Assembly (NCBI RefSeq): GCF_002215215.1
Contig: NZ_CP018632.1
Location: 2,724,501 to 2,788,500 of the forward strand
Direction of reading: 5' to 3'
DNA: 64,000 bases
Origin: Granulosicoccus antarcticus IMCC3135
GTDB taxonomy: Bacteria; Pseudomonadota; Gammaproteobacteria; Granulosicoccales; Granulosicoccaceae
Shown: piece by piece, positions 1-64,000 of the stretch
Layout: each line of letters starts with the position of its first letter
Numbering within the stretch: the first letter of the stretch is position 1
The notes under the pieces: model-generated
Database searches by the model: none
What the model was told of the DNA's origin: nothing
What the model saw: the letters and a program-made list of their open reading frames with translations, nothing else
Position numbers and translations under genes: made by a program

Positions 1-1677
1 GGTGGCTGGTTCGCAGGTCAGTAACTCTCCATCCGCCCTGACATCATAGGTTTCTGGATCAACTTCGATTCTCGGAGTTGCATTGTTCAGAAGCATGCTG
101 GCTTTGCTTATGCCACCACGGGTATTACGTACGGCAAGCATCTGTTTATCAACGCCGAGTGTTTCACGCAAGGCATTGTCGATGGCTGCCTGCGATACAA
201 ATGTTACGGAGCTGTGAGTCAGTGCCTTGCCAAACGTGCCGAACATGGGGCGGTAGTGCACGGGCTGCGGTGTCGTAATGGAGGCGTTCGGGTCACCCAT
301 CGGAGCTGAGGCGATGGTGCCGCCCAGCATGACCAGTTCTGGCTTGACCCCGAAAAATGCCGGGTGCCACAGAACCAGGTCGGCCCGTTTGCCCACTTCA
401 ATCGAACCGATGTCGGTGCTGATACCGTGAGCGATGGCAGGGTTGATGGTGTATTTGGCGATATAACGTTTGACCCGGAAGTTGTCATTGTCGCCGGTCT
501 CTTGTGGCAAGGGACCACGTTGCTTTTTCATCTTGTCGGCTGTCTGCCACGTACGAATCAGTACCTCGCCGACGCGACCCATGGCCTGGCTGTCAGAGGC
601 AATGATGGAGAAAGCGCCCATGTCGTGCAGTATGTCTTCTGCGGCTATGGTCTCCTTGCGTATGCGACTTTCTGCGAAAGCGATGTCTTCGGGAATATTG
701 CTATCAAGATGATGGCAGACCATCAACATGTCCAGATGTTCGTCAATGGTATTGACGGTATAGGGGCGTGTCGGGTTGGTGGATGAGGGCAGGAAGTTGG
801 GCAGTGCACAGACAGAGATGATGTCGGGAGCATGTCCACCGCCGGCGCCTTCGGTGTGAAAGGCGTGGATGGTGCGGCCTGCTACAGCGTCGATAGTGCT
901 TTCCACAAATCCGCTTTCGTTCAGCGTATCAGTATGGATCATGACCTGTACATCCATCTGGTCTGCAACGTTCAGACAGCAATCGATGGCCGCAGGTGTC
1001 GTACCCCAGTCCTCATGCAGTTTGAGGGCTGCCGCACCTGCCAGGACCATTTCTTCGAGCGCTTGCGGCTGGGATGCGTTGCCCTTGCCGGCGAAGGCCA
1101 GGTTCATCGGCAGGCCGTCTGCTGCCTGAATCATGCGTGCAAGATGCCAGGGGCCCGGTGTACACGTTGTCGCCAGTGTTCCATGAGCCGGGCCTGTGCC
1201 ACCGCCCAGCATGGTGGTGACTCCGGAATTCAGTGATTCATCAATCTGCTGAGGGCAGATGAAATGAATATGACTGTCGAACCCACCAGCGGTGAGTATC
1301 CGTCCTTCTGCGGCTATAGCTTCTGTACCGGGGCCAATGACGATATTGACACCGCTCTGTGTATCAGGATTGCCAGCCTTGCCGATCGCACAGATCCGAC
1401 CATCGAGCAGGCCAACGTCGGCTTTGTAGATGCCGGTGTGGTCGACGATCAATGCATTGGTAATGACGGTATCAACGGCGCCTTGTTGGCGTGATCGCTG
1501 CGATTGGCCCATGCCATCTCGGATGACCTTGCCACCGCCGAATTTGACCTCTTCGCCGTAGGTGCACAGATCACGTTCTACTTCGATGAAGAGCTCGGTA
1601 TCGGCCAGGCGAACCTTGTCGCCGGTGGTCGGACCATACATGTTGGCATAAGCCTGCCGGCTGATAGTCGTAGCCAT
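1..1677 (-). CDS. ureC: Urease subunit alpha (partial, C-terminus cut by window edge)
   Basis: Catalytic subunit of cytoplasmic nickel urease, which hydrolyses urea to ammonia and carbamate. I translated the minus strand from the ATG at 1677. It opens [20 protein letters not shown] and runs open for 559 codons to the window edge, so only a few C-terminal residues are missing (the family is about 567 aa). Visible active-site motifs are the metal-binding HIH in [14 protein letters not shown], the lysine of ALKLHEDWG that becomes carbamylated, [12 protein letters not shown], and the flap motif MVCHHLD. The start codon shares one base with the ureB stop (TAATG), which implies translational coupling. 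The order ureD-A-B-C is standard; accessory genes ureEFG would lie beyond position 1. Confidence 0.97.
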
Positions 1678-1982
1678 TACAGATCTCCCATGACGGCCTG
1701 GCGGAAACCGATTATTTTTCGGGCACCGCCGATGGCAACCAGTTTTACTTCGCGTTGTTGTCCGGGCTCGAAACGTACGGCTGTACCCGCAGCAATATCG
1801 AGCCTGAAGCCGCGTGCCGCATCGCGGTCGAAGGCGAGGCCGGGATTGGCTTCTGCAAAGTGATAGTGACTCCCTACCTGGATTGGTCGATCGCCGGTGT
1901 TCGCCACTTCGAGCGTCAGGCTCTGCATTCCATCATTTAGAGTAAGCGTACCGTCGCCTGTGATTATTTCGCCTGGAATCAT
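1677..1982 (-). CDS. ureB: Urease subunit beta
   Basis: Small structural subunit of urease, 101 aa, the usual length for a separate bacterial beta subunit. It begins [18 protein letters not shown] and carries the conserved stretches [19 protein letters not shown] and [20 protein letters not shown]. The protein packs against the alpha subunit and has no catalytic residues of its own. It starts 5 bases after the ureA stop and ends overlapping the ureC start by one base, so it is part of the same operon. The identification is certain from these motifs. Confidence 0.97.
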
Positions 1983-1987
1983 GAGCG

Positions 1988-2290
1988 TTACCGTATGGGC
2001 TGGTGGACGGTGACAAGTTTCACGCCGTCCGGGAAGGTTGCTTCAACCTGGATCTCAGGAATCATTTCGCTGATACCTGACATGACATCGTCGCGGCTGA
2101 TGACGGTTGCGCCACTGCTCATGAGTTCTGAGACGCTGCGGCCATCACGCGCACCCTCGACGACGAAATCACTGATCAGCGCGATGGCTTCAGGGTGATT
2201 CAGTTTGACACCACGGGCAAGGCGCCGGCGGGCGACCTCGGCAGCCATGGAGATCAGTAATTTGTCTTTTTCACGTGGCGTCAGTTGCAT
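1988..2290 (-). CDS. ureA: Urease subunit gamma
   Basis: Smallest urease subunit, 100 aa, as usual for a non-fused gamma subunit. It begins [20 protein letters not shown] and contains the conserved [20 protein letters not shown] and the C-terminal [17 protein letters not shown]. It assembles with UreB and UreC into the (alpha-beta-gamma)3 enzyme. The gap to ureD upstream is 4 bases and to ureB downstream 5 bases, which indicates a single transcript. Confidence 0.97.
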
Positions 2291-2294
2291 GATT

Positions 2295-3188
2295 TCATAC
2301 GTTCCATACTTGTGGTATCGGCATGCTGTCGCTTAACCTTTCGATGCAGGGTATCAGGAATTTTCGCAGTGATTGACTGCTGTCAGAGAGTACTCTGATG
2401 ACCAGCCGATGATTCATCACCGAGCTGGCAGCCGTCAATATCTGCTTGTCGGAAGGCGCAAGCTCTCTTATAGCGTCAGCCATTATATGCAGACTTTCAG
2501 CAGAATCCGGCGATACCAGAACAACCGTCGATATTGCACCGTAGTGATGCAGCATGCTGTTTTTTCGTGCATCTGTGGGGCCCTGGATATCAAGGCGTAA
2601 CTCTTCAGCATGAAGTAGTTTGCCATCACGATGAATGCGCCATCGGTCATGCAGTTGCAGGCGGGTTATGGACTCGCGCATGGCGTGTCTTCCCAGTACC
2701 AGGCTCTCTACGAGTAATGCGGTGGAGTCAGTTGCAAGCTCTACATCCAGGGTTCGCTTGAGTGCAGCATCATTGAATATGATGGTTTCCTGCGGCAGCC
2801 AGTCCAGTCGTGCACCGTTTTCGATCACCAGCTGCGTGTGCTGGCTCGCCTCTGGTCCGTGAGTTCTATACAGTTTTTCGCAGGCGGCTGTGCTGATACT
2901 CAGTCTGGAGCCACTACCTGCGGTTCCAGACCAGTTAATGACATCACCGCCGGTCAGACCACCGGCGGTGTTGAGTAGCACCGCTTGCAGGGCGCAACCG
3001 GTCGTTTTGGGAAAGCGAATACGGGCACTGCCTTGCTGATCCAGTGCTGCGATAGCAGGCAGTCCGTATTGGCTTGTGTCGTTAGTTTGTGGAAGTCGCT
3101 TGGAGGCAACATGTCCAGCTGCGCTCACGCGTTGACGCGGAGCGCAGCCTTGGTTTAACGAGTGCGTAGTCTCATATCTGCTGTGCAC
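2295..3188 (-). CDS. ureD: Urease accessory protein UreD
   Basis: Nickel-insertion chaperone that binds apo-urease and recruits UreF and UreG. The 297-residue product carries the UreD core motif [14 protein letters not shown] around residues 72-86, then [10 protein letters not shown] and [10 protein letters not shown], all typical of the family. Its start lies 34 bases inside the 3' end of the upstream transglutaminase/DUF2126 gene. Roughly the first 40 residues look non-conserved, so a slightly later start is possible. This overlap ties the urease genes to the five upstream amidoligase-type genes. Confidence 0.93.
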
Positions 3189-6100
3189 GGGTATTCGCGA
3201 TTCTCACTCAGTTCTTCCTTTATCAAAACGTCGCTGGTTGCCGAAGTGGATTCGAAACGCGGTGCGCCGCCACCTAGCGGTGTCATGATAACGGCTGGTG
3301 CAGGAGTGTGGTGATCTTCATCGAAACGTGCCAGACGTCTGGACTCTGCCACATTGGCATTGACCGGTACGTCGTCATAACTGCGTCCGCCCGGATCTGC
3401 CACGTGATAGGCACATCCGCCCAGACTGCGGTTGGACCAGGTGTCCACAACGTCGAATATCAATGGAGCATCTACAGGCAGGTCAGGATGCAAGGCAAAG
3501 GTAGGCTGCCAGGCACGATAGCGGACTCCCACGACATACTCACCAGCGGTGCCGGTTTTACGAAGTGGTAGTGCGCAGCCATTACAGGTGATCTTGTAGC
3601 GATCACCTGTCAGGCCGGTAACTTTCAACTGTACCCGTTCCAGTGATGAATCGACGTAGCGAGCCATACCACCGGCTGAAGCTTCCTCGCCCAGTACATG
3701 CCAGGGCTCAATCGCCGCCCGTACTTCCAGTGAGATACCGTCAATCTGACGAACGCCATAGACCGGGAAGCGGAACTCCCAGAATGCATCCAGCCAGTTA
3801 GCGTCGAAGCCAAAGCCGTTGCGATTGAGATCTGCAATGACATCACTGATGTCTTCCCATAGATAATGCGGAAGCATGAAGCGATCGTGCAGTTCGGTAC
3901 CCCAGCGTATCAACTTGCCCGAATAGGGCTTGTCCCAGAAGCGACTGATCAGGCAGCGTATCAATAATGCCTGGACAATACTCATGCGAGCGTGAGGAGG
4001 CATCTCAAAAGCGCGCAGTTCCACGATGCCAAGGCGGCCAGCAGGGCCGTCAGGTGAGTAGAGTTTGTCGATACATATTTCTGTTCTGTGCGTATTGCCT
4101 GTCAAGTCGATCAGCAGATTGCGCAGGAGGCGATCGACCAGCCAGGGTTGCTGGGCTTCACCACTGGGCAGTCTGGAAAGCGCCATCTCCAATTCATACA
4201 AGGATTCGCTACGAGCCTCATCGATCCTGGGAGCCTGACTGGTAGGGCCGATGAACATGCCGGAGAACAGATACGACAGGCTGGGGTGATGCTGCCAGAA
4301 GGTAATCAGGCTGCCGAGCAGTGCCGGGCGTCGCAGGAACGGACTGTCGGCTGGCGTATAGCCACCCATGGTGACGTGATTTCCGCCACCGGTACCGGTG
4401 TGGCGACCATCAACCATGAACTTCTCGGCGCCAAGCCGAGATTCGCGTGCAGCTTCATAAATGGTTTCTGTACGCTCGACCAACTCCGAGAATGTACCAG
4501 AGGGGTGGATGTTGACTTCGATGACACCCGGATCAGGAGTGATACGAAAAGACTGAAGCCTGGCATCTCTAGGTGGTTCATAACCTTCGATAACCGGAAA
4601 AACCGAACTGGCAATACAGGCTCTTTCGATGCAACCCATCAGCAGTACCCAGCTTCGGGCACTTTGCATGGGCGGCATGAATATATAAAGAGAGCCGTCA
4701 CGGATCTCCGCACACAGCGTGGTGCGAATAATGCGGGGGCCGCTTTCTTCTGCGGACGGCTTTTTAGCTGAGGCTGGCCGGGTTGTCAGATCGGCTGCTG
4801 CATCAGGTAATGCTTCGGAGGGGGCAAAATTATCCTCCAACATGGCGTTGGCTTCATGATCAACCGTGTCGTCAACGGGAAGTGAAGCCAGTGGCAGACG
4901 CAATCCTGCAGGAGAATCACCTGGAATCAGGAATACATCCTTGCGTCGCAAAGGCCACTCGCCAGAAAGCCAATAACCCTGATAATCATCGGACTGCTGC
5001 TGCGCGGGTGCAAATGCCAGAGGCAGCATGAAGCCGACAGGCTCGTCAACGCCCTTGGACAACATGTTGACCAGACGTTGTCTGGAGCTTTTGTCTTTCA
5101 GATTCAGTGAATCAAGTTCGACATCATCTGGCAGCATCGATTCCAGGTGCAGCGCATGGAGGGGATCTTCATACAGGCCCCGGACAAGATCCTCGGAGAT
5201 ATCAAGCTGCTTGCACAGGCTCTGCATGAACTTGAGGGCGTCCTCATCTTCTGTCTTGTGCGCGCCTGGTGTGCCCAGTCGGCTGGGGTCCTGCCAGATG
5301 GGCTCGCCATCAGTACGCCAGTGGCTGATCAACGCCCAGCGTGGGGTAGGTTCGCCGGGGTACCACTTACCCTGTGCATACGCGATGATGCCATTGGGTG
5401 AGAAGGCGGTACGAAGCTTTTCCAGAAAGACGCCGGCCAGCTCCAGTTTGTGTTCGCCCAAAGCTGCATTGTTCCATTCGGGGCTTTCCATGTCATCAAT
5501 GGAGACAAACGTAGGTTCGCCACCCATGGTCAGTCTGACATCTTGTGCTTCCAGCTTCTGATCCACAGATTCGCCCAGATCCAGCACTTTCTGCCACTCA
5601 CTGTCGGAGTAGGGCAGTGTCACTCGGGGACGTTCGTCAAAGCGACTGACGCGGTTATGAAAGTAGAAGTCATCGGCAGCTTCGCTTGCAGCGCCGGAGA
5701 TGGGTGCGGCACTGGTTGGCTGAGGTGTGCAGGCAAGAGGTATATGACCTTCGCCAGCAAACAGTCCCGATGTCGCATCCAGACCAACCCAGCCTGCACC
5801 CGGGATATAGACCTCGGCCCATGCATGCAGGTCGGTGAAATCCTCTTCTGTGCCAGACGGGCCGTCGATGGATTTTACATCCGGTGTCAGCTGAACCAGA
5901 TAGCCGGAGACAAAGCGTGCGGCGATGCCGTAGTGACGCATGATCTCAACCAGTAGCCAGCCACTGTCACGACAGGAGCCCATGGCGAGTTCAAGTGTCT
6001 CGTCGCTGGTCTGTACACCGGGTTCCATGCGTAGCTGATAACCGACATCACGGTGTACGGCCTGGTTGACGTGCACCAGCGCATCAATGATGTGCATATC

Positions 6101-6511
6101 CTTCGGTATGTTTTTATCAAGCCAGGCTTGTAGCCTTTTTGATGCAGGGGTCGTTGCCAGGTAGGGGGCCAGTTCTTGCTGATTGACCTTGCTGTATTCG
6201 AAAGGAAAGTTTTCTGCGGATTCTTCGACGAAGAAATCGAACGGGTTGATGACGGTCAGTTCGGCGACAAGGTCAACCGTGACGGACATCTTGGTGCACT
6301 TTTCCGGAAACACGATTCTGGCCAGATAGTTGCCAAAAGGATCCTGTTGCCAGTTTAGAAAATGCTCCTTGGGCTCGATCGTCAGGCTGTAGCTCAGGAT
6401 CGGTGTTCGACAATGAGGCGCAGGCCTTAGTCGAATGATGTGAGGATGCAGGGTAACCGGCTTATCATAGTTGTAGACGGTCGTATGGTCGAGCGCGACA
6501 CGAATGCTCAT
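3155..6511 (-). CDS. Transglutaminase-like + DUF2126 putative amidoligase fusion protein
   Basis: A 1118-residue two-part protein. Residues 1-270 form a transglutaminase-type papain-fold domain with its N-terminal beta region; the triad is visible as Cys180 (MGSCRDS), His229 (DLHAW) and Asp245 (GLDATSG). From about residue 325 the protein matches DUF2126, described in the literature as a glutamine-synthetase-like COOH-NH2 ligase domain, with the signature GGEPTFVS and the glycine-rich DGRHTGTGGGNHVTMGG. There is no signal peptide or membrane segment, so it is likely cytoplasmic. Known relatives sit with ATP-grasp and alpha-E genes in a predicted peptide ligation/cleavage system of unknown substrate. 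It overlaps the upstream alpha-E gene by 4 bases and ureD by 34. The domain assignment is firm; substrate and product are unknown. Confidence 0.88.
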   Translation of the reverse strand: MSIRVALDHTTVYNYDKPVTLHPHIIRLRPAPHCRTPILSYSLTIEPKEHFLNWQQDPFGNYLARIVFPEKCTKMSVTVDLVAELTVINPFDFFVEESAENFPFEYSKVNQQELAPYLATTPASKRLQAWLDKNIPKDMHIIDALVHVNQAVHRDVGYQLRMEPGVQTSDETLELAMGSCRDSGWLLVEIMRHYGIAARFVSGYLVQLTPDVKSIDGPSGTEEDFTDLHAWAEVYIPGAGWVGLDATSGLFAGEGHIPLACTPQPTSAAPISGAASEAADDFYFHNRVSRFDERPRVTLPYSDSEWQKVLDLGESVDQKLEAQDVRLTMGGEPTFVSIDDMESPEWNNAALGEHKLELAGVFLEKLRTAFSPNGIIAYAQGKWYPGEPTPRWALISHWRTDGEPIWQDPSRLGTPGAHKTEDEDALKFMQSLCKQLDISEDLVRGLYEDPLHALHLESMLPDDVELDSLNLKDKSSRQRLVNMLSKGVDEPVGFMLPLAFAPAQQQSDDYQGYWLSGEWPLRRKDVFLIPGDSPAGLRLPLASLPVDDTVDHEANAMLEDNFAPSEALPDAAADLTTRPASAKKPSAEESGPRIIRTTLCAEIRDGSLYIFMPPMQSARSWVLLMGCIERACIASSVFPVIEGYEPPRDARLQSFRITPDPGVIEVNIHPSGTFSELVERTETIYEAARESRLGAEKFMVDGRHTGTGGGNHVTMGGYTPADSPFLRRPALLGSLITFWQHHPSLSYLFSGMFIGPTSQAPRIDEARSESLYELEMALSRLPSGEAQQPWLVDRLLRNLLIDLTGNTHRTEICIDKLYSPDGPAGRLGIVELRAFEMPPHARMSIVQALLIRCLISRFWDKPYSGKLIRWGTELHDRFMLPHYLWEDISDVIADLNRNGFGFDANWLDAFWEFRFPVYGVRQIDGISLEVRAAIEPWHVLGEEASAGGMARYVDSSLERVQLKVTGLTGDRYKITCNGCALPLRKTGTAGEYVVGVRYRAWQPTFALHPDLPVDAPLIFDVVDTWSNRSLGGCAYHVADPGGRSYDDVPVNANVAESRRLARFDEDHHTPAPAVIMTPLGGGAPRFESTSATSDVLIKEELSENREYPCTADMRLRTR

Positions 6512-7518
6512 TTAGTCACTTCCACTAATTCAGGTTTCTCACTCAGGGGTTCATCTTCAACGGTTGCCATTGAAGAGGGGGGGAAATAGGTTGCCGAGAT
6601 AGCGGCTCCCACGGCCAGCATGCCCAGCTGCAGATCATCCAGAAATTCGTGCAGTGCAAAGGGGTCTTCGGCCAGTGCGGCAAAGTCGGCACTCATCAGC
6701 TGATTTTTCAGCGTTGCTATGGCTTGGCTGGGACGATCATCTTCAAGGCCGATGCCTCGCATGCTTTCGTCAAGGTGATTCAGGCAGAAGGCATAGGAGC
6801 GTGGCAGATGCTTGTCTGTCAGCAGGAAGTTAAGGGTGTCGCGACCATTGACGGGGCGGCGTACTGTCTGTCGATACATCTGGTGGGCCGCCAGGGTACG
6901 CAAGACCGACACCCAGCGTTGTCCCTGAACGGCCATGATCTCGCCAGTGGTGCTGGTTGCTGTGAGTCGGGTTGATTGCACATCGATGACCCGCGAGGTC
7001 ATGTCCGCTCTTTCCAGGTAGCCACCCATGCGCAGGAAGCGATAGCCCAGATCATGGCTCATATTGCTGTTGAGGCTGCCAGAAATTGCCTGCAGCTTCT
7101 CTTCCACTGTATGTAGGAATTTCATCCTGAGCGGCGTCTGCCGGTGTGCACTTTCAACCTGGCGCAATACCATGCGGCATAGGCTGTTAATGGATTCGTA
7201 GCAGTTCTTGGGCAGGATGTCGCGGCAGCTTCGCAGATTGACCTGAATCGCCAGAAAAGCGTTTATCAGGGAACCGGAGTTCTTTTTGTCTGCCAGAAGA
7301 AACTGGTTTACCGACGTCTCTGACGCCGTTGAGTGAACTTCTGCGAATTCCTCATCCAGACCGTTGATGGATATCAGTGGCATCCAGCTCTGATGTTCGT
7401 CAAGGTCGGGCATGTCCATCAGCAGGTTACTGTGAACGTTGATCAGACGCACCGTGTTCTCGGCACGTTCCAGATAACGACTCAGCCAGTAAATGTTTTC
7501 TGCAACTCGGGCAAGCAT
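6508..7518 (-). CDS. Alpha-E domain protein (DUF403)
   Basis: A 336-residue, mostly helical protein that opens with the alpha-E signature MLARVAENIYWLSRYLERAE and carries further family features (MSHDLGYRFLRMGGYLERAD). The alpha-E domain has no assigned enzymatic activity. It always travels with circularly permuted ATP-grasp and transglutaminase-like proteins, so a scaffold or substrate-binding role in that system is inferred. The start lies 3 bases after the stop of the ATP-grasp gene and the stop overlaps the next gene by 4 bases. The same domain also occurs fused to ATP-grasp in the first gene of this run (9921-12512). Confidence 0.9.
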   Translation of the reverse strand: MLARVAENIYWLSRYLERAENTVRLINVHSNLLMDMPDLDEHQSWMPLISINGLDEEFAEVHSTASETSVNQFLLADKKNSGSLINAFLAIQVNLRSCRDILPKNCYESINSLCRMVLRQVESAHRQTPLRMKFLHTVEEKLQAISGSLNSNMSHDLGYRFLRMGGYLERADMTSRVIDVQSTRLTATSTTGEIMAVQGQRWVSVLRTLAAHQMYRQTVRRPVNGRDTLNFLLTDKHLPRSYAFCLNHLDESMRGIGLEDDRPSQAIATLKNQLMSADFAALAEDPFALHEFLDDLQLGMLAVGAAISATYFPPSSMATVEDEPLSEKPELVEVTK

Positions 7519-7521
7519 ATT

Positions 7522-9018
7522 CTAGTGCTCCTGGGACTGTGACTGCGATTGTGACTGGTTGGCTGTCGGTGCAGGAGCACTGCTGCCGTTGCGAACCACC
7601 CAGGTATCCTTGCTACCACCGCCTTGTGAAGAGTTGACCACCAGGGAGCCCTCTATCATGGCAACTCGAGTCAGGCCACCGGTTGTTACGGTCAGGTGTT
7701 CACCTTGCAGGACAAAGGGACGCAAATCCAAGTGTCGGGCAGAGAGCTTCAGGTCGACGATGACAGGCGCCGTGGAGAGTGTGATCGTCGGCTGACCAAT
7801 GTAGTTACGCGGGTTGCCGATGATGTTTTCTGCCATTTCAGCTTGCTCTTCGACAGTGCTGGAAGGGCCGATAAGCATGCCATAGCCACCTGATTCGTTA
7901 GCTGGCTTCACCACCAGAGTGGCAAGGTTGTCAAGTACATGCTGTCGTTCTTCAGCATTTTCGCATCGATAAGTAGGCACATTGGCAATCAGTGGCTCTT
8001 CATTCAGATAGTAGCGAATGATGTCGGGTACATATGAATAGATAACCTTGTCATCAGCAACTCCCGCACCTGGAGCATTGGCAATAGCAACCTTGCCGGA
8101 ACGCCAGGCCTCCATCAGACCCTTGACGCCCAGTGAGGAGTTCGGATTGAAGCAGGCAGGGTCAATGAATTCGTCGTCAACACGTCGATAGATGACATCT
8201 ACTCGCTTGAGTCCTCCCACATTGCGCATATAAACATAGCCGCCTTCGCCGACGACAAGATCGCGGCCTTCGACAAGCTCTGCACCAATTTCCTGAGCCA
8301 GAAACGTGTGTTCGAAATAGGCGGAGTTGAAAACACCCGGTGTCAGTACGGCCAGGCAGGGGTCCTCAAGCTCTGATAGAGAGGCCAGCATGCGCTGCAG
8401 GTTCTCGGTGTAATTGTCAACTGGCAAGATGTGGCATTGGCTGAAGACTTCGGGCATGGCCCGTTTCATGACCTCACGGTTCTCGATCATGTAGGAGACG
8501 CCCGAGGGGACCCGCAGGTTGTCTTCAAGCACGTAAATGGTGCCATCTTCGCCCCGAATCAGGTCACTGCCGCAAATGTTGGCCCATACGCCGTGCCGGG
8601 GTTGCATTCCCATGCACTCAGGTCGGAAGTTGCTTGATGATTCAATAAGTGCACGAGGAACGATATTGTCTTTGAGGATTGCCTGGTCATTGTAGAGGTC
8701 GTTAATGAACAGATTCAGCGCTTTGAGGCGTTGTCGAAGGCCCGCTTCGATAGTGCTCCATTCTTCTGCGTCGATCACTCTGGGAATGATATCGAGAGGC
8801 CATTCCCGGTCTATATTTCCCTTGTCCGAATAAACGGTAAAGGTGATGCCCATCTGCTCAATAGCGTTTTTGGCGGCTTGCTGGCGATGCTCCATCTCTT
8901 CGTCGCTGAGACTGTCGAGCCAGTTCAATAGATGCCCCGCAGCAGTGCGCGGCGCACTGTTTTCGTCTATCAACTCATCATAGCCAGGTGTTTGGTAATC
9001 CTTACAACGTTCAGGCAT
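7522..9018 (-). CDS. Circularly permuted ATP-grasp type 2 protein
   Basis: A 498-residue predicted ATP-dependent carboxylate-amine ligase. Family motifs are GVWANICGSDLIRGEDGT, the metal/ATP-site stretch LEDNLRVPSGVSYMIENR, VVKPANESGGYGMLIGP and LDLRPFVLQGE. The last ends in the characteristic QGGGSKDTWV before a low-complexity tail of QS repeats (about residues 486-496). ATP-grasp enzymes form amide bonds through an acylphosphate; the acceptor here is unknown. It sits between the transglutaminase gene (6-base gap) and the alpha-E gene (3-base gap). It lacks the C-terminal alpha-E part found in the larger paralogue at 9921-12512. Confidence 0.9.
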   Translation of the reverse strand: MPERCKDYQTPGYDELIDENSAPRTAAGHLLNWLDSLSDEEMEHRQQAAKNAIEQMGITFTVYSDKGNIDREWPLDIIPRVIDAEEWSTIEAGLRQRLKALNLFINDLYNDQAILKDNIVPRALIESSSNFRPECMGMQPRHGVWANICGSDLIRGEDGTIYVLEDNLRVPSGVSYMIENREVMKRAMPEVFSQCHILPVDNYTENLQRMLASLSELEDPCLAVLTPGVFNSAYFEHTFLAQEIGAELVEGRDLVVGEGGYVYMRNVGGLKRVDVIYRRVDDEFIDPACFNPNSSLGVKGLMEAWRSGKVAIANAPGAGVADDKVIYSYVPDIIRYYLNEEPLIANVPTYRCENAEERQHVLDNLATLVVKPANESGGYGMLIGPSSTVEEQAEMAENIIGNPRNYIGQPTITLSTAPVIVDLKLSARHLDLRPFVLQGEHLTVTTGGLTRVAMIEGSLVVNSSQGGGSKDTWVVRNGSSAPAPTANQSQSQSQSQEH

Positions 9019-9024
9019 AGACTT

Positions 9025-9924
9025 CTAGTTCTCCGCAGATGTTAAGACGTATTCTTCCATTCGTGTGACATCAACCTCGACAGTCAATGAATGGCCACCT
9101 CCACCATATACCATACCTTTGACTGGAGTCACGTCTCCGTAATCCCTACCCCACGCAGTTGTAATGTATTGGCGGTCCGGACGCTTGTTATTGGTCGGGT
9201 CAAAGTCGATCCAACCGTGTTCGGCATCGTAAATGGCGAACCAGGCATGTGAGGCGTCGGCACCCTGTAGCTTCTTCTGGCCCGGTGGTGGTAGCGTTTC
9301 AAGATAGCCACTGACATAGCGCGCTGGAATTCCCTGCAGTCGCAGTGCCCCGATAGCCAGGTGAGCAAAATCCTGGCAGACGCCTTTTCTGGCAGCATGA
9401 ATGGTACTTAGCGGGGTGACCAGGTTGGAGAACCCAGAGCTGTATTCAAACGTATCGAAAATATGCTCCATCATTTGCTGACCGTACTCAAGGACGCTTT
9501 GATCGTGCAGAGGCAGTTCCTTGATGAATTCTTCAAGCGTATCACTGTTGGGTATATAGGGCGAGGGCAGACGGCAATCCTGAGCCATCATGGCATCTGA
9601 AGTGGATTGCGATTTAAGCAGCTGCAGATTGTCTGTTACCGAGTGCGAAGAGGGAAGCGGTGCCTGCTCATCACTGGTTTCGATCAGTGATGTCACGATG
9701 ATGTCACAGGACTGGTGTCGCTGGCTCAAGCTGAACCTGGCCGTTGTATTACCATAAACGTCAACATCATATTGGACGGTGCCAGGCTCTGGTGTTACAT
9801 CGACCCGGGTCTCAAGACAGGTTTGCGTGTCTGTGCTGCGTGGCTGCAGGCAGACATGGTTGTGAGACAAGCTGGCAAGGCCTGTGTATTTGTAATAGGT
9901 TCGGTGCCTTACTTGCAATTTCAT
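9025..9924 (-). CDS. Transglutaminase-like cysteine peptidase family protein
   Basis: A 299-residue protein with the N-terminal beta domain (from MKLQVRHRTYYKYTGLASLS) followed by a transglutaminase core. The triad appears intact: Cys183 in RKGVCQDFAHL, His226 in ADASHAW and Asp242 in DFDPTNN. Such bacterial transglutaminase-like proteins are usually predicted peptidases or amidases rather than cross-linkers. No signal peptide is visible. The gene overlaps the ATP-grasp/alpha-E gene by 4 bases and precedes the stand-alone ATP-grasp gene by 6. A ligase plus a thiol hydrolase suggests that amide bonds are both made and broken by this unit; that is inference. Confidence 0.9.
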   Translation of the reverse strand: MKLQVRHRTYYKYTGLASLSHNHVCLQPRSTDTQTCLETRVDVTPEPGTVQYDVDVYGNTTARFSLSQRHQSCDIIVTSLIETSDEQAPLPSSHSVTDNLQLLKSQSTSDAMMAQDCRLPSPYIPNSDTLEEFIKELPLHDQSVLEYGQQMMEHIFDTFEYSSGFSNLVTPLSTIHAARKGVCQDFAHLAIGALRLQGIPARYVSGYLETLPPPGQKKLQGADASHAWFAIYDAEHGWIDFDPTNNKRPDRQYITTAWGRDYGDVTPVKGMVYGGGGHSLTVEVDVTRMEEYVLTSAEN

Positions 9925-12512
9925 GGTTTGTTTTTACTTGAGGCAGAATCCGAATCCATGTCAGCAATAGCGGTGCTGATACTGACTGAGACATCTGCCA
10001 GTTGCTGGCTGCTTTCCACATGAGCGAAATAGGTGGCACTGAGAACTTCAGCCATATCGTTGGGCAAGGTTGTCAGTATGTTCAGAAATTTTGCAAGGTT
10101 CTGGCGCGAGTGGCGTGACGAGTCGATAAGAGATTGCGGGTCCGCGAGTCTGATTCTGCTGAGTCCGGCGATCGCCAGTCTTGACAACGCATCTGCCTGA
10201 GACATGTTTCGCCGACCAGGCAGACGTTTGATGGTCTGCTCTATTTCATGCAGCTGGTAGGCCAGAGAGCGGGGGTTGTATTCATCAAGCAATAGTAGTT
10301 GCAGCACCAGCCGAACATCCATCTGGCTGCGGTACCGACTACGGTAAGTCATTGTACTATCGAACAACTTGAGCAGGGCTTCGAGCAAATGCACATCGTC
10401 ACGGTTCTGGCTCAGCATGGTCTCGATAATCACTGATGTATGGGTGACGCGTTCCAGGCGTCGTCCCAGCATCATGAATCGCCAGCCATCGCCGTGCGTA
10501 AAATTCTCGTGAGCCAGTCCGGCAAAGGCTGACAGATACATCAGGGTATCGTCCAGCTTCTGGCTGATTCTTTCCAGCACTTCAGAGTCCTCGGCAAGTA
10601 GCGAGGTGTAGACGTTTTCAACCAGATCAGTACAGGTGTCATCCAGTTTGTTGAGAACCTGGAGTAGTTCTTCGGAGACACGGTCGCGAACCGCTGCCGC
10701 ACTGTTCTGCAAGGAGTTGAGCGTCGCTGGTAGGGTACCGACCCGATTCGGGTCGTGCAGAAGCGAGAGTAGCTCTCGCTGTGGATTCTCGATACGTCTT
10801 ACCCCGCCACGACCGTAGAATCCTGGCAAGGTCCCGGTGGCCTGCGAGGCGGCTCGCATGATGGCGCTTCGTGCCGGACTGGCCGATTTGCTCGGCCCAT
10901 CGTCATTCTGCAGAGTCTCAAAGACGGCTCGCAATAGTCGGACAACGTTTTCGCAGCGGGCGGCGTTGCGGCCCATCCAGAATAGATTCTCTGCCACCCG
11001 GCTGGGCAACTCACCGTTGATAACCGCATAGTTGGTGTCCAGTGCCTGCCTGTTCAGCAACGTCACAGGCTTCACCGGGCCTTCGGATATGACCCAGGTA
11101 TCTTTGGTGCCAAGCAGCGACTCGAATGGCGTGCGTCTGCCATTGGCGACGGTGTCCAGAAGGCACAGACCGCCGGGCATGGTGCGGTACTGGTCGGGTT
11201 GCAGATTGTCCTCGCGAACCATGAAAAAGCGCACGGTTATCTGCCGTTCGACTCTTTCTGCTCCACGAAAACCAGGTGCCACAGAGCGATCAATTCGCTC
11301 CTGAGCTACGTAGCGTTGCGGGGTACGTTTGATGTTCTTGTGTAGTTCGGAGAGTTCTGTCGGGTTCATCATGCTCGGATCATGGAGCTGGCCGACCGAG
11401 TCAATATTGCGAAACAGCAGAGTATCTACTTTGGTCAGCACATGTTCGCGTTGTTTAGCATCGCCGAGCCAGTAAGTAGGTGGTCCTGACAGGGCGAGTT
11501 CCTCTCCCAGCAGCTCCTTGCACAGCGCCGGCATGTAATTGTTGAGCGCCGGATTCTCAAGCACACCTGCGCCGAGCGGATTGATGATCTTGACCCCACC
11601 GGCACGCACCGCCTGAAACAGGCCTGTTATACCCTTGGAACCAGCCTGGCCGATAGCCAGCGGGTCAAGCCGGGTGTCCGGGATGCAGCGGTAGATGACA
11701 GAGACGCGTTGCAGGCCGGAAACCGTCTTCAGGAAGCAACGGTTATCACGGATAGTCAGGTCTTCTGTCTGGACGAGTGTGTAGCCCAGGTATTTGGACA
11801 GGTAGGCATATTCGAAATAGTGAGGGTGAGAGGGCCCCGGGGCGAGCATGACGCAGCGTCCGTCCGACTCGGACATCTGGGTTATATAGTTCTGCAGATG
11901 CTTGAAGTATTCGGCGATACGCAGCACGCGGGATTCTCGAAATAACCTGGGCATGGTGCGTGACAGCACCAGGCGGTTCTCCAGGGCATAACCGATGCCT
12001 TCGGGAAACTGACAGATGTCGTCGACGATATGCCATTGTCCAGAAGGTGAGCGAGAAACATCGGCCCCAAGCAGAGGCAGGTTCAGCGTTTCATTCAGAT
12101 TGACAGCATCGCGCAGATAGCCACGATGGGCATAAATCACGGCAGGTGGAATCAGGCCCTTTTTGAGTAACGTCTGATTGCCATAAATATCGTTGAGGAT
12201 TCTCTGTTTCAACCGCGCTCGCTGCTCAAGGCCAGCGCTGAGTGTTGCCCAATCAGCCGGTTCTATGATAAGAGGGTACAGATCCAGGTTCCAGGGGCGC
12301 GGGGTCGCATTGGTCTCCGACATTGGGCTGTAGGCGATACCATTGGCACGTAGCTGACTGGCGATATCTTCCTGACGTCTGGCTACGTGTTCGGCACCCA
12401 TGTTGTCCATGATCTGGGTAACGGCCTGCCAGTTGGGCAGGATCGAGCCATCGGCAGCTCGTGGTTCATTATGTTGCTTGATGGCAGGTGAGCTCTGGGT
12501 GGCAGGCTGCAT
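9921..12512 (-). CDS. Circularly permuted ATP-grasp / alpha-E fusion protein
   Basis: First gene of the nine-gene run, 863 aa. Residues about 1-490 form a circularly permuted ATP-grasp ligase, with VDDICQFPEGIGYALENR and the closing LLGTKDTWVISEGPVKPV. From about residue 500 an alpha-E domain begins (ELPSRVAENLFWMGRNAARC) and runs to near the C-terminus, with EEVLSATYFAH-type family features. The ATP-grasp half is divergent from the 498-residue protein downstream: the motif EDNLRVPSG is replaced by VDDICQFPEG, so it may be a degenerate or regulatory paralogue. No obvious Shine-Dalgarno precedes the ATG at 12512. It is divergent from glyA, with 115 bases between. Confidence 0.88.
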   Translation of the reverse strand: MQPATQSSPAIKQHNEPRAADGSILPNWQAVTQIMDNMGAEHVARRQEDIASQLRANGIAYSPMSETNATPRPWNLDLYPLIIEPADWATLSAGLEQRARLKQRILNDIYGNQTLLKKGLIPPAVIYAHRGYLRDAVNLNETLNLPLLGADVSRSPSGQWHIVDDICQFPEGIGYALENRLVLSRTMPRLFRESRVLRIAEYFKHLQNYITQMSESDGRCVMLAPGPSHPHYFEYAYLSKYLGYTLVQTEDLTIRDNRCFLKTVSGLQRVSVIYRCIPDTRLDPLAIGQAGSKGITGLFQAVRAGGVKIINPLGAGVLENPALNNYMPALCKELLGEELALSGPPTYWLGDAKQREHVLTKVDTLLFRNIDSVGQLHDPSMMNPTELSELHKNIKRTPQRYVAQERIDRSVAPGFRGAERVERQITVRFFMVREDNLQPDQYRTMPGGLCLLDTVANGRRTPFESLLGTKDTWVISEGPVKPVTLLNRQALDTNYAVINGELPSRVAENLFWMGRNAARCENVVRLLRAVFETLQNDDGPSKSASPARSAIMRAASQATGTLPGFYGRGGVRRIENPQRELLSLLHDPNRVGTLPATLNSLQNSAAAVRDRVSEELLQVLNKLDDTCTDLVENVYTSLLAEDSEVLERISQKLDDTLMYLSAFAGLAHENFTHGDGWRFMMLGRRLERVTHTSVIIETMLSQNRDDVHLLEALLKLFDSTMTYRSRYRSQMDVRLVLQLLLLDEYNPRSLAYQLHEIEQTIKRLPGRRNMSQADALSRLAIAGLSRIRLADPQSLIDSSRHSRQNLAKFLNILTTLPNDMAEVLSATYFAHVESSQQLADVSVSISTAIADMDSDSASSKNKP

Positions 12513-12627
12513 GGCGTATCGAATCTGGAGCGGCTGAATTTCCCGGTCGGCAAGACCGGGTCCTGAAGGGCATAATAGATCGAATCTGAATTGTTCGTCT
12601 CTTCTTAATAACTATCGAGAATCCACA
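12513..12627. promoter_or_regulatory. Divergent intergenic region, ATP-grasp/alpha-E gene and glyA
   Basis: This region must hold promoters for both directions. I see a perfect 7-bp GC hairpin (arms 12542-12548 and 12554-12560, loop GGCAA) with no T-run behind it. A 10-bp direct repeat ATCGAATCTG occurs at 12518-12527 and 12579-12588. A -10-like CATAAT lies at 12571-12576 for glyA. No good -35 element is obvious, so promoter positions are tentative. Confidence 0.35.
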
Positions 12628-13935
12628 ATGAGTAATGATGTAACTGCTAATTCACAAATGCAGACGTCCGAATTCTTCTCTGCAAGCCTTTCTCAGCGTG
12701 ATCCAGCCATACAAGCGGCCATTGATAGCGAGCTGGGTCGTCAACAGCACGAAATCGAACTGATTGCGTCGGAAAATATCGTTTCGGCTGCCGTGATGGA
12801 AGCACAAGGCTCCGTCATGACCAACAAATATGCAGAAGGCTACCCGGGTAAGCGCTATTACGGTGGTTGCGAGCACGTTGATACCGCTGAGTCTCTGGCC
12901 ATCGAGAGGGCATGTTCTCTGTTCGATTGCAGCTATGCCAATGTTCAGCCGCATTCTGGCGCCCAGGCTAATCAGGCGGTCTTTCTGGCACTGATCAAGC
13001 CGGGCGATACGTTCATGGGCATGGATCTGTCGGCGGGTGGTCATCTGACACACGGCTCACCGGTCAATCAGTCCGGCAAATGGTTCAATGCGGTCACTTA
13101 TGGTGTGGATCCCAAGACTCATCAGATCGACTACGAAGCTCTCGAAGCGCAGGCTCGTGAGAGCAAACCTGCCTTGATCATCGCGGGTGGTTCTGCCTAT
13201 CCACGAGTCATCGATTTTGCCCGTTTTCGTGCCATTGCTGATGAAGTGGGTGCATATTTCATGGTGGATATGGCTCACTTTGCGGGCCTGGTTGCCGCAG
13301 GTCTGCATCCGAATCCTCTGGATCATGCTCATGTGGTCACCACCACGACTCACAAGACTTTGCGTGGACCACGCGGCGGCATGATACTGAGCCGCGATCC
13401 GGATCTGGGTAAGAAATTCAATTCATCGGTCTTCCCCGGGCTGCAAGGTGGACCGTTGATGCATGTCATCGCCGCCAAGGCCGTCGCCTTCGGTGAGGCT
13501 CTGCAACCTTCTTTCAAGGTCTATCAGCAGGCCGTCAAGGAGAATGCTGTCGTGCTGGCAGAAACACTTGCAGCCGGTGGACTGGATATGGTTTCTGGCG
13601 GTACCGATACCCATGTCATGCTGGTTGATCTGCGTCCCAAGGATGTTACTGGCAAATCTGCAGAAGCTGCATTGGGACGAGCTGGCATCACCTGTAACAA
13701 GAACAGTATTCCCTTTGATCCGGCTTCACCGTTTGTCACCTCCGGGGTGCGTCTGGGAACGCCAGCAGCCACGACACGAGGTTTTGGTACGGAAGAATTC
13801 AAGCAGGTTGGCGAGCTTATTCTGCGTGTTCTGGATGGGTTGGCAAGCAACGGAGAAGAGGGCAATGCGGCCGTTGAAGCGGCAGTCAAAGAAGAAGTGA
13901 TGGTGCTGACTGCACGATTCCCGATCTATTCCTGA
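12628..13935 (+). CDS. glyA: Serine hydroxymethyltransferase
   Basis: PLP enzyme that interconverts serine and glycine with transfer of a one-carbon unit to tetrahydrofolate. The 435-residue product has the family's full length. Motifs include [36 protein letters not shown], and the PLP-lysine motif [14 protein letters not shown] (lysine near residue 246). Roughly ten extra residues precede the conserved start, as in some proteobacterial homologues. It is monocistronic here: divergent genes lie upstream, and a broken regulator gene on the opposite strand lies downstream. Confidence 0.97.
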
Positions 13936-14155
13936 AGTCTGGCATAGGGCCTGATTCCGGCTGGTGCTGCTGATGCAGTTGCCAGCTGGTATTGACGGGT
14001 AGTGAGCGTGTGATCAGCGTGATGGTCTGTGGCGACAGGCCCGTCTTGCGAGCGATTTCAGCCCGTGAAAGAGCTTCGTGTGTGTTTGACATTAAATCAG
14101 AAATACGTTTCCATGCGAACAGGTTGGCACCGCGGCTTGCAGGATTGCCTCCCAC
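13936..14155 (-). pseudogene. Remnant of a ROK-family transcriptional repressor (N-terminal HTH only)
   Basis: On the minus strand, from a GTG at 14155, the reading frame encodes ANLFAWKRISDLM followed by a winged-helix motif, LSRAEIARKTGLSPQTITLI. That is the N-terminal DNA-binding helix-turn-helix typical of ROK repressors. After about 50 residues the resemblance stops and the frame runs into the end of glyA, so the sugar-binding/kinase-like domain of about 300 residues is missing. In rhizobial frcRBCAK loci a ROK-family regulator sits divergent from frcB, and this remnant is in exactly that position. It is most simply a deletion scar; a short stand-alone HTH protein is less likely. Confidence 0.65.
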
Positions 14156-14194
14156 TATTCAAAACACACCACCACCACGTACTGAGGAATAAAA

Positions 14195-15220
14195 ATGCGA
14201 ATTCTTGACTCGAAAACAGCCATTGCCATTGCACTGCTGGGGGCTGGCGCAGCGATGCCGGCGGCCGCGGCGGACATTGGGGCTTGCCTGATCACCAAGA
14301 CCGATATCAACCCGTTTTTCGTGAAGATGAAAGAAGGCGCCACCGCCAAGGCAGAGGAGCTGGGCATTATCTTGTCTACTTATGCAGGCAAGGTTGATGG
14401 CGACCATGAAACTCAGGTTCAGGCTATTGAGACATGCATTGCATCGGGTGCCAAGGGCATTATGATTACCGCCTCCGACACCGCCGCCATTGTGCCTGTT
14501 GTAGAGCAGGCACGAGAAGCTGGTCTGCTGGTTATCGCACTTGATACTCCTCTGGAGCCTATCGATTCGGCCGATGCGACATTCGCCACGGATAATTTCA
14601 AGGCAGGTGAGCTGATTGGTCAATGGGCCGCAGCGCAGTTGGGCGATAAAGCTGGCGAGGCAAAAATTGCCATGCTCGATCTGTCTGCCAGCCAGCCATC
14701 AGTGGGTGTGTTGCGTGATCAGGGCTTCTTGCAAGGTTTTGGTATCGAGCTGAACGATCCGAAAAGATGGGGTGATGAAACTGATCCTCGCATCATTGGT
14801 AATGATGTGACTGCCGGGAATGAAGAAGGTGGTCGCCGAGCCATGGAAAATCTGATGCAAAAAGACCCGGAGGTTAACGTGGTTTACACCATCAATGAGC
14901 CAGCGGCTGCGGGTGCCTACGAGGCCTTGAAGGCCTTCGGGCGTGAAGACGAGGTATTGATCGTCTCTATAGATGGTGGTTGCCCGGGTGTTGCAAACGT
15001 GGCTGACGGTGTCATCGGTGCAACCGCGCAACAGTATCCTTTGTTGATGGCATCCAAAGGTGTTGAAGCCATCAAGGCATGGGCTGAGAGTGGCGTCAAG
15101 CCAGAGCCAACTCCCGGACTCGATTTTTTCAACACAGGTGTGTCTCTGGTCACCGACAAGCCGGTTGAAGGCATTGAATCGATTGATACGAAGGAAGGTG
15201 GCGAACGCTGCTGGGGCTGA
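14195..15220 (+). CDS. frcB: Sugar ABC transporter, periplasmic binding protein (FrcB-like)
   Basis: Periplasmic sugar-binding protein of the ribose/fructose CUT2 class, 341 aa. Residues 1-26 form a Sec signal peptide ending AAAADI. Mature-protein motifs [37 protein letters not shown] and [10 protein letters not shown] are typical of type 1 periplasmic binding proteins. A GAGGAA Shine-Dalgarno lies 5 bases before the ATG. Similarity to FrcB of rhizobia is from memory, so fructose is the best guess, with ribose or another pentose/hexose possible. It leads a frcB-frcC-frcA operon with a hairpin after frcB. Confidence 0.85.
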
Positions 15221-15249
15221 TTTGTAAAGTAGTCATGTAGCTCCTGTTC

Positions 15250-15290
15250 CGGAACCGGAGTGCCTGATGGGTGCTTCGGTTCCGTTTTCA
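15250..15290 (+). terminator. Hairpin attenuator between frcB and frcC
   Basis: Arms CGGAACCGGAG (15250-15260) and CTTCGGTTCCG (15274-15284) form an 11-bp stem with one G-U pair. TTTT and a T-rich stretch follow. It lies 30 bases after the frcB stop. Such partial terminators commonly keep binding-protein mRNA in excess over the membrane components. Confidence 0.75.
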
Positions 15291-15331
15291 TTTCTACCCC
15301 CCTCCGCTTGTTAATTTCGAGGATCCTTTAA

Positions 15332-16411
15332 ATGGTCGATTCAAATCGGTCAGCTGATAGTGGTGCAGAAGCGGGACTGGTCAAGGCCAGTGCCGACACA
15401 GTTGCCGAGTTTGATGCTGACAAAAAAACTGCGCTACAGCATATTCAGCACTTCCTGCACGGCAACCCTGCCATGGTGCCGGTCATCATCCTGTTTGTCA
15501 GTGTCGTGGCTTTTCGCCTGATTGCCGGTGAGCGATTCTTTACAGCATTCAACCTGTCTCTGATTATCCAGCAGGTGACCATCATCGGTTTTCTGGCCTG
15601 TGCCCAGACACTGATCGTTCTCACGGCAGGCATCGATCTGTCGATAGCCGCCATCATGGTGCTGGCCTCGGTGGTTGCTGGCAAATTTGCCGTCATACTA
15701 GGAGTGCCCAGCATTATTGCGATCCCCTGCGGTTTTGTCGTGGGCACCCTGGGAGGGCTGGTCAACGGTCTTCTGGTGACGCGGCTGAGATTACCGCCCT
15801 TTATCGTGACGTTGGGCACCTGGAATATTTTCTTTGCGCTGGTTATCTGGTATTCGGGATCGCAATCCATACGAAGTCAGGACATTGACAAAATCGCACC
15901 GGTACTCAAGATCTTTGGTGAAAGAGTGTCCATCGGTGGTGCCGTCTTCACCTATGGCTCCTTTCTGATGGTCGGGGTTTTCCTGGTCATCTGGTACGTG
16001 CTGAACAATACCGCCTGGGGCCGGCATGTCTATGCTGTGGGTGATGACAAGGAGGCGGCTGAACTCAGCGGTATCAATACCAACCGGTTACTGCTTTCGG
16101 TTTATGGTGTGGCAGGCTTTATTGCCGGCATTGCCGCCTGGGTATCCATCGGTCGGGTAGGCTCAGTCAGTCCTCAGAGTTTCTACGATGCCAATCTGGA
16201 TTCGATAACGGCTGTGGTCATTGGTGGTACATCGCTTTTTGGTGGGCGAGGTTCCATTCTTGGCGCCTTGTTCGGTGCCTTGATCGTGGGCGTATTCAGC
16301 TCGGGTCTCAAGATTGCGGGTGTTGATGTCATCTGGCAGCGCTTTGCCATTGGTTGTCTGATCATTCTTGCCGTGGGTATCGATCAGTGGTTGAGGAGGG
16401 TTTCAGCATGA
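15332..16411 (+). CDS. frcC: Sugar ABC transporter permease (FrcC-like)
   Basis: Inner-membrane permease of the CUT2 sugar importer, 359 aa. About 50 hydrophilic N-terminal residues precede a series of hydrophobic helices starting near MVPVIILFVSVVAF. Family motifs are LTAGIDLSIAAIMVLASVV, LPPFIVTLGTWNIF, AVGDDKEAAELSGIN and VVIGGTSLFGGRGSILG; the last two form the loop that docks to the ATPase. Its stop overlaps the frcA start (ATGA). Substrate assignment follows the neighbouring FrcB-like protein. Confidence 0.87.
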   Translation: MVDSNRSADSGAEAGLVKASADTVAEFDADKKTALQHIQHFLHGNPAMVPVIILFVSVVAFRLIAGERFFTAFNLSLIIQQVTIIGFLACAQTLIVLTAGIDLSIAAIMVLASVVAGKFAVILGVPSIIAIPCGFVVGTLGGLVNGLLVTRLRLPPFIVTLGTWNIFFALVIWYSGSQSIRSQDIDKIAPVLKIFGERVSIGGAVFTYGSFLMVGVFLVIWYVLNNTAWGRHVYAVGDDKEAAELSGINTNRLLLSVYGVAGFIAGIAAWVSIGRVGSVSPQSFYDANLDSITAVVIGGTSLFGGRGSILGALFGALIVGVFSSGLKIAGVDVIWQRFAIGCLIILAVGIDQWLRRVSA

Positions 16412-17241
16412 GTTCGCAGGCAGAGCAGACAATGGGTGCCGCATCGTCAGTGCCTGTGGAAGAGCGCAAGGTTGTTATCAGGGCGAGCAATCTGGTCAAG
16501 CACTTCGGGCGAGTCGTGGCTATCGACAAGGCCGATTTCGAGCTGTATGCGGGTGAAATACTCGCTGTCATCGGTGATAACGGTGCGGGCAAGTCAACGC
16601 TGATCAAGGCACTGTCGGGTGCGGTCACCCCTGATAGTGGCACCATTGAACTGGATGGTGAAAAGGTCCAGTTTCGATCGCCGATGGAAGCCCGGAATGC
16701 AGGTATCGAAACCGTTTATCAGAATCTCGCTCTGTCGCCCGCACTGTCCATTGGCGATAATATGTTTCTGGGGCGCGAGTTGCGTAAACCCGGTTTCATG
16801 GGTAAATTGCTGAGAGCTCTTGATCGGCCGGCGATGGATAAAATCGCTCGCGAAAAGCTCAATGATCTGGGGCTGACGACCATTCAGAATATTTCACAGG
16901 CCGTAGAAACACTCTCCGGCGGCCAGCGTCAAGGGGTGGCCGTGGCTCGGGCGGTGGCGTTCGGATCCAAGGTCGTCATTCTTGATGAGCCCACTGCGGC
17001 ACTGGGTGTCAAGGAGTCCAGGCGTGTGCTTGAGCTTATCAAGGAGGTGCGGGATCGTGGTTTGCCCATTGTGCTGATCTCTCACAACATGCCGCATGTC
17101 TTCGAGATATCAGACCGCATTCATATTCATCGACTTGGCAAGCGGCTCTGTGTCATCCGTCCTCAGGATTACAGCATGTCTGATGCTGTGGCGATGATGA
17201 CAGGGGCCATGCCTGCACCTGACATGCCTGCATCTGAATAG
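16408..17241 (+). CDS. frcA: Sugar ABC transporter ATP-binding protein (FrcA-like)
   Basis: Cytoplasmic ATPase of the sugar importer, 277 aa from the ATG at 16408. I chose this start because GAGGAGGG lies 7 bases before it and it forms an ATGA overlap with the frcC stop. Motifs are Walker A GDNGAGKST, signature LSGGQRQGVAVARA, Walker B VVILDEPTAALG and H-loop LISHNMPH. It is a single-cassette protein of about 260-280 residues like FrcA, not the duplicated RbsA/XylG type. The frcK-type kinase expected after frcA is absent; a PfkB kinase is encoded 15 kb downstream. Confidence 0.88.
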   Translation: MSSQAEQTMGAASSVPVEERKVVIRASNLVKHFGRVVAIDKADFELYAGEILAVIGDNGAGKSTLIKALSGAVTPDSGTIELDGEKVQFRSPMEARNAGIETVYQNLALSPALSIGDNMFLGRELRKPGFMGKLLRALDRPAMDKIAREKLNDLGLTTIQNISQAVETLSGGQRQGVAVARAVAFGSKVVILDEPTAALGVKESRRVLELIKEVRDRGLPIVLISHNMPHVFEISDRIHIHRLGKRLCVIRPQDYSMSDAVAMMTGAMPAPDMPASE

Positions 17242-17310
17242 TGACGGACTCGAGTGTGTAGCCTGCGGCTGTTCGTGGGTGGTAGGCTGCTCTTCGCTTT
17301 ACTACCCTGT

Positions 17311-17332
17311 CCGGCAGGTGCTTATCTGCCGG
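17311..17332. terminator. Possible bidirectional hairpin between frcA and the iron permease gene
   Basis: A perfect 7-bp stem CCGGCAG / CTGCCGG with an 8-base loop lies between convergent genes, 5 bases from the stop of the permease gene at 17338. No clear T-run follows on either strand, so its terminator function is uncertain. Confidence 0.4.
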
Positions 17333-17337
17333 GTAAA

Positions 17338-19380
17338 TCAGGCATTGCGCAGTGAGGTTTTTGCTGGTGCTGCCTGATCGGCGGTAGTTCGGATCATGCC
17401 CGGCTCGTCAATGGTGGTGACACCCGCAGCCTTCAGTTCTCTGGATCGATCGATGGTAGTGGTCAACAGGATGACCGGGGCCAAGCCTGTCAGCACAATC
17501 AGAAGGGCTCCGAGTGAAGCTTCTCCAATCAGTTCGTCCGAGGCAAATTGATAGACGTGGGTGGCCAGCGTATCGAAGTTGAATGGACGTAGTACCAGAG
17601 TTGCGGGCAGCTCCTTCATGCAGTCGACAAACACCACCAGGGCCGCTGTCAAGACGCCGCTTTTCATCAATGGCAGATGAATGCGTGTCAGGATACTTCC
17701 CGAGGAGTGACCCAGAGAACGTGCTGCATCGTCCATATGCGGGCTTATCTTTTTCATGCTGGCATCGACCGAGCCGTAGGCGACGGCCAGAAATCGTACG
17801 GTATAGGCAAAGACCAGGGCAAACACGGTACCGCTGAGAAGCAGGCCGGTGGAGAAGCCAAACTGGCTACGCATGAAGGCGTCCAGGGTATTGTCAAAAG
17901 TGGCAAAGGGGATGATCACCCCGATAGCCAGTACCGCTCCGGGTACGGCATAGCCCAGGCTGGATACATTTACGCTGGTACGCAGCAGGCGGGTCGGGTG
18001 CAGTCGCTGGCTATAGCTGAGCACGATGCCAATGCTCACCGCAGCGATCGCGGCAGTTCCCGACAGCAACACAGAGTTCAAGGCAATCTGTCGAAAGTCG
18101 GCTGTCCAGGATTCATCAAAATAGATGATGGCGTAGTCGACCAGCACCCAGGCAGGAATCAGGAAGCCGAATAGTATGGGGAGCAGGCAGGCGCAGAATG
18201 CGAAAAAGGCCTGTGTACCACGTAGCTGATGTCGGGTCAGTTTTCGAAAACGAGTGGAGGTTGGCTGGTAGTTCTGTTGGTGTCGACGGCTGATTTTTTC
18301 CATGCCAATCAGCATCATCACGAACACCAATAGCAAGGTGGCTATCTGGGCGCCACCACCCAGGTTGTTCATACCTAGCCAGACATCATAAAGGCCGGCA
18401 GTCAGAGTCCTGACGGCAAAGTAGTCAACCGTACCAAAATCATTGAGTGTCTCCATCATCGCCATGGCAAGACCGACAACAATGGCTGGACGAGCCATCG
18501 GCAAGGCAACTCGAAAAAAGAGGCTCTTGGTAGGGCCGCCAAGTACTCGGGCAGCTTCCAGAACCGAGGCCGATTGTTCCAGAAAAGCTGAACGTGCCAG
18601 CAGATAGACATAGGGGTAGAGCACCAATACCAGCATGAGTATGGCGCCGGGTAGTGTTCGAATACGAGGGAACCAGTATTCATTGGCAAGCTTCCAGCCA
18701 AACAAGTCCCGAAGAGTCGACTGAACAGGGCCTGCAAATTCAAGCAAATCGGTATAGATGAATGCAATGACATAGGCCGGAATGGCAAAGGGCAGCAGTA
18801 GCGCCCAGTTGAACCATGTGCGGCCCGGGAATTCATAGTGGGTGACCAGCCAGGCGCTACTGACACCAATCGTCAGCGTGCCAGCGGCAACCCCGAGCAT
18901 CAACATCAGGGTGTTCCAGATATAGCTGCCCAATACGGTGTTGACCAGATGGGGCCAGATATTTTCTTGCGGATTGAACGACAGCCAGATAACCGAGAGT
19001 ATGGGCAGGCAGACGGTCAGGGCGATGAGAAAGGCGATGACAGACCAGCCGCTGATCGAAGGCAGGGCGGAACGTTCACTGACTTCGCGGTGTTGCAGAA
19101 AGGCGGCACGAGAGGTTGGTTTGCCAGTGTGGGCTACTGATCCGGTTGTTTTGAGGGGCTCGGAGCTGGATTTGCGATACCGGATTTTTGGTGCCGTAAA
19201 TTTATTATTGTCCGGATGAACTGCGGTGTTACTGAGTGCAGGAGGCCCTGCCGGGACAAAACGACGGGGTTCCAGTTCCCCGTCGGGCCAGCTGACTACG
19301 GTCGGCGTGGCGGCCGGGTAGGCGGCTGAGGATCCCCAGCGCGCCTTGACCCGACCGGTGACGGGTTTGTTAGCCGTCAT
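17338..19380 (-). CDS. fbpB: Iron(III) ABC transporter permease (FbpB/AfuB type)
   Basis: Inner-membrane permease of a ferric-iron importer, made of two fused transmembrane halves with about 12 helices. The two permease (EAA) loops are visible as LEAARVLGGPTKSLFFRVALPMARPAI and, in the second half, MDDAARSLGHSSGSILTRIHLPLMKSG. At 680 aa it is longer than the usual 540 or so. The first ~110 residues are hydrophilic, proline- and serine-rich and poorly conserved; the start may lie further in, though no later ATG precedes the first helix. The start overlaps the fbpA stop by 11 bases. No ATPase gene follows; the next gene is convergent. Confidence 0.85.
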   Translation of the reverse strand: MTANKPVTGRVKARWGSSAAYPAATPTVVSWPDGELEPRRFVPAGPPALSNTAVHPDNNKFTAPKIRYRKSSSEPLKTTGSVAHTGKPTSRAAFLQHREVSERSALPSISGWSVIAFLIALTVCLPILSVIWLSFNPQENIWPHLVNTVLGSYIWNTLMLMLGVAAGTLTIGVSSAWLVTHYEFPGRTWFNWALLLPFAIPAYVIAFIYTDLLEFAGPVQSTLRDLFGWKLANEYWFPRIRTLPGAILMLVLVLYPYVYLLARSAFLEQSASVLEAARVLGGPTKSLFFRVALPMARPAIVVGLAMAMMETLNDFGTVDYFAVRTLTAGLYDVWLGMNNLGGGAQIATLLLVFVMMLIGMEKISRRHQQNYQPTSTRFRKLTRHQLRGTQAFFAFCACLLPILFGFLIPAWVLVDYAIIYFDESWTADFRQIALNSVLLSGTAAIAAVSIGIVLSYSQRLHPTRLLRTSVNVSSLGYAVPGAVLAIGVIIPFATFDNTLDAFMRSQFGFSTGLLLSGTVFALVFAYTVRFLAVAYGSVDASMKKISPHMDDAARSLGHSSGSILTRIHLPLMKSGVLTAALVVFVDCMKELPATLVLRPFNFDTLATHVYQFASDELIGEASLGALLIVLTGLAPVILLTTTIDRSRELKAAGVTTIDEPGMIRTTADQAAPAKTSLRNA

Positions 19381-20395
19381 AATCCACTTCGTCTGCCAGG
19401 CGGTAGGCCAGGGCGCGATTCTTGACGATGGCGTTCAGTGAAAGTTCATCGTGTTTGAATTCACCCCAGCTTGCGATCAGATCCGAAGGTTTTACAGCCG
19501 GGTTGATCGGGTACTCCTGGTTCAGATTGGCGTACATGGATTGGGCCACATCTTCTGACAGGAACTCGATCAGCTTGACCGCATTTTCCCGGTTGGGTGA
19601 TGCCTTGGTCAGTATCACTCCACTGATATTCATGTGAGTGCCTTTGCCGTTCTGGTCAGGAAAAATGATGTTGACGGTTTCAGCGGCGGCTTTCTCTTTT
19701 GGATCGCTCAGCATTCCACCCATGTAGTAGGAATTGACGATGGCCACATCGCAGGCACCTTCTGCTATTGCGTTCACTTGTGTGCGGTCGCCGCCCTGCG
19801 GCTTGCTGGCCAGGTTGTCCTTGACACCAGCCAGCCAGTTGCGGGCGGAGCTCTTGCCATCATGAGCAATCATGGAGGCGACCAGTTCCACCATATAGGG
19901 GTGCTTGCCACTACGTGTACAGATACGTCCCTTGAGCTCAGGTTTTGTCAGATCAGCGTAGGTTTCGACAAGGCCGGGTTCCACTCGATCCTTGGAGGTA
20001 ATAATGATACGAGCACGAGAGGTGAGACCGAACCATTTGTTGCCCTTGTCCCGGAAGTTTTCTGGAATATTGGCTTCGATGACATCACTGTCGAGGCGTT
20101 GCGCGATGTCTGACTCGACGGCGGCACCCAGGCTGCCGACGTTGGCAACCAGCATGAGATCAGCGGGGCTATTAATGCCTTCGTTCATCAATCGTTCGAT
20201 CAATCCCTCTTTGGCGAAAACAGTGTTGACCTTGATGCCCGTTTCGCGGGTGAACTCATCAAAAACCGGTTCTGTCAGAAAAGGCTGACGATGGGAGTAG
20301 ACGTTGACTTCCTCGGCGGCCGTAGCGGCCGTTGGCGCAAAGATGGCCATGACGAGGCTAGTTGTCGCCAACAGTCTGAAGACGGGTAATTTCAT
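19370..20395 (-). CDS. fbpA: Iron(III) ABC transporter, periplasmic binding protein
   Basis: Periplasmic ferric-iron-binding protein, 341 aa. Residues 1-27 form a signal peptide ending TAATAAEEVNVYSHRQP. The mature start VNVYSHRQPFLTEPVFDEF is typical of the FbpA/FutA/AfuA family, and two adjacent tyrosines appear in AIVNSYYMGGML, matching the iron-ligand YY motif of the family. It precedes the permease gene, which it overlaps by 11 bases. A Fur-like palindrome lies 34 bases upstream of the start. The missing ATPase must be supplied from elsewhere. Confidence 0.9.
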   Translation of the reverse strand: MKLPVFRLLATTSLVMAIFAPTAATAAEEVNVYSHRQPFLTEPVFDEFTRETGIKVNTVFAKEGLIERLMNEGINSPADLMLVANVGSLGAAVESDIAQRLDSDVIEANIPENFRDKGNKWFGLTSRARIIITSKDRVEPGLVETYADLTKPELKGRICTRSGKHPYMVELVASMIAHDGKSSARNWLAGVKDNLASKPQGGDRTQVNAIAEGACDVAIVNSYYMGGMLSDPKEKAAAETVNIIFPDQNGKGTHMNISGVILTKASPNRENAVKLIEFLSEDVAQSMYANLNQEYPINPAVKPSDLIASWGEFKHDELSLNAIVKNRALAYRLADEVDYDG

Positions 20396-20428
20396 GGGTA
20401 CATACCGTTCTGTAGAAAATAGTACGGA

Positions 20429-20455
20429 TGATAATACGAATCATTCTTATTATCA
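20429..20455. promoter_or_regulatory. Fur-box-like 27-bp palindrome upstream of fbpA
   Basis: The outer arms are TGATAAT and ATTATCA and the core is GAATCATTC. Apart from the central base only two symmetric positions are mismatched. GATAAT/ATTATC repeats are the hallmark of Fur operators, and the downstream gene is an iron importer. The surrounding sequence to 20557 is strongly AT-rich, as expected for a promoter. Confidence 0.7.
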
Positions 20456-20557
20456 ATGTAATTATTAACAGAATTGTACCCTATGAAGTGGATCGAGTTC
20501 AGATGTTGCAGATCGGCAGGTGCCTGGAGCGAGCACCTGCCTTGATTTATTTGCGCA

Positions 20558-21415
20558 TCAAGCCGTGGTTTGCTCAAGGGGTGCGGTCTTGCGAAGCAGG
20601 CCTCGCTGCGGGCCGAACAAGAACACTAGAACGAACACAAGGCTCAATAGCACCACGATGGTGGGGGCCGGAGCACTGTCGATGTGGTAGCTGAGTGTGA
20701 CGCCAACAATGGTGGTGCTTGCCGCAACCACAATTGACCACCAGATCATGTTCTCGAAACGCCGGGTGAGCTGATAGCTGATGGCGCCTGGGGCTATCAG
20801 CACCGATATGACCAGAATGATGCCGACAGCCTTGATGGAGGCGACAATAATCAGTGACAGAATGGACAATAAGCCGTAATGCAGCAGCGTTGTGTTGAGG
20901 CCGACGACGCGGGCATGTTGAGGGTCGAAGGCAAATACCAGCAAGTCTCGGCGTTTGACAATGACGATGATGAAGGCTGGAATCGTCAGCGCCGCTGTGA
21001 GAGCAATATCGCTCCAGGAGACGCCTAAAACGTCACCGAACAGGACCTGATGCAGGTGCAATCCGGTATCGAGCTTGGTGAACAGGGCGATTCCCAGGGC
21101 AAATAGTCCGCTGAAGACGACACCCATGACCGTGTCTTCCTTGAGTCGGCTGTTGTCGGTCAGATAGCCGGTGGAGACCGCACAGAACATACCGGTCACG
21201 AAGGCCCCGATAAGAACCGGAATGTTCAGAATGTAGGCAATGACGATGCCGGGCAGTACCGCATGGGATACGGCATCACCCATTAATGACCACCCCTTGA
21301 GCACCAGCAGGCACGAGAGTACCCCGGCGGATATGGAAACCAGCAAGGCAATGATATAGGCCTGTTGCATGAAGTCCAGGGTGAAGGGTTCGAGCAGTAA
21401 GGTCAGAAAATTCAT
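20558..21415 (-). CDS. mntD: Manganese/metal ABC transporter permease (second, MntD/SitD type)
   Basis: Permease of the ABC-3 metal family, 285 aa, about eight hydrophobic helices. It begins [20 protein letters not shown] and carries the family motifs LKGWSLMGDAVSHAVLPGIV and VLIAPGAISYQL. It overlaps the preceding permease gene by 4 bases and is the last gene of the mntABCD operon. Two distinct permeases suggest a heterodimeric channel as in SitC/SitD. Manganese rather than zinc or iron is inferred from the adjacent mntR. Confidence 0.86.
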   Translation of the reverse strand: MNFLTLLLEPFTLDFMQQAYIIALLVSISAGVLSCLLVLKGWSLMGDAVSHAVLPGIVIAYILNIPVLIGAFVTGMFCAVSTGYLTDNSRLKEDTVMGVVFSGLFALGIALFTKLDTGLHLHQVLFGDVLGVSWSDIALTAALTIPAFIIVIVKRRDLLVFAFDPQHARVVGLNTTLLHYGLLSILSLIIVASIKAVGIILVISVLIAPGAISYQLTRRFENMIWWSIVVAASTTIVGVTLSYHIDSAPAPTIVVLLSLVFVLVFLFGPQRGLLRKTAPLEQTTA

Positions 21416-22296
21416 GGAGCGCTCGTCTGATGTTCTGCATCAAATTCGGCCAGACGCTCAGCCGCACGACGTTTGTTGGCAAGCAGGCCATGCGTGGGAC
21501 CGAACAGAAAAGCGAGTGTGAATATGAAGGTTTGCAGCAACACGATGACGGCTCCGGTCGCGCCATCCAGGAAATAGCTCAGATAGGCGCCGATTGTGCT
21601 GGTCAGGAAGCCGAGCAGGATACTGATCTGGATGAGCCGGCTGAACCGGTCGGTTAGCAGGTAGGCCGTCGCGCCAGGCGTGACCACCATGGCAATGACC
21701 AGAAATGCGCCAACGGTTTGCAGGGCGGCGACGGTGGAGGCGCTCAACAAGGTGAAGAACAGTATCTTGAGCCTGCCAGTGCGTATGCCAATGGAGTGTG
21801 CGTGGATTTCATCGAAAAATACAACCATGAAATCCTTCCAGAAAACAATGAGACAGCCCAGTGTGATCACGCCGATGATGGCTAGCTGCAAGGCATCAAA
21901 GGGGGTGACTGCGAGTATGTTGCCAAACACGATGGTGTCGATTTTGACTGCGGATGGTGACAGCGAAGCCATGAACAGGCCGAGGCCGAAAAAGCCTGTG
22001 AAGATAAGGCCGATAACGGAATCGTTGCGCAAGTTCGAGCGTTGTGAAATGAACAGCATTGCGGCCGCTGCCAGTCCACCGGAAATAAAGGCACCGACAG
22101 AATAGGGTAGACCCAGCATGTAAGCGCCGGCGACGCCGGGAACAACTGAATGTGACAAGGCGTCTCCGATCAGAGACCAGCCTTTGAGCATCAGATAGGA
22201 GCTCAGAAAAGCACAGATGACACCAACCAGAGCACTGCACCAGATGGCATTGACCATATAGCTGTAGCCAAAGGGTTCAAGAAGAATGTCAAACAC
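21412..22296 (-). CDS. mntC: Manganese/metal ABC transporter permease (first, MntC/SitC type)
   Basis: ABC-3 family permease, 294 aa from a GTG at 22296. I chose this start because AGGAG lies about 10 bases before it and the product then begins at the conserved [18 protein letters not shown]. An upstream ATG would add 22 unconserved residues encoded inside mntB. Family motifs are [20 protein letters not shown] and [13 protein letters not shown]. The start overlaps the mntB stop by 8 bases and the end overlaps mntD by 4. It pairs with MntD to form the membrane channel. Confidence 0.84.
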
Positions 22297-23251
22297 GTTT
22301 GGCAGGCTCCTGCGAGTTCTCGATATCGTCATCACCGTAGAGCACAAAAGGCCGTTCATCATCAGTAATGACTGTCACCTGACGCTGATCATCGTCGTCA
22401 TGCAACTCATTGCTGTCCAGTACATGAAAGCGCAGGGTGCCACCAAAGGCTTCTGCCAGGTTTTGTTGTGTAAAAACGGTCTCTGTCGGTCCTGAGTCCA
22501 GCACCTTGCGGTTGACCAGAACCACCTGGTCGCAGAACTGCGGAACGCTACCCAGGTTGTGGGTTGATACGAGCAAGACCCGGCCTTCATCACGCAGGCT
22601 CTTCAGTAAATCGATAATGGCATCTTCGGTGGTGACATCGACGCCCGTGAACGGCTCGTCAAGCAAGATCACCTGGCCTTCCTGTGCCAGTGCCCTGGCC
22701 AGAAATACGCGCTTTTTCTGGCCGCCGGACAGTTCACCGATCTGGCGGTGACGATACTCATTCATGTTGACCCGTTCCAGAGCCTGATCGACCTTTTGTT
22801 TATCGATAGCTGATGCCCGGCGCAGGAAGCCCATATGACCGTAGCGGCCCATCATGACGACATCCTCGACCAGCACCGGAAAATTCCAGTCAACCTCTTC
22901 ATTCTGCGGAACATAGGCGACGATATTTCTGGCCAGAGCCCGTCCGGCGGCCTGTCCGAGAATCGAAACAGTGCCACGCGCGACCGGTACCAGGCCCATG
23001 ATTGCCTTGAACAAGGTGGATTTGCCAGATCCGTTGATGCCTACCAGGGCACAAATGGTCCCGGTGGGGATCGAAAAAGTGGCGTCGGACAAGGCCACAT
23101 TGCCATTGCGGTAAACGACACTGAGACCCTCGGCCTTGATGCCGCTACCCAGCGGTTCTTCGCTTTGACGAGCCCGCAGAGCTTTGCGCTCGATTTTCAG
23201 AGCGGCTTTCGGATCAGCATCGGTGGCGGTCTGTTGTAAAGCACTACTCAC
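22289..23251 (-). CDS. mntB: Manganese/metal ABC transporter ATP-binding protein
   Basis: ATPase subunit of the metal importer, 320 aa. Motifs are Walker [16 protein letters not shown]-loop [19 protein letters not shown], signature [15 protein letters not shown], Walker [13 protein letters not shown] and H-loop VSTHNLGS. The [11 protein letters not shown] stretch is typical of the SitB/MntB branch. About 40 N-terminal residues and 30 acidic C-terminal residues (LHDDDDQRQ) extend beyond the core. It overlaps mntA by 4 bases. Confidence 0.9.
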
Positions 23252-24159
23252 TTTTGTAACTCCATGCCTTGTTCAATACCTTTGACAATCGTGTCTATCG
23301 TGACAGTGATCAGGTCGAGATAGGTGGGAACGGGTCCATCAGCTTTGCTTAGCGAGTCAACGTACAGGACTCCACCATAATGCTTTCCGGTCTCACGAGC
23401 CACTTGTTGAGCAGGTTTGGGAGAGACGGTGCTTTCGCTGAAAATGACCGGTACGTTGTCGGAACGCATCTTGTCGATGACCTGGCGAACCTGTTGTGGA
23501 GTTCCCTGGGAGTCTGCATTGATAGGCCAGAGAAACAGCTCTTTGAGACCGAAGTCACGGGCAAGGTAGCTGAACGCGCCTTCACTGCTGGCAAGCCAGC
23601 GTTGGTCTTCGGGCAGGGCGTTGATGGCTTCTCTGAGAGGTTCTGTCAGTGCTTTTATCTTGATTTTGTAGGCGGCAGCGTTAGCAGCGTAAGTCGTCGC
23701 GTTGTCGGGGTCATTGACAGACAGGGCTTTTTCGATGTTGTCGACATAAATCAGTGCCACTGATGGGCTCATCCAGGCGTGTGGGTTGGGCTTGCCATCG
23801 TAGGGGCCATCATTGATGCTCATGGGATCTACCCCATCGCTGAGTACGGCGCTGGGAACGCCTTGCAGGCGTATCAGAAATTTTTCGAACCACAGTTCCA
23901 GATTCAGTCCATTCCAGAGAATGAGGTCGGCCTGGCGGGTACGACCGATATCCTTGGGTGTCGGCTGGTAATTGTGGATTTCAGCTCCCGGCTTGGTGAC
24001 CGATACCACCTCAGCAGCATCGCCGGCAACGTTTTGTGTCATATCGGCCAGAATTGTAAAGGTGGTAACGACTTTTAGTTTTTCTGCACTCCAAGCGGTC
24101 GAGCTTGCCAGCAGCATGAGTACCAGTGAAAACGAGGTGACTCTTTTGAGATTCATCAT
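23248..24159 (-). CDS. mntA: Manganese/metal ABC transporter, periplasmic binding protein
   Basis: Cluster A-I metal-binding protein (SitA/MntA/PsaA type), 303 aa, with a signal peptide ending [12 protein letters not shown]. Four metal ligands line up with those of PsaA: His62 ([10 protein letters not shown]), His127 (PNPHAWMSP), Glu193 ([10 protein letters not shown]) and Asp268 (LYVDSLS). There is no His-rich loop of the kind found in ZnuA, and the His/His/Glu/Asp set favours Mn or Fe over Zn. First gene of the operon; a palindrome and mntR lie upstream on the other strand. Confidence 0.9.
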
Positions 24160-24285
24160 AAGGATTACAAGTTTAGCCTAGGCTTAGTTTATACCTATCG
24201 AATAATAAATCAAGTTCGTGGCATAATCTACCCAGGTCATGGCGAATGTCGCTGGCCTGTCCCTCCGGTTCCTTACGATCGAGTC
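24160..24285. promoter_or_regulatory. mntA-mntR divergent promoter region with candidate MntR palindrome
   Basis: The palindrome AGCCTAGGCT (24175-24184) lies inside the longer near-symmetric GTTTAGCCTAGGCTTAGTTT (24171-24190), 12-31 bases upstream of the mntA start. Given mntR next door, this is the best candidate operator. The region toward mntR holds AT-rich sequence (TTATACCTATCGAATAATAAATC) but no clear promoter consensus. Confidence 0.55.
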
Positions 24286-24771
24286 ATGAGTACAGAATCT
24301 TCAAATCGCTTTCCTGAACGACCGCTTCAGGAGCCTGATGCTCAGGCCGAGGTCTTTGCCGTGGTGCGCCAGGCCCATCAGATGGAATCCACTGAAGATT
24401 ACGTGGAGCTCATCGACGACCTGATCCGTTCACAGGGTGAGGCCCGTCTGGTGGAAGTGGCGGAGCGCTTGGGTATATCCCAACCTAGTGCCAGCAAGAC
24501 TCTGGCGCGCTTGCAGCGCGAAGGTTTTGTTACCAGCGAACCCTATCGATCTATTTTCCTGACTGAAAAGGGTAAGGCGCTGGCCGATAGCAGTCGCGAG
24601 CGCCATGATCTGGTCTACCAGTTTCTGTTGAGCATCGGTGTCTCAGAGGCGACGGCGAAAATCGATTCGGAAGGGGTTGAACATCATGTTTCGGAAGAAA
24701 CGCTGGAAGCCTTCAGACGTATCATTCAGGAACGCCAGAATAACGAACCCGGCAACTCAAACCAGGCCTGA
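24286..24771 (+). CDS. mntR: Manganese-responsive transcriptional regulator MntR (DtxR family)
   Basis: DtxR-family repressor of 161 aa, close in length to E. coli MntR (155 aa). It contains [20 protein letters not shown] and the winged-helix segment [19 protein letters not shown]. The dimerization/metal domain follows, with [18 protein letters not shown] and [17 protein letters not shown], both shared with MntR of enterobacteria. No SH3-like third domain is present, as in MntR. It is divergent from mntABCD, which it presumably represses under Mn2+. Oddly, its stop lies only 2 bases before the pyrC start. Confidence 0.92.
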
Positions 24772-24773
24772 CC

Positions 24774-25817
24774 ATGCAGATCACATTGACACAACCAGAC
24801 GACTGGCATTTACACCTGCGCGATGATGACATGCTGTCAGCGGTAATCGGCAGTACTGCACAACACTTTGGTCGGGCTCTGGTCATGCCGAATCTGGTGC
24901 CGCCGGTGATCACCGGTCACGATGCGCGGCAATACAGGACGCGCATAGAGCAGGCGCTGCAGGAGCGTGCTCCAGGATCGAGTTTCAATCCCTTGATGAC
25001 GTTATACCTGACTGATACTACCGATGCAGCCGACGTGGTTCAGGCGGCTGCAGATGGAACCATTCTGGCCGTCAAGCTCTACCCGGCAGGGGCCACAACC
25101 AACTCGGCCTCCGGGGTGACAGACTTGCAAAAAGTCATGCCGGTACTGGAGGCCATGGCAGCCAACAATATTGTGTTATGCGTTCACGGTGAAGTGACCC
25201 ATGCTGATGTGGATATCTTTGACAGAGAGGCTCGGTTTATCGAAACCGTTCTGGAGCCCTTGCGCAAGTCGCTACCCGAATTACGCATCGTGATGGAACA
25301 CGTGACAACCCGCGATGGCGTGGATTATGTTTCTGCCAACCCGAAGAACCTTGCTGCGACGCTGACAACACACCACCTCATGATCAATCGCAACCACTTG
25401 CTGGTTGGTGGTATTCGTCCTCATTATTATTGTTTGCCGATTGCCAAACGCGAAGAACACCGATTGGCTTTGGTCAAGGCGGCAACCAGTGGCGATGCTC
25501 GCTTTTTTCTCGGCACCGACAGTGCGCCGCACACGCGCTCCTCCAAGGAAAGTGACTGCGGTTGTGCAGGGGTTTTCAATGCGGCCAATACCATGGTCTG
25601 CCTCGCCTCGGTGTTCGAAGAAGCCGGCGCGCTCGACAAGCTTGAGGCCTTTGCCTCATTGAATGGGCCTCAGTGGTATGGCTTGCAACCCAACAGTGCA
25701 ACCATGACACTAGGCAAGACAGAATCTGCCATGCCAGTTCCCGCACCGGTTGCGATAGGTGATGAATGGGTCATGCCTTTTGATCCGGCGCGTCCCATTT
25801 ACTGGCAAGTGCTTTAG
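24774..25817 (+). CDS. pyrC: Dihydroorotase (class II)
   Basis: Cytoplasmic zinc enzyme that closes carbamoyl-aspartate to dihydroorotate in pyrimidine synthesis. It is 347 aa, the E. coli-type length. Metal-site residues are His12 and His14 in [11 protein letters not shown], Lys101 in [13 protein letters not shown] (the lysine that is carbamylated), His in LCVHGEVTH, and Asp in LGTDSAPH. The ATG lies 2 bases after the mntR stop, so translation may be coupled to mntR. It is followed by pyrE after 87 bases. Confidence 0.96.
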
Positions 25818-25904
25818 CTCTCCATCCAGCCCGAGTCTGGCTTGGCCAGGTTCGTTTCGCCGGGGTGTCCCGGGTCCACTTCAAGGTAAAAACCGTAGCG
25901 ACTC

Positions 25905-26600
25905 ATGTTTAATACCTCATACGCTTCACGTGAAGAAATGGCAGCCATCACGGCGCGCATGCTGCTTGAAATCAAGGCGGTGCATTTCCGTAGCGACGAG
26001 CCTTATATCTTCACCTCAGGGCTGGCCAGTCCAGTTTATATAGATTGCCGCAAACTGATTTCCTACCCCAGAATCCGCGCAACGCTCATGGATTTTGCGG
26101 TTTCCACTCTGGTCCGCGACGTGGGCTATGAAGCCTTCGATGCCGTTGCCGGTGGTGAGACAGCGGGTATCCCGTTTGCCGCATGGATCGCTGAACGCAT
26201 GCAGCTTCCGATGCAGTACGTGCGCAAAAAGCCCAAGGGTTTTGGACGTGATGCACGCATTGAGGGGGATATCCGCGATGGTCAACGAATTCTGCTCGTG
26301 GAAGATCTGACCACCGATGGCGGTTCCAAGCTCAGCTTTGCTGAAGCTATCCGCGAAGCGGGTGCGCAGGTGGACCATACTCTGGTGGTTTTCTACTACG
26401 ATATCTTCAAGCAGACACCTCAAAATCTGGACAAGGCCGGTTTACAGCTTCATTATCTGGCTACCTGGTGGGATGTTCTGGCAGCCTCCAGGCTGGCTGG
26501 GCATTTCAGTGACGAGACACATGATGCTGTCGAGTCTTTCCTGAATGATCCGGTGGCCTGGTCCGCAGCCAACGGTGGTAACTACCAGCCCAAAAGCTGA
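25905..26600 (+). CDS. pyrE: Orotate phosphoribosyltransferase
   Basis: Converts orotate and PRPP to OMP, the step after dihydroorotate oxidation. It is 231 aa, with the PRPP-binding signature [14 protein letters not shown] and the family stretch [12 protein letters not shown]. It contains [14 protein letters not shown] and [17 protein letters not shown], which recall alphaproteobacterial PyrE rather than the E. coli type (from memory). The gene follows pyrC by 87 bases in the same direction, in which I see no terminator. The two make a short pyrimidine operon. Confidence 0.94.
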
Positions 26601-26633
26601 CCTTTACGTTCATCTTCACCCAGGCTCATTGCT

Positions 26634-27812
26634 ATGAGAAGTACCGACCGTTTGCATAATCTTCTGCCTGAAATCATCCAGTGGCGACGTGATATTCATC
26701 GTCACCCCGAGCTTGGGTACGATGTGCAGAGAACGGCGGGGTTTGTTGCCCAGAAGCTTCGCAGTTTTGGTTTTGACGAAGTGGTGGAGGGTGTCGGGAA
26801 AACAGGCGTTGTCGGCGTTATCAGGGGGCGTTCACACGAGTCAGGGAAGATTATCGGTCTACGGGCCGATATGGACGCTCTGCCGATTGTAGAAGCCAGT
26901 GGTGCGCCCTGGAGCTCTGAAACCGATGGGCGCATGCATGCCTGCGGGCATGATGGGCATACAGCGATGTTGTTGGGCGCCGCCCGAGCACTGGCTGATG
27001 CCCGTGACTTTGATGGCAGCGTCGTGTTCATCTTCCAGCCGGCTGAGGAAGGTGGTGCCGGTGGATTGGCAATGGTTGAAGATGAAATGATGGATCGTTT
27101 CGGGATACAGGAAGTCTACGGCTTGCACAACATGCCCGATCTTCCGATTGGTGAGTTTGCGATCCGGCCCGGTCCGCTGATGGCTTGTGCCGATGAATTT
27201 GACATCGTGGTGCAAGGCCGTGGCGGACACGCGGCAATGCCGCATGACACGATCGATCCGGTCGTGGTAGCCGCACACATCGTACTTGCCCTGCAAAGTA
27301 TCGTATCGCGTGGGGCCAGGCCAACCGACCCTCTGGTTGTCTCTGTCACAACTCTCGAAGTGGAGGGGGGCGCCTATAACGTTATTCCCCAGAGTGTGCA
27401 TATGCGTGGAACATTGCGAGCATTTGACGAGAATCTGCGAGTGCATTCAAAGCAGCGGATCATCGATATTGCCCAGCAAAGTGCCCAGGTATTCGGTGCG
27501 AGCGCGCAGGTAGATTATCGCGATGGTTATCCACCGACTGTCAATCATGTGCTGCAAACACAATTTGTGATTGATGTTGCGAGCAAGGTGGTCGGCTCTG
27601 ACAAGGTCGATCCGGATCGCGTCCCCATGATGGCGGCTGAAGACTTCTCCTATATGCTCAACGAGCGGCCCGGTGCATTCATTTTCATGGGTAACGGCGA
27701 GTCTGCCAGCTTGCATCACCCTCAGTATGACTTCAACGATGAGGCTATTCGTTATGGCTGCGAATACTGGATGACACTGGTATCAGAGGCCATGCCATTG
27801 GCCAACTCATAA
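26634..27812 (+). CDS. M20 family amidohydrolase (hippurate/IAA-amino acid hydrolase type)
   Basis: Zinc-type amidohydrolase of 392 aa that cleaves N-acyl amino acids or related amides. Family motifs are RRDIHRHPELGYDV near residue 20, GLRADMDALPI, the metal-site MHACGHDGHTAMLLGAA, QPAEEGGAGGLAMVEDEMM and, near the C-terminus, MAAEDFSYML. No signal peptide is present, so it is cytoplasmic. It follows pyrE by 33 bases and precedes the antiporter gene by 24. The exact substrate (hippurate, auxin conjugates, acyl-amino acids) cannot be read from sequence. Confidence 0.88.
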   Translation: MRSTDRLHNLLPEIIQWRRDIHRHPELGYDVQRTAGFVAQKLRSFGFDEVVEGVGKTGVVGVIRGRSHESGKIIGLRADMDALPIVEASGAPWSSETDGRMHACGHDGHTAMLLGAARALADARDFDGSVVFIFQPAEEGGAGGLAMVEDEMMDRFGIQEVYGLHNMPDLPIGEFAIRPGPLMACADEFDIVVQGRGGHAAMPHDTIDPVVVAAHIVLALQSIVSRGARPTDPLVVSVTTLEVEGGAYNVIPQSVHMRGTLRAFDENLRVHSKQRIIDIAQQSAQVFGASAQVDYRDGYPPTVNHVLQTQFVIDVASKVVGSDKVDPDRVPMMAAEDFSYMLNERPGAFIFMGNGESASLHHPQYDFNDEAIRYGCEYWMTLVSEAMPLANS

Positions 27813-27836
27813 CGGCAAAAACAGGCGGAGTCGATA

Positions 27837-29429
27837 ATGGAGCCATTGGTTGTAGCGCTGGCCTTTTTGCTTGGGCTTGGTTTTCGAAAGCTCGGATATC
27901 CGCCTTTGCTGGGCTATCTGATGGCAGGCTTTATCGGCAATGCTACCGGTTATGGCTCCGCAGAGGCACTCGCGCCATTGGCCGATGCAGGCATTCTTTT
28001 GCTGCTCTTCACCATCGGCCTCAAGCTCAATCCTCGTGATCTGAAGCCGCGTTACGTCTGGGCATCTGCGCTATTGCATATGCTCATTGCCGTACCACTG
28101 ACGGCCGTTGTCATCTATCTGATTGGTAGTGTGTATGAACCGTTATCGTTCGTGCACGGGGCAGGCCCACTGACACTGGCGTTTGCGCTGTCGTTCTCTA
28201 GTACGGTTCTGGCTATCAAGCTGTTTGAAGAACGCGGTGAGACAGCCTCGTTCTATGCCTCCATTGCTATCGGTATTCTGGTGGTTCAAGACGTTCTGGC
28301 GGTGGTCTACCTGGTGGCAACCTCAGGTCACTGGCCAGATCCCTGGGCATTGATTCTGTTGGCCTTGCCGCTATTCATCCCTGTGTTCAAACGCTTGCTG
28401 GGCATGATAGGACATGGCGAGTTGCTGCTGCTTGCCGGAATCGTGTTTGCCTTTGGTGCGGCAGAGCTATTTCAGCTGCTTGGATTGAAGGCGGGTCTGG
28501 GGGGGCTGGTCATGGGTATGTTGCTGGCTCGTGCAAGTCCGGGTAAGTCCAAGGAACTCTACGATCAGCTGTTGGGCTTGAAAAACCTGCTGCTCATCGG
28601 CTTTTTCCTGCAGATTGGCTATTACGGCATACCACGGCTGGAGCTGGTTTATATCGCCATCGTTCTGGGTTTGCTCATCACTTTGCGGCCCGTCATCTAT
28701 TTCTGCTTGCTGACGGCATTCGGCCTGCGGGCCCGGACTGGCTGGTTTGCCGGTTTGGCTCTGTTCAATTACAGTGAATTCGGGCTGATCGTGGCTGCCA
28801 TTGCCCAGCAGGCCGGTATTCTGCGAGAGCAGTGGCTGGTCACACTGGCCTTGAGCATGGCCATTTCGTATGTGTTTGCCATTCCTCTGAATCGCAAGGC
28901 ACACGAACTGTACATTCGCTACAGCGACGTACTGCAACGGTTCGAGAAACCTTCGAGACTGCCGGAAGAAATCATCGGCTCTCTGGGCGGTGCCAATATT
29001 GCCATTCTGGGAATGGGGCGCGTTGGCAGGGCCGCCTATGACACTCTGCGCGAGGCCGGGCATGACAAGGTTGTGGGGGTCGAGGAGAGCTACGCGCTAA
29101 CGCTGGAACTGACGCAAAGTGGCTGGCCTTGTGTGCACGGTGATGCATCAGACCGGGATTTCTGGGAACGTACCGGACTGGCAAATTGTGAGTTGATTCT
29201 GGTCAGTCTGAGCAATCACAGAGAGCACGTGCGTATTGCCAGACTGGCACGGGAGCTGGGCTTCGAGAAGACCATTGCTGTAGCTACACGCTTTCCGGAT
29301 GAAAGCGTGGAGCTTGAGGCGCTCGGTTGTGTGACCTTCTACCGCTACCAGGATGTGGGAAGGGAGTTCGCCAGACACACGTTGAGCGCCTGCTCAGAGC
29401 TTGCCGAGCAACCTAGCCTCGACCGATAA
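27837..29429 (+). CDS. Monovalent cation:proton antiporter with TrkA-N domain (Kef/YbaL type)
   Basis: Inner-membrane CPA2 transporter, 530 aa. Roughly 12 hydrophobic helices occupy residues 1-360, including [25 protein letters not shown] and [15 protein letters not shown] cytosolic RCK/TrkA-N Rossmann domain starts at about residue 385 ([18 protein letters not shown]) and ends with [13 protein letters not shown]. The domain pair is that of KefB/KefC/YbaL, which exchange K+ or Na+ for H+ under nucleotide or glutathione control. No KefF/KefG ancillary gene is adjacent. Its last 17 bases overlap the convergent SDR gene. Confidence 0.88.
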
Positions 29430-30159
29430 ACGGCATATTGGTTGCCATGATGGTCATGAACTGGACATTTGCGTTCAGTGGCAACGAGGCCATATTGACG
29501 ATCGCATCAGCGACGTGAGCAGTGTCCATGGTGGGCTCCGGTTTGATGGAGCCATCCGCCTGAGGCACGCCCGAGCTCATCTGTTCTGTCATGTCGGATG
29601 CGGTGTTGCCAATGTCGATCTGACCACAGGCGATATTGAAGGGGCGGCCATCCAGTGACAGTGTTCGAGTCAAGCCAGTGATAGCGTGTTTTGAAACCGT
29701 GTAGGGCACCGAACCGGGCCGAGGGACATGGGCAGAGATAGAGCCGTTGTTGATGATTCGACCACCCTGAGGGGACTGTTTGCGCATCAGGGAGAAGGCA
29801 CCACGGGCAGTCAGGAAAGCACCGGTCAGGTTGACGTCGATAACCTGTCGCCATTGATCCACGCTCAGTTCATCGATGGTCATGGCAGGGACGTTGGTGC
29901 CGGCATTGTTGAACAGCACGTCCAGTCTGCCGTGGGTGGATTCGATCTTTGCAAACAGTTCATCGACTGAATCCGGTTGCGTGACATCGCAGCTGATCAC
30001 CGTCATGCGATCGCCATGAGCGGACAGGGACTGTGTTTCGAGCAGAGCGGATTCACGTCGACCGGTCAGTACAACATGAAAGCCTGCAACGGCCAGTGCT
30101 TCGGCTGATTCTCGGCCAATTCCCGAGCCTGAGCCTGTAACTAGTGCAATCTGAGTCAT
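29413..30159 (-). CDS. Short-chain dehydrogenase/reductase (SDR family)
   Basis: NAD(P)-dependent classical SDR of 248 aa. The cofactor motif is [16 protein letters not shown] (residues 8-23), the structural motif is LFNNAGTN, the catalytic serine is within [13 protein letters not shown], and the YxxxK pair is [10 protein letters not shown]. The residues TGRR after the second strand suggest NADP preference. It is followed by a convergent transporter gene whose end it overlaps. It may be co-transcribed behind the 2-oxoglutarate oxygenase gene (59-base gap). The substrate is unknown. Confidence 0.88.
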
Positions 30160-30218
30160 GATTTCTTTCAGTGAGGTTGGAATGGGGACAACGGTTTCTG
30201 GATGCGCGGGGGGCTGCG

Positions 30219-31070
30219 TTATTTCTTGTCCGAGCTGCGCAGCTCGGACAGTCGTTCCTGCAGGTAGGAACCCGCAGTATGGCGATCGGAAAGCACGACA
30301 TCAGGGCGCGGGTGCAAGAACAGAGGCAGGCTGATACGAGCTCGACTGGAGTCGTGGCCCTCAGGGTTGATGACCCGGTGGGTGGTGGACGGAAAATAAC
30401 CGCCGGAAGCTTCTTGCAACATATCACCGATATTGATGATCAGGTTACCAAAATCACAGGGGACGTCGAGCCAGCTGCCATCCTGTGCCTTGACCTGTAA
30501 ACCAGGTTCGTTGGCAGAGGGCAGCAGAGTCAGCAGGTTGATGTCCTCGTGGGCGCCTGCGCGGATAGCGCCCGGGTCCACGCCCTCTTCGATTGGGGGG
30601 TAGTGCAGAACACGCAGCAGAGTCTGTGTGCTGCCATTGATCATGTTTGACAAGGGCTCGCGAAAAAGGCAAGACACCTCTGCAGGGGTCTGATTCTCAA
30701 CCCAGCCCAGCAGGGTCGCTGCAAACTTGATGGTCTCTGCGTAATAGGCCTCGATTTCGGCCTTGAGAGACTCAGGGCATCTGCCCCAGGGGTAGTAGTG
30801 AAAATATTCCTTGATATCACGCACTGAATGACCCTTGGCAGTTTCGGCCATCGCGCGGGGAAAGAAACCGTCGTATTTTTCCGGATCAAACAGGAATTGG
30901 TCTTTTTCATCACTATTGAAGAACTCAGCCCAGTGCTTGTAGATATTGCTGACTGTATCTTTCGATATCGGATGATTGCGCAGGACACCAAATCCGGTGT
31001 CGCGCAAGGACTTGACGAATTGTTCTTCCGCATCGGCTGCGGTGTAGTCTACTGCGACGAGCTCTACCAT
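30219..31070 (-). CDS. Isopenicillin N synthase-like 2-oxoglutarate/Fe(II) dioxygenase
   Basis: Non-haem iron oxygenase of 283 aa from the ATG at 31070. A longer frame runs to 31175 but would overlap the divergent promoter, so I prefer the start before [16 protein letters not shown]. The iron facial triad is visible as His and Asp in [15 protein letters not shown] and a distal His in STTHRVINP; the 2-oxoglutarate arginine lies in [12 protein letters not shown]. The N-terminal DIOX_N-type segment ([14 protein letters not shown]) is typical. It shares a direction with the SDR gene. No substrate can be named; an oxidative catabolic or modification step is likely. Confidence 0.85.
30227..30250. 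repeat. Perfect 24-bp palindrome at the 3' end of the dioxygenase gene
   Basis: TGTCCGAGCTGC followed immediately by its exact reverse complement GCAGCTCGGACA, encoding the C-terminal SELRSSDK region. As RNA it would form a strong loopless stem directly before the stop codon. No T-run follows on the minus strand. Confidence 0.8.
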
Positions 31071-31192
31071 AAGACTGACCATCAAAAGCAAGGTTGACAG
31101 GCTCTTGATGATAGCAGCTACGCCCGCTGGCAGGCCCCTTGCGCTACCATGCGTATTGGAGCCCGTATGACCCAACTTTTATAGCTGATCGC

Positions 31193-32080
31193 ATGAGTGC
31201 TGAGCCGCGCCCGCTGACTATTCTCTTCGCTGATATTGGCAGCAGTGCTGCTTTATACGAGCGCGTGGGTGATGCAGAAGCTTACCGCCTCATTGCTGAC
31301 AGCTTGACGCGCATGAGATTGGCCGTTGAGCAGAGCGGTGGCAAGGTTCTGCGAACAGTCGGTGATTCAGTGTTGGCCAGTTTTGAGCACAGCGATGAAG
31401 CTTTTCTGGGGGCGCGGGCTATCCAGCGAGCCCATCAGGATATTCCCCTGGCAGTTCGAATCGGATTCCACACCGGTTCGGTCATACCCGATGGCGGCGA
31501 CGTCTATGGACATGCCGTCAATATTGCTGCTCGCGTGGCCGCTTTTGCCCGGGTCGATGAAATTGTGGCGACTGCAGAGGCCGTGCAGCAGCTCTCAAGT
31601 GTGCATCAGTCGTTTGTTTCCAGTGCAGACTCGATTGAGGTGCGAGGTACACCCGAAGCCGTCGTCGTACATCGTCTGCAATGGCAGGAACAGCCGACGG
31701 CCGTCACTCAGCTGGCCTCGCGCGAGGAATACGAAAAGGTTCAGGCCCATGATCTGCGATTACGAATCTGTCATCAGCGGGTGGTCCTGTACGCAGGCTC
31801 CGAGCACATCGATGTCACGCTGGGTCGTGCCAGTGATAACGATATAGCGGTAGCCAATGATGAAGCCAGTCGGCATCATGCGAGTATCCGTTACCGCTAT
31901 GGACAGTTTCTGTTGCATGATGAGAGTACCAATGGCACCTATGTCAAAAAGGACTCGCTGGCGCCGTTTCTGGTACGAAGGGACTCGATTGTGCTGGATG
32001 GCACCGGCGTTATCTGCCTGGGAGCAGTGCCTGGGCAGAATGCGGCGGAACTGATTGAATTCGAGTTACTGCAAAACTGA
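31193..32080 (+). CDS. Class III adenylate cyclase with C-terminal FHA domain
   Basis: A 295-residue protein from the ATG at 31193; an upstream ATG at 31139 would add 18 unconserved residues. The cyclase domain (about 10-170) keeps the key residues. The metal aspartates are in LFADIGSS and VGDSVLASF, the adenine-specifying pair is Lys in GGKVLRTVGD and Asp in DVYGHAVNIAARV, and the latter also holds the transition-state Asn and Arg. An FHA phosphothreonine-binding domain follows (about 205-280), with LGRASDNDI, ASRHHASI and STNGTYV. There is no membrane segment. A soluble cyclase controlled by a phosphoprotein partner is inferred. It may be co-transcribed with the PfkB kinase 36 bases downstream. 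Confidence 0.88.
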   Translation: MSAEPRPLTILFADIGSSAALYERVGDAEAYRLIADSLTRMRLAVEQSGGKVLRTVGDSVLASFEHSDEAFLGARAIQRAHQDIPLAVRIGFHTGSVIPDGGDVYGHAVNIAARVAAFARVDEIVATAEAVQQLSSVHQSFVSSADSIEVRGTPEAVVVHRLQWQEQPTAVTQLASREEYEKVQAHDLRLRICHQRVVLYAGSEHIDVTLGRASDNDIAVANDEASRHHASIRYRYGQFLLHDESTNGTYVKKDSLAPFLVRRDSIVLDGTGVICLGAVPGQNAAELIEFELLQN

Positions 32081-32116
32081 ATGACCTTACATAAAAATAT
32101 TGGAGATTCACCGTCC

Positions 32117-33070
32117 ATGTTCATTAGTTGTGGCGATATCCTTGTCGACCTTTTCAGCCAGCCCACGGATACTGCTGGCAAAGTGGCCTTGCAAGGCCAT
32201 GTCGGAGGCTCGCCTCTGAATGTGGCTATTGGCTTGTCCCGGATGGGCAATCAGGCAGGCTACCTGTGCAAGAATTCCGTTGATTTCATCGGTCAGCAGA
32301 TTGCAGCCTATCTGGAGAGCAACCAGATACTCCCGGATTGGGTGTTGCCTTCAGAGCTGAACAGCACGCTGGCGATGATCAAGACCAATCCGGATGGTTC
32401 GGCCAATTATGCCTTCTACACCGACAACACCGCTGATCAGTCCATGACGGTGGAGGATCTGCCCGCCGCATTTCCTGAGTCGCTGGATTTGTTGCACTTT
32501 GCTTCCTATTCAACCGCCGTGGGCGCTACCAGTAAGGCGCTCAAGGCACTGGCTCAGCGCGAAGCGGGTCGGCGTGTCATCTCCTATGATCCTAACCTGC
32601 GTCCCAGTGTCGAGCCGGATATGGACATCTGGCGTGAGTCCTTCACCGCATTTTCATCGGTTGCTGATTTTGTCAAAGCCAGCGATGAGGATATTGGCTC
32701 TCTGCTGGGCAGTGGCAAATCGCTGGAGTCCTTTGCTGTTGACACACTGGCTGCTGGCGCCAGTGTCGTTGTTGTCACGGAAGGTGGCAGTGGTGCAACC
32801 ATCTACAGCGCCGATGGTCGACAATTTCGCTCTAAATCTCTGAGTATCAAGGTGGTGGATACCGTCGGTGCGGGCGACACCTTTCAGGCTGCCAGTCTGC
32901 ATTGGTTGAAAGCCAATGGCTGCATGATTGCCGGCAAGCTGAATGTGGCCGATGCGGATCTGGAGGCTTGTGTGAATTTTGCAGCGGTTGCTGCTGCCAT
33001 TACCTGTACCCGGCATGGTGCCGATTTACCCAGTCTGCAGGAAATAGAGGCTGGGCTGGTCGCAATCTGA
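32117..33070 (+). CDS. PfkB family carbohydrate kinase (fructokinase-like)
   Basis: Cytoplasmic ribokinase-family sugar kinase, 317 aa from the ATG at 32117, which has GGAG about 11 bases upstream. An in-frame ATG at 32081 has no such site. The N-terminal signature GHVGGSPLNVAIGLSRMGN and the catalytic DTVGAGDTFQAASLHWL (anion hole and base Asp) are intact. It resembles bacterial fructokinases, and could serve the FrcBCA-type importer encoded 15 kb away, which lacks an adjacent kinase; that link is inference. It ends convergent with icd. Confidence 0.87.
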   Translation: MFISCGDILVDLFSQPTDTAGKVALQGHVGGSPLNVAIGLSRMGNQAGYLCKNSVDFIGQQIAAYLESNQILPDWVLPSELNSTLAMIKTNPDGSANYAFYTDNTADQSMTVEDLPAAFPESLDLLHFASYSTAVGATSKALKALAQREAGRRVISYDPNLRPSVEPDMDIWRESFTAFSSVADFVKASDEDIGSLLGSGKSLESFAVDTLAAGASVVVVTEGGSGATIYSADGRQFRSKSLSIKVVDTVGAGDTFQAASLHWLKANGCMIAGKLNVADADLEACVNFAAVAAAITCTRHGADLPSLQEIEAGLVAI

Positions 33071-33099
33071 AGCTCTGCCGAGCACCGTCATGCGGGGCG

Positions 33100-33132
33100 C
33101 TTGCCCGACGAGCAAAAATGCCGTCGGGCAAG
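33100..33132. terminator. Bidirectional hairpin between the PfkB kinase and icd
   Basis: A perfect 11-bp stem, CTTGCCCGACG (33100-33110) with CGTCGGGCAAG (33122-33132), and an 11-base A-rich loop, sits between two convergent genes. Only a weak T-rich stretch (TCCCTTTC) follows on the plus strand. The position and stem strength argue for shared termination. Confidence 0.7.
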
Positions 33133-33153
33133 TCCCTTTCAATGGCTGAATGC

Positions 33154-35382
33154 CTAGAAGCGTGCCAGAATCTGGTTGAATGTCTGGCTAGGTCGCATGA
33201 TCTGCTCGCACTTGGCAATGTCCGGATTGTAGTAACCGCCAATATCGACAGGTTTACCCTGTACCGCCACCAATTCTTCAAGAATGGCTACCTCGGCTTC
33301 TCTCAGGGCCTTGGCCAGCGGTGCGAAATGCGCCTGTAGCTGCGGATTGTCACTTTGCTGCGTGAGCGCTTCGGCCCAGTACATGGCAAGGTAGAAATGG
33401 CTACCTCGGTTGTCCAGTTCATTGACACGTCGTGATGGTGATTTGCCTTCGAGCAGCAGCTTGCTGGTTGCCGCATCCAGGGAGTCAGCCAGAGTCTGAG
33501 CACTGGTGATATCGGCATTGATGGCAAAATGCTCCAGCGAAACAGCCAGTGCAAGGAACTCACCCAGTGAATCCCAACGCAGGTGATTCTCTTCAACGAG
33601 CTGTTGTACATGCTTGGGAGCTGAGCCGCCTGCACCTGTTTCGAACATGCCACCGCCTTGCATCAGAGGTACGATCGAGAGCATCTTGGCACTGGTGCCC
33701 AGTTCCAGAATCGGGAACAGGTCAGTCAGGTAGTCACGCAATACGTTGCCGGTGACAGAGATGGTCTCTTCACCGTTCTTCAGACGAGCCAGTGTAAAGC
33801 GAGTTGCCTCTTCAGGTGACATGATGCTGATGGCAAGACCCTCAGTGTCATGATCCTGCAGGTAGGTATTGACCTTGCTGATCAGCTGACTGTCGTGTGC
33901 ACGTTTGTCATCGAGCCAGAAGATGGCAGGGCTACCCGTGGCGCGGGCACGAGAAACAGCCAGTTTTACCCAGTCACGAACCGGTTCGTCCTTGACGTTG
34001 CACATGCGCCAGATATCACCAGTCTGCACTTCATGGCTCATCAGGACAGTGTCGCTGGAATCCACTACCTGAATGGTGCCGTCTGCCGGTATTTCGAAAG
34101 TCTTGTCGTGAGAACCATACTCTTCAGCCTTCTGTGCCATCAGGCCGACGTTGGGCACAGTACCCATGGTGGCAGGGTCGAAAGCTCCGTTGGCACGACA
34201 GAAGTTGATCGTTTCCTGATAGACGCCGGCGTAGCAGTTGTCAGGAATCAGTGCTTTGGTGTCCTGCAATTGACCACTGCCATTCCACATTTTTCCCGAC
34301 GTACGGATCATGGCTGGCATGGAGGCATCGACGATGACATCACTGGGCACATGTAAATTGCTGATGCCCTTGTCCGAGTTGACCATGGCAAGAGCAGGGC
34401 CTTTCTCGTAACAGGCTGCAATACACTGCTTGATAGCTTCCTGTTCGGCGGCTGGCAGAGACTCAACCGCCTCCAGTACACTTCCCAGGCCATTGTTAGG
34501 ATCAGCGCCAGCGGCGGCCAGCGTCTCGCCAAATTGTTCGAACAACTCGGCAAAGTAGGCGCGTACAGCATGTCCGAAAATGATGGGGTCCGAGACTTTC
34601 ATCATCGTGGCTTTCAGGTGCAGTGACAACAATACGCCTTGATCCTTGGCTTCATTGATCTGTTCGATCAGAAAACTGCGCAATGCCTGTCGGCTCATGA
34701 AGGTTGCATCAGCAATTTCACCGGAGAGCACGGACAAACCGGATTTGAGTACCGTGATTGAACCATCCGCTGCGACATGTTGAATGCGCAGTGTGTCATC
34801 ACTGGCCATGGTCACGGATTGCTCGTTAGAGTAGAAGTCTCCAGAGCTCATATGGGACACATGGGAGGCCGATTCACTGGACCAGGCACCCATGGCGTGA
34901 GGGTTGGTACGGGCATAGTTCTTGACCGCTGCGGGGGCGCGTCGATCGGAGTTACCTTCACGCAGGACGGGGTTTACGGCGCTGCCCTTGACTCGGTCGT
35001 AGCGTTGACGAACATCCTTTTCTTCGGCAGTGCTGGCGTTGTCAGGATACTCAGGTAGATCGTAGCCCTGTGACTGCAATTCGGCGATTGCGACCTTGAG
35101 CTGCGGGATGGAGGCACTGATGTTGGGCAGCTTGATGATATTGGCTTCAGGCTGGGTAGCCAGTGAGCCAAGCTCGCTCAGCGCATCATGTGTCTGCTGT
35201 TCAGCCGTCAGGCGGTCGTTGAACTGGCACAGAATGCGGGATGCGAGGGAAATATCCCGCGTTTCCACGGAAATGCCTGCCGCTCGGGTGAAGGTCTGAA
35301 CAATGGGCAGAAAGGAATGAGTCGCCAGAGCAGGGGCTTCATCCGTAAGTGTGTAAATCACAGTAGGACTGCGGTCGGTCAT
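33154..35382 (-). CDS. icd: Isocitrate dehydrogenase (NADP), monomeric type
   Basis: TCA-cycle enzyme that oxidizes isocitrate to 2-oxoglutarate with NADP. This is the large monomeric class (about 740 aa), unrelated in length to the 415-residue dimeric Icd. The product is 742 aa from the ATG at 35382 ([20 protein letters not shown]); an upstream ATG at 35415 adds 11 unlikely residues. Family stretches are [49 protein letters not shown]-like [16 protein letters not shown] and DIGGYYNPD. It lies next to a malate-synthase-G-like domain gene, so control of the glyoxylate branch point is a possible theme. Confidence 0.95.
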
Positions 35383-35551
35383 TGAGAGCTTCACCGTGGA
35401 GGAGGGAACTCGCAATGGTCGTACTTCTGCCTGTCAAAATCAAGTCATGGTGGCGTCGATGCGGTTGATTCACAGCATTTGTGGAGCTACCGCAGACAAT
35501 CGAACGGGGTCTTGAAGGGGTCGGTATCGAACCCTTCAGAACCAATGATTA

Positions 35552-35890
35552 TCAAGCATCGAGAGATGTCAGCAACTGCATGCGATGTTTGGGGCAAGCG
35601 TCAGAAGCCGTAACCTTGCGAGTGGCGGGCTCTATTTCAACCTGAATACCGTGGTTGCCAAGCAGGATGGACTGCGGGGCTTCGGGGTTACCGCCCGCAT
35701 CCAGAAACTGTGACGGAGTTTTCAGTGAGGTAGTTGTGCCATCTGCCTGAATGACAACCAGATGTTCAAAATGCACGAGATAGGCGATAGCGGTGCCGTG
35801 AGACCCTTGCGACAGTGGGAACGTTGAATCAAGCATATCAACGGATTGTTCCCAGCTGGCTGAGGTGCGAAATGGTTGGTTGGTACCCAT
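35552..35890 (-). CDS. Small protein resembling the inserted alpha/beta domain of malate synthase G
   Basis: A 112-residue protein, well supported as a gene by GGAG 8-9 bases before its ATG. The stretch PLSQGSHGTAIAY followed by TTTSLKTPSQFL, PEAPQSILLGNHG and IQVEIE lines up, from memory, with one segment of malate synthase G. That segment is the alpha/beta domain inserted before the catalytic barrel (roughly residues 135-260 of about 725). None of the barrel or the catalytic Arg/Asp regions is present, and I find no further malate synthase sequence in the flanks. It may be a domain preserved for a new role or a remnant. It is divergent from the DUF3612-type regulator at 36041 and lies 169 bases upstream of icd. 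Confidence 0.7.
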   Translation of the reverse strand: MGTNQPFRTSASWEQSVDMLDSTFPLSQGSHGTAIAYLVHFEHLVVIQADGTTTSLKTPSQFLDAGGNPEAPQSILLGNHGIQVEIEPATRKVTASDACPKHRMQLLTSLDA

Positions 35891-35986
35891 GGCTGTAACT
35901 CCTGCAACTTGTGATTATGTTATGTCAAAGGTGCTGTTCCCTGACTTCATGTATACAGTAGCGGCAGAGCCACAAGATTTAAACTA

Positions 35987-36023
35987 AAATTTCACTGTAG
36001 AAATTTCACACTGTTTATTTCAC
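35987..36023. repeat. Three 14-bp-spaced direct repeats (TTTCAC motif) upstream of the XRE regulator
   Basis: AAATTTCAC occurs at 35987-35995 and 36001-36009, and the variant TTATTTCAC at 36015-36023, giving an exact 14-bp period. The array ends 17 bases before the regulator's ATG, in the 150-bp divergent region shared with the malate-synthase-G-like gene. It looks like an operator array, perhaps for autoregulation. Confidence 0.65.
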
Positions 36024-36040
36024 AAAATAGCGGGTGTCCC

Positions 36041-37558
36041 ATGACAAGTGCTTCTGCGATCCGTAATGCCCATTTTCTGGGTACCAAAATCAGAAATCTG
36101 CGCAAACGCAATAATCTGACCATGGACGACTTGTCGGCCCGCTGTGTGAAAGTCGATGCCGAGTCGGCGCCTTCGGTGTCCTATTTGTCGATGATCGAGC
36201 GAGGCAAGCGGCACCCGAGCGAGAAGATGCTGGGTGTGATTGCCGAGGTTTTCCAGAAGGATATCCGCTGGTTTCTCGACGATGTGCCTGATGAAGTGTC
36301 CATGGCGCCTGACAAGGGAAGCCGCGGCGGTATGCGAGGCATGGCGCTGGAGCCCGGGTTTTTGTTTTCCAGAGAAATTCTGCAAAACGCCATTCCGGAA
36401 ATGCTGTCGCAGACAGGGGTCTCGGGTCGGCAGTTTGCGCACTTGCTGATTCGGGCGCATCAGGAAAACAACCAGAACCACTTCCCTGAGCTGGAACGCG
36501 CTGCGGAAGCGGTGGGTAAAAAACAGATGCCTATCAGTCTGGATGCTCTGACTGAAATCTGTAAAAACATGGGCATGAGCATCAAGTGGTTTACCAAGGT
36601 GCCCAAGACGGCATCCGCCAGCATGCTCTTGCGCGACAAGATGGTGGTGCGCTCGTTTTTCGAGGCGCCCTCAACGATTCATGTCAACAAGCTGATGCAG
36701 ACCCAGCCTGCACGATTGAAATACGAGCTTGCCCTGTATATCGGTCACAAGGTTCTGCATGACGGAGACGGGGTCAAAAGCATCGCAACCACCGGGCCCG
36801 GCGACAGTGATGTCATGCGTGATACCGGCCTTGATATTGAGACTTCCAGTGCGGTTGATGCGCAGGATATTGTCCACGCCTGGCGAGATTTCGAATGCAG
36901 CTTCTTTGCAGGAGCCTTGCTCTGCCCGAAAGTACCTTTTCGGCGCTTGCTGGAGCAACGCGCCCACGATATCAACGTCAGCAGCATGCTGGAGGTAACC
37001 ACCTCGGTTGTCATGCGGCGGATGACCGTTGTTTCCTCATACCCGCACTGGCATTACTTTGATGCCTATCCCCCTGGTCGTCTGTTGGCGGTTTATCGCG
37101 GCAACGGCATTCCTCTGCCCTGGGGGAATATGCGTATGGTGCAGGACCCGTGTCAGCATTGGGCTGTCTTTCGCATGATCAATTCGAACACCGACGAGGC
37201 TTCCGCGCAAATCTCGGTGATGGATGTGGGGTCGCAGCCGCGTATATTTTGCTGCGAATCGGTCAACGTCAATGACCTGTCCGGTAACAAGCATGTGTTG
37301 TGTGCCGGTATTGATGTGAACCCGGCATTGGAAGCACAGGGAGCTGATGCAGCAGGATTGGCGCAAAGTCTGAAAGCTGCGTGCAATGCCAATGGCGGAT
37401 CGGTGGAAATTCCAGCCGCTATCCGCAAGGAGCTTCAGCAAACCGCCAAGCTGTTGAATATCGAATGGCTCAACCGAGGAATAGAGAAGCAGGCGCGCAT
37501 GATCTGCCCGCGAATCGGTGCCTGCCCTCGGACACCGAGTTGTCATGCCGGCGTCTAA
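36041..37558 (+). CDS. XRE-family transcriptional regulator with DUF3612-type C-terminal region
   Basis: A 505-residue DNA-binding protein. Residues about 12-75 form an XRE helix-turn-helix (LGTKIRNLRKRNNLTMDDLSARC, SYLSMIERGKRHPSEKMLGVI). The rest matches, as far as I recall, the DUF3612-type family found near central-carbon genes in gammaproteobacteria. It contains a second HTH-like stretch (ISLDALTEICKNMGMSIKWF) and an IrrE/DUF2083-like region with clustered cysteines near the end (CPRIGACPRTPSC). RamB-type regulators with a similar layout control acetate and glyoxylate genes, which fits the adjacent malate-synthase-like protein and icd. The effector is unknown. Direct repeats lie just upstream. 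Confidence 0.8.
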   Translation: MTSASAIRNAHFLGTKIRNLRKRNNLTMDDLSARCVKVDAESAPSVSYLSMIERGKRHPSEKMLGVIAEVFQKDIRWFLDDVPDEVSMAPDKGSRGGMRGMALEPGFLFSREILQNAIPEMLSQTGVSGRQFAHLLIRAHQENNQNHFPELERAAEAVGKKQMPISLDALTEICKNMGMSIKWFTKVPKTASASMLLRDKMVVRSFFEAPSTIHVNKLMQTQPARLKYELALYIGHKVLHDGDGVKSIATTGPGDSDVMRDTGLDIETSSAVDAQDIVHAWRDFECSFFAGALLCPKVPFRRLLEQRAHDINVSSMLEVTTSVVMRRMTVVSSYPHWHYFDAYPPGRLLAVYRGNGIPLPWGNMRMVQDPCQHWAVFRMINSNTDEASAQISVMDVGSQPRIFCCESVNVNDLSGNKHVLCAGIDVNPALEAQGADAAGLAQSLKAACNANGGSVEIPAAIRKELQQTAKLLNIEWLNRGIEKQARMICPRIGACPRTPSCHAGV

Positions 37559-37570
37559 GGTAAGCCGGCA
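37546..37570. terminator. Hairpin spanning the stop codon of the XRE regulator gene
   Basis: TGCCGGC (37546-37552) and GCCGGCA (37564-37570) form a perfect 7-bp stem around the TAA stop. No T-run follows, so this may be a stabilizing hairpin rather than an intrinsic terminator. The gene downstream (pncA) is convergent. Confidence 0.35.
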
Positions 37571-37617
37571 GCAATATTAATCAGGCAGCAAGGGGGAGGG
37601 GAAAGCCTGTCTCTGGG

Positions 37618-38235
37618 CTAGATAAGGCTCACGCCCGCTTCGCGCATGGCCTGGCGAGCCGTTTCATTGGATCGGTTCAGATCTATGCCACGGCAGCCTT
37701 TTTCCAGTACCAGCGCCTCGAAGCCCTCACGGCGTGCATCAATTGCCGAAAAGCGCACACAGTAGTCCAGTGCCAATCCCACGCAGATCACGCGATTCAC
37801 CGCGCGTGCCCGCAAGTAGCCGCTCAGGCCAGTCGTGGTTGTATGATCATTTTCATAGAAGGCGGAGTAGGAGTCGATATCGTGTCGAAAACCCTTGCGG
37901 ATGATCAGCTGCGAAGAATCGGTCTGTAGCTCCGGGTGAAAGGCTGAGCCGGTGCTGCCTTGAACGCAGTGATCCGGCCACAGGGTCTGTTCCCCATAAG
38001 GCAGCATGATGGCTTCGAACGGTTGTTTGCCAGCATGCTGGCTAGCAAAGCTTGAGTGTCCTGCGGGATGCCAATCCTGAGTCAGAACGACAGTGCCGAA
38101 CTGCGAACTCAGATGATTGATAAAAGGCAGGATGGCTTCTGCATCAGGCACGGCAAGTGAGCCTGCGGCACAGAAATCGTTTTGTACATCAATGATCAGC
38201 AGGCAGTCGTTGCTCTGAATTTCCAGATTATCCAT
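37618..38235 (-). CDS. pncA: Nicotinamidase
   Basis: Hydrolyses nicotinamide to nicotinate for NAD salvage. The product is 205 aa from the ATG at 38235, which begins MDNLEIQSNDCLLIIDVQND. A longer frame starts inside the upstream OmpA-like gene and adds unconserved residues. Catalytic residues are the Asp in DVQNDF, the Lys in IIRKGF and the Cys in GLALDYCVRF; the metal site is in LTQDWHPAGHSSFA. It sits 13 bases after the OmpA-like gene and is probably transcribed with it. Confidence 0.94.
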   Translation of the reverse strand: MDNLEIQSNDCLLIIDVQNDFCAAGSLAVPDAEAILPFINHLSSQFGTVVLTQDWHPAGHSSFASQHAGKQPFEAIMLPYGEQTLWPDHCVQGSTGSAFHPELQTDSSQLIIRKGFRHDIDSYSAFYENDHTTTTGLSGYLRARAVNRVICVGLALDYCVRFSAIDARREGFEALVLEKGCRGIDLNRSNETARQAMREAGVSLI

Positions 38236-38248
38236 GACCGGTTTGTCG

Positions 38249-39859
38249 CTATGGTTGCGCTGCGAACAGCACGACGATACGTTGCTGAGCATCGCCGGCA
38301 TCGTCAGGCAAGACGGCCGTAGCAGCATCTTCACCCAGTCCGCTCAATGCCTTTATCTTGGTGTAGTCGAAGCCATTCTTGACCAGATAGGAGCGTACAT
38401 TGGTGGCGCGTTGCAGAGCTAGTTGCTGATTGTAGGTGACAGAGCCAAGCCGGTCGGTAAATCCGAAGATGGAGACGCCGGTAGTGCGGTTCTTTTCCTG
38501 GGCAATGAAAGAATCGAGAACGGTTGCGGCAGCATCAGTTATATCGACACTATTACGATCAAAGTAGATCTTGTATTGCACGGCAGCCTGTTCCTTGCCA
38601 GTGCGTAAATCTTCCTGCGTAACATAACCTCTGGAGTTCGGTTGATCTGCGTCTTGTGCAGCACCGGACAATGAAGTGGCAATTTCCGGATTAGTGTTGC
38701 TGATATCCTGTAGCCGTCGTTCCAGTGCCAGAACCTGTGATTCCAGGGCAGTCTGGAAATCCTGCGCATTGCTTGCTTCAGTGGAGGTAGCGGGCAAGCT
38801 CTCTACGCGAGCTTCCAGTTCGTCTACGCGAGTTCGCGTCGTATTGAGTAGCTCCTGCAAGGCGGCGGCATTGTCGCTGACTACGCTGGTTTCGAACTGT
38901 GATTGCAGTAGCGCCAACTGATCGCGAATTTCTGCCTGTACAGTTTCGATGGAAACAGACTCACCGGCGGTCTCAAGCTTCGCCAGGGATCCGTTCACTT
39001 GTGTGAGTCTGCGCTGAGTGGCGGCATTTTCCTGCTGCAGTTGTGTGATCAGGGTTTTTGCTTCATCCAGCTGACCATTCAGAGCATCAATCTTGCGGGC
39101 ATCTGAATTTGCGGTGGATAAACGGGATTCCAGCAACTTCAAACGTTGATCCAGCGTTGATGAAAGAGCGTTTACTGCCGCATTACTCTGAGCCGCATCT
39201 GAGCTGCCTTCTGCGGCTGTCGCATTGCCTGCGGCAAGTGTATCAAGGCGCAGGCCAATCGCTTCGGCCTGTTCCGTGGCATCTTCGACCTTGTTGCCCA
39301 GCGCGATTTCCAGAATGGCATTGTTGCGTCGCTGCTCGGTAACCATCTCGCCAAATGAGTTCACCAGGTTCTTGACTTCACCGAGCCGCACCTCGACTCC
39401 CTGTTCGTCGAGCCGCCGAACCAGCAACTCCAGGCGGCTGTCTATCGCGTTGATTCTGACGACGTTTGCTTCTGCATTGGCCAGTGCATCCTGTACCGAA
39501 GTCGCCAGTTCATTATTATCTGAATTTGTACCGTCCGATTGCGCCGCATCCGGTTCTGAGACTGAAACGGGCTCCGGTAGTGGTTCCGGGGCTGCCTCGG
39601 TATCTGTATCGGGGATCCGCTGCACCAGGGACTCTTCTATCTGCGCCAGACGAGTTTCCAGTGCCGACAAACTCTGGTCTGAGTCAGTCTGGGAAGTTGT
39701 GGGGGTGTCTCGCACTGTCAAGGCGCCAGCCTTGAGGCGATCGATCACGTTGCCAGCCTGGAGGCGGGCGTCATCCAGGCCGCCTTCCGGGTTCTGCGAT
39801 TTCCAGATGCCTGCCCCGAGGACCAGACCCAGCAGCGCAAGTATGAGCAGTTTCTTCAT
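38249..39859 (-). CDS. OmpA-family protein with long periplasmic coiled coil
   Basis: A 536-residue envelope protein. An N-terminal hydrophobic segment (LLILALLGLVLGAGIW) acts as anchor or signal. It is followed by about 370 residues of Gln/Ala/Glu-rich sequence with heptad-like spacing, predicted coiled coil. The C-terminal 110 residues are an OmpA domain with IYFDRNSVDITDAAATVLD and the peptidoglycan-binding GFTDRLGSVTYNQQLALQRA. No lipobox cysteine follows the first helix, so it is either membrane-tethered or cleaved. A role in spacing or tethering envelope to cell wall is inferred. It lies 177 bases after glgB; pncA follows. Confidence 0.82.
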   Translation of the reverse strand: MKKLLILALLGLVLGAGIWKSQNPEGGLDDARLQAGNVIDRLKAGALTVRDTPTTSQTDSDQSLSALETRLAQIEESLVQRIPDTDTEAAPEPLPEPVSVSEPDAAQSDGTNSDNNELATSVQDALANAEANVVRINAIDSRLELLVRRLDEQGVEVRLGEVKNLVNSFGEMVTEQRRNNAILEIALGNKVEDATEQAEAIGLRLDTLAAGNATAAEGSSDAAQSNAAVNALSSTLDQRLKLLESRLSTANSDARKIDALNGQLDEAKTLITQLQQENAATQRRLTQVNGSLAKLETAGESVSIETVQAEIRDQLALLQSQFETSVVSDNAAALQELLNTTRTRVDELEARVESLPATSTEASNAQDFQTALESQVLALERRLQDISNTNPEIATSLSGAAQDADQPNSRGYVTQEDLRTGKEQAAVQYKIYFDRNSVDITDAAATVLDSFIAQEKNRTTGVSIFGFTDRLGSVTYNQQLALQRATNVRSYLVKNGFDYTKIKALSGLGEDAATAVLPDDAGDAQQRIVVLFAAQP

Positions 39860-40036
39860 TTTCTGTGGTACCGGTAGTCAGGTTTCGGATACAAATGGCG
39901 AGCTCAGAAGCACTTTTGCGATAAACGCATAAGAGCAACCCCGGGTCGCATCTGGATGCAACGCCGGAGGTTGGTGCCTTGAGCCTGCTATTTGTGCCTA
40001 CAACCCGTAAGTGTATCGCAGGCTTTGCTTGTCGTG
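39860..40036. other. Intergenic region between glgB and the OmpA-like gene
   Basis: A stretch of 177 bases with no open frame that looks like a gene. It contains short GC-rich inverted segments (around 39937-39970) but no stem with a T-run on the minus strand. The TTGCTC/TTATCG-like elements for the OmpA-like gene are weak. I see nothing more definite. Confidence 0.3.
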
Positions 40037-42286
40037 CTAGTCCGGACCGGTATGCTCGAGTATCAGTACCCCTAACGGCGGCAGGGTAAGGCTCAATGAG
40101 GCAGGGCGATTATGCGCAGATTCACTGCTTGCCATGACACCAGAAGCGCTTTGTTTGTCGGGCTGGCCGGGGGTTTCTTCGCGCAGGAAATGATGATTGC
40201 CTTGTCCGCTGCCGCCGTAACACTCGGCATCGGTGTTTATCAATTCCTGATAAAAGCCGACTTCATTGACGCCGATAAGGTAATCGTTGCGAATGACAGG
40301 GGTGAAATTGCAGACGATGACACAGCTGCGCTTGCGATCCTTGGAGTATCGATAGAATGAGATGACGCTCTGGGCGTGATCGTCGCAATCTATCCACTCA
40401 AAGCCCTGACTATCGCAATCGGATTCGTGCAGCGCCGGGTGCTCGGCGTAAAGATGGTTCAGGTCGCGGACCAGAGACTGGATTCCCTCATGTTTTGCCT
40501 CTTCCAGCAAGTGCCACTGAATACTGCCGCTGTGCTGCCATTCTGTGTACTGGGCAATTTCGCCGCCCATGAAATTGAGCTTCTTGCCGGGGTAACCCCA
40601 CATCATGCCGTACAGGGCGCGCAGGTTGGCAAACTTCTGCCAATCATCGCCGGGCATCTTGTTGATCATGGAGCCTTTGCCGTAGACCACTTCGTCGTGT
40701 GAGAAAGGCAGACAGAAGTTCTCGCTGAACGCGTAGATCATGCCAAAAGTGAGGCTGTTGTGGTGATACCGGCGGTAGGCGGAATCCTTGCTCATGTATT
40801 CGAGCATGTCGTGCATCCAGCCCATATTCCACTTGAAGGTGAAGCCAAGCCCGTTGTTATAGGTTGGGTGACTGACACCGGGAAAGCTGGTGGACTCTTC
40901 TGCCAGTGTTATGCCGCCTTCTGCATGCACCAGGATATTCATGCTTTTGAGAAAGTCGACGGCTTCCAGGTTTTCGCGACCGCCAAACCGGTTCGGAATC
41001 CACTGGCCCTGTTCCCTCGAGTAATCAAGGTAGAGCATCGAGGCCACGGCATCCACCCGCAGACCGTCAAGGTGGAATTCACGGATCCAGTACAGAGCAT
41101 TGCTCAAAAGGTAGTTGGAAACCTCCGCACGTCCGAAGTTGTAGATCAGTGTCTGCCAATCCTGATGCATTCCCTGTCGCGGATCTGCATGTTCGTACAG
41201 ATGAGTGCCGTCAAATTCACCGAGACCATGAGCGTCGGTGGGAAAGTGCGCAGGCACCCAGTCCATGATGACGCCGATATCGGCCGCATGGCAAGCATCG
41301 ACAAAATGTCGAAAATCGTCAGGGCTGCCGAAGCGGGAGGTGGGAGCGAACAGTCCTATGGGCTGGTAGCCCCAGGAGCCATCGAAGGGATGTTCGGTAA
41401 TGGGCATCAACTCGATATGAGTGAAGCCATTTTCAATGGCATAAGGCAGCAGTGTTTTTGCCATCTCGACGTAAGTCAGGGATTCGCCATGCATATTCAG
41501 GCGCCAGGAGCCTGCATGCACTTCATAGATGGAGATAGGCCGTTCGCGCATGTCGACGCCTTTCTTTTTCTCCTGGTATTCGTCATCACTCCAGATGAAC
41601 TGACTTTCGAAAACGATAGACGCATTGCCTGGCGGTTGCTCGAAATAGGGAGCGTAAGGGTCATGCTTGAGCGGTAGCATCCGGCCGTCGTTGGCGATGA
41701 TTTCGAATTTATACAGAGCCCCGTTGCCTACACCCGGGATGAAAATGTCCCAGACACCACTGCCGGGGTGTGCCCGCATGACATGTCGCCTGCCGTCCCA
41801 GTCATTGAAGTCTCCCACCACGCTGACTCGTCGGGCATTGGGTGCCCAGACAGCGAACTGCACACCGGCTACGCCGTTGAACTGCATGCTGTTGGAGCCC
41901 AGCACATTGTAGAGCTCCTGATGAGTGCCTTCATTGAGAAGGTAGCGATCCATTTCACCCATGGGGGATGTCATGGAGTAGGCATCGATAACTTCCCAGC
42001 TCTGTTCTTCGTTGGCAAGTTCCAGGCGGTAAGGGCCGGCCGGTGTGTTGAAAACGTGCTCGAACAGCCCATCAGGGTGTACGCGTGTCAGTGCTGATTT
42101 CTTGCCTTGCTCGTCAATGACATTGACACTTTGCACATGCGGCTGGAAGGTTCTGATAACCGAGCTTCCAGACAGGGCTGCAGCGCTGGCATCAGCAAGT
42201 GGATGCTGTCCCAATACTGCAAAGGGTTCCGGATGCCTGCCTTCGACAATAGCATTGACTTCGGCGTGATCAAGAATGGAATTCAT
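40037..42286 (-). CDS. glgB: 1,4-alpha-glucan branching enzyme
   Basis: Adds alpha-1,6 branches to glycogen. The product is 749 aa from the ATG at 42286, which overlaps the glgA stop as ATGA. An upstream ATG would add 14 residues from within glgA. The N-terminal CBM48-type domain (GVAGVQFAVWAPNARRVSVV) precedes a GH13 barrel. Barrel motifs are MDWVPAHFPTDAHGL, DGLRVDAVASMLYLDYSRE (nucleophile Asp), ILVHAEGGITLAEES (acid Glu region) and LPFSHDEVVYGKGS. It is the third gene of glgC-glgA-glgB. Confidence 0.96.
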   Translation of the reverse strand: MNSILDHAEVNAIVEGRHPEPFAVLGQHPLADASAAALSGSSVIRTFQPHVQSVNVIDEQGKKSALTRVHPDGLFEHVFNTPAGPYRLELANEEQSWEVIDAYSMTSPMGEMDRYLLNEGTHQELYNVLGSNSMQFNGVAGVQFAVWAPNARRVSVVGDFNDWDGRRHVMRAHPGSGVWDIFIPGVGNGALYKFEIIANDGRMLPLKHDPYAPYFEQPPGNASIVFESQFIWSDDEYQEKKKGVDMRERPISIYEVHAGSWRLNMHGESLTYVEMAKTLLPYAIENGFTHIELMPITEHPFDGSWGYQPIGLFAPTSRFGSPDDFRHFVDACHAADIGVIMDWVPAHFPTDAHGLGEFDGTHLYEHADPRQGMHQDWQTLIYNFGRAEVSNYLLSNALYWIREFHLDGLRVDAVASMLYLDYSREQGQWIPNRFGGRENLEAVDFLKSMNILVHAEGGITLAEESTSFPGVSHPTYNNGLGFTFKWNMGWMHDMLEYMSKDSAYRRYHHNSLTFGMIYAFSENFCLPFSHDEVVYGKGSMINKMPGDDWQKFANLRALYGMMWGYPGKKLNFMGGEIAQYTEWQHSGSIQWHLLEEAKHEGIQSLVRDLNHLYAEHPALHESDCDSQGFEWIDCDDHAQSVISFYRYSKDRKRSCVIVCNFTPVIRNDYLIGVNEVGFYQELINTDAECYGGSGQGNHHFLREETPGQPDKQSASGVMASSESAHNRPASLSLTLPPLGVLILEHTGPD

Positions 42287-43836
42287 GAGTACAACTCCGA
42301 AAGATAGCGTGAGGCACTGTCGTGCCATTCAAAACGTTGCAGGCGAGATTGTGCAGCGATTTTACGAAAGGTATCGGGCTTTTTCTCGCGCATGGATAAT
42401 ACGGAGTCCAGACGTTGCAGCAGAGCGGTGGACTGAGACTCCAGAGAGTCACCAGAGAACAGAAAACCGTCTACATCATCGTCGATAGTGTCACATAAAC
42501 CCCCGACAGCGTGAGCCAGACAAGGTTGAGCGTGTCGCATGGCCAGCATCTGGCTGATTCCACAAGGTTCGAATGAGCTGGGCATCAGGAACAGATCGCC
42601 GTTACTGAACAGCAGATCTGACAGGGTCTGTGAGTACTGATTAAGAAAAATGAAATGCGGGTGACGTGTGGCGATGTCGCGGCAGTGTTGTTCGAGCAAG
42701 GTATCCCCGGAGCCCAATAGCAGCAGCATACCTCGGCCCGACATGGAGGTGAGGATGATATCCAGAGGAATACGACCATCGCTCAGTGGCTGGAGCAGCA
42801 AGGCCATTTTCTGATCGGTAAGCCGCCCCACGCTGGTGATGATATGAGCAGGGCGCGGTTGGTTGGCCCAGCGCAGCAGACGTTGGTGGGCAGTGTAATC
42901 CAGTGTACGCAGCTCTGGTTTGCGAGCTATCAGCCCCAGCATTTCGTCAGCGGCGGCTTGCATGAAACCAGCCCAGCTCATGCGCTTGGCTACCGGAGTG
43001 TCGTAGTCGATGCCATTGATGATGCCCACCAGTCTGCCTTGTGTTGCTGCCATCTGCAGGTCTGCTTCAAGCCCTTCACCACCATGAAAGCCGCGCGCAG
43101 CATCATTGGCTTGAACAATTTCCCGTGCGTAGGTTGGCGACACGGTATGCACCACGTCCGCCAGACGGATGGCTGAAGCAATAGGGTTGACGCATTGTGG
43201 CCAACGGGGGTCGGCCAGTGCGCTTGGATCATATTGCAAGTGCGGGAACCAGGCTTGCAACGATGAAGGATTTTCGGCAAAGGGGCGGATGCCCTGAAGT
43301 GCCAGATTGTGAATACTGAAGACAACCTTCAGCTCTTGCAGCGACTGATAGGTGTGATCATATTTGATGAGTGCGGCTGCCAGCCCGGTATGCCAGTCAT
43401 GTAAATGCAGGACATCGACCGCGCCTGTCATGCTTTCCTGAATGACACTCAGGCTGGCGACACAGAAAAGTGCAAATTTATTGGCATCGGTGGCAAAGGG
43501 TTGATCGGCGTCATCGTCACAATAGACACGTCCCACGCCGCCTGCTGCGAGCAGGGGGTGGTGTATGACCAGATAGCGAACCCCAGGGTCACGTTCGGCA
43601 AATAATTCAAAGACCTCAATGCGCTCGGTGCGACCTCGAAACAGGCAGGTACAGACACCCAGGAGCGTGGCCCCCGGCAATCGGTGAAATGCGCCATAGG
43701 CAGGGATGATCACGGTGACCGTTGCGCCTTGACTGGCTAGTGTTCTGGGGATGTCGCGTACGACATCGCCTATCCCACCCACCTTGCCGCCGGGAATCGT
43801 GTCGTTCTCGGCGGCGAGCATGCATATATGAGTCAT
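42283..43836 (-). CDS. glgA: Glycogen synthase (ADP-glucose type)
   Basis: Family 5 glycosyltransferase that extends glycogen from ADP-glucose, 517 aa. The N-terminal ADP-glucose loop is GGKVGGIGDVVRDIP. VLHLHDWHTGLAAALI follows, then VHTVSPTYAREI, and the C-terminal donor-site stretch LMPSSFEPCGISQMLAMRHA. The gene starts 41 bases after glgC and ends in an ATGA overlap with glgB. The sequence is more divergent from E. coli GlgA than the neighbouring GlgB and GlgC are from theirs, but it retains the catalytic landmarks. Confidence 0.93.
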   Translation of the reverse strand: MTHICMLAAENDTIPGGKVGGIGDVVRDIPRTLASQGATVTVIIPAYGAFHRLPGATLLGVCTCLFRGRTERIEVFELFAERDPGVRYLVIHHPLLAAGGVGRVYCDDDADQPFATDANKFALFCVASLSVIQESMTGAVDVLHLHDWHTGLAAALIKYDHTYQSLQELKVVFSIHNLALQGIRPFAENPSSLQAWFPHLQYDPSALADPRWPQCVNPIASAIRLADVVHTVSPTYAREIVQANDAARGFHGGEGLEADLQMAATQGRLVGIINGIDYDTPVAKRMSWAGFMQAAADEMLGLIARKPELRTLDYTAHQRLLRWANQPRPAHIITSVGRLTDQKMALLLQPLSDGRIPLDIILTSMSGRGMLLLLGSGDTLLEQHCRDIATRHPHFIFLNQYSQTLSDLLFSNGDLFLMPSSFEPCGISQMLAMRHAQPCLAHAVGGLCDTIDDDVDGFLFSGDSLESQSTALLQRLDSVLSMREKKPDTFRKIAAQSRLQRFEWHDSASRYLSELYS

Positions 43837-43877
43837 GTTTAGTGCGTTACGCCTCTGGACTGTCGAATAGGACTACT

Positions 43878-45149
43878 CTAACGCGCAAAATGGAGCTTCT
43901 GATCAAAATGGTCAGAGGTCACCAGAGTGATGCCGCTCTCTGTCACCCGGAAACCCTTGGCGCGATCAGCATCAGCATCGAAACCGACCTCCGTCCCTTC
44001 GGGGAGGATAGTGCCGGTATCAATAATGGCTCGTTTGATTTTGCAATTTCTACCTACTTCTACATCTGGCATGATGACCGAATCCTCGATCTCGCTGTAG
44101 GAGCGAATCCGCACATTGCTGAAGAGCAGTGAGTTTCTGGCCTGACCACCTGAAATGATACAGCCGCCGGAGACGATGCAGTTGAGTGCCATGCCTCGCC
44201 TGTCAGCGGTGTCGTGTACGAACTTTGCTGAGGGGAGTTGCATCTGGTAGGTGTAGATAGGCCAGGAGGTGTCGTACAAGTCCAGTTCCGGTTCGAAATC
44301 AACCAGCTCCATGTTGGCTTCCCAGAATGCGTCCAGGGTTCCAACATCGCGCCAGTATGGCTGACCGGCAGGTTCTTTCTGGTCATCACCCAGGCGGAAG
44401 GCAAAGATATCGTAGTTTTCAACAATATGCGGAAGCATGTCATTACCGAAATCATGTGAACTGCCGGGAGAGTCTGCGTCGCGGATCAGTTCTTGATACA
44501 GGAAGTTGGTGTTGAACACGTAATTGCCCATGGAGGCCAGGACGCGTCCTGGCTTGCCCGGGATTTCAGCAGGTTCGGCCGGTTTTTCCTGAAACTCGAG
44601 CACTCGGCCTTCTGTGTCTACCTTGACGACACCAAAAGCGCCGGCGGCTTCCTCGACCGAGACTTCCACACAACAGAGAGTCATGTCGGCCTCGCGTTTG
44701 TTATGAGAGGCAATCAATGGACCATAATCCATCTTGTAGATATGGTCGCCACCCAGTACCAGAACAAACTTGGGCTTGTGCGTTCGGATGATATCCAGGT
44801 TCTGATAGACAGCATCAGCCGTACCTTTGTACCAACCGTCGTCAACTCGCATGGAGGCCGGTAATATTTCGACGAATTCGTCAAATTCTGCCTTGAAGCC
44901 TGACCAGCCACGGCTGATGTGACGTACCAGCGAGTGCGACTTGTATTGAGTTGCGACGCCGACCCGACGAATTCCGGAGTTGATGCAATTTGACAAGGCA
45001 AAATCAATGATACGAAATTTGCCACCGAATGGCACCGCAGGCTTGGCTCGCCATTGCGTCAATTCATGGAGTCTGCTTCCTTGTCCACCTGCGAGAATCA
45101 AGGCTAATGTGTCTCTTGTCAGCAGAGATATCTGTCTTTCCTCTATCAT
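43878..45149 (-). CDS. glgC: Glucose-1-phosphate adenylyltransferase (ADP-glucose pyrophosphorylase)
   Basis: Makes ADP-glucose from ATP and glucose-1-phosphate, the committed step of glycogen synthesis. The product is 423 aa from the ATG at 45149 ([20 protein letters not shown]); an upstream ATG at 45215 adds 22 residues outside the family. Motifs are [51 protein letters not shown] and [14 protein letters not shown] (left-handed helix region). It starts the glgC-A-B operon and is divergent from glgP; the 183-bp space between must hold both promoters. Confidence 0.96.
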
Positions 45150-45332
45150 GCGCTTACCGCCACTGTGTGTTGATGGGTCCAGCTTAACTAAAAAGCAGGC
45201 CTGTTGGCAAAGCACTTGTGAATGAAAATCGGTTTATTTTTGAAATGAAGGACGTCTGCCTGTTTCGTCTTAACACATGACGCCCTGCAGGGCTCTATAA
45301 ACTGGTTCACGAACTCGACAAACACTGCAAGT
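45150..45332. promoter_or_regulatory. Divergent promoter region between glgC and glgP
   Basis: 183 bases between the two glycogen transcription units. A TATAAA at 45296-45301 with a TTAACA at 45270-45275 is a weak plus-strand promoter candidate because its spacing is long. A C+G-rich palindrome CCCTGCAGGG lies at 45283-45292. glgP has no obvious Shine-Dalgarno site. Confidence 0.3.
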
Positions 45333-47858
45333 ATGACTTCAAACACCGCAAGTAAACCGACCGACGCCCTTGAGGCCCGTGATCTGATCAGCGCAGGCAA
45401 TACCTGGGAAGACAGGCTGCTGTCATTGCAATCAGATACGCAGTCTCTGCGAGACTCAGTCATCCGCCATCTGTCACAGACACTGGGTCGTGATGTGGGC
45501 AATACATCCGCACAGTATTTGTACAAGGCGGTGGCGTTGAGCGTGCGTGACAGGCTGATGCAACGTTGGCTGGCAACTCGACAGACGGTAGAAGTCGATG
45601 CACCTCGGCAAACCTGCTACCTGTCGATGGAGTATCTGATGGGAAGGGCGCTGCGTAACGCAGTTCACAATCTGTCGCTGGGCGAGGAGCTGGGAGCTGC
45701 ACTGGAGGAACTGGGCCTGACGCTGGAGAAGATCGAACAGCTGGAAACAGATGCGGGTCTGGGCAACGGCGGACTGGGTCGGTTAGCAGCCTGCTTTCTG
45801 GATAGCTGTGCCTCGCTGGGTTTGCCTGTAACAGGCTATGGCCTGCGTTATCGGTATGGCATGTTTCGGCAGTCCATTCATGAAGGTCATCAGATTGAAC
45901 ATCCGGACAACTGGCTTAACGAAGGTCATATATGGGAGCTGGAACGTCCGGAGCTCAGCTGTTCGGTACGTTTCGGCGGTCGCGTCGAGCTGCTTACTCA
46001 GGAAGATGGTTCGGTTATTCATCGTTGGGTTGATACCGATGATGTGCGCGCGGTACCGTTTGATGTACCGGTCCCTGGCTACGCCAATGGCGTTGTGAAT
46101 ACGCTGCGTTTATGGAGTTCGACAGCGACCCATGAGTTCAATCTCAGTGAATTCAATGCAGGTGGCTATACAGAGGCTGTATCGGCAAAGAACTCCGCTG
46201 AAAACATCTCGATGGTGCTTTATCCGAATGATAGTAGTGAGAATGGCAAGGCTCTTCGACTGCGTCAGCAGTATTTTCTGGTTAGTGCCAGCCTCCAGGA
46301 TGCGCTGCGTATCTGGTTGTTGAAAAACGACGGCTTCACCGGCTTTGCCGATGCATACTGCTTTCAGCTCAACGATACTCACCCGAGCCTGGCGGTTGCT
46401 GAATTGATGCGTCTGCTGGTGGATGAGCATGAGCTGTCCTGGGACGATGCCTGGTCGATCACGACTCGGGTAATGGCCTATACAAACCACACATTGCTGC
46501 CAGAAGCACTGGAATGCTGGTCTTTGGCGTTGATTGGCGGCTTGCTGCCGCGGCCGACTGAAATCATCCAGGAGATCAATCGTCGTTTTCTGCGAGAGTT
46601 GGAAGAAGCTATGCCAGCTCAGTTGCAACAGCATGCCGAGATGTCGATTATTTCCTTTGATGAGCATCCGGTTGTACGAATGGCTCACCTGGCTATCGTG
46701 GGAAGTTTTTCCATCAACGGTGTTGCGGCCCTGCATTCCAGGCTCTTGCAAGAAGGTTTGTTCAAGAACTTCAATACATTGTGGCCTGAACGATTCAACA
46801 ACAAGACAAATGGTGTGACGCAGCGGCGATGGCTGGCCTATTGCAATCCGTTGCTGAGTAATCTTCTCGACAAGGTGCTGGGAGAGCAGTGGGTTAGCCA
46901 GCTGGAACAACTGGAACAGCTGGCACCGATGGCTGAAAGTGATACTTTTCAGTCACATTGGAATACTATTCGGCGCCAGAATAAGCAAGCTCTGGCACAG
47001 TTGGTTGCTGAACGTTCTGGTGTGATAGTGAGTCCGGACATGCTGTTTGATGTACAGGTAAAACGCATGCATGAATACAAGCGTCAGCTACTGTGCGTAC
47101 TGCATGCTGTGCACGTATATCTCGATCTGCTCGATGGTCGCGAGCATCCGCCCCGGTTCGTGCTGATTGCCGGCAAAGCGGCACCGGGATATTACATGGC
47201 CAAGTCGATCATCAAGCTGATCAATAATGTGGCAGAAGTCATCAATAATGATGAACGGGTCGAAGGCAAGCTCAAGCTTGTATTTCTACCTGACTACAAT
47301 GTTTCCGCCATGGAGGTCATCTGCCCGGCCGCCGATCTGTCAGAGCAGGTGTCAACAGCCGGCAAAGAGGCGTCAGGCACCGGTAACATGAAATTCATGA
47401 TGAACGGCGCTGTGACCATCGGTACGCTGGATGGCGCCAATGTCGAAATTCGCGAGGCCGTCGGTGAGGCCAATTTCTTCCTGTTCGGGTTAACCGTGGA
47501 TCAGGTGGATGAATGTCGGGGCAACTATTCACCGGCAGACATCATTGCGGGCGATGAGCGACTGAGTCGATTGTTTGCAGCGTTTGATGATGGGATGTTC
47601 GATGAAGGTGAGCCGGGGCTGATCCGCAATGTCATCGATGCGGCTCGCAGTGCCCATGATTCATGGTTGACGGTAGCCGATCTGCCAGCTTATCTCGATG
47701 CGCAAATGCAGGTTGAAGCAGTCTGGGAAAACTCAGCTGAATGGACTCGCATGAGTATCCTGAATACGGCACACAGCTCCAGATTTTCCACTGATCGCAC
47801 CATGCGAGACTACAACCGCGACATCTGGCGCCTGCAGCCGATGACATTGCCGGAGTAA
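45333..47858 (+). CDS. glgP: Glycogen/starch phosphorylase
   Basis: PLP-dependent enzyme that releases glucose-1-phosphate from glycogen, 841 aa, the normal length. Motifs are TCYLSMEYLMGRALRNAV, LGNGGLGRLAACFLDS and the PLP-lysine segment EASGTGNMKFMMNGAVTIG. The terminal third also contains LDGANVEIREAVG. It is the first gene of the degradative pair glgP-glgX (7-base gap) and diverges from glgCAB. The arrangement allows synthesis and breakdown to be controlled separately. Confidence 0.96.
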   Translation: MTSNTASKPTDALEARDLISAGNTWEDRLLSLQSDTQSLRDSVIRHLSQTLGRDVGNTSAQYLYKAVALSVRDRLMQRWLATRQTVEVDAPRQTCYLSMEYLMGRALRNAVHNLSLGEELGAALEELGLTLEKIEQLETDAGLGNGGLGRLAACFLDSCASLGLPVTGYGLRYRYGMFRQSIHEGHQIEHPDNWLNEGHIWELERPELSCSVRFGGRVELLTQEDGSVIHRWVDTDDVRAVPFDVPVPGYANGVVNTLRLWSSTATHEFNLSEFNAGGYTEAVSAKNSAENISMVLYPNDSSENGKALRLRQQYFLVSASLQDALRIWLLKNDGFTGFADAYCFQLNDTHPSLAVAELMRLLVDEHELSWDDAWSITTRVMAYTNHTLLPEALECWSLALIGGLLPRPTEIIQEINRRFLRELEEAMPAQLQQHAEMSIISFDEHPVVRMAHLAIVGSFSINGVAALHSRLLQEGLFKNFNTLWPERFNNKTNGVTQRRWLAYCNPLLSNLLDKVLGEQWVSQLEQLEQLAPMAESDTFQSHWNTIRRQNKQALAQLVAERSGVIVSPDMLFDVQVKRMHEYKRQLLCVLHAVHVYLDLLDGREHPPRFVLIAGKAAPGYYMAKSIIKLINNVAEVINNDERVEGKLKLVFLPDYNVSAMEVICPAADLSEQVSTAGKEASGTGNMKFMMNGAVTIGTLDGANVEIREAVGEANFFLFGLTVDQVDECRGNYSPADIIAGDERLSRLFAAFDDGMFDEGEPGLIRNVIDAARSAHDSWLTVADLPAYLDAQMQVEAVWENSAEWTRMSILNTAHSSRFSTDRTMRDYNRDIWRLQPMTLPE

Positions 47859-47865
47859 TCATCTA

Positions 47866-49995
47866 ATGACGAAATTACAAGCTGGACGAAACTGGCCTCT
47901 GGGAGCCAGTAGTGACGCCTCGGGTGTGAACTTTGCGCTCTTTTCAAAACATGCCAGCCGCGTCGAACTCTGTCTGTTTGATGCCAGCGGTTCCAGAGAA
48001 ACACAGCGACTGGAACTGCCAGTGCAAACCGATGGAGTCTGGCACGGTTATCTGCCCGGGGCCAAAGCGGGAACACTGTATGGTTATCGGGTACATGGTG
48101 CCTATGAGCCGACCAATGGGCATCGCTTCAATGCGAATAAGTTGCTGGTAGACCCCTATGCGAAAAAGCTGCATGGCGGACTGATCTGGAATGATGCAAA
48201 TTATGGTTTCATCCGTGGCCATGCAGATGCTGATTTATCGTTTGACCAACGCGACAGCGCGCCTTTTGTACCCAAATGTGTCGTGGTGCCGGAAAGCAGG
48301 CGTCCGGGTAAACGACATGCACCTCACCTGAATTCGAAAAATCAGCCGCGCCAGAGACCACGGCTGCATGAGGCCGTTATCTACGAAGCCCATACCAAGG
48401 GTTTGACTGCGATGCTGGCACAGCTTTCACCCGCACGACGAGGTAAGTATGCAGCGCTGGGTACAAAGCCTGTTATCAATTATCTGCGCTCTCTGGGTGT
48501 CACTGCGCTGGAGTTGCTGCCAGTACACCTTTTTCTTGATGACGATTTTCTGGTGGAGAAAGATCTTGTCAATTACTGGGGCTACCAGAGTCTGTGTTTC
48601 ATGATTCCCGATGCGCGCTATGCCGGTTCGGATGACGCAGCCTCTGAATTCAAGGATATGGTCAAGGCTTTGCACAAGGCAGAAATCGAAGTAATACTCG
48701 ATGTGGTTTATAACCATACAGCCGAAGGTAATGAAATGGGGCCAACCTTGTGTTATAGAGGGATTGATAACCTCTCTTATTACCGGCTCGAACGTAATCC
48801 GCGTTTTTACGTGAACGATAGCGGCACAGGTAATACCTTGTCAGTAGAGAATCCTCGCGTCTTGCAGATGGTCATGGACAGCTTGCGTTTTTGGGCAAGT
48901 GATATGCAGGTCGACGGTTTTCGATTTGATCTTGCCACCATATTGGGTCGTGAGACTCATGGCTTTGATCGTGGTGCAGGTTTTTTCGATGCTATTGCTC
49001 AGGACCCACAATTGGCAGATGTACACCTGATTGCCGAGCCCTGGGATATAGGACCTGGTGGTTATCAGTTGGGACAATACCCGGCTCGCTGGTCAGAATG
49101 GAATGACAAGTTTCGTGACACTGCTCGATGCTTCTGGAATTCACACGCCGATGTGCTGCCTGAGTTTTCAGACAGATTGCTGGGTAGCAGCTCATTGTTC
49201 GAATGGCAGGGGCGCGACCCTGCGTCAAGTGTGAATCTGATTACAGCCCATGACGGGTTTACCTTGCGCGATACCGTCAGTTATCTGCACAAGCATAATG
49301 AAGCCAATGGCGAAGGTAATCGCGATGGGCACAGCAGCAATCATTCCAACAACTACGGTGTGGAAGGGGATAGCGATGATCCGGCCATCCTGCAGATTCG
49401 CTCAAGACAGCAACGCAATCTGTTGTGTACCTTGTTTCTGTCGCAGGGTTCTCCCATGCTGTTGGGAGGCGATGAGCGTAATCGCACACAGCATGGCAAC
49501 AACAATGCCTATTGTCAGGACAATGCGTCAATCTGGATAGACTGGGTTGAGGACAAGGAATCCAAGGAGTTGCTGGCGTTCACGCAGCGCCTGATTGCAC
49601 TGCGTGCCAATCAGCCAGTCTTGCGTCGTAACTGGTATCTGCATGGACAACATCGATCGATCAGTACCGACTTGCCGGATGTTGTCTGGTTGAACCGGGT
49701 TGCCATGCTGATGAGTGAGGCTGACTGGCACAGTGCCAATGGTGCGTTTGTCGCCTTGCAATTGATGGGTGATGCCATTCCTGAAGATCAGGATATAGAG
49801 CCTTCAGATACGCTGCTGCTTCTGTTCAATGGCAGTAGGGATGATGTCAGCTTTCCACTGACTTCCGAGCAGCTGGCGGGTGAGACCTGGTTACTGGAAA
49901 TCGATACAGCACAGCCCCTGGTGACAGGCACGAAGGTTGAATTGCAGATTGACTGTCTGGCACATTCGGTGATCGCGCTGCGTTTGCGTGCGTGA
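47866..49995 (+). CDS. glgX: Glycogen debranching enzyme
   Basis: GH13 isoamylase-type enzyme that removes the short side chains left by glycogen phosphorylase, 709 aa. It has an N-terminal CBM48-type domain (GVNFALFSKHASRVELCLF). Catalytic landmarks are VILDVVYNHTAEGNE, VDGFRFDLATILG (nucleophile Asp), LIAEPWDIGPGGYQLG (acid Glu) and LITAHDGFTLRDTVSY. It starts 7 bases after glgP, so the two are co-transcribed. Confidence 0.95.
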   Translation: MTKLQAGRNWPLGASSDASGVNFALFSKHASRVELCLFDASGSRETQRLELPVQTDGVWHGYLPGAKAGTLYGYRVHGAYEPTNGHRFNANKLLVDPYAKKLHGGLIWNDANYGFIRGHADADLSFDQRDSAPFVPKCVVVPESRRPGKRHAPHLNSKNQPRQRPRLHEAVIYEAHTKGLTAMLAQLSPARRGKYAALGTKPVINYLRSLGVTALELLPVHLFLDDDFLVEKDLVNYWGYQSLCFMIPDARYAGSDDAASEFKDMVKALHKAEIEVILDVVYNHTAEGNEMGPTLCYRGIDNLSYYRLERNPRFYVNDSGTGNTLSVENPRVLQMVMDSLRFWASDMQVDGFRFDLATILGRETHGFDRGAGFFDAIAQDPQLADVHLIAEPWDIGPGGYQLGQYPARWSEWNDKFRDTARCFWNSHADVLPEFSDRLLGSSSLFEWQGRDPASSVNLITAHDGFTLRDTVSYLHKHNEANGEGNRDGHSSNHSNNYGVEGDSDDPAILQIRSRQQRNLLCTLFLSQGSPMLLGGDERNRTQHGNNNAYCQDNASIWIDWVEDKESKELLAFTQRLIALRANQPVLRRNWYLHGQHRSISTDLPDVVWLNRVAMLMSEADWHSANGAFVALQLMGDAIPEDQDIEPSDTLLLLFNGSRDDVSFPLTSEQLAGETWLLEIDTAQPLVTGTKVELQIDCLAHSVIALRLRA

Positions 49996-49999
49996 GCGC

Positions 50000-50008
50000 T
50001 GGTATAAT
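50000..50008 (+). promoter_or_regulatory. Extended -10 promoter candidate
   Basis: TGGTATAAT matches the extended -10 consensus (TGn + TATAAT) exactly and lies 33 bases before the ATG at 50041. It would start transcription close to the next gene independently of glgPX. No good -35 is visible at the expected spacing. Confidence 0.55.
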
Positions 50009-50040
50009 TTTGCCGATTGAGTACGGTTCAGTGACCTAAC

Positions 50041-50799
50041 ATGAAGTCCAAGTATCCGGCGTCGCATCTGTTACGCCAATTTCTACTGTTTGCCCTGACA
50101 GTCCTGTTCCTGTTGACGTTGATTCGCGCCGCCTATGGACTCTGGCAGTTTCCCAAACTGTCTCAGGCCGATCGAGTATTACCCTGGTTTGTCGAAGGGC
50201 TTCGCTATGATGTCGCTCTGGTCGGATTGATCTGCTTCATTCCGGTGGTCGTGGGTTCCTTGCTATCAATGCTGAGCAAAACACGTGCTCTGGCAAAGTT
50301 CATGATTTCAGCATTTCTGCTTTCCGGGTTGCTGCTGGTACTTGTCATGGAACTCATCACCCCCTGGTTTCTGCAAACTCAAGGCTTGCGACCCGACGTG
50401 GCGCTGTTGGGCCAGATAGAGCACCCCGCAGCAGTGCTGGCTACGGTATTTTCGGAGCAATCAATACCTTTGTCGGTCGCATCCTTTCTTTGTGTACTGA
50501 TACTGGTGACTTTCTGGGGGCGGATGGAGATGCGACGTTTTCTCAAGTACCGCCTGTCCGTGCCCAGTGCTCTGAGCTTGTCAATCGTAGGCGGGATGGT
50601 CTGTATTCTTGCCATTCGCTCCTCTTCGGACATGAGCAGGCCAGGGCTGTCGCCTCTGGATTCGCTGATCAGCGAGGATGCCATCGTTAACGACCTTACG
50701 ATGAACACCACCTACAAACTACTCTATTCCATCGTACAGCCGTCGCCTGTCACTGTACCTCTGGATGCATCTGGGCTACCGGTTCAGTTCGATGAATAA
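50041..50799 (+). CDS. Membrane protein resembling the N-terminal half of an LTA-synthase-family protein; sulfatase domain missing
   Basis: A 252-residue integral membrane protein with about five hydrophobic helices. The segments VEGLRYDVALVGLICFIP and MELITPWFLQTQGLRPD, and in particular SPLDSLISEDAIVNDLTMNTTYKLLYS, resemble the membrane and linker part of LTA-synthase/MdoB-type phosphoglycerol transferases. Those proteins continue into a periplasmic sulfatase-like catalytic domain of 350-400 residues. Here the frame stops soon after the linker, and the next 58 bases lead into an unrelated kinase gene, with no catalytic remnant seen. It is either a truncated gene or a stand-alone membrane module. 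It has its own extended -10 promoter candidate. Confidence 0.6.
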   Translation: MKSKYPASHLLRQFLLFALTVLFLLTLIRAAYGLWQFPKLSQADRVLPWFVEGLRYDVALVGLICFIPVVVGSLLSMLSKTRALAKFMISAFLLSGLLLVLVMELITPWFLQTQGLRPDVALLGQIEHPAAVLATVFSEQSIPLSVASFLCVLILVTFWGRMEMRRFLKYRLSVPSALSLSIVGGMVCILAIRSSSDMSRPGLSPLDSLISEDAIVNDLTMNTTYKLLYSIVQPSPVTVPLDASGLPVQFDE

Positions 50800-50856
50800 C
50801 GGTTAATTACGGGGCTATTTGCTCCACGATGGTGCGCTAATTGCGTGCCTTCGCGC

Positions 50857-52692
50857 ATGACGACTATCACGCATCAGTTGAGACGGCTTTGTTGCGGATG
50901 GGCGAATGCCCTGCCGGTTAGTGCATTGCTGGTTGGCATCACCTTTACAGCGTTAGTCGCCAACTCAGCCTATCAGGCGTTACAGGAAGACAGGCTGGCC
51001 GAGTTGGAGCTCAGAGCTCAGAATCTGATGGAAGAGGTCGAGCAGATCTTTTCAGATCAGCAATATCTGTTGTCGAGCTTGCGAAGTCTCTTTGATGGTT
51101 CCTCGAACGTCAGTCGTCTGGATTTCGAGCGATATCTTGATTCCATCGATATGGCCAGTAATTTCCCAAGTGCCTATGCGGTGGCCTGGTACCTGAGAGT
51201 GCCTCATCACAAGCTTGCAGAGTTTGAGCAGATTGTGCGTAACGATCGCTCACTAGACCCACGTGGTTATCCTGATTTCAAGGTGCACCCGCAAGTGGAT
51301 GCACCTGAGCATCATGTGATTACCTATCGGTATCCAAGCACGGAAAACAAGCACGTTTTCGGCTTTGATCTTAGTAGCCGCAATAAGCGCATTCTCTCCA
51401 TCGAGCGTGCTCGGGATACGGCTTCACTTACCGCGACTGCGCCTCTGAAATTGCTTAACAATGGTGCATCGGATCAGGGGCTATTGCTGATGCTGCCTGT
51501 TTACAACATCAATAATCCACAGAGTCTGCAACAGCGGCGCCAGAGCTATATCGGTACCTTATCCGGAGTCTTCAAGGTCAACGTACTGATGGCTGATTCG
51601 ATGCAGAATGAATTCACGGCTATTGCGATCAGGGATTTGACCGATGTCGTGCGTGAAGCGCCCGGTGCCGGATTTGTTCAAAAGGGTGCGGACAAGGTGC
51701 TGGAACCAGAGCCATTTTACCGCACTGGCATATCATCGGAATCATTGACGACTTTGTCCAGTACCATTTATGTCGGTGGGCGCGAATGGGAATTCGAAAT
51801 GAGTATGGATGCCGCGTCGATGGCGTCTTTGAAAGACAATACGCTGTGCTGGATTATTGTGATGATTGGCCTTGTTTCCACTGTGCTTGCCAGTCTGGGT
51901 GCTGCCAATCTGACGAACGCCAGAAACAAAGTCGTCAAGCAAGTAGAGTCTCTAGCCTCTGAGCTGAGTAAGGCGAATAGCGATCGTGAGCGATACAGCA
52001 ACGATCTGAGTCAGTTTGCATATGTGGCTTCTCACGATTTGAATACCCCCGTTCGGACCGTCGACATGTCAGTGAGCCTGCTTGAGGACGCACTGACCAA
52101 CCGCATGGATCCGCAAGTACGCGAGTACCTGACCAATTTGCGCGATTCGGCAGAGCGTATGCGGGTACTGGTTGATGATTTGCAGGATTTCGCACAAGTG
52201 GAGCGTGAAACATTGCAGTGGGCAGACCTGGATTTGAATGCCATTGTTGCCAGTGTTGAGCAAGAACTGATGACGGAGTTAAAGGATTCGGATGGCACGG
52301 TGACTACTGGCGAGCTGCCCATCCTTCGGGGTGATCAGAAACAGCTGGAAAAATTGTTCAGCAATCTTTTGTCCAACGCCATCCGGTTCAGGCATGCGCA
52401 GAGAGCGCCACAGATCCACATCAATGCCTGCCTGGTCGGTTCAGATTGGGAAGTGCGAGTATCTGACAATGGCATGGGCATTGATGAACGTTTTCATGAA
52501 AAGATTTTTGAGCCTTTTCAGCGTCTTCATGCAGGCGCAGATTCTGGTGGTACTGGTCTGGGTCTGGGTATCTGCAAGCAGATTGTTGAGTGCCATGATG
52601 GCGAGCTGTACGTTGAATTGTCCAGCGATGCAGGCACCACCATTGTTATCCGACTGCCTGTTCGCGAAGTGGTGTTGAAACAGGCAGCCTGA
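50857..52692 (+). CDS. CHASE-domain sensor histidine kinase (orphan)
   Basis: Inner-membrane sensor kinase, 611 aa from the ATG at 50857 (a GTG at 50845 would add four residues; neither has a clear ribosome site). One N-terminal helix (LLVGITFTALVANSAY) and one near residue 330 flank a periplasmic CHASE domain (PSAYAVAWYLRVPHHK, YPSTENKHVFGFDLSS). The HisKA motif is VASHDLNTPVRTVDMS with His393; the ATPase boxes are NLLSNAIRFR, DNGMGIDERFHEKIFEPF and GTGLGLGICKQIVE. No receiver or response regulator is adjacent. The HATPase arrangement is that of phytochrome-like kinases. The ligand is unknown. Confidence 0.88.
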   Translation: MTTITHQLRRLCCGWANALPVSALLVGITFTALVANSAYQALQEDRLAELELRAQNLMEEVEQIFSDQQYLLSSLRSLFDGSSNVSRLDFERYLDSIDMASNFPSAYAVAWYLRVPHHKLAEFEQIVRNDRSLDPRGYPDFKVHPQVDAPEHHVITYRYPSTENKHVFGFDLSSRNKRILSIERARDTASLTATAPLKLLNNGASDQGLLLMLPVYNINNPQSLQQRRQSYIGTLSGVFKVNVLMADSMQNEFTAIAIRDLTDVVREAPGAGFVQKGADKVLEPEPFYRTGISSESLTTLSSTIYVGGREWEFEMSMDAASMASLKDNTLCWIIVMIGLVSTVLASLGAANLTNARNKVVKQVESLASELSKANSDRERYSNDLSQFAYVASHDLNTPVRTVDMSVSLLEDALTNRMDPQVREYLTNLRDSAERMRVLVDDLQDFAQVERETLQWADLDLNAIVASVEQELMTELKDSDGTVTTGELPILRGDQKQLEKLFSNLLSNAIRFRHAQRAPQIHINACLVGSDWEVRVSDNGMGIDERFHEKIFEPFQRLHAGADSGGTGLGLGICKQIVECHDGELYVELSSDAGTTIVIRLPVREVVLKQAA

Positions 52693-52756
52693 TTTTTTCC
52701 AGCAAAGCCGTCAGGCAAGTTTTCTCTGGATGTACAACTTCAAGAGAACGGGTGAA

Positions 52757-53620
52757 TCAGGATGAACAACTATCGTTGTGAGTCCATGCCCGAACATAAT
52801 CGATGTTGAAGCTGGCAGGGAACTCGGTCGTGGCATCCGGTGAACCGGGCCAGGTGCCGCCCACCGCCAGGTTCAGCAGAAAGTGCACGGGACGGGTGTA
52901 GTCACCGGGAGTCGGACTGGAGGCCTTCCATTGGCCGTCCAGATACCAGTTGACCGATTCAGGGGTCCAGACCACGCTGTAGAGATGAAAGTCCTTGGTC
53001 AGGTCTGACTTCATCGTATGGTCAAAGGGGAAGGAGGTCAGTTCGCCTGTCTCATTGGTATGCAGGGTTGTATGGTAAGTGTTGGGCTGATGGCCCAGGT
53101 TTTCCATTACATCGATCTCCGGCAGAACGGCAACACCCTCTGGCCATTGATCGAAGCTGGGTAGTAGCCAGAATGCCGACCAGAGTCCCTGGCCGGCGGG
53201 TAGCTGTGCACGAACCTCAAAGCGTCCGTATTGCTGGGAGAAGTTCTTTTCAGTGGTCAGCACGCCGGATACATAGGGCTGGCCTTCGACGACACCGCGC
53301 AGAGCTCGGGGTGTGACAGATGCTGTGATGCTCAGAATGCCATCATCGATTGAAAAGGGCGAGACACCGTGTTGCTGCGGATCAATGTAGAACTGTTGCT
53401 CATCATTGATGATGGTTTCACGCGACCAGATGTACTGAGTGCGCCAGATGCCTTCGGGGTTGGCTTCGCTCCACAGGGAAAGCTTGTCGAATGGCTCCTC
53501 GAAACTTACGTTCCAGCAGGCGTCATCGAGTGGCATTTTCTCTGATTGAGCTAACGTTGTTCCGGAAAAACCGGCAAGAGATGCCAGCAGGAAAAGGTGC
53601 TTGTGGGTCATTTTCTTCAT
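52757..53620 (-). CDS. Secreted GH16 family glycanase
   Basis: A 287-residue secreted hydrolase with a signal peptide (HLFLLASLAGFSGTTLAQ). The GH16 catalytic motif EIDVMENLG supplies nucleophile Glu, assisting Asp and acid/base Glu. Family stretches YGRFEVRAQLPAGQGLWSAFW and LNLAVGGTWPGSP are clear. GH16 enzymes cleave beta-1,3/1,4 glucans or galactans; in exopolysaccharide loci they trim the polymer, as ExoK does with succinoglycan. Its position at the end of an exopolysaccharide operon favours that role over laminarin feeding. It lies 101 bases downstream of galE in the same direction. Confidence 0.9.
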   Translation of the reverse strand: MKKMTHKHLFLLASLAGFSGTTLAQSEKMPLDDACWNVSFEEPFDKLSLWSEANPEGIWRTQYIWSRETIINDEQQFYIDPQQHGVSPFSIDDGILSITASVTPRALRGVVEGQPYVSGVLTTEKNFSQQYGRFEVRAQLPAGQGLWSAFWLLPSFDQWPEGVAVLPEIDVMENLGHQPNTYHTTLHTNETGELTSFPFDHTMKSDLTKDFHLYSVVWTPESVNWYLDGQWKASSPTPGDYTRPVHFLLNLAVGGTWPGSPDATTEFPASFNIDYVRAWTHNDSCSS

Positions 53621-53721
53621 GTGGCCAGTATCGCCCGTCCTGTCGAAAGGGTGGGGATTCCGAAATTACGATTCTGTTGGCCCGCCCTCAGCCGCTATGG
53701 CAGCTGAGGGCGGGTCGATGG

Positions 53722-54735
53722 CTAGTTGGCAGGTGGGTGCGCAGAGAACCAGTTCCAGGCATGCTGGATGCTCTCTTTGACGTCAGCGTGCACAGGGCTC
53801 CACTGCAATTCACTCATGGCGCGTGATGCGTCGGCAACCAGCTCTGGTGGGTCGCCAGCACGACGGGCGACACTGTTATAGCTGAAATCCACTCCGGTGA
53901 CTTCCCGACAGGCATCAATGATTTCCAGAACCGTATAGCCACGGTTGACGCCCAGATTGAACTGCTCGGCGCCCAGATCCGGCGTCTTGAGCATGCGTTC
54001 GAAGGCGGCGATATGCGCGCTGCACAGATCGTTGACATGGATGTAGTCACGAACACAGGTGCCATCACGGGTATCAAAGTCGTTACCGAATACCTTCAGT
54101 GCCGTATCCGTCGGATTACCTCCGGATTGGACTCTCAAGGCCTCAAACAGGATCAGGGGCAGCAGGTGGGTCTCCGGGTCGTGTCGTTCACCCAGGCTGC
54201 CGTCTTCTGCACAGCCAGCTGCATTGAAATAACGCAAGGCAACGCTACGAAAACCATAGGCAACGCTGTAGTCCTTGAGAATCTGCTCGACCATGAGCTT
54301 GGATTGCCCATAGGGGTTGATCGGGTTTTGGGGGGTTGCTTCGGTAATGGGCAGGTTTTCTGGTACACCATAAGTGGCGCAGGTTGATGAGAAAACAAGC
54401 TTGTTGACCTGGTGGGCACGCATCGTATCAAGCAGGCACTGGGTACCTGTCACATTGTTGCGATAATACAAGGCGGGTTCGTGTACGGATTCTCCGACGT
54501 AGGCCAGTGCCGCAAAATGCATGACCGCTTCTATGTCGTGAGACTCGAAAACACTGTTGAGGCGATCTGTATCATGCAGATCGCCCTCAATGAGTACGCC
54601 TGCGGTGACAGCATCCCGATTGCCGCGCTCCAGGTTGTCGTAGACCACGACGTCAAATCCGCGCTGATCCAGCATACGAACCATGTGGGAGCCTATGTAT
54701 CCGGCGCCGCCGGTAACCAATATGGTTTTACTCAC
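53722..54735 (-). CDS. galE: UDP-glucose 4-epimerase
   Basis: NAD-dependent SDR-type enzyme that interconverts UDP-glucose and UDP-galactose, 337 aa. It starts with the Rossmann motif VTGGAGYIGSHMVRML and has SSTCATYG for the catalytic Thr/Ser and YGQSKLMVEQIL for the YxxxK pair. RYFNAAGCAEDGSLGERH follows, as in GalE. It presumably supplies galactose units for the polymer made by the surrounding transferases. The 8-base gap to the polymerase gene indicates co-transcription. Confidence 0.95.
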   Translation of the reverse strand: MSKTILVTGGAGYIGSHMVRMLDQRGFDVVVYDNLERGNRDAVTAGVLIEGDLHDTDRLNSVFESHDIEAVMHFAALAYVGESVHEPALYYRNNVTGTQCLLDTMRAHQVNKLVFSSTCATYGVPENLPITEATPQNPINPYGQSKLMVEQILKDYSVAYGFRSVALRYFNAAGCAEDGSLGERHDPETHLLPLILFEALRVQSGGNPTDTALKVFGNDFDTRDGTCVRDYIHVNDLCSAHIAAFERMLKTPDLGAEQFNLGVNRGYTVLEIIDACREVTGVDFSYNSVARRAGDPPELVADASRAMSELQWSPVHADVKESIQHAWNWFSAHPPAN

Positions 54736-54743
54736 GATTGTCC

Positions 54744-56444
54744 TCAGCCTTCTTTTCGTTGTCGTCGCGCCATCTTGCGCTTCAATGCAGCACCATCATG
54801 TTTATGGTTCTGCGTGTGATTGTCGGGTAGATCATTGATCTGCGAATCCGAAATTGAATAGGCAGAAAAGGGGTCGTCCAGTTCCGGCTCAGCGTCTATT
54901 ACCCATTGTGAGCTGGTCAGCTGATGCGCCGGGTCGTCATCGTTCTTCAAAGGTGGTGCGGGCAGAAACAGCCCTTGCCCGAAGCTGTCTGTCAGTGGGC
55001 TTGCGCTGTTCTGGTTCTGCTGTTCTTCCTGATTTATAACGGCGATCTTCTTGCGCTCGATGAGTCGCTGTTTCAGGGTGCGGCGTTTTATGATCTGTTC
55101 TCTGGAGCGCGTCAGTCTGTCGCCAATACTGAGCGGCAGTGTAAAAGGGCCTTTTTTACCGACTGTTTGGCGGGTGGTCAGAGTGATCTGTTGCAGCATG
55201 CTGATTGGCAGGGCCAGGAAGAAAATCCAGTACAGTTCTCTGTTGACCAGAAGCCTGGCTTCGGAGTAGTTGCTGACCAGTAGTGCAACTGTGAAGCCAA
55301 GTACGAACAGCACTCCGGGTTGCTGCCGTTGATATTGGCAATAGAGCAGTTCGACCAGCTGTTGCAGGATCATGAATATGGCTATGGCAGCCAAGGGCAG
55401 GCCAACCTCTGATGCTACCTGCAGTAGTCCGTTGTGTGCATGGTAGACGGTCCATGAAAAATCGGTCAGAGAGCGCTGAATGTGTACGCTTTCATCAGTT
55501 GGAAACCAGAGCGTGCCGTAACCGTATCCACTCAAGGGTCGTTCCAGTATCAGTTGCCAGGTTTTTGCCCAGACATCCCCTCTGCCTGTCAGATCACCAG
55601 AACGGCCTATCAGCTCGGCCGTATTGATATACGTGAAGGCCAGGCTCAGTAGCGTGGCGGCCAGCACTCCCAGTATCACCATGGGTATCATGCCGAGCCG
55701 CAGATTGAAGGCTGTATACAGATACAACATGATCACGGCGGCGCTGATCAGGGCCAGTACAGAGGTTGCTGATACGCTGAAATAAAGACAGAGAAGAGCG
55801 GCTAAAGTGAGTGCGAGGTATAGGGCTCTGCGCAGGGTCGATATTCTCCAGAAAGAGAGACTGACCAGCAGCAAGACGGTAATGGCCGCCCAGAAACCCA
55901 ATGTATTCTTTGAGGCCGTGACGCCTGACCAGACCAACTGGCCTTCATAGTCTTCAATGCCCAAGGCTGGTAGAAACAGGGCGCTCAGTACGCTTGCCAG
56001 CATCACCAGCCCCAGAGTAATGGCACTGGTAGTGAGAATGCGATTCAACGGCAGTGTGAATCCGATGTAAAACGCGATAAGCGTTGAGCCAAGCAGATGA
56101 ACCGAGCGTTCCAGTGTCAGCGTTGAGTCGACCGACCAGATCACGGAAAGTGCGGTTCCGGCCACCAGCAGGAGCAGTGCCAGGCGGTAGCGAAAAAGCC
56201 AGCTTAGCCAGTTGATGCCTTGCGTAAGGATCAGGCTGGCAGTGGCGAACAGATACATGAGCAGCCACAGATTGGTGACCAGGGATACGAACGTACCACT
56301 GGCAAGTGGCGATCGAATTGCCAGGGTGAGAGTAACGCTGGTGCCTTGCAGCAGCGTCAGAATCAACATCAGGGATGCCAGTAAGGAGGCTCGATAGGGA
56401 GCCTGATAATGCGTGAGTACGGGATTGGCCGCGGTTGCGTTCAC
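54744..56444 (-). CDS. O-antigen ligase/Wzy-type polysaccharide polymerase
   Basis: Inner-membrane protein of 566 aa, with about 12 hydrophobic helices in residues 15-410 and a cytoplasmic, Gln/Asn- and Asp-rich tail of about 150 residues. The periplasmic loop carries WSGVTASKNTLGFWAAI and, later, YGYGTLWFP and YHAHNGLLQVASEVGLPLAA, the hallmark of the O-antigen ligase/polymerase (Wzy_C) family. In this locus it most likely polymerizes the flipped repeat units. The start overlaps the GT2 gene by 4 bases. The hydrophilic tail is unusually long. Confidence 0.85.
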   Translation of the reverse strand: MNATAANPVLTHYQAPYRASLLASLMLILTLLQGTSVTLTLAIRSPLASGTFVSLVTNLWLLMYLFATASLILTQGINWLSWLFRYRLALLLLVAGTALSVIWSVDSTLTLERSVHLLGSTLIAFYIGFTLPLNRILTTSAITLGLVMLASVLSALFLPALGIEDYEGQLVWSGVTASKNTLGFWAAITVLLLVSLSFWRISTLRRALYLALTLAALLCLYFSVSATSVLALISAAVIMLYLYTAFNLRLGMIPMVILGVLAATLLSLAFTYINTAELIGRSGDLTGRGDVWAKTWQLILERPLSGYGYGTLWFPTDESVHIQRSLTDFSWTVYHAHNGLLQVASEVGLPLAAIAIFMILQQLVELLYCQYQRQQPGVLFVLGFTVALLVSNYSEARLLVNRELYWIFFLALPISMLQQITLTTRQTVGKKGPFTLPLSIGDRLTRSREQIIKRRTLKQRLIERKKIAVINQEEQQNQNSASPLTDSFGQGLFLPAPPLKNDDDPAHQLTSSQWVIDAEPELDDPFSAYSISDSQINDLPDNHTQNHKHDGAALKRKMARRQRKEG

Positions 56445-57385
56445 TGACTCCGAGCCTGTTCCAGAGACAGGCCGCGCAGCCTGACATACTGGTCAATCAA
56501 GCGCCGGTAAAGAATTGGAAACAGGTTCTGTACGCTTTGACGCACCATGCCAATCGGGCTCATCGCACCGGCGCGATAGCCTGCCCACAGTAGGGAAAAA
56601 CTCTTTAGTGGGGCCGAGCGTGCAAGGCCAACGCTTTCAAAGCGAGCCTGAAAACCTGCCCATGCAACAGGCGACATGGAGGATTTCTGGGTGTTCATCC
56701 ATTTGAAGAAATTAGTGTATTTCTCCGATTTGCCTGCATGGATGGGCAGTTGGGACAGAGCATCGTCACTGATGATATCGGCATACAGCGTCAGAGGGCG
56801 TGGCAGCATGTGAAATGCAATGCCAGTACGCCAGCAGTCGATGGCGAACTGGTCATTGTCACCAAACGTGACTGACTCATCCCAGCTGGCTTTGTCTTTC
56901 AGCGAGCTTGGCATGACCATGGTGCTGGTCTGTATGAAGCTGCCATCGACATACAGGTAGTCGTAGATGGACTCTTCTGCGCCCAGCGATCTGGATGGCT
57001 TTACCCAGTATCGATCGACACCACGATCCACGATTATCTGACCGTAGAGCAAAACCTCGCCATGCTCCTCCAGTTCGGCGTTGGCTGTTTCCAGAAACTC
57101 CGGATACCAGCGATCGTCAGAATCCAGAAAGGCGATATATTGCCCACGAGCGACTCGCATACCATGATTGCGGGCTGCCGCCGGGCCTGCATTCTCTTGA
57201 TGAACCACCACCAGACGCGAATCTTCGATAGCTGCCAGAACCTGCCGAGTGTCGTCAGTAGAGCCGTCATCAACCACGATGACTTCAAAATCTCCCAGAC
57301 TCTGGTCAAAGCAGGATTGCAGAGTGTCAAGAACCGATAGTGAGCGGTTATAAGTGGGTACAACGATGGAAAAGCGTGGGTTCAT
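56441..57385 (-). CDS. Family 2 glycosyltransferase
   Basis: Cytoplasmic GT-A fold transferase of 314 aa. It starts FSIVVPTYNRSLSVLDTL; the nucleotide-sugar motif is VVDDGSTDDTRQVL and the metal-binding motif FLDSDDRWYPEFLE. It uses a UDP- or similar sugar to extend the lipid-linked repeat unit. It shares one base with the previous transferase gene and overlaps the polymerase gene by 4. Specificity cannot be read from sequence. Confidence 0.9.
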   Translation of the reverse strand: MNPRFSIVVPTYNRSLSVLDTLQSCFDQSLGDFEVIVVDDGSTDDTRQVLAAIEDSRLVVVHQENAGPAAARNHGMRVARGQYIAFLDSDDRWYPEFLETANAELEEHGEVLLYGQIIVDRGVDRYWVKPSRSLGAEESIYDYLYVDGSFIQTSTMVMPSSLKDKASWDESVTFGDNDQFAIDCWRTGIAFHMLPRPLTLYADIISDDALSQLPIHAGKSEKYTNFFKWMNTQKSSMSPVAWAGFQARFESVGLARSAPLKSFSLLWAGYRAGAMSPIGMVRQSVQNLFPILYRRLIDQYVRLRGLSLEQARSQ

Positions 57386-58302
57386 CAGTAACTCTCATTG
57401 CGAACGGTCGCGTGACCACAGTGGGCGCTCATCTTGCCCTGAAACTTCCAGCGTAGTTGACGGGCGCGTTCTGACCACTTGGGTCCAAGCCAGGCCAGGC
57501 AGGTACTTGCGACTGCCACGATGCCCAGGACGGTTGTCTTCAGGCCTCGGACCAGACTGTGTGATAGTCCGGGTTGCATCAGCTGCATGACGCGGACTCG
57601 GGAGTTGTGGATATTGACCACGCGTTGCCGGATCCAGCCTTCTTGCAACCGTGCCTCAGGCACCGGCTCGTGGACGATGGCGTTCGCTGCCCAGAACATG
57701 CTGTGACCGCGAAAATGCAGTTGCGTGAAAAATGCCAGATCCTCTCCACCTGAGTGAGCAAAAGCCGGATTGAAAAACTCGGGTGCAAGTGTCTGCAGCA
57801 CATCGGCCTTTATCAGGAAATTGCCACCTGCCTGGAGTTGGCATTGTGTTTCGTCGGGAAGTGCCATGTCAGCACCATAATAAGGATTCACCGTAACCGC
57901 AAGTTCTGTGCCTTGAGGGAAAACCGGGCGTGTCGGGCCTCCGACTACATCGGCATTACAGTGTTGTTGGACACGTAGCAGTTCAGTCAACCACTGTTGC
58001 TCAGGCCATTCATCATCATCCAGAAAGGCGAGCTGCTCAGGATGTAGTGTCAAGGCTTTCAGGCAGGCAGCATTGCGTGCCGCTGAGATGCCGGAACTCT
58101 CACCTGCGGGGACCGTATGAAGCTTGAACGGATATCCCTGAGTTGTGAGTTCGGCACAAACGGCCAGACCGGCACCGGCGGAGTCATTGTCGGCGACAAC
58201 GATTTCCAGATTCTCGGTGCCATCGATGTTCGGCAGCGTTTCCAGCAGTTTACGCAGGCCTTCGGGTCGACGGAATGTACAGATGCAAAGAACAGTTTTC
58301 AC
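57385..58302 (-). CDS. Family 2 glycosyltransferase (WaaE/ExoM-like)
   Basis: A 305-residue transferase that starts VLCICTFRRPEGLRKLLETL. Its donor-site motif is EIVVADNDSAGAG and the acidic metal motif is LAFLDDDEWPEQQWL; these resemble the ExoM-type family of beta-glycosyltransferases used in succinoglycan synthesis. A hydrophobic stretch near residue 270 (LKTTVLGIVAVASTCLAWLG) may anchor it to the membrane. It is overlapped by the flippase gene upstream (4 bases) and touches the next transferase. Sugar and linkage are unknown. Confidence 0.88.
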   Translation of the reverse strand: MKTVLCICTFRRPEGLRKLLETLPNIDGTENLEIVVADNDSAGAGLAVCAELTTQGYPFKLHTVPAGESSGISAARNAACLKALTLHPEQLAFLDDDEWPEQQWLTELLRVQQHCNADVVGGPTRPVFPQGTELAVTVNPYYGADMALPDETQCQLQAGGNFLIKADVLQTLAPEFFNPAFAHSGGEDLAFFTQLHFRGHSMFWAANAIVHEPVPEARLQEGWIRQRVVNIHNSRVRVMQLMQPGLSHSLVRGLKTTVLGIVAVASTCLAWLGPKWSERARQLRWKFQGKMSAHCGHATVRNESY

Positions 58303-59633
58303 GAGGTTTCTTGCAAGCGTTTATAGAGAATCCGGGTCAGGTAGATTGCCATGAAAGCTTCGGCTGCCAGAATTCCGATCAGAGTGGTTTCGGGTTCAAA
58401 CAAGTAGAGAGTCACGCTGACCAGTACACCGCTGAGAATAGCGCCATAAACACTGGCCATGGCCAGTACGCGAAAATCACGCATGGCTTGAAGTGCGGCG
58501 GCCGGGGCATTGTAACTGGCTGCAAACAGCGTGATTATTGACCACATGGCGACAATCATTGCCATTGGCTCGTCGGCATATTGATCGGCGTACAGGAAGT
58601 CGTTGATCCATGGCCAGAGTATCAGCAGCATGACACCCATCATCAGGACGGCGCCAGCCATCAGAAAGGAGGTGGTACGGATCTGTTGTCTGACCGCAAG
58701 ATGCTTGGATTCTGACAAGGCGACAGCCAACTCAGGCTTGACCATGTTCTGCCAGGTCAGCAACGCTACACGTACCGGGCCGAACAGGACAAAACCGGCG
58801 GCCAGCGGCGCGTAGGCATTGGGGCCATTGGTCGCGGTGATGATCAGACTGTGAGCTTGCGCCAGAAACAGGGTGGTCAGTGAGCCGGCCAGAGCCCAGC
58901 GAGATTGCTCCCACACAGAACCATAGGAGCGCAGGCTGGAGAATGACAGCCATTTTCTGCTGGCGCCGTGCAGACGGTAGCGTTCGACCAGCATGGCGGC
59001 AAGGTTGGCGACTACCAGAGCCAGCAGGACATGAGAGATGTGGAGCTTGTCGACACTGAGAAGCAGAACCAGCATGACGAGTATGCCAACGCCCACATAG
59101 GTGGCATCACCTGAGGCGGTGATCAGCGGTCGCATTCGCGCATAGCCAGCACTACGGCTGAAATGGCGAGCTGAGTAGACGGCGACGAACAGGGTCACTG
59201 ACAACGATATATTGCCGTCCAGCGAAGACCATTGCGTATAAAAGATGCCCACTAGCACCAGTGCGCAAAACAAGGTCAGGTTGAGCGTACTGAACATGCC
59301 TTCCTGCCGGGCACGTTCAACGGGATCTTTCAGGACTGGTGTATAGACCGTCAGTGGTGTGGATATCAGGGCATTGTTGATGGCAGAGGCAAACATTGCA
59401 AGAACGAAAGCAAAGGCAAATACACCATAATCATATGGTGTGACAAGCCTGAGCAGTATCAGATTCAAGGCAAAGTGAAAGCCGCTGACCAAGGCCTGGG
59501 CGCCGACCGATAGTGCCAGCCGTGAGGTGATCAGTTGTATTAGTTTGGTGACCAGGCCTGGTTTTGTCATGGCCGGTATTTCATCAGAGTTTGCAGTTTC
59601 AACGACAGTCACAGTATCAGGCTCGCTTGCCAC
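58299..59633 (-). CDS. Polysaccharide flippase (Wzx/MOP family)
   Basis: Integral membrane protein of 444 aa with about 12 to 14 hydrophobic helices in MOP/Wzx layout, preceded by about 35 polar residues. It begins its membrane part at LISRLALSVGAQALVSGFHF and carries LLRLVTPYDYGVFAFAFVLA, as in Wzx/ExoT-like proteins. It would move undecaprenyl-linked repeat units to the periplasm for polymerization. The start overlaps the WecG-type gene by 17 bases and the end overlaps the next transferase by 4. Confidence 0.85.
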   Translation of the reverse strand: MASEPDTVTVVETANSDEIPAMTKPGLVTKLIQLITSRLALSVGAQALVSGFHFALNLILLRLVTPYDYGVFAFAFVLAMFASAINNALISTPLTVYTPVLKDPVERARQEGMFSTLNLTLFCALVLVGIFYTQWSSLDGNISLSVTLFVAVYSARHFSRSAGYARMRPLITASGDATYVGVGILVMLVLLLSVDKLHISHVLLALVVANLAAMLVERYRLHGASRKWLSFSSLRSYGSVWEQSRWALAGSLTTLFLAQAHSLIITATNGPNAYAPLAAGFVLFGPVRVALLTWQNMVKPELAVALSESKHLAVRQQIRTTSFLMAGAVLMMGVMLLILWPWINDFLYADQYADEPMAMIVAMWSIITLFAASYNAPAAALQAMRDFRVLAMASVYGAILSGVLVSVTLYLFEPETTLIGILAAEAFMAIYLTRILYKRLQETS

Positions 59634-60405
59634 TGAGCAAAGAGCCTACGCCATTTTTCAATAATATGGCGCCCAGCAGGACAGGCTCTACCAGATAGCG
59701 AAATCCGAAGCGGCGAGGGTTCTCAAGCAGACGAAAACTCCATTCCAGTCCGACACGGCCCATCCAGCGAGGCGGCGTACTGACGGCTCCGGCTACATAT
59801 TCCATGCAGGCGCCACAGGTGAAAACGATCGGTGCATTGATCAGGTGCCGGTGAGCGTGCAGCCAGGCTTCCTGTTTTGGAGCGCCGAAGCCGACCAGTA
59901 CGATCTGGCTACCGGCGGCATTGATCTGATCGATCACAGCCAGGCTCTCGGCGCTATCTGCTTGTTGATCAAAATATCCATCATGGCCCTGAATGCTGAT
60001 GCCCGGAATTTTTTCCCGGATAATATCCAGTGCTTTGGCTTGAACTTGCGCCTGTTGGCCTACGTGAAAGACCGTCCAGCTATTATCGGCTGCCAGTTTC
60101 ATCAGAGGCATGATGAAATCGACATAGGTCAGTCGATAATCACGATTGACCGGAATGCCGAACAACTGCATGAGCCAGATCACGGGCATACCGTCAACCA
60201 GCACCGTGGTGCCCTGGTAGTGTTCACGCAGTTTTGCGTCGGTGAAATAGCTATAGAGCGAATGCAGATTGTGGTACAGGACCGTCCGGCGTTCAGAATT
60301 GCTGATCGCCGTTTGTGTGTACTGTAGGTAATCTGCCAAAGTGCCAGGGTGGGCGAAAAAGCCCAGCAGCGTACGCTGCGGCAATCCTGCGGGATCAGTT
60401 GCCAT
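59617..60405 (-). CDS. WecG/TagA/CpsF family glycosyltransferase (GT26)
   Basis: A 262-residue cytoplasmic transferase. Family motifs are YRLTYVDFIMPLM (substrate Asp), VFHVGQQAQVQAKALDIIRE, IVLVGFGAPKQEAWLHAH and, near the C-terminus, RPPRWMGRVGLEWSFRL-type PPRWMGRVGLEWSFRLLENP. Such enzymes add ManNAc(A) or glucuronate-type sugars as the second residue on the lipid carrier. It is the first gene of the tight transferase block, with 231 bases between it and the priming transferase upstream. Confidence 0.9.
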   Translation of the reverse strand: MATDPAGLPQRTLLGFFAHPGTLADYLQYTQTAISNSERRTVLYHNLHSLYSYFTDAKLREHYQGTTVLVDGMPVIWLMQLFGIPVNRDYRLTYVDFIMPLMKLAADNSWTVFHVGQQAQVQAKALDIIREKIPGISIQGHDGYFDQQADSAESLAVIDQINAAGSQIVLVGFGAPKQEAWLHAHRHLINAPIVFTCGACMEYVAGAVSTPPRWMGRVGLEWSFRLLENPRRFGFRYLVEPVLLGAILLKNGVGSLLSGKRA

Positions 60406-60636
60406 CGTCGGAAAACATCAAGTATTGGAGCGGGTGGGGCCAGAGGCCCGAAAATCCTGAATGTGTTTGACAGGCCGGAGAATCAGAAAATTGAATTTCT
60501 AGTGATTTGACAGCTTATCGGCTGTCGACTTACCGGTCTACAATCAGGAGTTGTTTTATCAGGTGTGGCCGAGTTCTCAGGCCATCCCACCGGCGGCGTA
60601 ATGGCCAGGTGGGGTTCTGTTGTTAGTGCAGCTGTA
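60406..60636. other. Intergenic region between the sugar transferase and WecG-type genes
   Basis: 231 bases without a credible gene. A stem TGGCCGAG / CTCAGGCCA lies at 60566-60584 and a looser CCCACC/GGTGGG stem at 60585-60617, with no T-run on the minus strand. A second promoter for the transferase block is plausible but I cannot place it convincingly. Confidence 0.3.
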
Positions 60637-61380
60637 TCAGTAAGCGTTCTTGTGTACCCAGCCTTTGAAGACGGTCATGACAAGAATCTTGATATCAAGA
60701 AACAGGCTCCAGTTTTTTACATAGTGACGATCGTGTTCGATGCGCGACACCATGTCACTGACTCGGCGAGTTTCGCCACGAAAACCATTGATCTGAGCCC
60801 ATCCGGTGATGCCTGGCTTGACGCAATAGCGAGAAGGCAGAGCAGGGATGACATATTTGAAATCTTCGTCCAGCTTCAGAGGATGTGGGCGAGGACCGAC
60901 CATGGACATTGATCCCTGGATCACGTTGAACAGCTGTGGCAACTCGTCCAGGCTTGTCTTGCGTAGAAAGGCGCCGACGCGGGTAATGCGTGGATCATCT
61001 TTCTGAGCCTGCTTGAACTCTTGTGAGCCGCTCTGGTACATGGTGCGAAATTTGTAGACCTTGATGATTTCACGGTTACGACCACTGCGTGCCTGGCAAA
61101 AGAGTGCCGGGCCTGTGCTGTCGAGTTTTACGGCGATGGAAATCAAAGCCATGAGAGGGAACAGAATGAGCAGTGCAACAGAACCGAAGACAAAATCCTC
61201 CAGTCGTTTCATGGCTGCATTGATTCCAGTGATGGGTAGCAGTGTTGAAGTGTCACTGTGAACCAGGGTGCCGAGACGTTGTTCTTCGACAGACTGGTCC
61301 GTGATGTTTGCTGCGTTAGCACTTTCGGCGTCAATGCCTGAAGTATTGTTTTTGTTTTTAATTGCGCTGGCGCTAGACAC
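60637..61380 (-). CDS. Undecaprenyl-phosphate sugar phosphotransferase (priming enzyme)
   Basis: Initiates repeat-unit synthesis by transferring a sugar-1-phosphate to undecaprenyl phosphate. The product is 247 aa. One hydrophobic reentrant segment ([21 protein letters not shown], 21 residues with the first removed in the core motif) follows about 62 polar residues. The catalytic domain has [35 protein letters not shown] and [17 protein letters not shown], the WbaP/ExoY/PglC signature. It lacks the four-helix and CoA-binding domain of the long form (about 460 aa). It starts 220 bases after the tyrosine autokinase gene. Confidence 0.9.
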
Positions 61381-61600
61381 CTGATTCTCCGTTTATCCGA
61401 ATAGGACATGACACTGTCAGAACCTGAGGTATGCAGGTAGACGGTGTTGAGTGATTTAAATTGAAACTGATCGTACCGCGCCAGTGCCTCTTGACTAGTG
61501 ACACTGGTCGCGTTTGATTAATGTACGTGAAGGTTATTACAGAGTTTGATAGCAATGCCACAAAACCGTCCTAGGGACACATTGTTTCACTTGAAGGGGT
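61381..61600. promoter_or_regulatory. Promoter region of the priming transferase with an inverted repeat
   Basis: 220 bases holding a minus-strand promoter candidate, TTGTGG then TAATAA with about 18 bases between (around 61535-61570). Further in is an inverted repeat, CGCGCCAGTG (61477-61486) and CACTGGTCGCG (61502-61512), which pair over 10 bases with one bulge and a 15-base loop. The repeat is not followed by a T-run on the minus strand, so an operator or leader hairpin is more likely than a terminator. Confidence 0.4.
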
Positions 61601-63865
61601 CTAGTCCAACTGTTCTTGGTAGTAAGTGTAGTGCTTGGGCGTCGGAGTTGAGGAGCCGTTCATGATGCAACCACTCACGCGGACTCCTGAAAAGCTCAGG
61701 CGCTTCAGTGCTTCATTCAATTGTGGCTCCTTAACTTCTCCTTCCTTGACTACCATGATAGTAGACCCTGCGTGTTTGCCTAGTGATGCTGCGGTGGAAA
61801 CACTCAATACCGGCGGAGTATCAATGATGCAAATGTCGAAACGTGGCGCTACAACGTTGAGAAATGCACCAAATTCCTTATCACTGGGCATATCGGTACT
61901 GTTGCTACCGCCAGAATAACCACGCGGAATGCAGTAGAGGTTGGGCACCGTAGTCGCCTTGACGGTTTCCTTCAGCTCGCTCTTGCCGCGCACGACCTCA
62001 GGCAGACCGGGGCCTACAGCAAGGCCTAGCGACTTGTGAAGTTGTCCTCGTTGATAATCCGCATCGATCAGCAAGACCTTCTTGCCGGATTGGGCCACCA
62101 ATACCGCCAGGTTCATGCTCAGGAACGATTTTCCCATGCTTGGCAAAGGACTTGTGAACATCAGAACGTTGTTGTCTGCCTCTGCCATGAGGTCTTCAAG
62201 CATGCTTCGCAGACCGCGCAGATTCTCGATTGAATAATCTTCTGGCTTGGATAGTGCCAATACATTGCCAGAGATGGCCTTGCTGGAGGATCCGCCGTCA
62301 CCGCCTGGAAGCAGCTTGCGTGGATCTACCGTGGCCGGACTGCCGAGGCGACGTTGAGCCGTACTTTTCGGAATGTTCATGAACACTGGCAGGCCTGAAG
62401 CCCTCTCCAGAGAATCCTGATCGCTGATAACCGTCGACAAGGCTGAGCGCAGTGTCAGATACAGGGTGTACAGAAACAGCGTTGTTAGTGTGCCACCGAC
62501 AATCGCCAGCAATGAGCTGGGAGAAATCGGTTTGCGAGGTGCCAGAGCATCGTCGATTATCTGTACTTCGCCCACGTTTCCTACATTGGACAAGCGCAGT
62601 TTCTGCAGTGATTCCTTGACTTCGATGAACAGGGTCCGCTTTGTTTCCAACTCGTCTTCCAGGACTGCAAGCTCTCGTTGGGTGTCGGGTCTGGCACTTA
62701 GAGTCCCACGCACCTGACGGATCTTGTCATTGAGAACATCAATTTCCTTTTGCAGACGCTTGGGGGTGGGGTGACTGACGGTGTAACGCTTGAGCAGATC
62801 GTCACGTTCGACTTCCTTTTCAATTAAATCCGTCTCCAGCTTGTCCAGCTGACCGAGTTTGAAATTAATCTGTGTATCTTCACCGAACGAACCCGCCGTG
62901 CGTCTGAAGTCCGAAAGGGCCAGCTCGGCCGCTCGCAGCTCAGCTTCGACCTTGGGGAGTTGCTCTTCATAGACTTCAAGCTTGCCATCGGAAGAGCGGT
63001 TCTGAGAGCCCAGCTTGACGCTGGTGTATTCAGACAACACCGCGTTGGTCAGCTCGGCAATCAGGGCTGGATCATTGCCACGTTGCTTGACCGTTATCAT
63101 GCGTGACTTGCTATCGGTCGTCTCAGTAGACAGATTGCTACGCAGAGCGCTGACGGCCGCTTGTAATGAGGCACGCGCCACCGAGAATTCGACGCCGGCA
63201 GGCGCGTCCAGCTCAGCTACATTGATGGTCATCGGGTCGCGGTTGGGAATTTCGACAGTGACGGATGTGCCGACTTCAGCACGCTCAATCAGCAGATTTG
63301 CATCGCTGTCGGCCAGGCTGTAGGCATTGCCTTCGAGAGTGGTCAGCGTCAGTCCCTGATCTTCCCATTGACGCGGTACTGATAACTCGGCAATTGAAAT
63401 GCTGACATCATTCCAGGCATAACTGGAGGCAAAGGATAACTTGCCGATGAGATCGCCCAGCACAGGAATCTTGGTGGTCAGTGCAGACAGCACCGGAACG
63501 GTTTTGGGGTTGGCTGACGTTCGCAGGTCGAATGCCTCAACAACCGGACTCAGCACCTTGCGCGATCGCAGCAGGTTGGCTTCTTCCTTGATGGTTGGTG
63601 CGTTCCAGTCGGTTTGAGCGACGTTGCCGGCATCATCGAAATAGTTGCGTTCTTCCTTGACTTCGATCAGTGCTGAAGTTTCATAGGTCTTGTCGGTGCT
63701 GATCAGAAACAGCCAGGCGCAGAACAGGCCGAGTAACAGTGTGAATAACAGTCCGATCTTGTGTCGCATGAGCAATCGCAAGTATTCTTTTGCGTCACTG
63801 GTTGCTGGAACCGTTGCGTATCCTTGCATAGGTCCGCCGGGTTGCTGATAATTAAAATTCTTCAT
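61601..63865 (-). CDS. Polysaccharide co-polymerase with tyrosine autokinase domain (Wzc/ExoP type)
   Basis: Inner-membrane chain-length and export regulator, 754 aa. A transmembrane helix near residue 35 (LLFTLLLGLFCAWLFL) begins the Wzz-type domain. Then comes a long periplasmic coiled coil (about 300-430, rich in KLEVYEEQL-type heptads) and a second helix near 465. The cytoplasmic BY-kinase carries Walker A TSPLPSMGKS, Walker A' LLIDADYQRG and Walker B FDICIIDTPPVL. The C-terminus holds only three clustered tyrosines (HYTYYQEQLD). An AGG site lies 8 bases before the ATG. It is the first gene of the locus in the window. Confidence 0.92.
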   Translation of the reverse strand: MKNFNYQQPGGPMQGYATVPATSDAKEYLRLLMRHKIGLLFTLLLGLFCAWLFLISTDKTYETSALIEVKEERNYFDDAGNVAQTDWNAPTIKEEANLLRSRKVLSPVVEAFDLRTSANPKTVPVLSALTTKIPVLGDLIGKLSFASSYAWNDVSISIAELSVPRQWEDQGLTLTTLEGNAYSLADSDANLLIERAEVGTSVTVEIPNRDPMTINVAELDAPAGVEFSVARASLQAAVSALRSNLSTETTDSKSRMITVKQRGNDPALIAELTNAVLSEYTSVKLGSQNRSSDGKLEVYEEQLPKVEAELRAAELALSDFRRTAGSFGEDTQINFKLGQLDKLETDLIEKEVERDDLLKRYTVSHPTPKRLQKEIDVLNDKIRQVRGTLSARPDTQRELAVLEDELETKRTLFIEVKESLQKLRLSNVGNVGEVQIIDDALAPRKPISPSSLLAIVGGTLTTLFLYTLYLTLRSALSTVISDQDSLERASGLPVFMNIPKSTAQRRLGSPATVDPRKLLPGGDGGSSSKAISGNVLALSKPEDYSIENLRGLRSMLEDLMAEADNNVLMFTSPLPSMGKSFLSMNLAVLVAQSGKKVLLIDADYQRGQLHKSLGLAVGPGLPEVVRGKSELKETVKATTVPNLYCIPRGYSGGSNSTDMPSDKEFGAFLNVVAPRFDICIIDTPPVLSVSTAASLGKHAGSTIMVVKEGEVKEPQLNEALKRLSFSGVRVSGCIMNGSSTPTPKHYTYYQEQLD

Positions 63866-64000
63866 TTAAAACCTGGATCCGTCGTCGTTGGCCGTGCTAT
63901 CAATCGGGTGAGTATAGAGCCTGATGGGTCATTCACTTGTGCCCGGACTTCACTCAAATAGATCGCTGCAGCCGTGCTTATTATTATTAGTGTCTCACTT
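63866..64000. promoter_or_regulatory. Upstream region of the exopolysaccharide locus
   Basis: Minus-strand -10 candidate TATACT (63911-63916) with a weak -35-like CAAGTG 17 bases upstream (63934-63939), about 46 bases before the ATG at 63865. An AT-rich TTATTATTATTAG tract lies at 63979-63991. No gene is visible in the 135 bases to the window edge. Confidence 0.35.

Follow-up and report, generated by a model that had tools for sequence, protein, structure and literature searches.

Identity of the 112-residue protein

The window, i.e., the whole stretch of 64,000 nucleotides of the marine bacterium Granulosicoccus antarcticus IMCC3135 that was analysed, contains a gene whose product of only 112 residues resembles a small part of malate synthase G (MSG, GlcB). 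The question raised by this locus is whether such a part, hereafter referred to as remnant, is a working protein with a partner of its own or what was left behind by a deleted enzyme gene. The features of the locus are the following:

33154–35415, minus strand: monomeric NADP isocitrate dehydrogenase, the next gene on the remnant's strand, with the true start probably at the ATG at 35382 (open reading frame list and profiles)
35552–35890, minus strand: stand-alone MSG insertion-domain protein of 112 aa; the genome has two copies, of which this is copy A (profile, alignment, dN/dS, structure model)
35759–35770, minus strand: codons 41–44 (F-x-H-L), a beta-hairpin motif that marks regulator-linked MSGs and almost all remnants (alignment; hairpin position from DSSP on the model)
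35899–35903, minus strand: AGGAG ribosome-binding site of the 112-aa open reading frame (sequence)
35988–36024, plus strand: putative operator of DUF3612, a conserved 37-bp element of the divergent promoter region (motif search, 0 mismatches, 0 expected by chance)
36041–37558, plus strand: DUF3612 transcription regulator with HTH, IrrE-like, and C-terminal domains and a PrpR/RamB-like fold (profile and structure model)

The 112-residue protein matches the alpha/beta insertion domain of MSG (Pfam PF20658; 57.6 bits, E = 1.4e-15, gathering cut-off 24.8 bits) and only this domain, aligning with residues ~173–250 of the E. coli, Mycobacterium, and Pseudomonas enzymes. Its AlphaFold2 model is of moderate confidence (pLDDT 72, pTM 0.59), and the best 50 Foldseek rows from the PDB were all MSG (TM(query) ~0.7). 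The domain assignment made in the sequence-only reading, which had left the strand (minus) unstated, thus was confirmed by profile and structure comparison with no sign of a different fold, as were a good ribosome site (AGGAG ~9 nt upstream of the ATG start), the position between the monomeric icd and a DUF3612-type regulator, and the lack of any catalytic MSG part near 35552–35890. Consisting of the insertion domain alone, with no TIM barrel carrying the active-site motifs, the protein falls outside TIGR01345, the family of the MSG enzyme. It has sequence and fold in common with the GlcB insertion domain, but differs from GlcB by the loss of all catalytic parts, by another hairpin, and by being a regulator-linked, stand-alone protein. 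To our knowledge, no function has been assigned to the MSG insertion domain.

Seventeen further stand-alone homologues could be aligned with the protein, and the dN/dS values of remnant pairs with unsaturated dS ranged from 0.10 to 0.34. The open reading frame therefore is not a chance occurrence, and the codon comparisons indicate that the remnants are under purifying selection. Against NCBIfam NF006511 (PRK08951; 190 aa), the protein scored 70.9 bits, which is under the family cut-off of 173 and makes it a relative rather than a formal member. PRK08951 proteins are likewise stand-alone insertion domains, and the members examined are divergent to a DUF3612 gene or have the putative operator; the window protein differs from them in being shorter, in its score below the cut-off, and in its position, copy A standing before idh and copy B before aceA. 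Within an uncharacterised set of proteins that includes PRK08951 it is the shortest form, and it is not a local relic. NF006511 bears the name "malate synthase", yet its members of ~190 aa lack the catalytic part, so that this annotation is misleading.

Gene order in the Granulosicoccaceae

In its fullest form, the locus of the Granulosicoccaceae consists of a DUF3612 regulator gene divergent to the MSG remnant, which is followed by aceA (PRK06498 type, 532 aa) and monomeric idh. The locus is split in the window genome (7.78 Mb), where copy A lies with the regulator and idh and copy B (60% identical) directly before aceA; a full MSG of 725 aa is encoded elsewhere. The suspected link to the isocitrate/glyoxylate branch point is borne out; in Granulosicoccus, the remnant is the first gene before aceA and/or idh. 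A second monomeric isocitrate dehydrogenase (G000:C1:749838-752060) shares 57% identity with the window's enzyme.

Remnants of 110–115 aa are found in one genus of the family, and proteins of ~400 aa, which are MSGs with internal deletions, occupy the same position in another. The active-site motifs MDEERRT, FLDRTGDE, and EDRATLRISSQ were looked for in these ~400-aa forms and are absent. Full MSGs are least conserved in the insertion domain (mean identity 0.44 vs. 0.51–0.68), which in the ~400-aa forms is the most conserved part (0.63 vs. 0.24–0.28 for the N-terminal and catalytic parts, with 0.25–0.28 for the catalytic regions alone, and 0.54 for a short stretch just before the domain). Other relatives have lost the remnant and carry the regulator beside aceA, or regulator and aceA apart; it is gone in G008, G020, and G026 and eroding in G014. 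Since the regulator is kept without any remnant at 10 Granulosicoccaceae loci, the remnant is not essential to the regulator. DUF3612 was present in 24/24 Granulosicoccaceae genomes with a remnant vs. 12/24 without one (uncorrected for phylogeny).

Distribution in the phylum and reduction of glcB

A phylum-wide sample of 398 genomes was searched with profile NF006511 (PRK08951) and for DUF3612. Pattern searches of genome contigs retrieved stand-alone copies only from the Granulosicoccaceae, probably because the patterns were too specific, and the other copies were found by the profile. PRK08951 matches occurred in several further families as open frames of 160–225 aa and one of 360 aa. Stand-alone homologues beside icd or DUF3612 regulators, which the sequence-only reading had proposed to look for, exist both within and beyond the Granulosicoccaceae. 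DUF3612 was present in 21 of the 398 genomes, namely in 16/16 remnant genomes vs. 5/382 others (Fisher p = 1e-24, uncorrected for phylogeny). In the latter five (G538, G553, G622, G733, and G741), the gene divergent to the regulator encodes a full MSG whose active-site motifs are intact, and aceA follows. An MSG or MSG remnant is divergent to the regulator in 21/21 DUF3612 genomes if the broken copy of G755 is counted. A TAG stop breaks the frame of this copy (C1:3310128-3310523), which lies beside the DUF3612 regulator and has retained the operator.

The comparison of these loci shows that the ancestral arrangement was a DUF3612 regulator divergent to an active glcB-aceA pair, and that what remains as the 112-aa protein is the insertion domain of an MSG once linked to DUF3612. 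In the regulator tree, the remnant-bearing Vibrio-like, f193, f194, and f140 sequences form one clade (100/95) within a larger clade that also contains five full-MSG sequences, and the Granulosicoccaceae form another clade (99/94). Unless full MSG was regained, this tree implies that glcB lost its active site and was shortened at least twice, in separate lineages, with the insertion domain kept both times. The sequence-only reading had considered either a regulatory element or a relic of glcB. Descent from a glcB once present at the locus is upheld, since relatives keep glcB-aceA divergent to the same regulator, but a dead relic does not agree with a conserved and apparently regulated gene. 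A simple relic of a deleted glcB is rejected by the dN/dS values, the independent reductions, and the retention of the operator.

The DUF3612 regulator and its putative operator

The regulator in the window scored 303.8 bits against PF12268, above the Pfam cut-off, and its model matched PrpR of M. tuberculosis (6cyj) with a VIA Z of 24.9 and an rmsd of 3.5 over 279 residues. Its score against RamB (NF038139) was 14.6 bits, from the HTH part only and far from the cut-off of 700. In common with the ScfR regulators PrpR and RamB it has the architecture of HTH, IrrE-like, and C-terminal, putatively CoA-binding parts, in addition to the PrpR fold match, but it differs by its DUF3612 C-terminal family, ~16% identity to PrpR, another operator, and the companion MSG remnant. 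PrpR and RamB bind CoA esters and regulate isocitrate lyase, and the glyoxylate cycle is under the control of RamB (PMC6765138, PMC10370305). Judging from the modelled fold, DUF3612 proteins may sense acyl-CoA. Conserved Cys residues near the regulator's C-terminus are only suggestive of an ScfR-like binding of CoA thioesters and a [4Fe4S] cluster.

The 37-bp motif upstream of the regulator (AATTTCACAAnAnAAATTTCACAnTGTnAATTTTACA) was found once or twice per genome in 18 genomes, and the reversed control pattern never. A shorter core gave at most four matches in any of 32 genomes, against a single control match overall. Second sites are located before unlinked remnants (copy B of G000, G012, G019, and G024, as well as G467, G577, G637, G719, and G213, whose remnant lies at L089:8048-8614, minus strand), before aceB-aceA (G496, G745, and G723), and before aceA in G008, G020, and G026, which no longer have the remnant. 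No operator was found in the regulator-less relatives G005, G017, and G031. Based on a position-weight score, the operator precedes 18/18 remnants tested, including the eroded one (41–60 bits, some of these sites having been used to build the matrix), and was not found upstream of the full MSGs that G000 and G467 encode at unlinked loci. The regulator's putative operator stands upstream of the remnants, and among the genomes tested none has a remnant without the regulator. From this distribution across genomes we infer that the DUF3612 protein binds the motif, which is regarded as its putative operator.

Other Granulosicoccaceae have further operator sites in front of pntAB, a formyl-CoA transferase gene, and a small number of other genes, and a wider DUF3612 regulon around NADPH and oxalate/glyoxylate is possible. 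Core-operator sites with one mismatch were seen before pntA-pntB, encoding NAD(P) transhydrogenase (G040 C113:19346), and before a formyl-CoA transferase gene (G038 C80:10582). The operator was also observed before or beside a gene for a reductase-like protein of 350–370 aa (ILILGASYGSLL...; G037 C41:38997, G029 C139:26452, G038 C78:28097, and G021 C83:21394), and the one member scanned gave no NCBIfam match.

A hairpin signature of regulator-linked MSGs

In the model, residues 41–44 ([FYH]-x-[HN]-[LIMVF]) lie at the turn between strands 34–40 and 43–48. The motif is present in 45/48 remnants and in 6/7 regulator-associated full MSGs (a set that includes G290, whose regulator sits on another contig). 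None of the 21 unlinked MSGs has it; a D/N-G-type turn is found in most of them. As it also occurs in regulator-associated full MSGs, the motif predates the reduction. The signature could reflect plain common descent of one linked MSG clade.

Proposed role of the remnant

The remnant is probably a dedicated regulatory protein and not debris, and its gene is probably switched by the DUF3612 regulator that accompanies it. By association, this regulator is the best-supported partner of the remnant. In an exploratory analysis of distance correlations, remnant and regulator remained correlated given AceA (partial r = 0.39, 0/5000 permutations), and the correlation of remnant and AceA given the regulator was 0.09 (p = 0.10). 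Together with the counts of partner presence, these correlations favour a feedback partner of the regulator over an effector of isocitrate dehydrogenase (Idh) or isocitrate lyase. Our preferred reading, which we hold tentatively and at slightly less than an even chance, is that the remnant is a regulator-coupled pseudoenzyme domain that acts as feedback partner by binding the DUF3612 regulator. The insertion domain of regulator-linked MSGs would have had an additional role outside catalysis, as a protein contact recognisable by the hairpin motif; once either a second MSG or AceB had taken over malate synthesis, the contact domain alone would have been kept. The contact partner would most likely be the DUF3612 regulator as a presumed acyl-CoA-sensing, PrpR/RamB-like factor that controls the remnant gene together with glyoxylate-shunt and isocitrate genes; the remnant would bind and tune it as a feedback co-repressor or anti-regulator. 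The two remnant copies of the window genome precede the genes of competing isocitrate enzymes (idh and aceA), and each branch may thereby report its own expression to one regulator. This reading is weakened by several Vibrio-like genomes, where strong operators were found only at remnants and regulator, leaving a pure feedback partner without obvious output, and by the loci mentioned above that keep the regulator without any remnant. More broadly, and with somewhat greater reserve, the presumed acyl-CoA-sensing regulator and the stripped MSG domain may form a two-gene control module based on a contact already present in the active enzyme; at least two lineages would then have pared a trigger enzyme down to its trigger. 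If true, this would provide a role for the MSG insertion domain, explain a protein family without a name of its own that currently carries the annotation "malate synthase", predict operator, ligand class, and partner of DUF3612 regulators, and illustrate how an enzyme was stripped, in two lineages or more, to its regulator-contacting part.

It is possible, albeit rather unlikely, that the remnant is instead the effector of the circuit, with its level set by the DUF3612 regulator, and redirects flux between the TCA cycle and the glyoxylate shunt by binding to an enzyme of the isocitrate node (monomeric Idh or isocitrate lyase). Such a role would resemble that of AceK, the isocitrate dehydrogenase kinase/phosphatase of E. 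coli, in acting at the same branch point, but the remnant has no kinase domain and an unrelated fold. Its place as first gene before aceA and/or idh in Granulosicoccus would suit an effector, as would the presence of monomeric Idh in 22/22 genomes tested, the clades' own base rate aside; moreover, the remnant looks like the output in G467, G577, G637, and G719, where the only operators found belong to regulator/remnant and a second remnant. However, Vibrio-like and other remnants are mostly unlinked to aceA or idh, and the distance correlation with AceA vanishes given the regulator. The 532-aa type isocitrate lyase, which is missing from 8/16 remnant genomes of the phylum sample, is weakened as a candidate partner.

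We consider it improbable that the remnant has no protein function and is a promoter-proximal leftover whose frame or position supports downstream expression as a leader or by translational coupling. Its position as first gene after the operator in Granulosicoccus and its decay or loss in the four relatives named above would fit this explanation, but purifying selection acts at the amino-acid level, most Vibrio-like, f193, and f194 loci have no co-oriented gene directly after the remnant, unlinked second copies persist with an operator, and the same domain was retained convergently. Binding to full-length malate synthase, e.g., as a heteromeric regulatory subunit, had been proposed from the sequence; it would suit the remnant's origin from MSG and is conceivable where a full MSG exists elsewhere, as in the window genome, but is very improbable, as the window genome's own MSG has no operator and no full MSG was found in 8/16 remnant genomes of the phylum sample (G496, G522, G604, G683, G723, G725, G745, and G755, the last with a broken remnant), which weakens full MSG as a candidate partner.

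Relation to published work

A literature search found no papers on DUF3612 or PRK08951. For Vibrio vulnificus, stationary-phase induction of a "glcB, malate synthase-related protein" alongside aceA/aceB has been reported (PMC10014275). Part of the sequence family is already catalogued as PRK08951, with a name that misleadingly suggests an enzyme. In the literature searched, neither the regulator-operator-remnant module nor the reductions nor the hairpin signature seem to have been described. Elsewhere in the window, positions 31139–32080 (plus strand) encode an adenylate/guanylate cyclase catalytic domain and an FHA domain in one protein.
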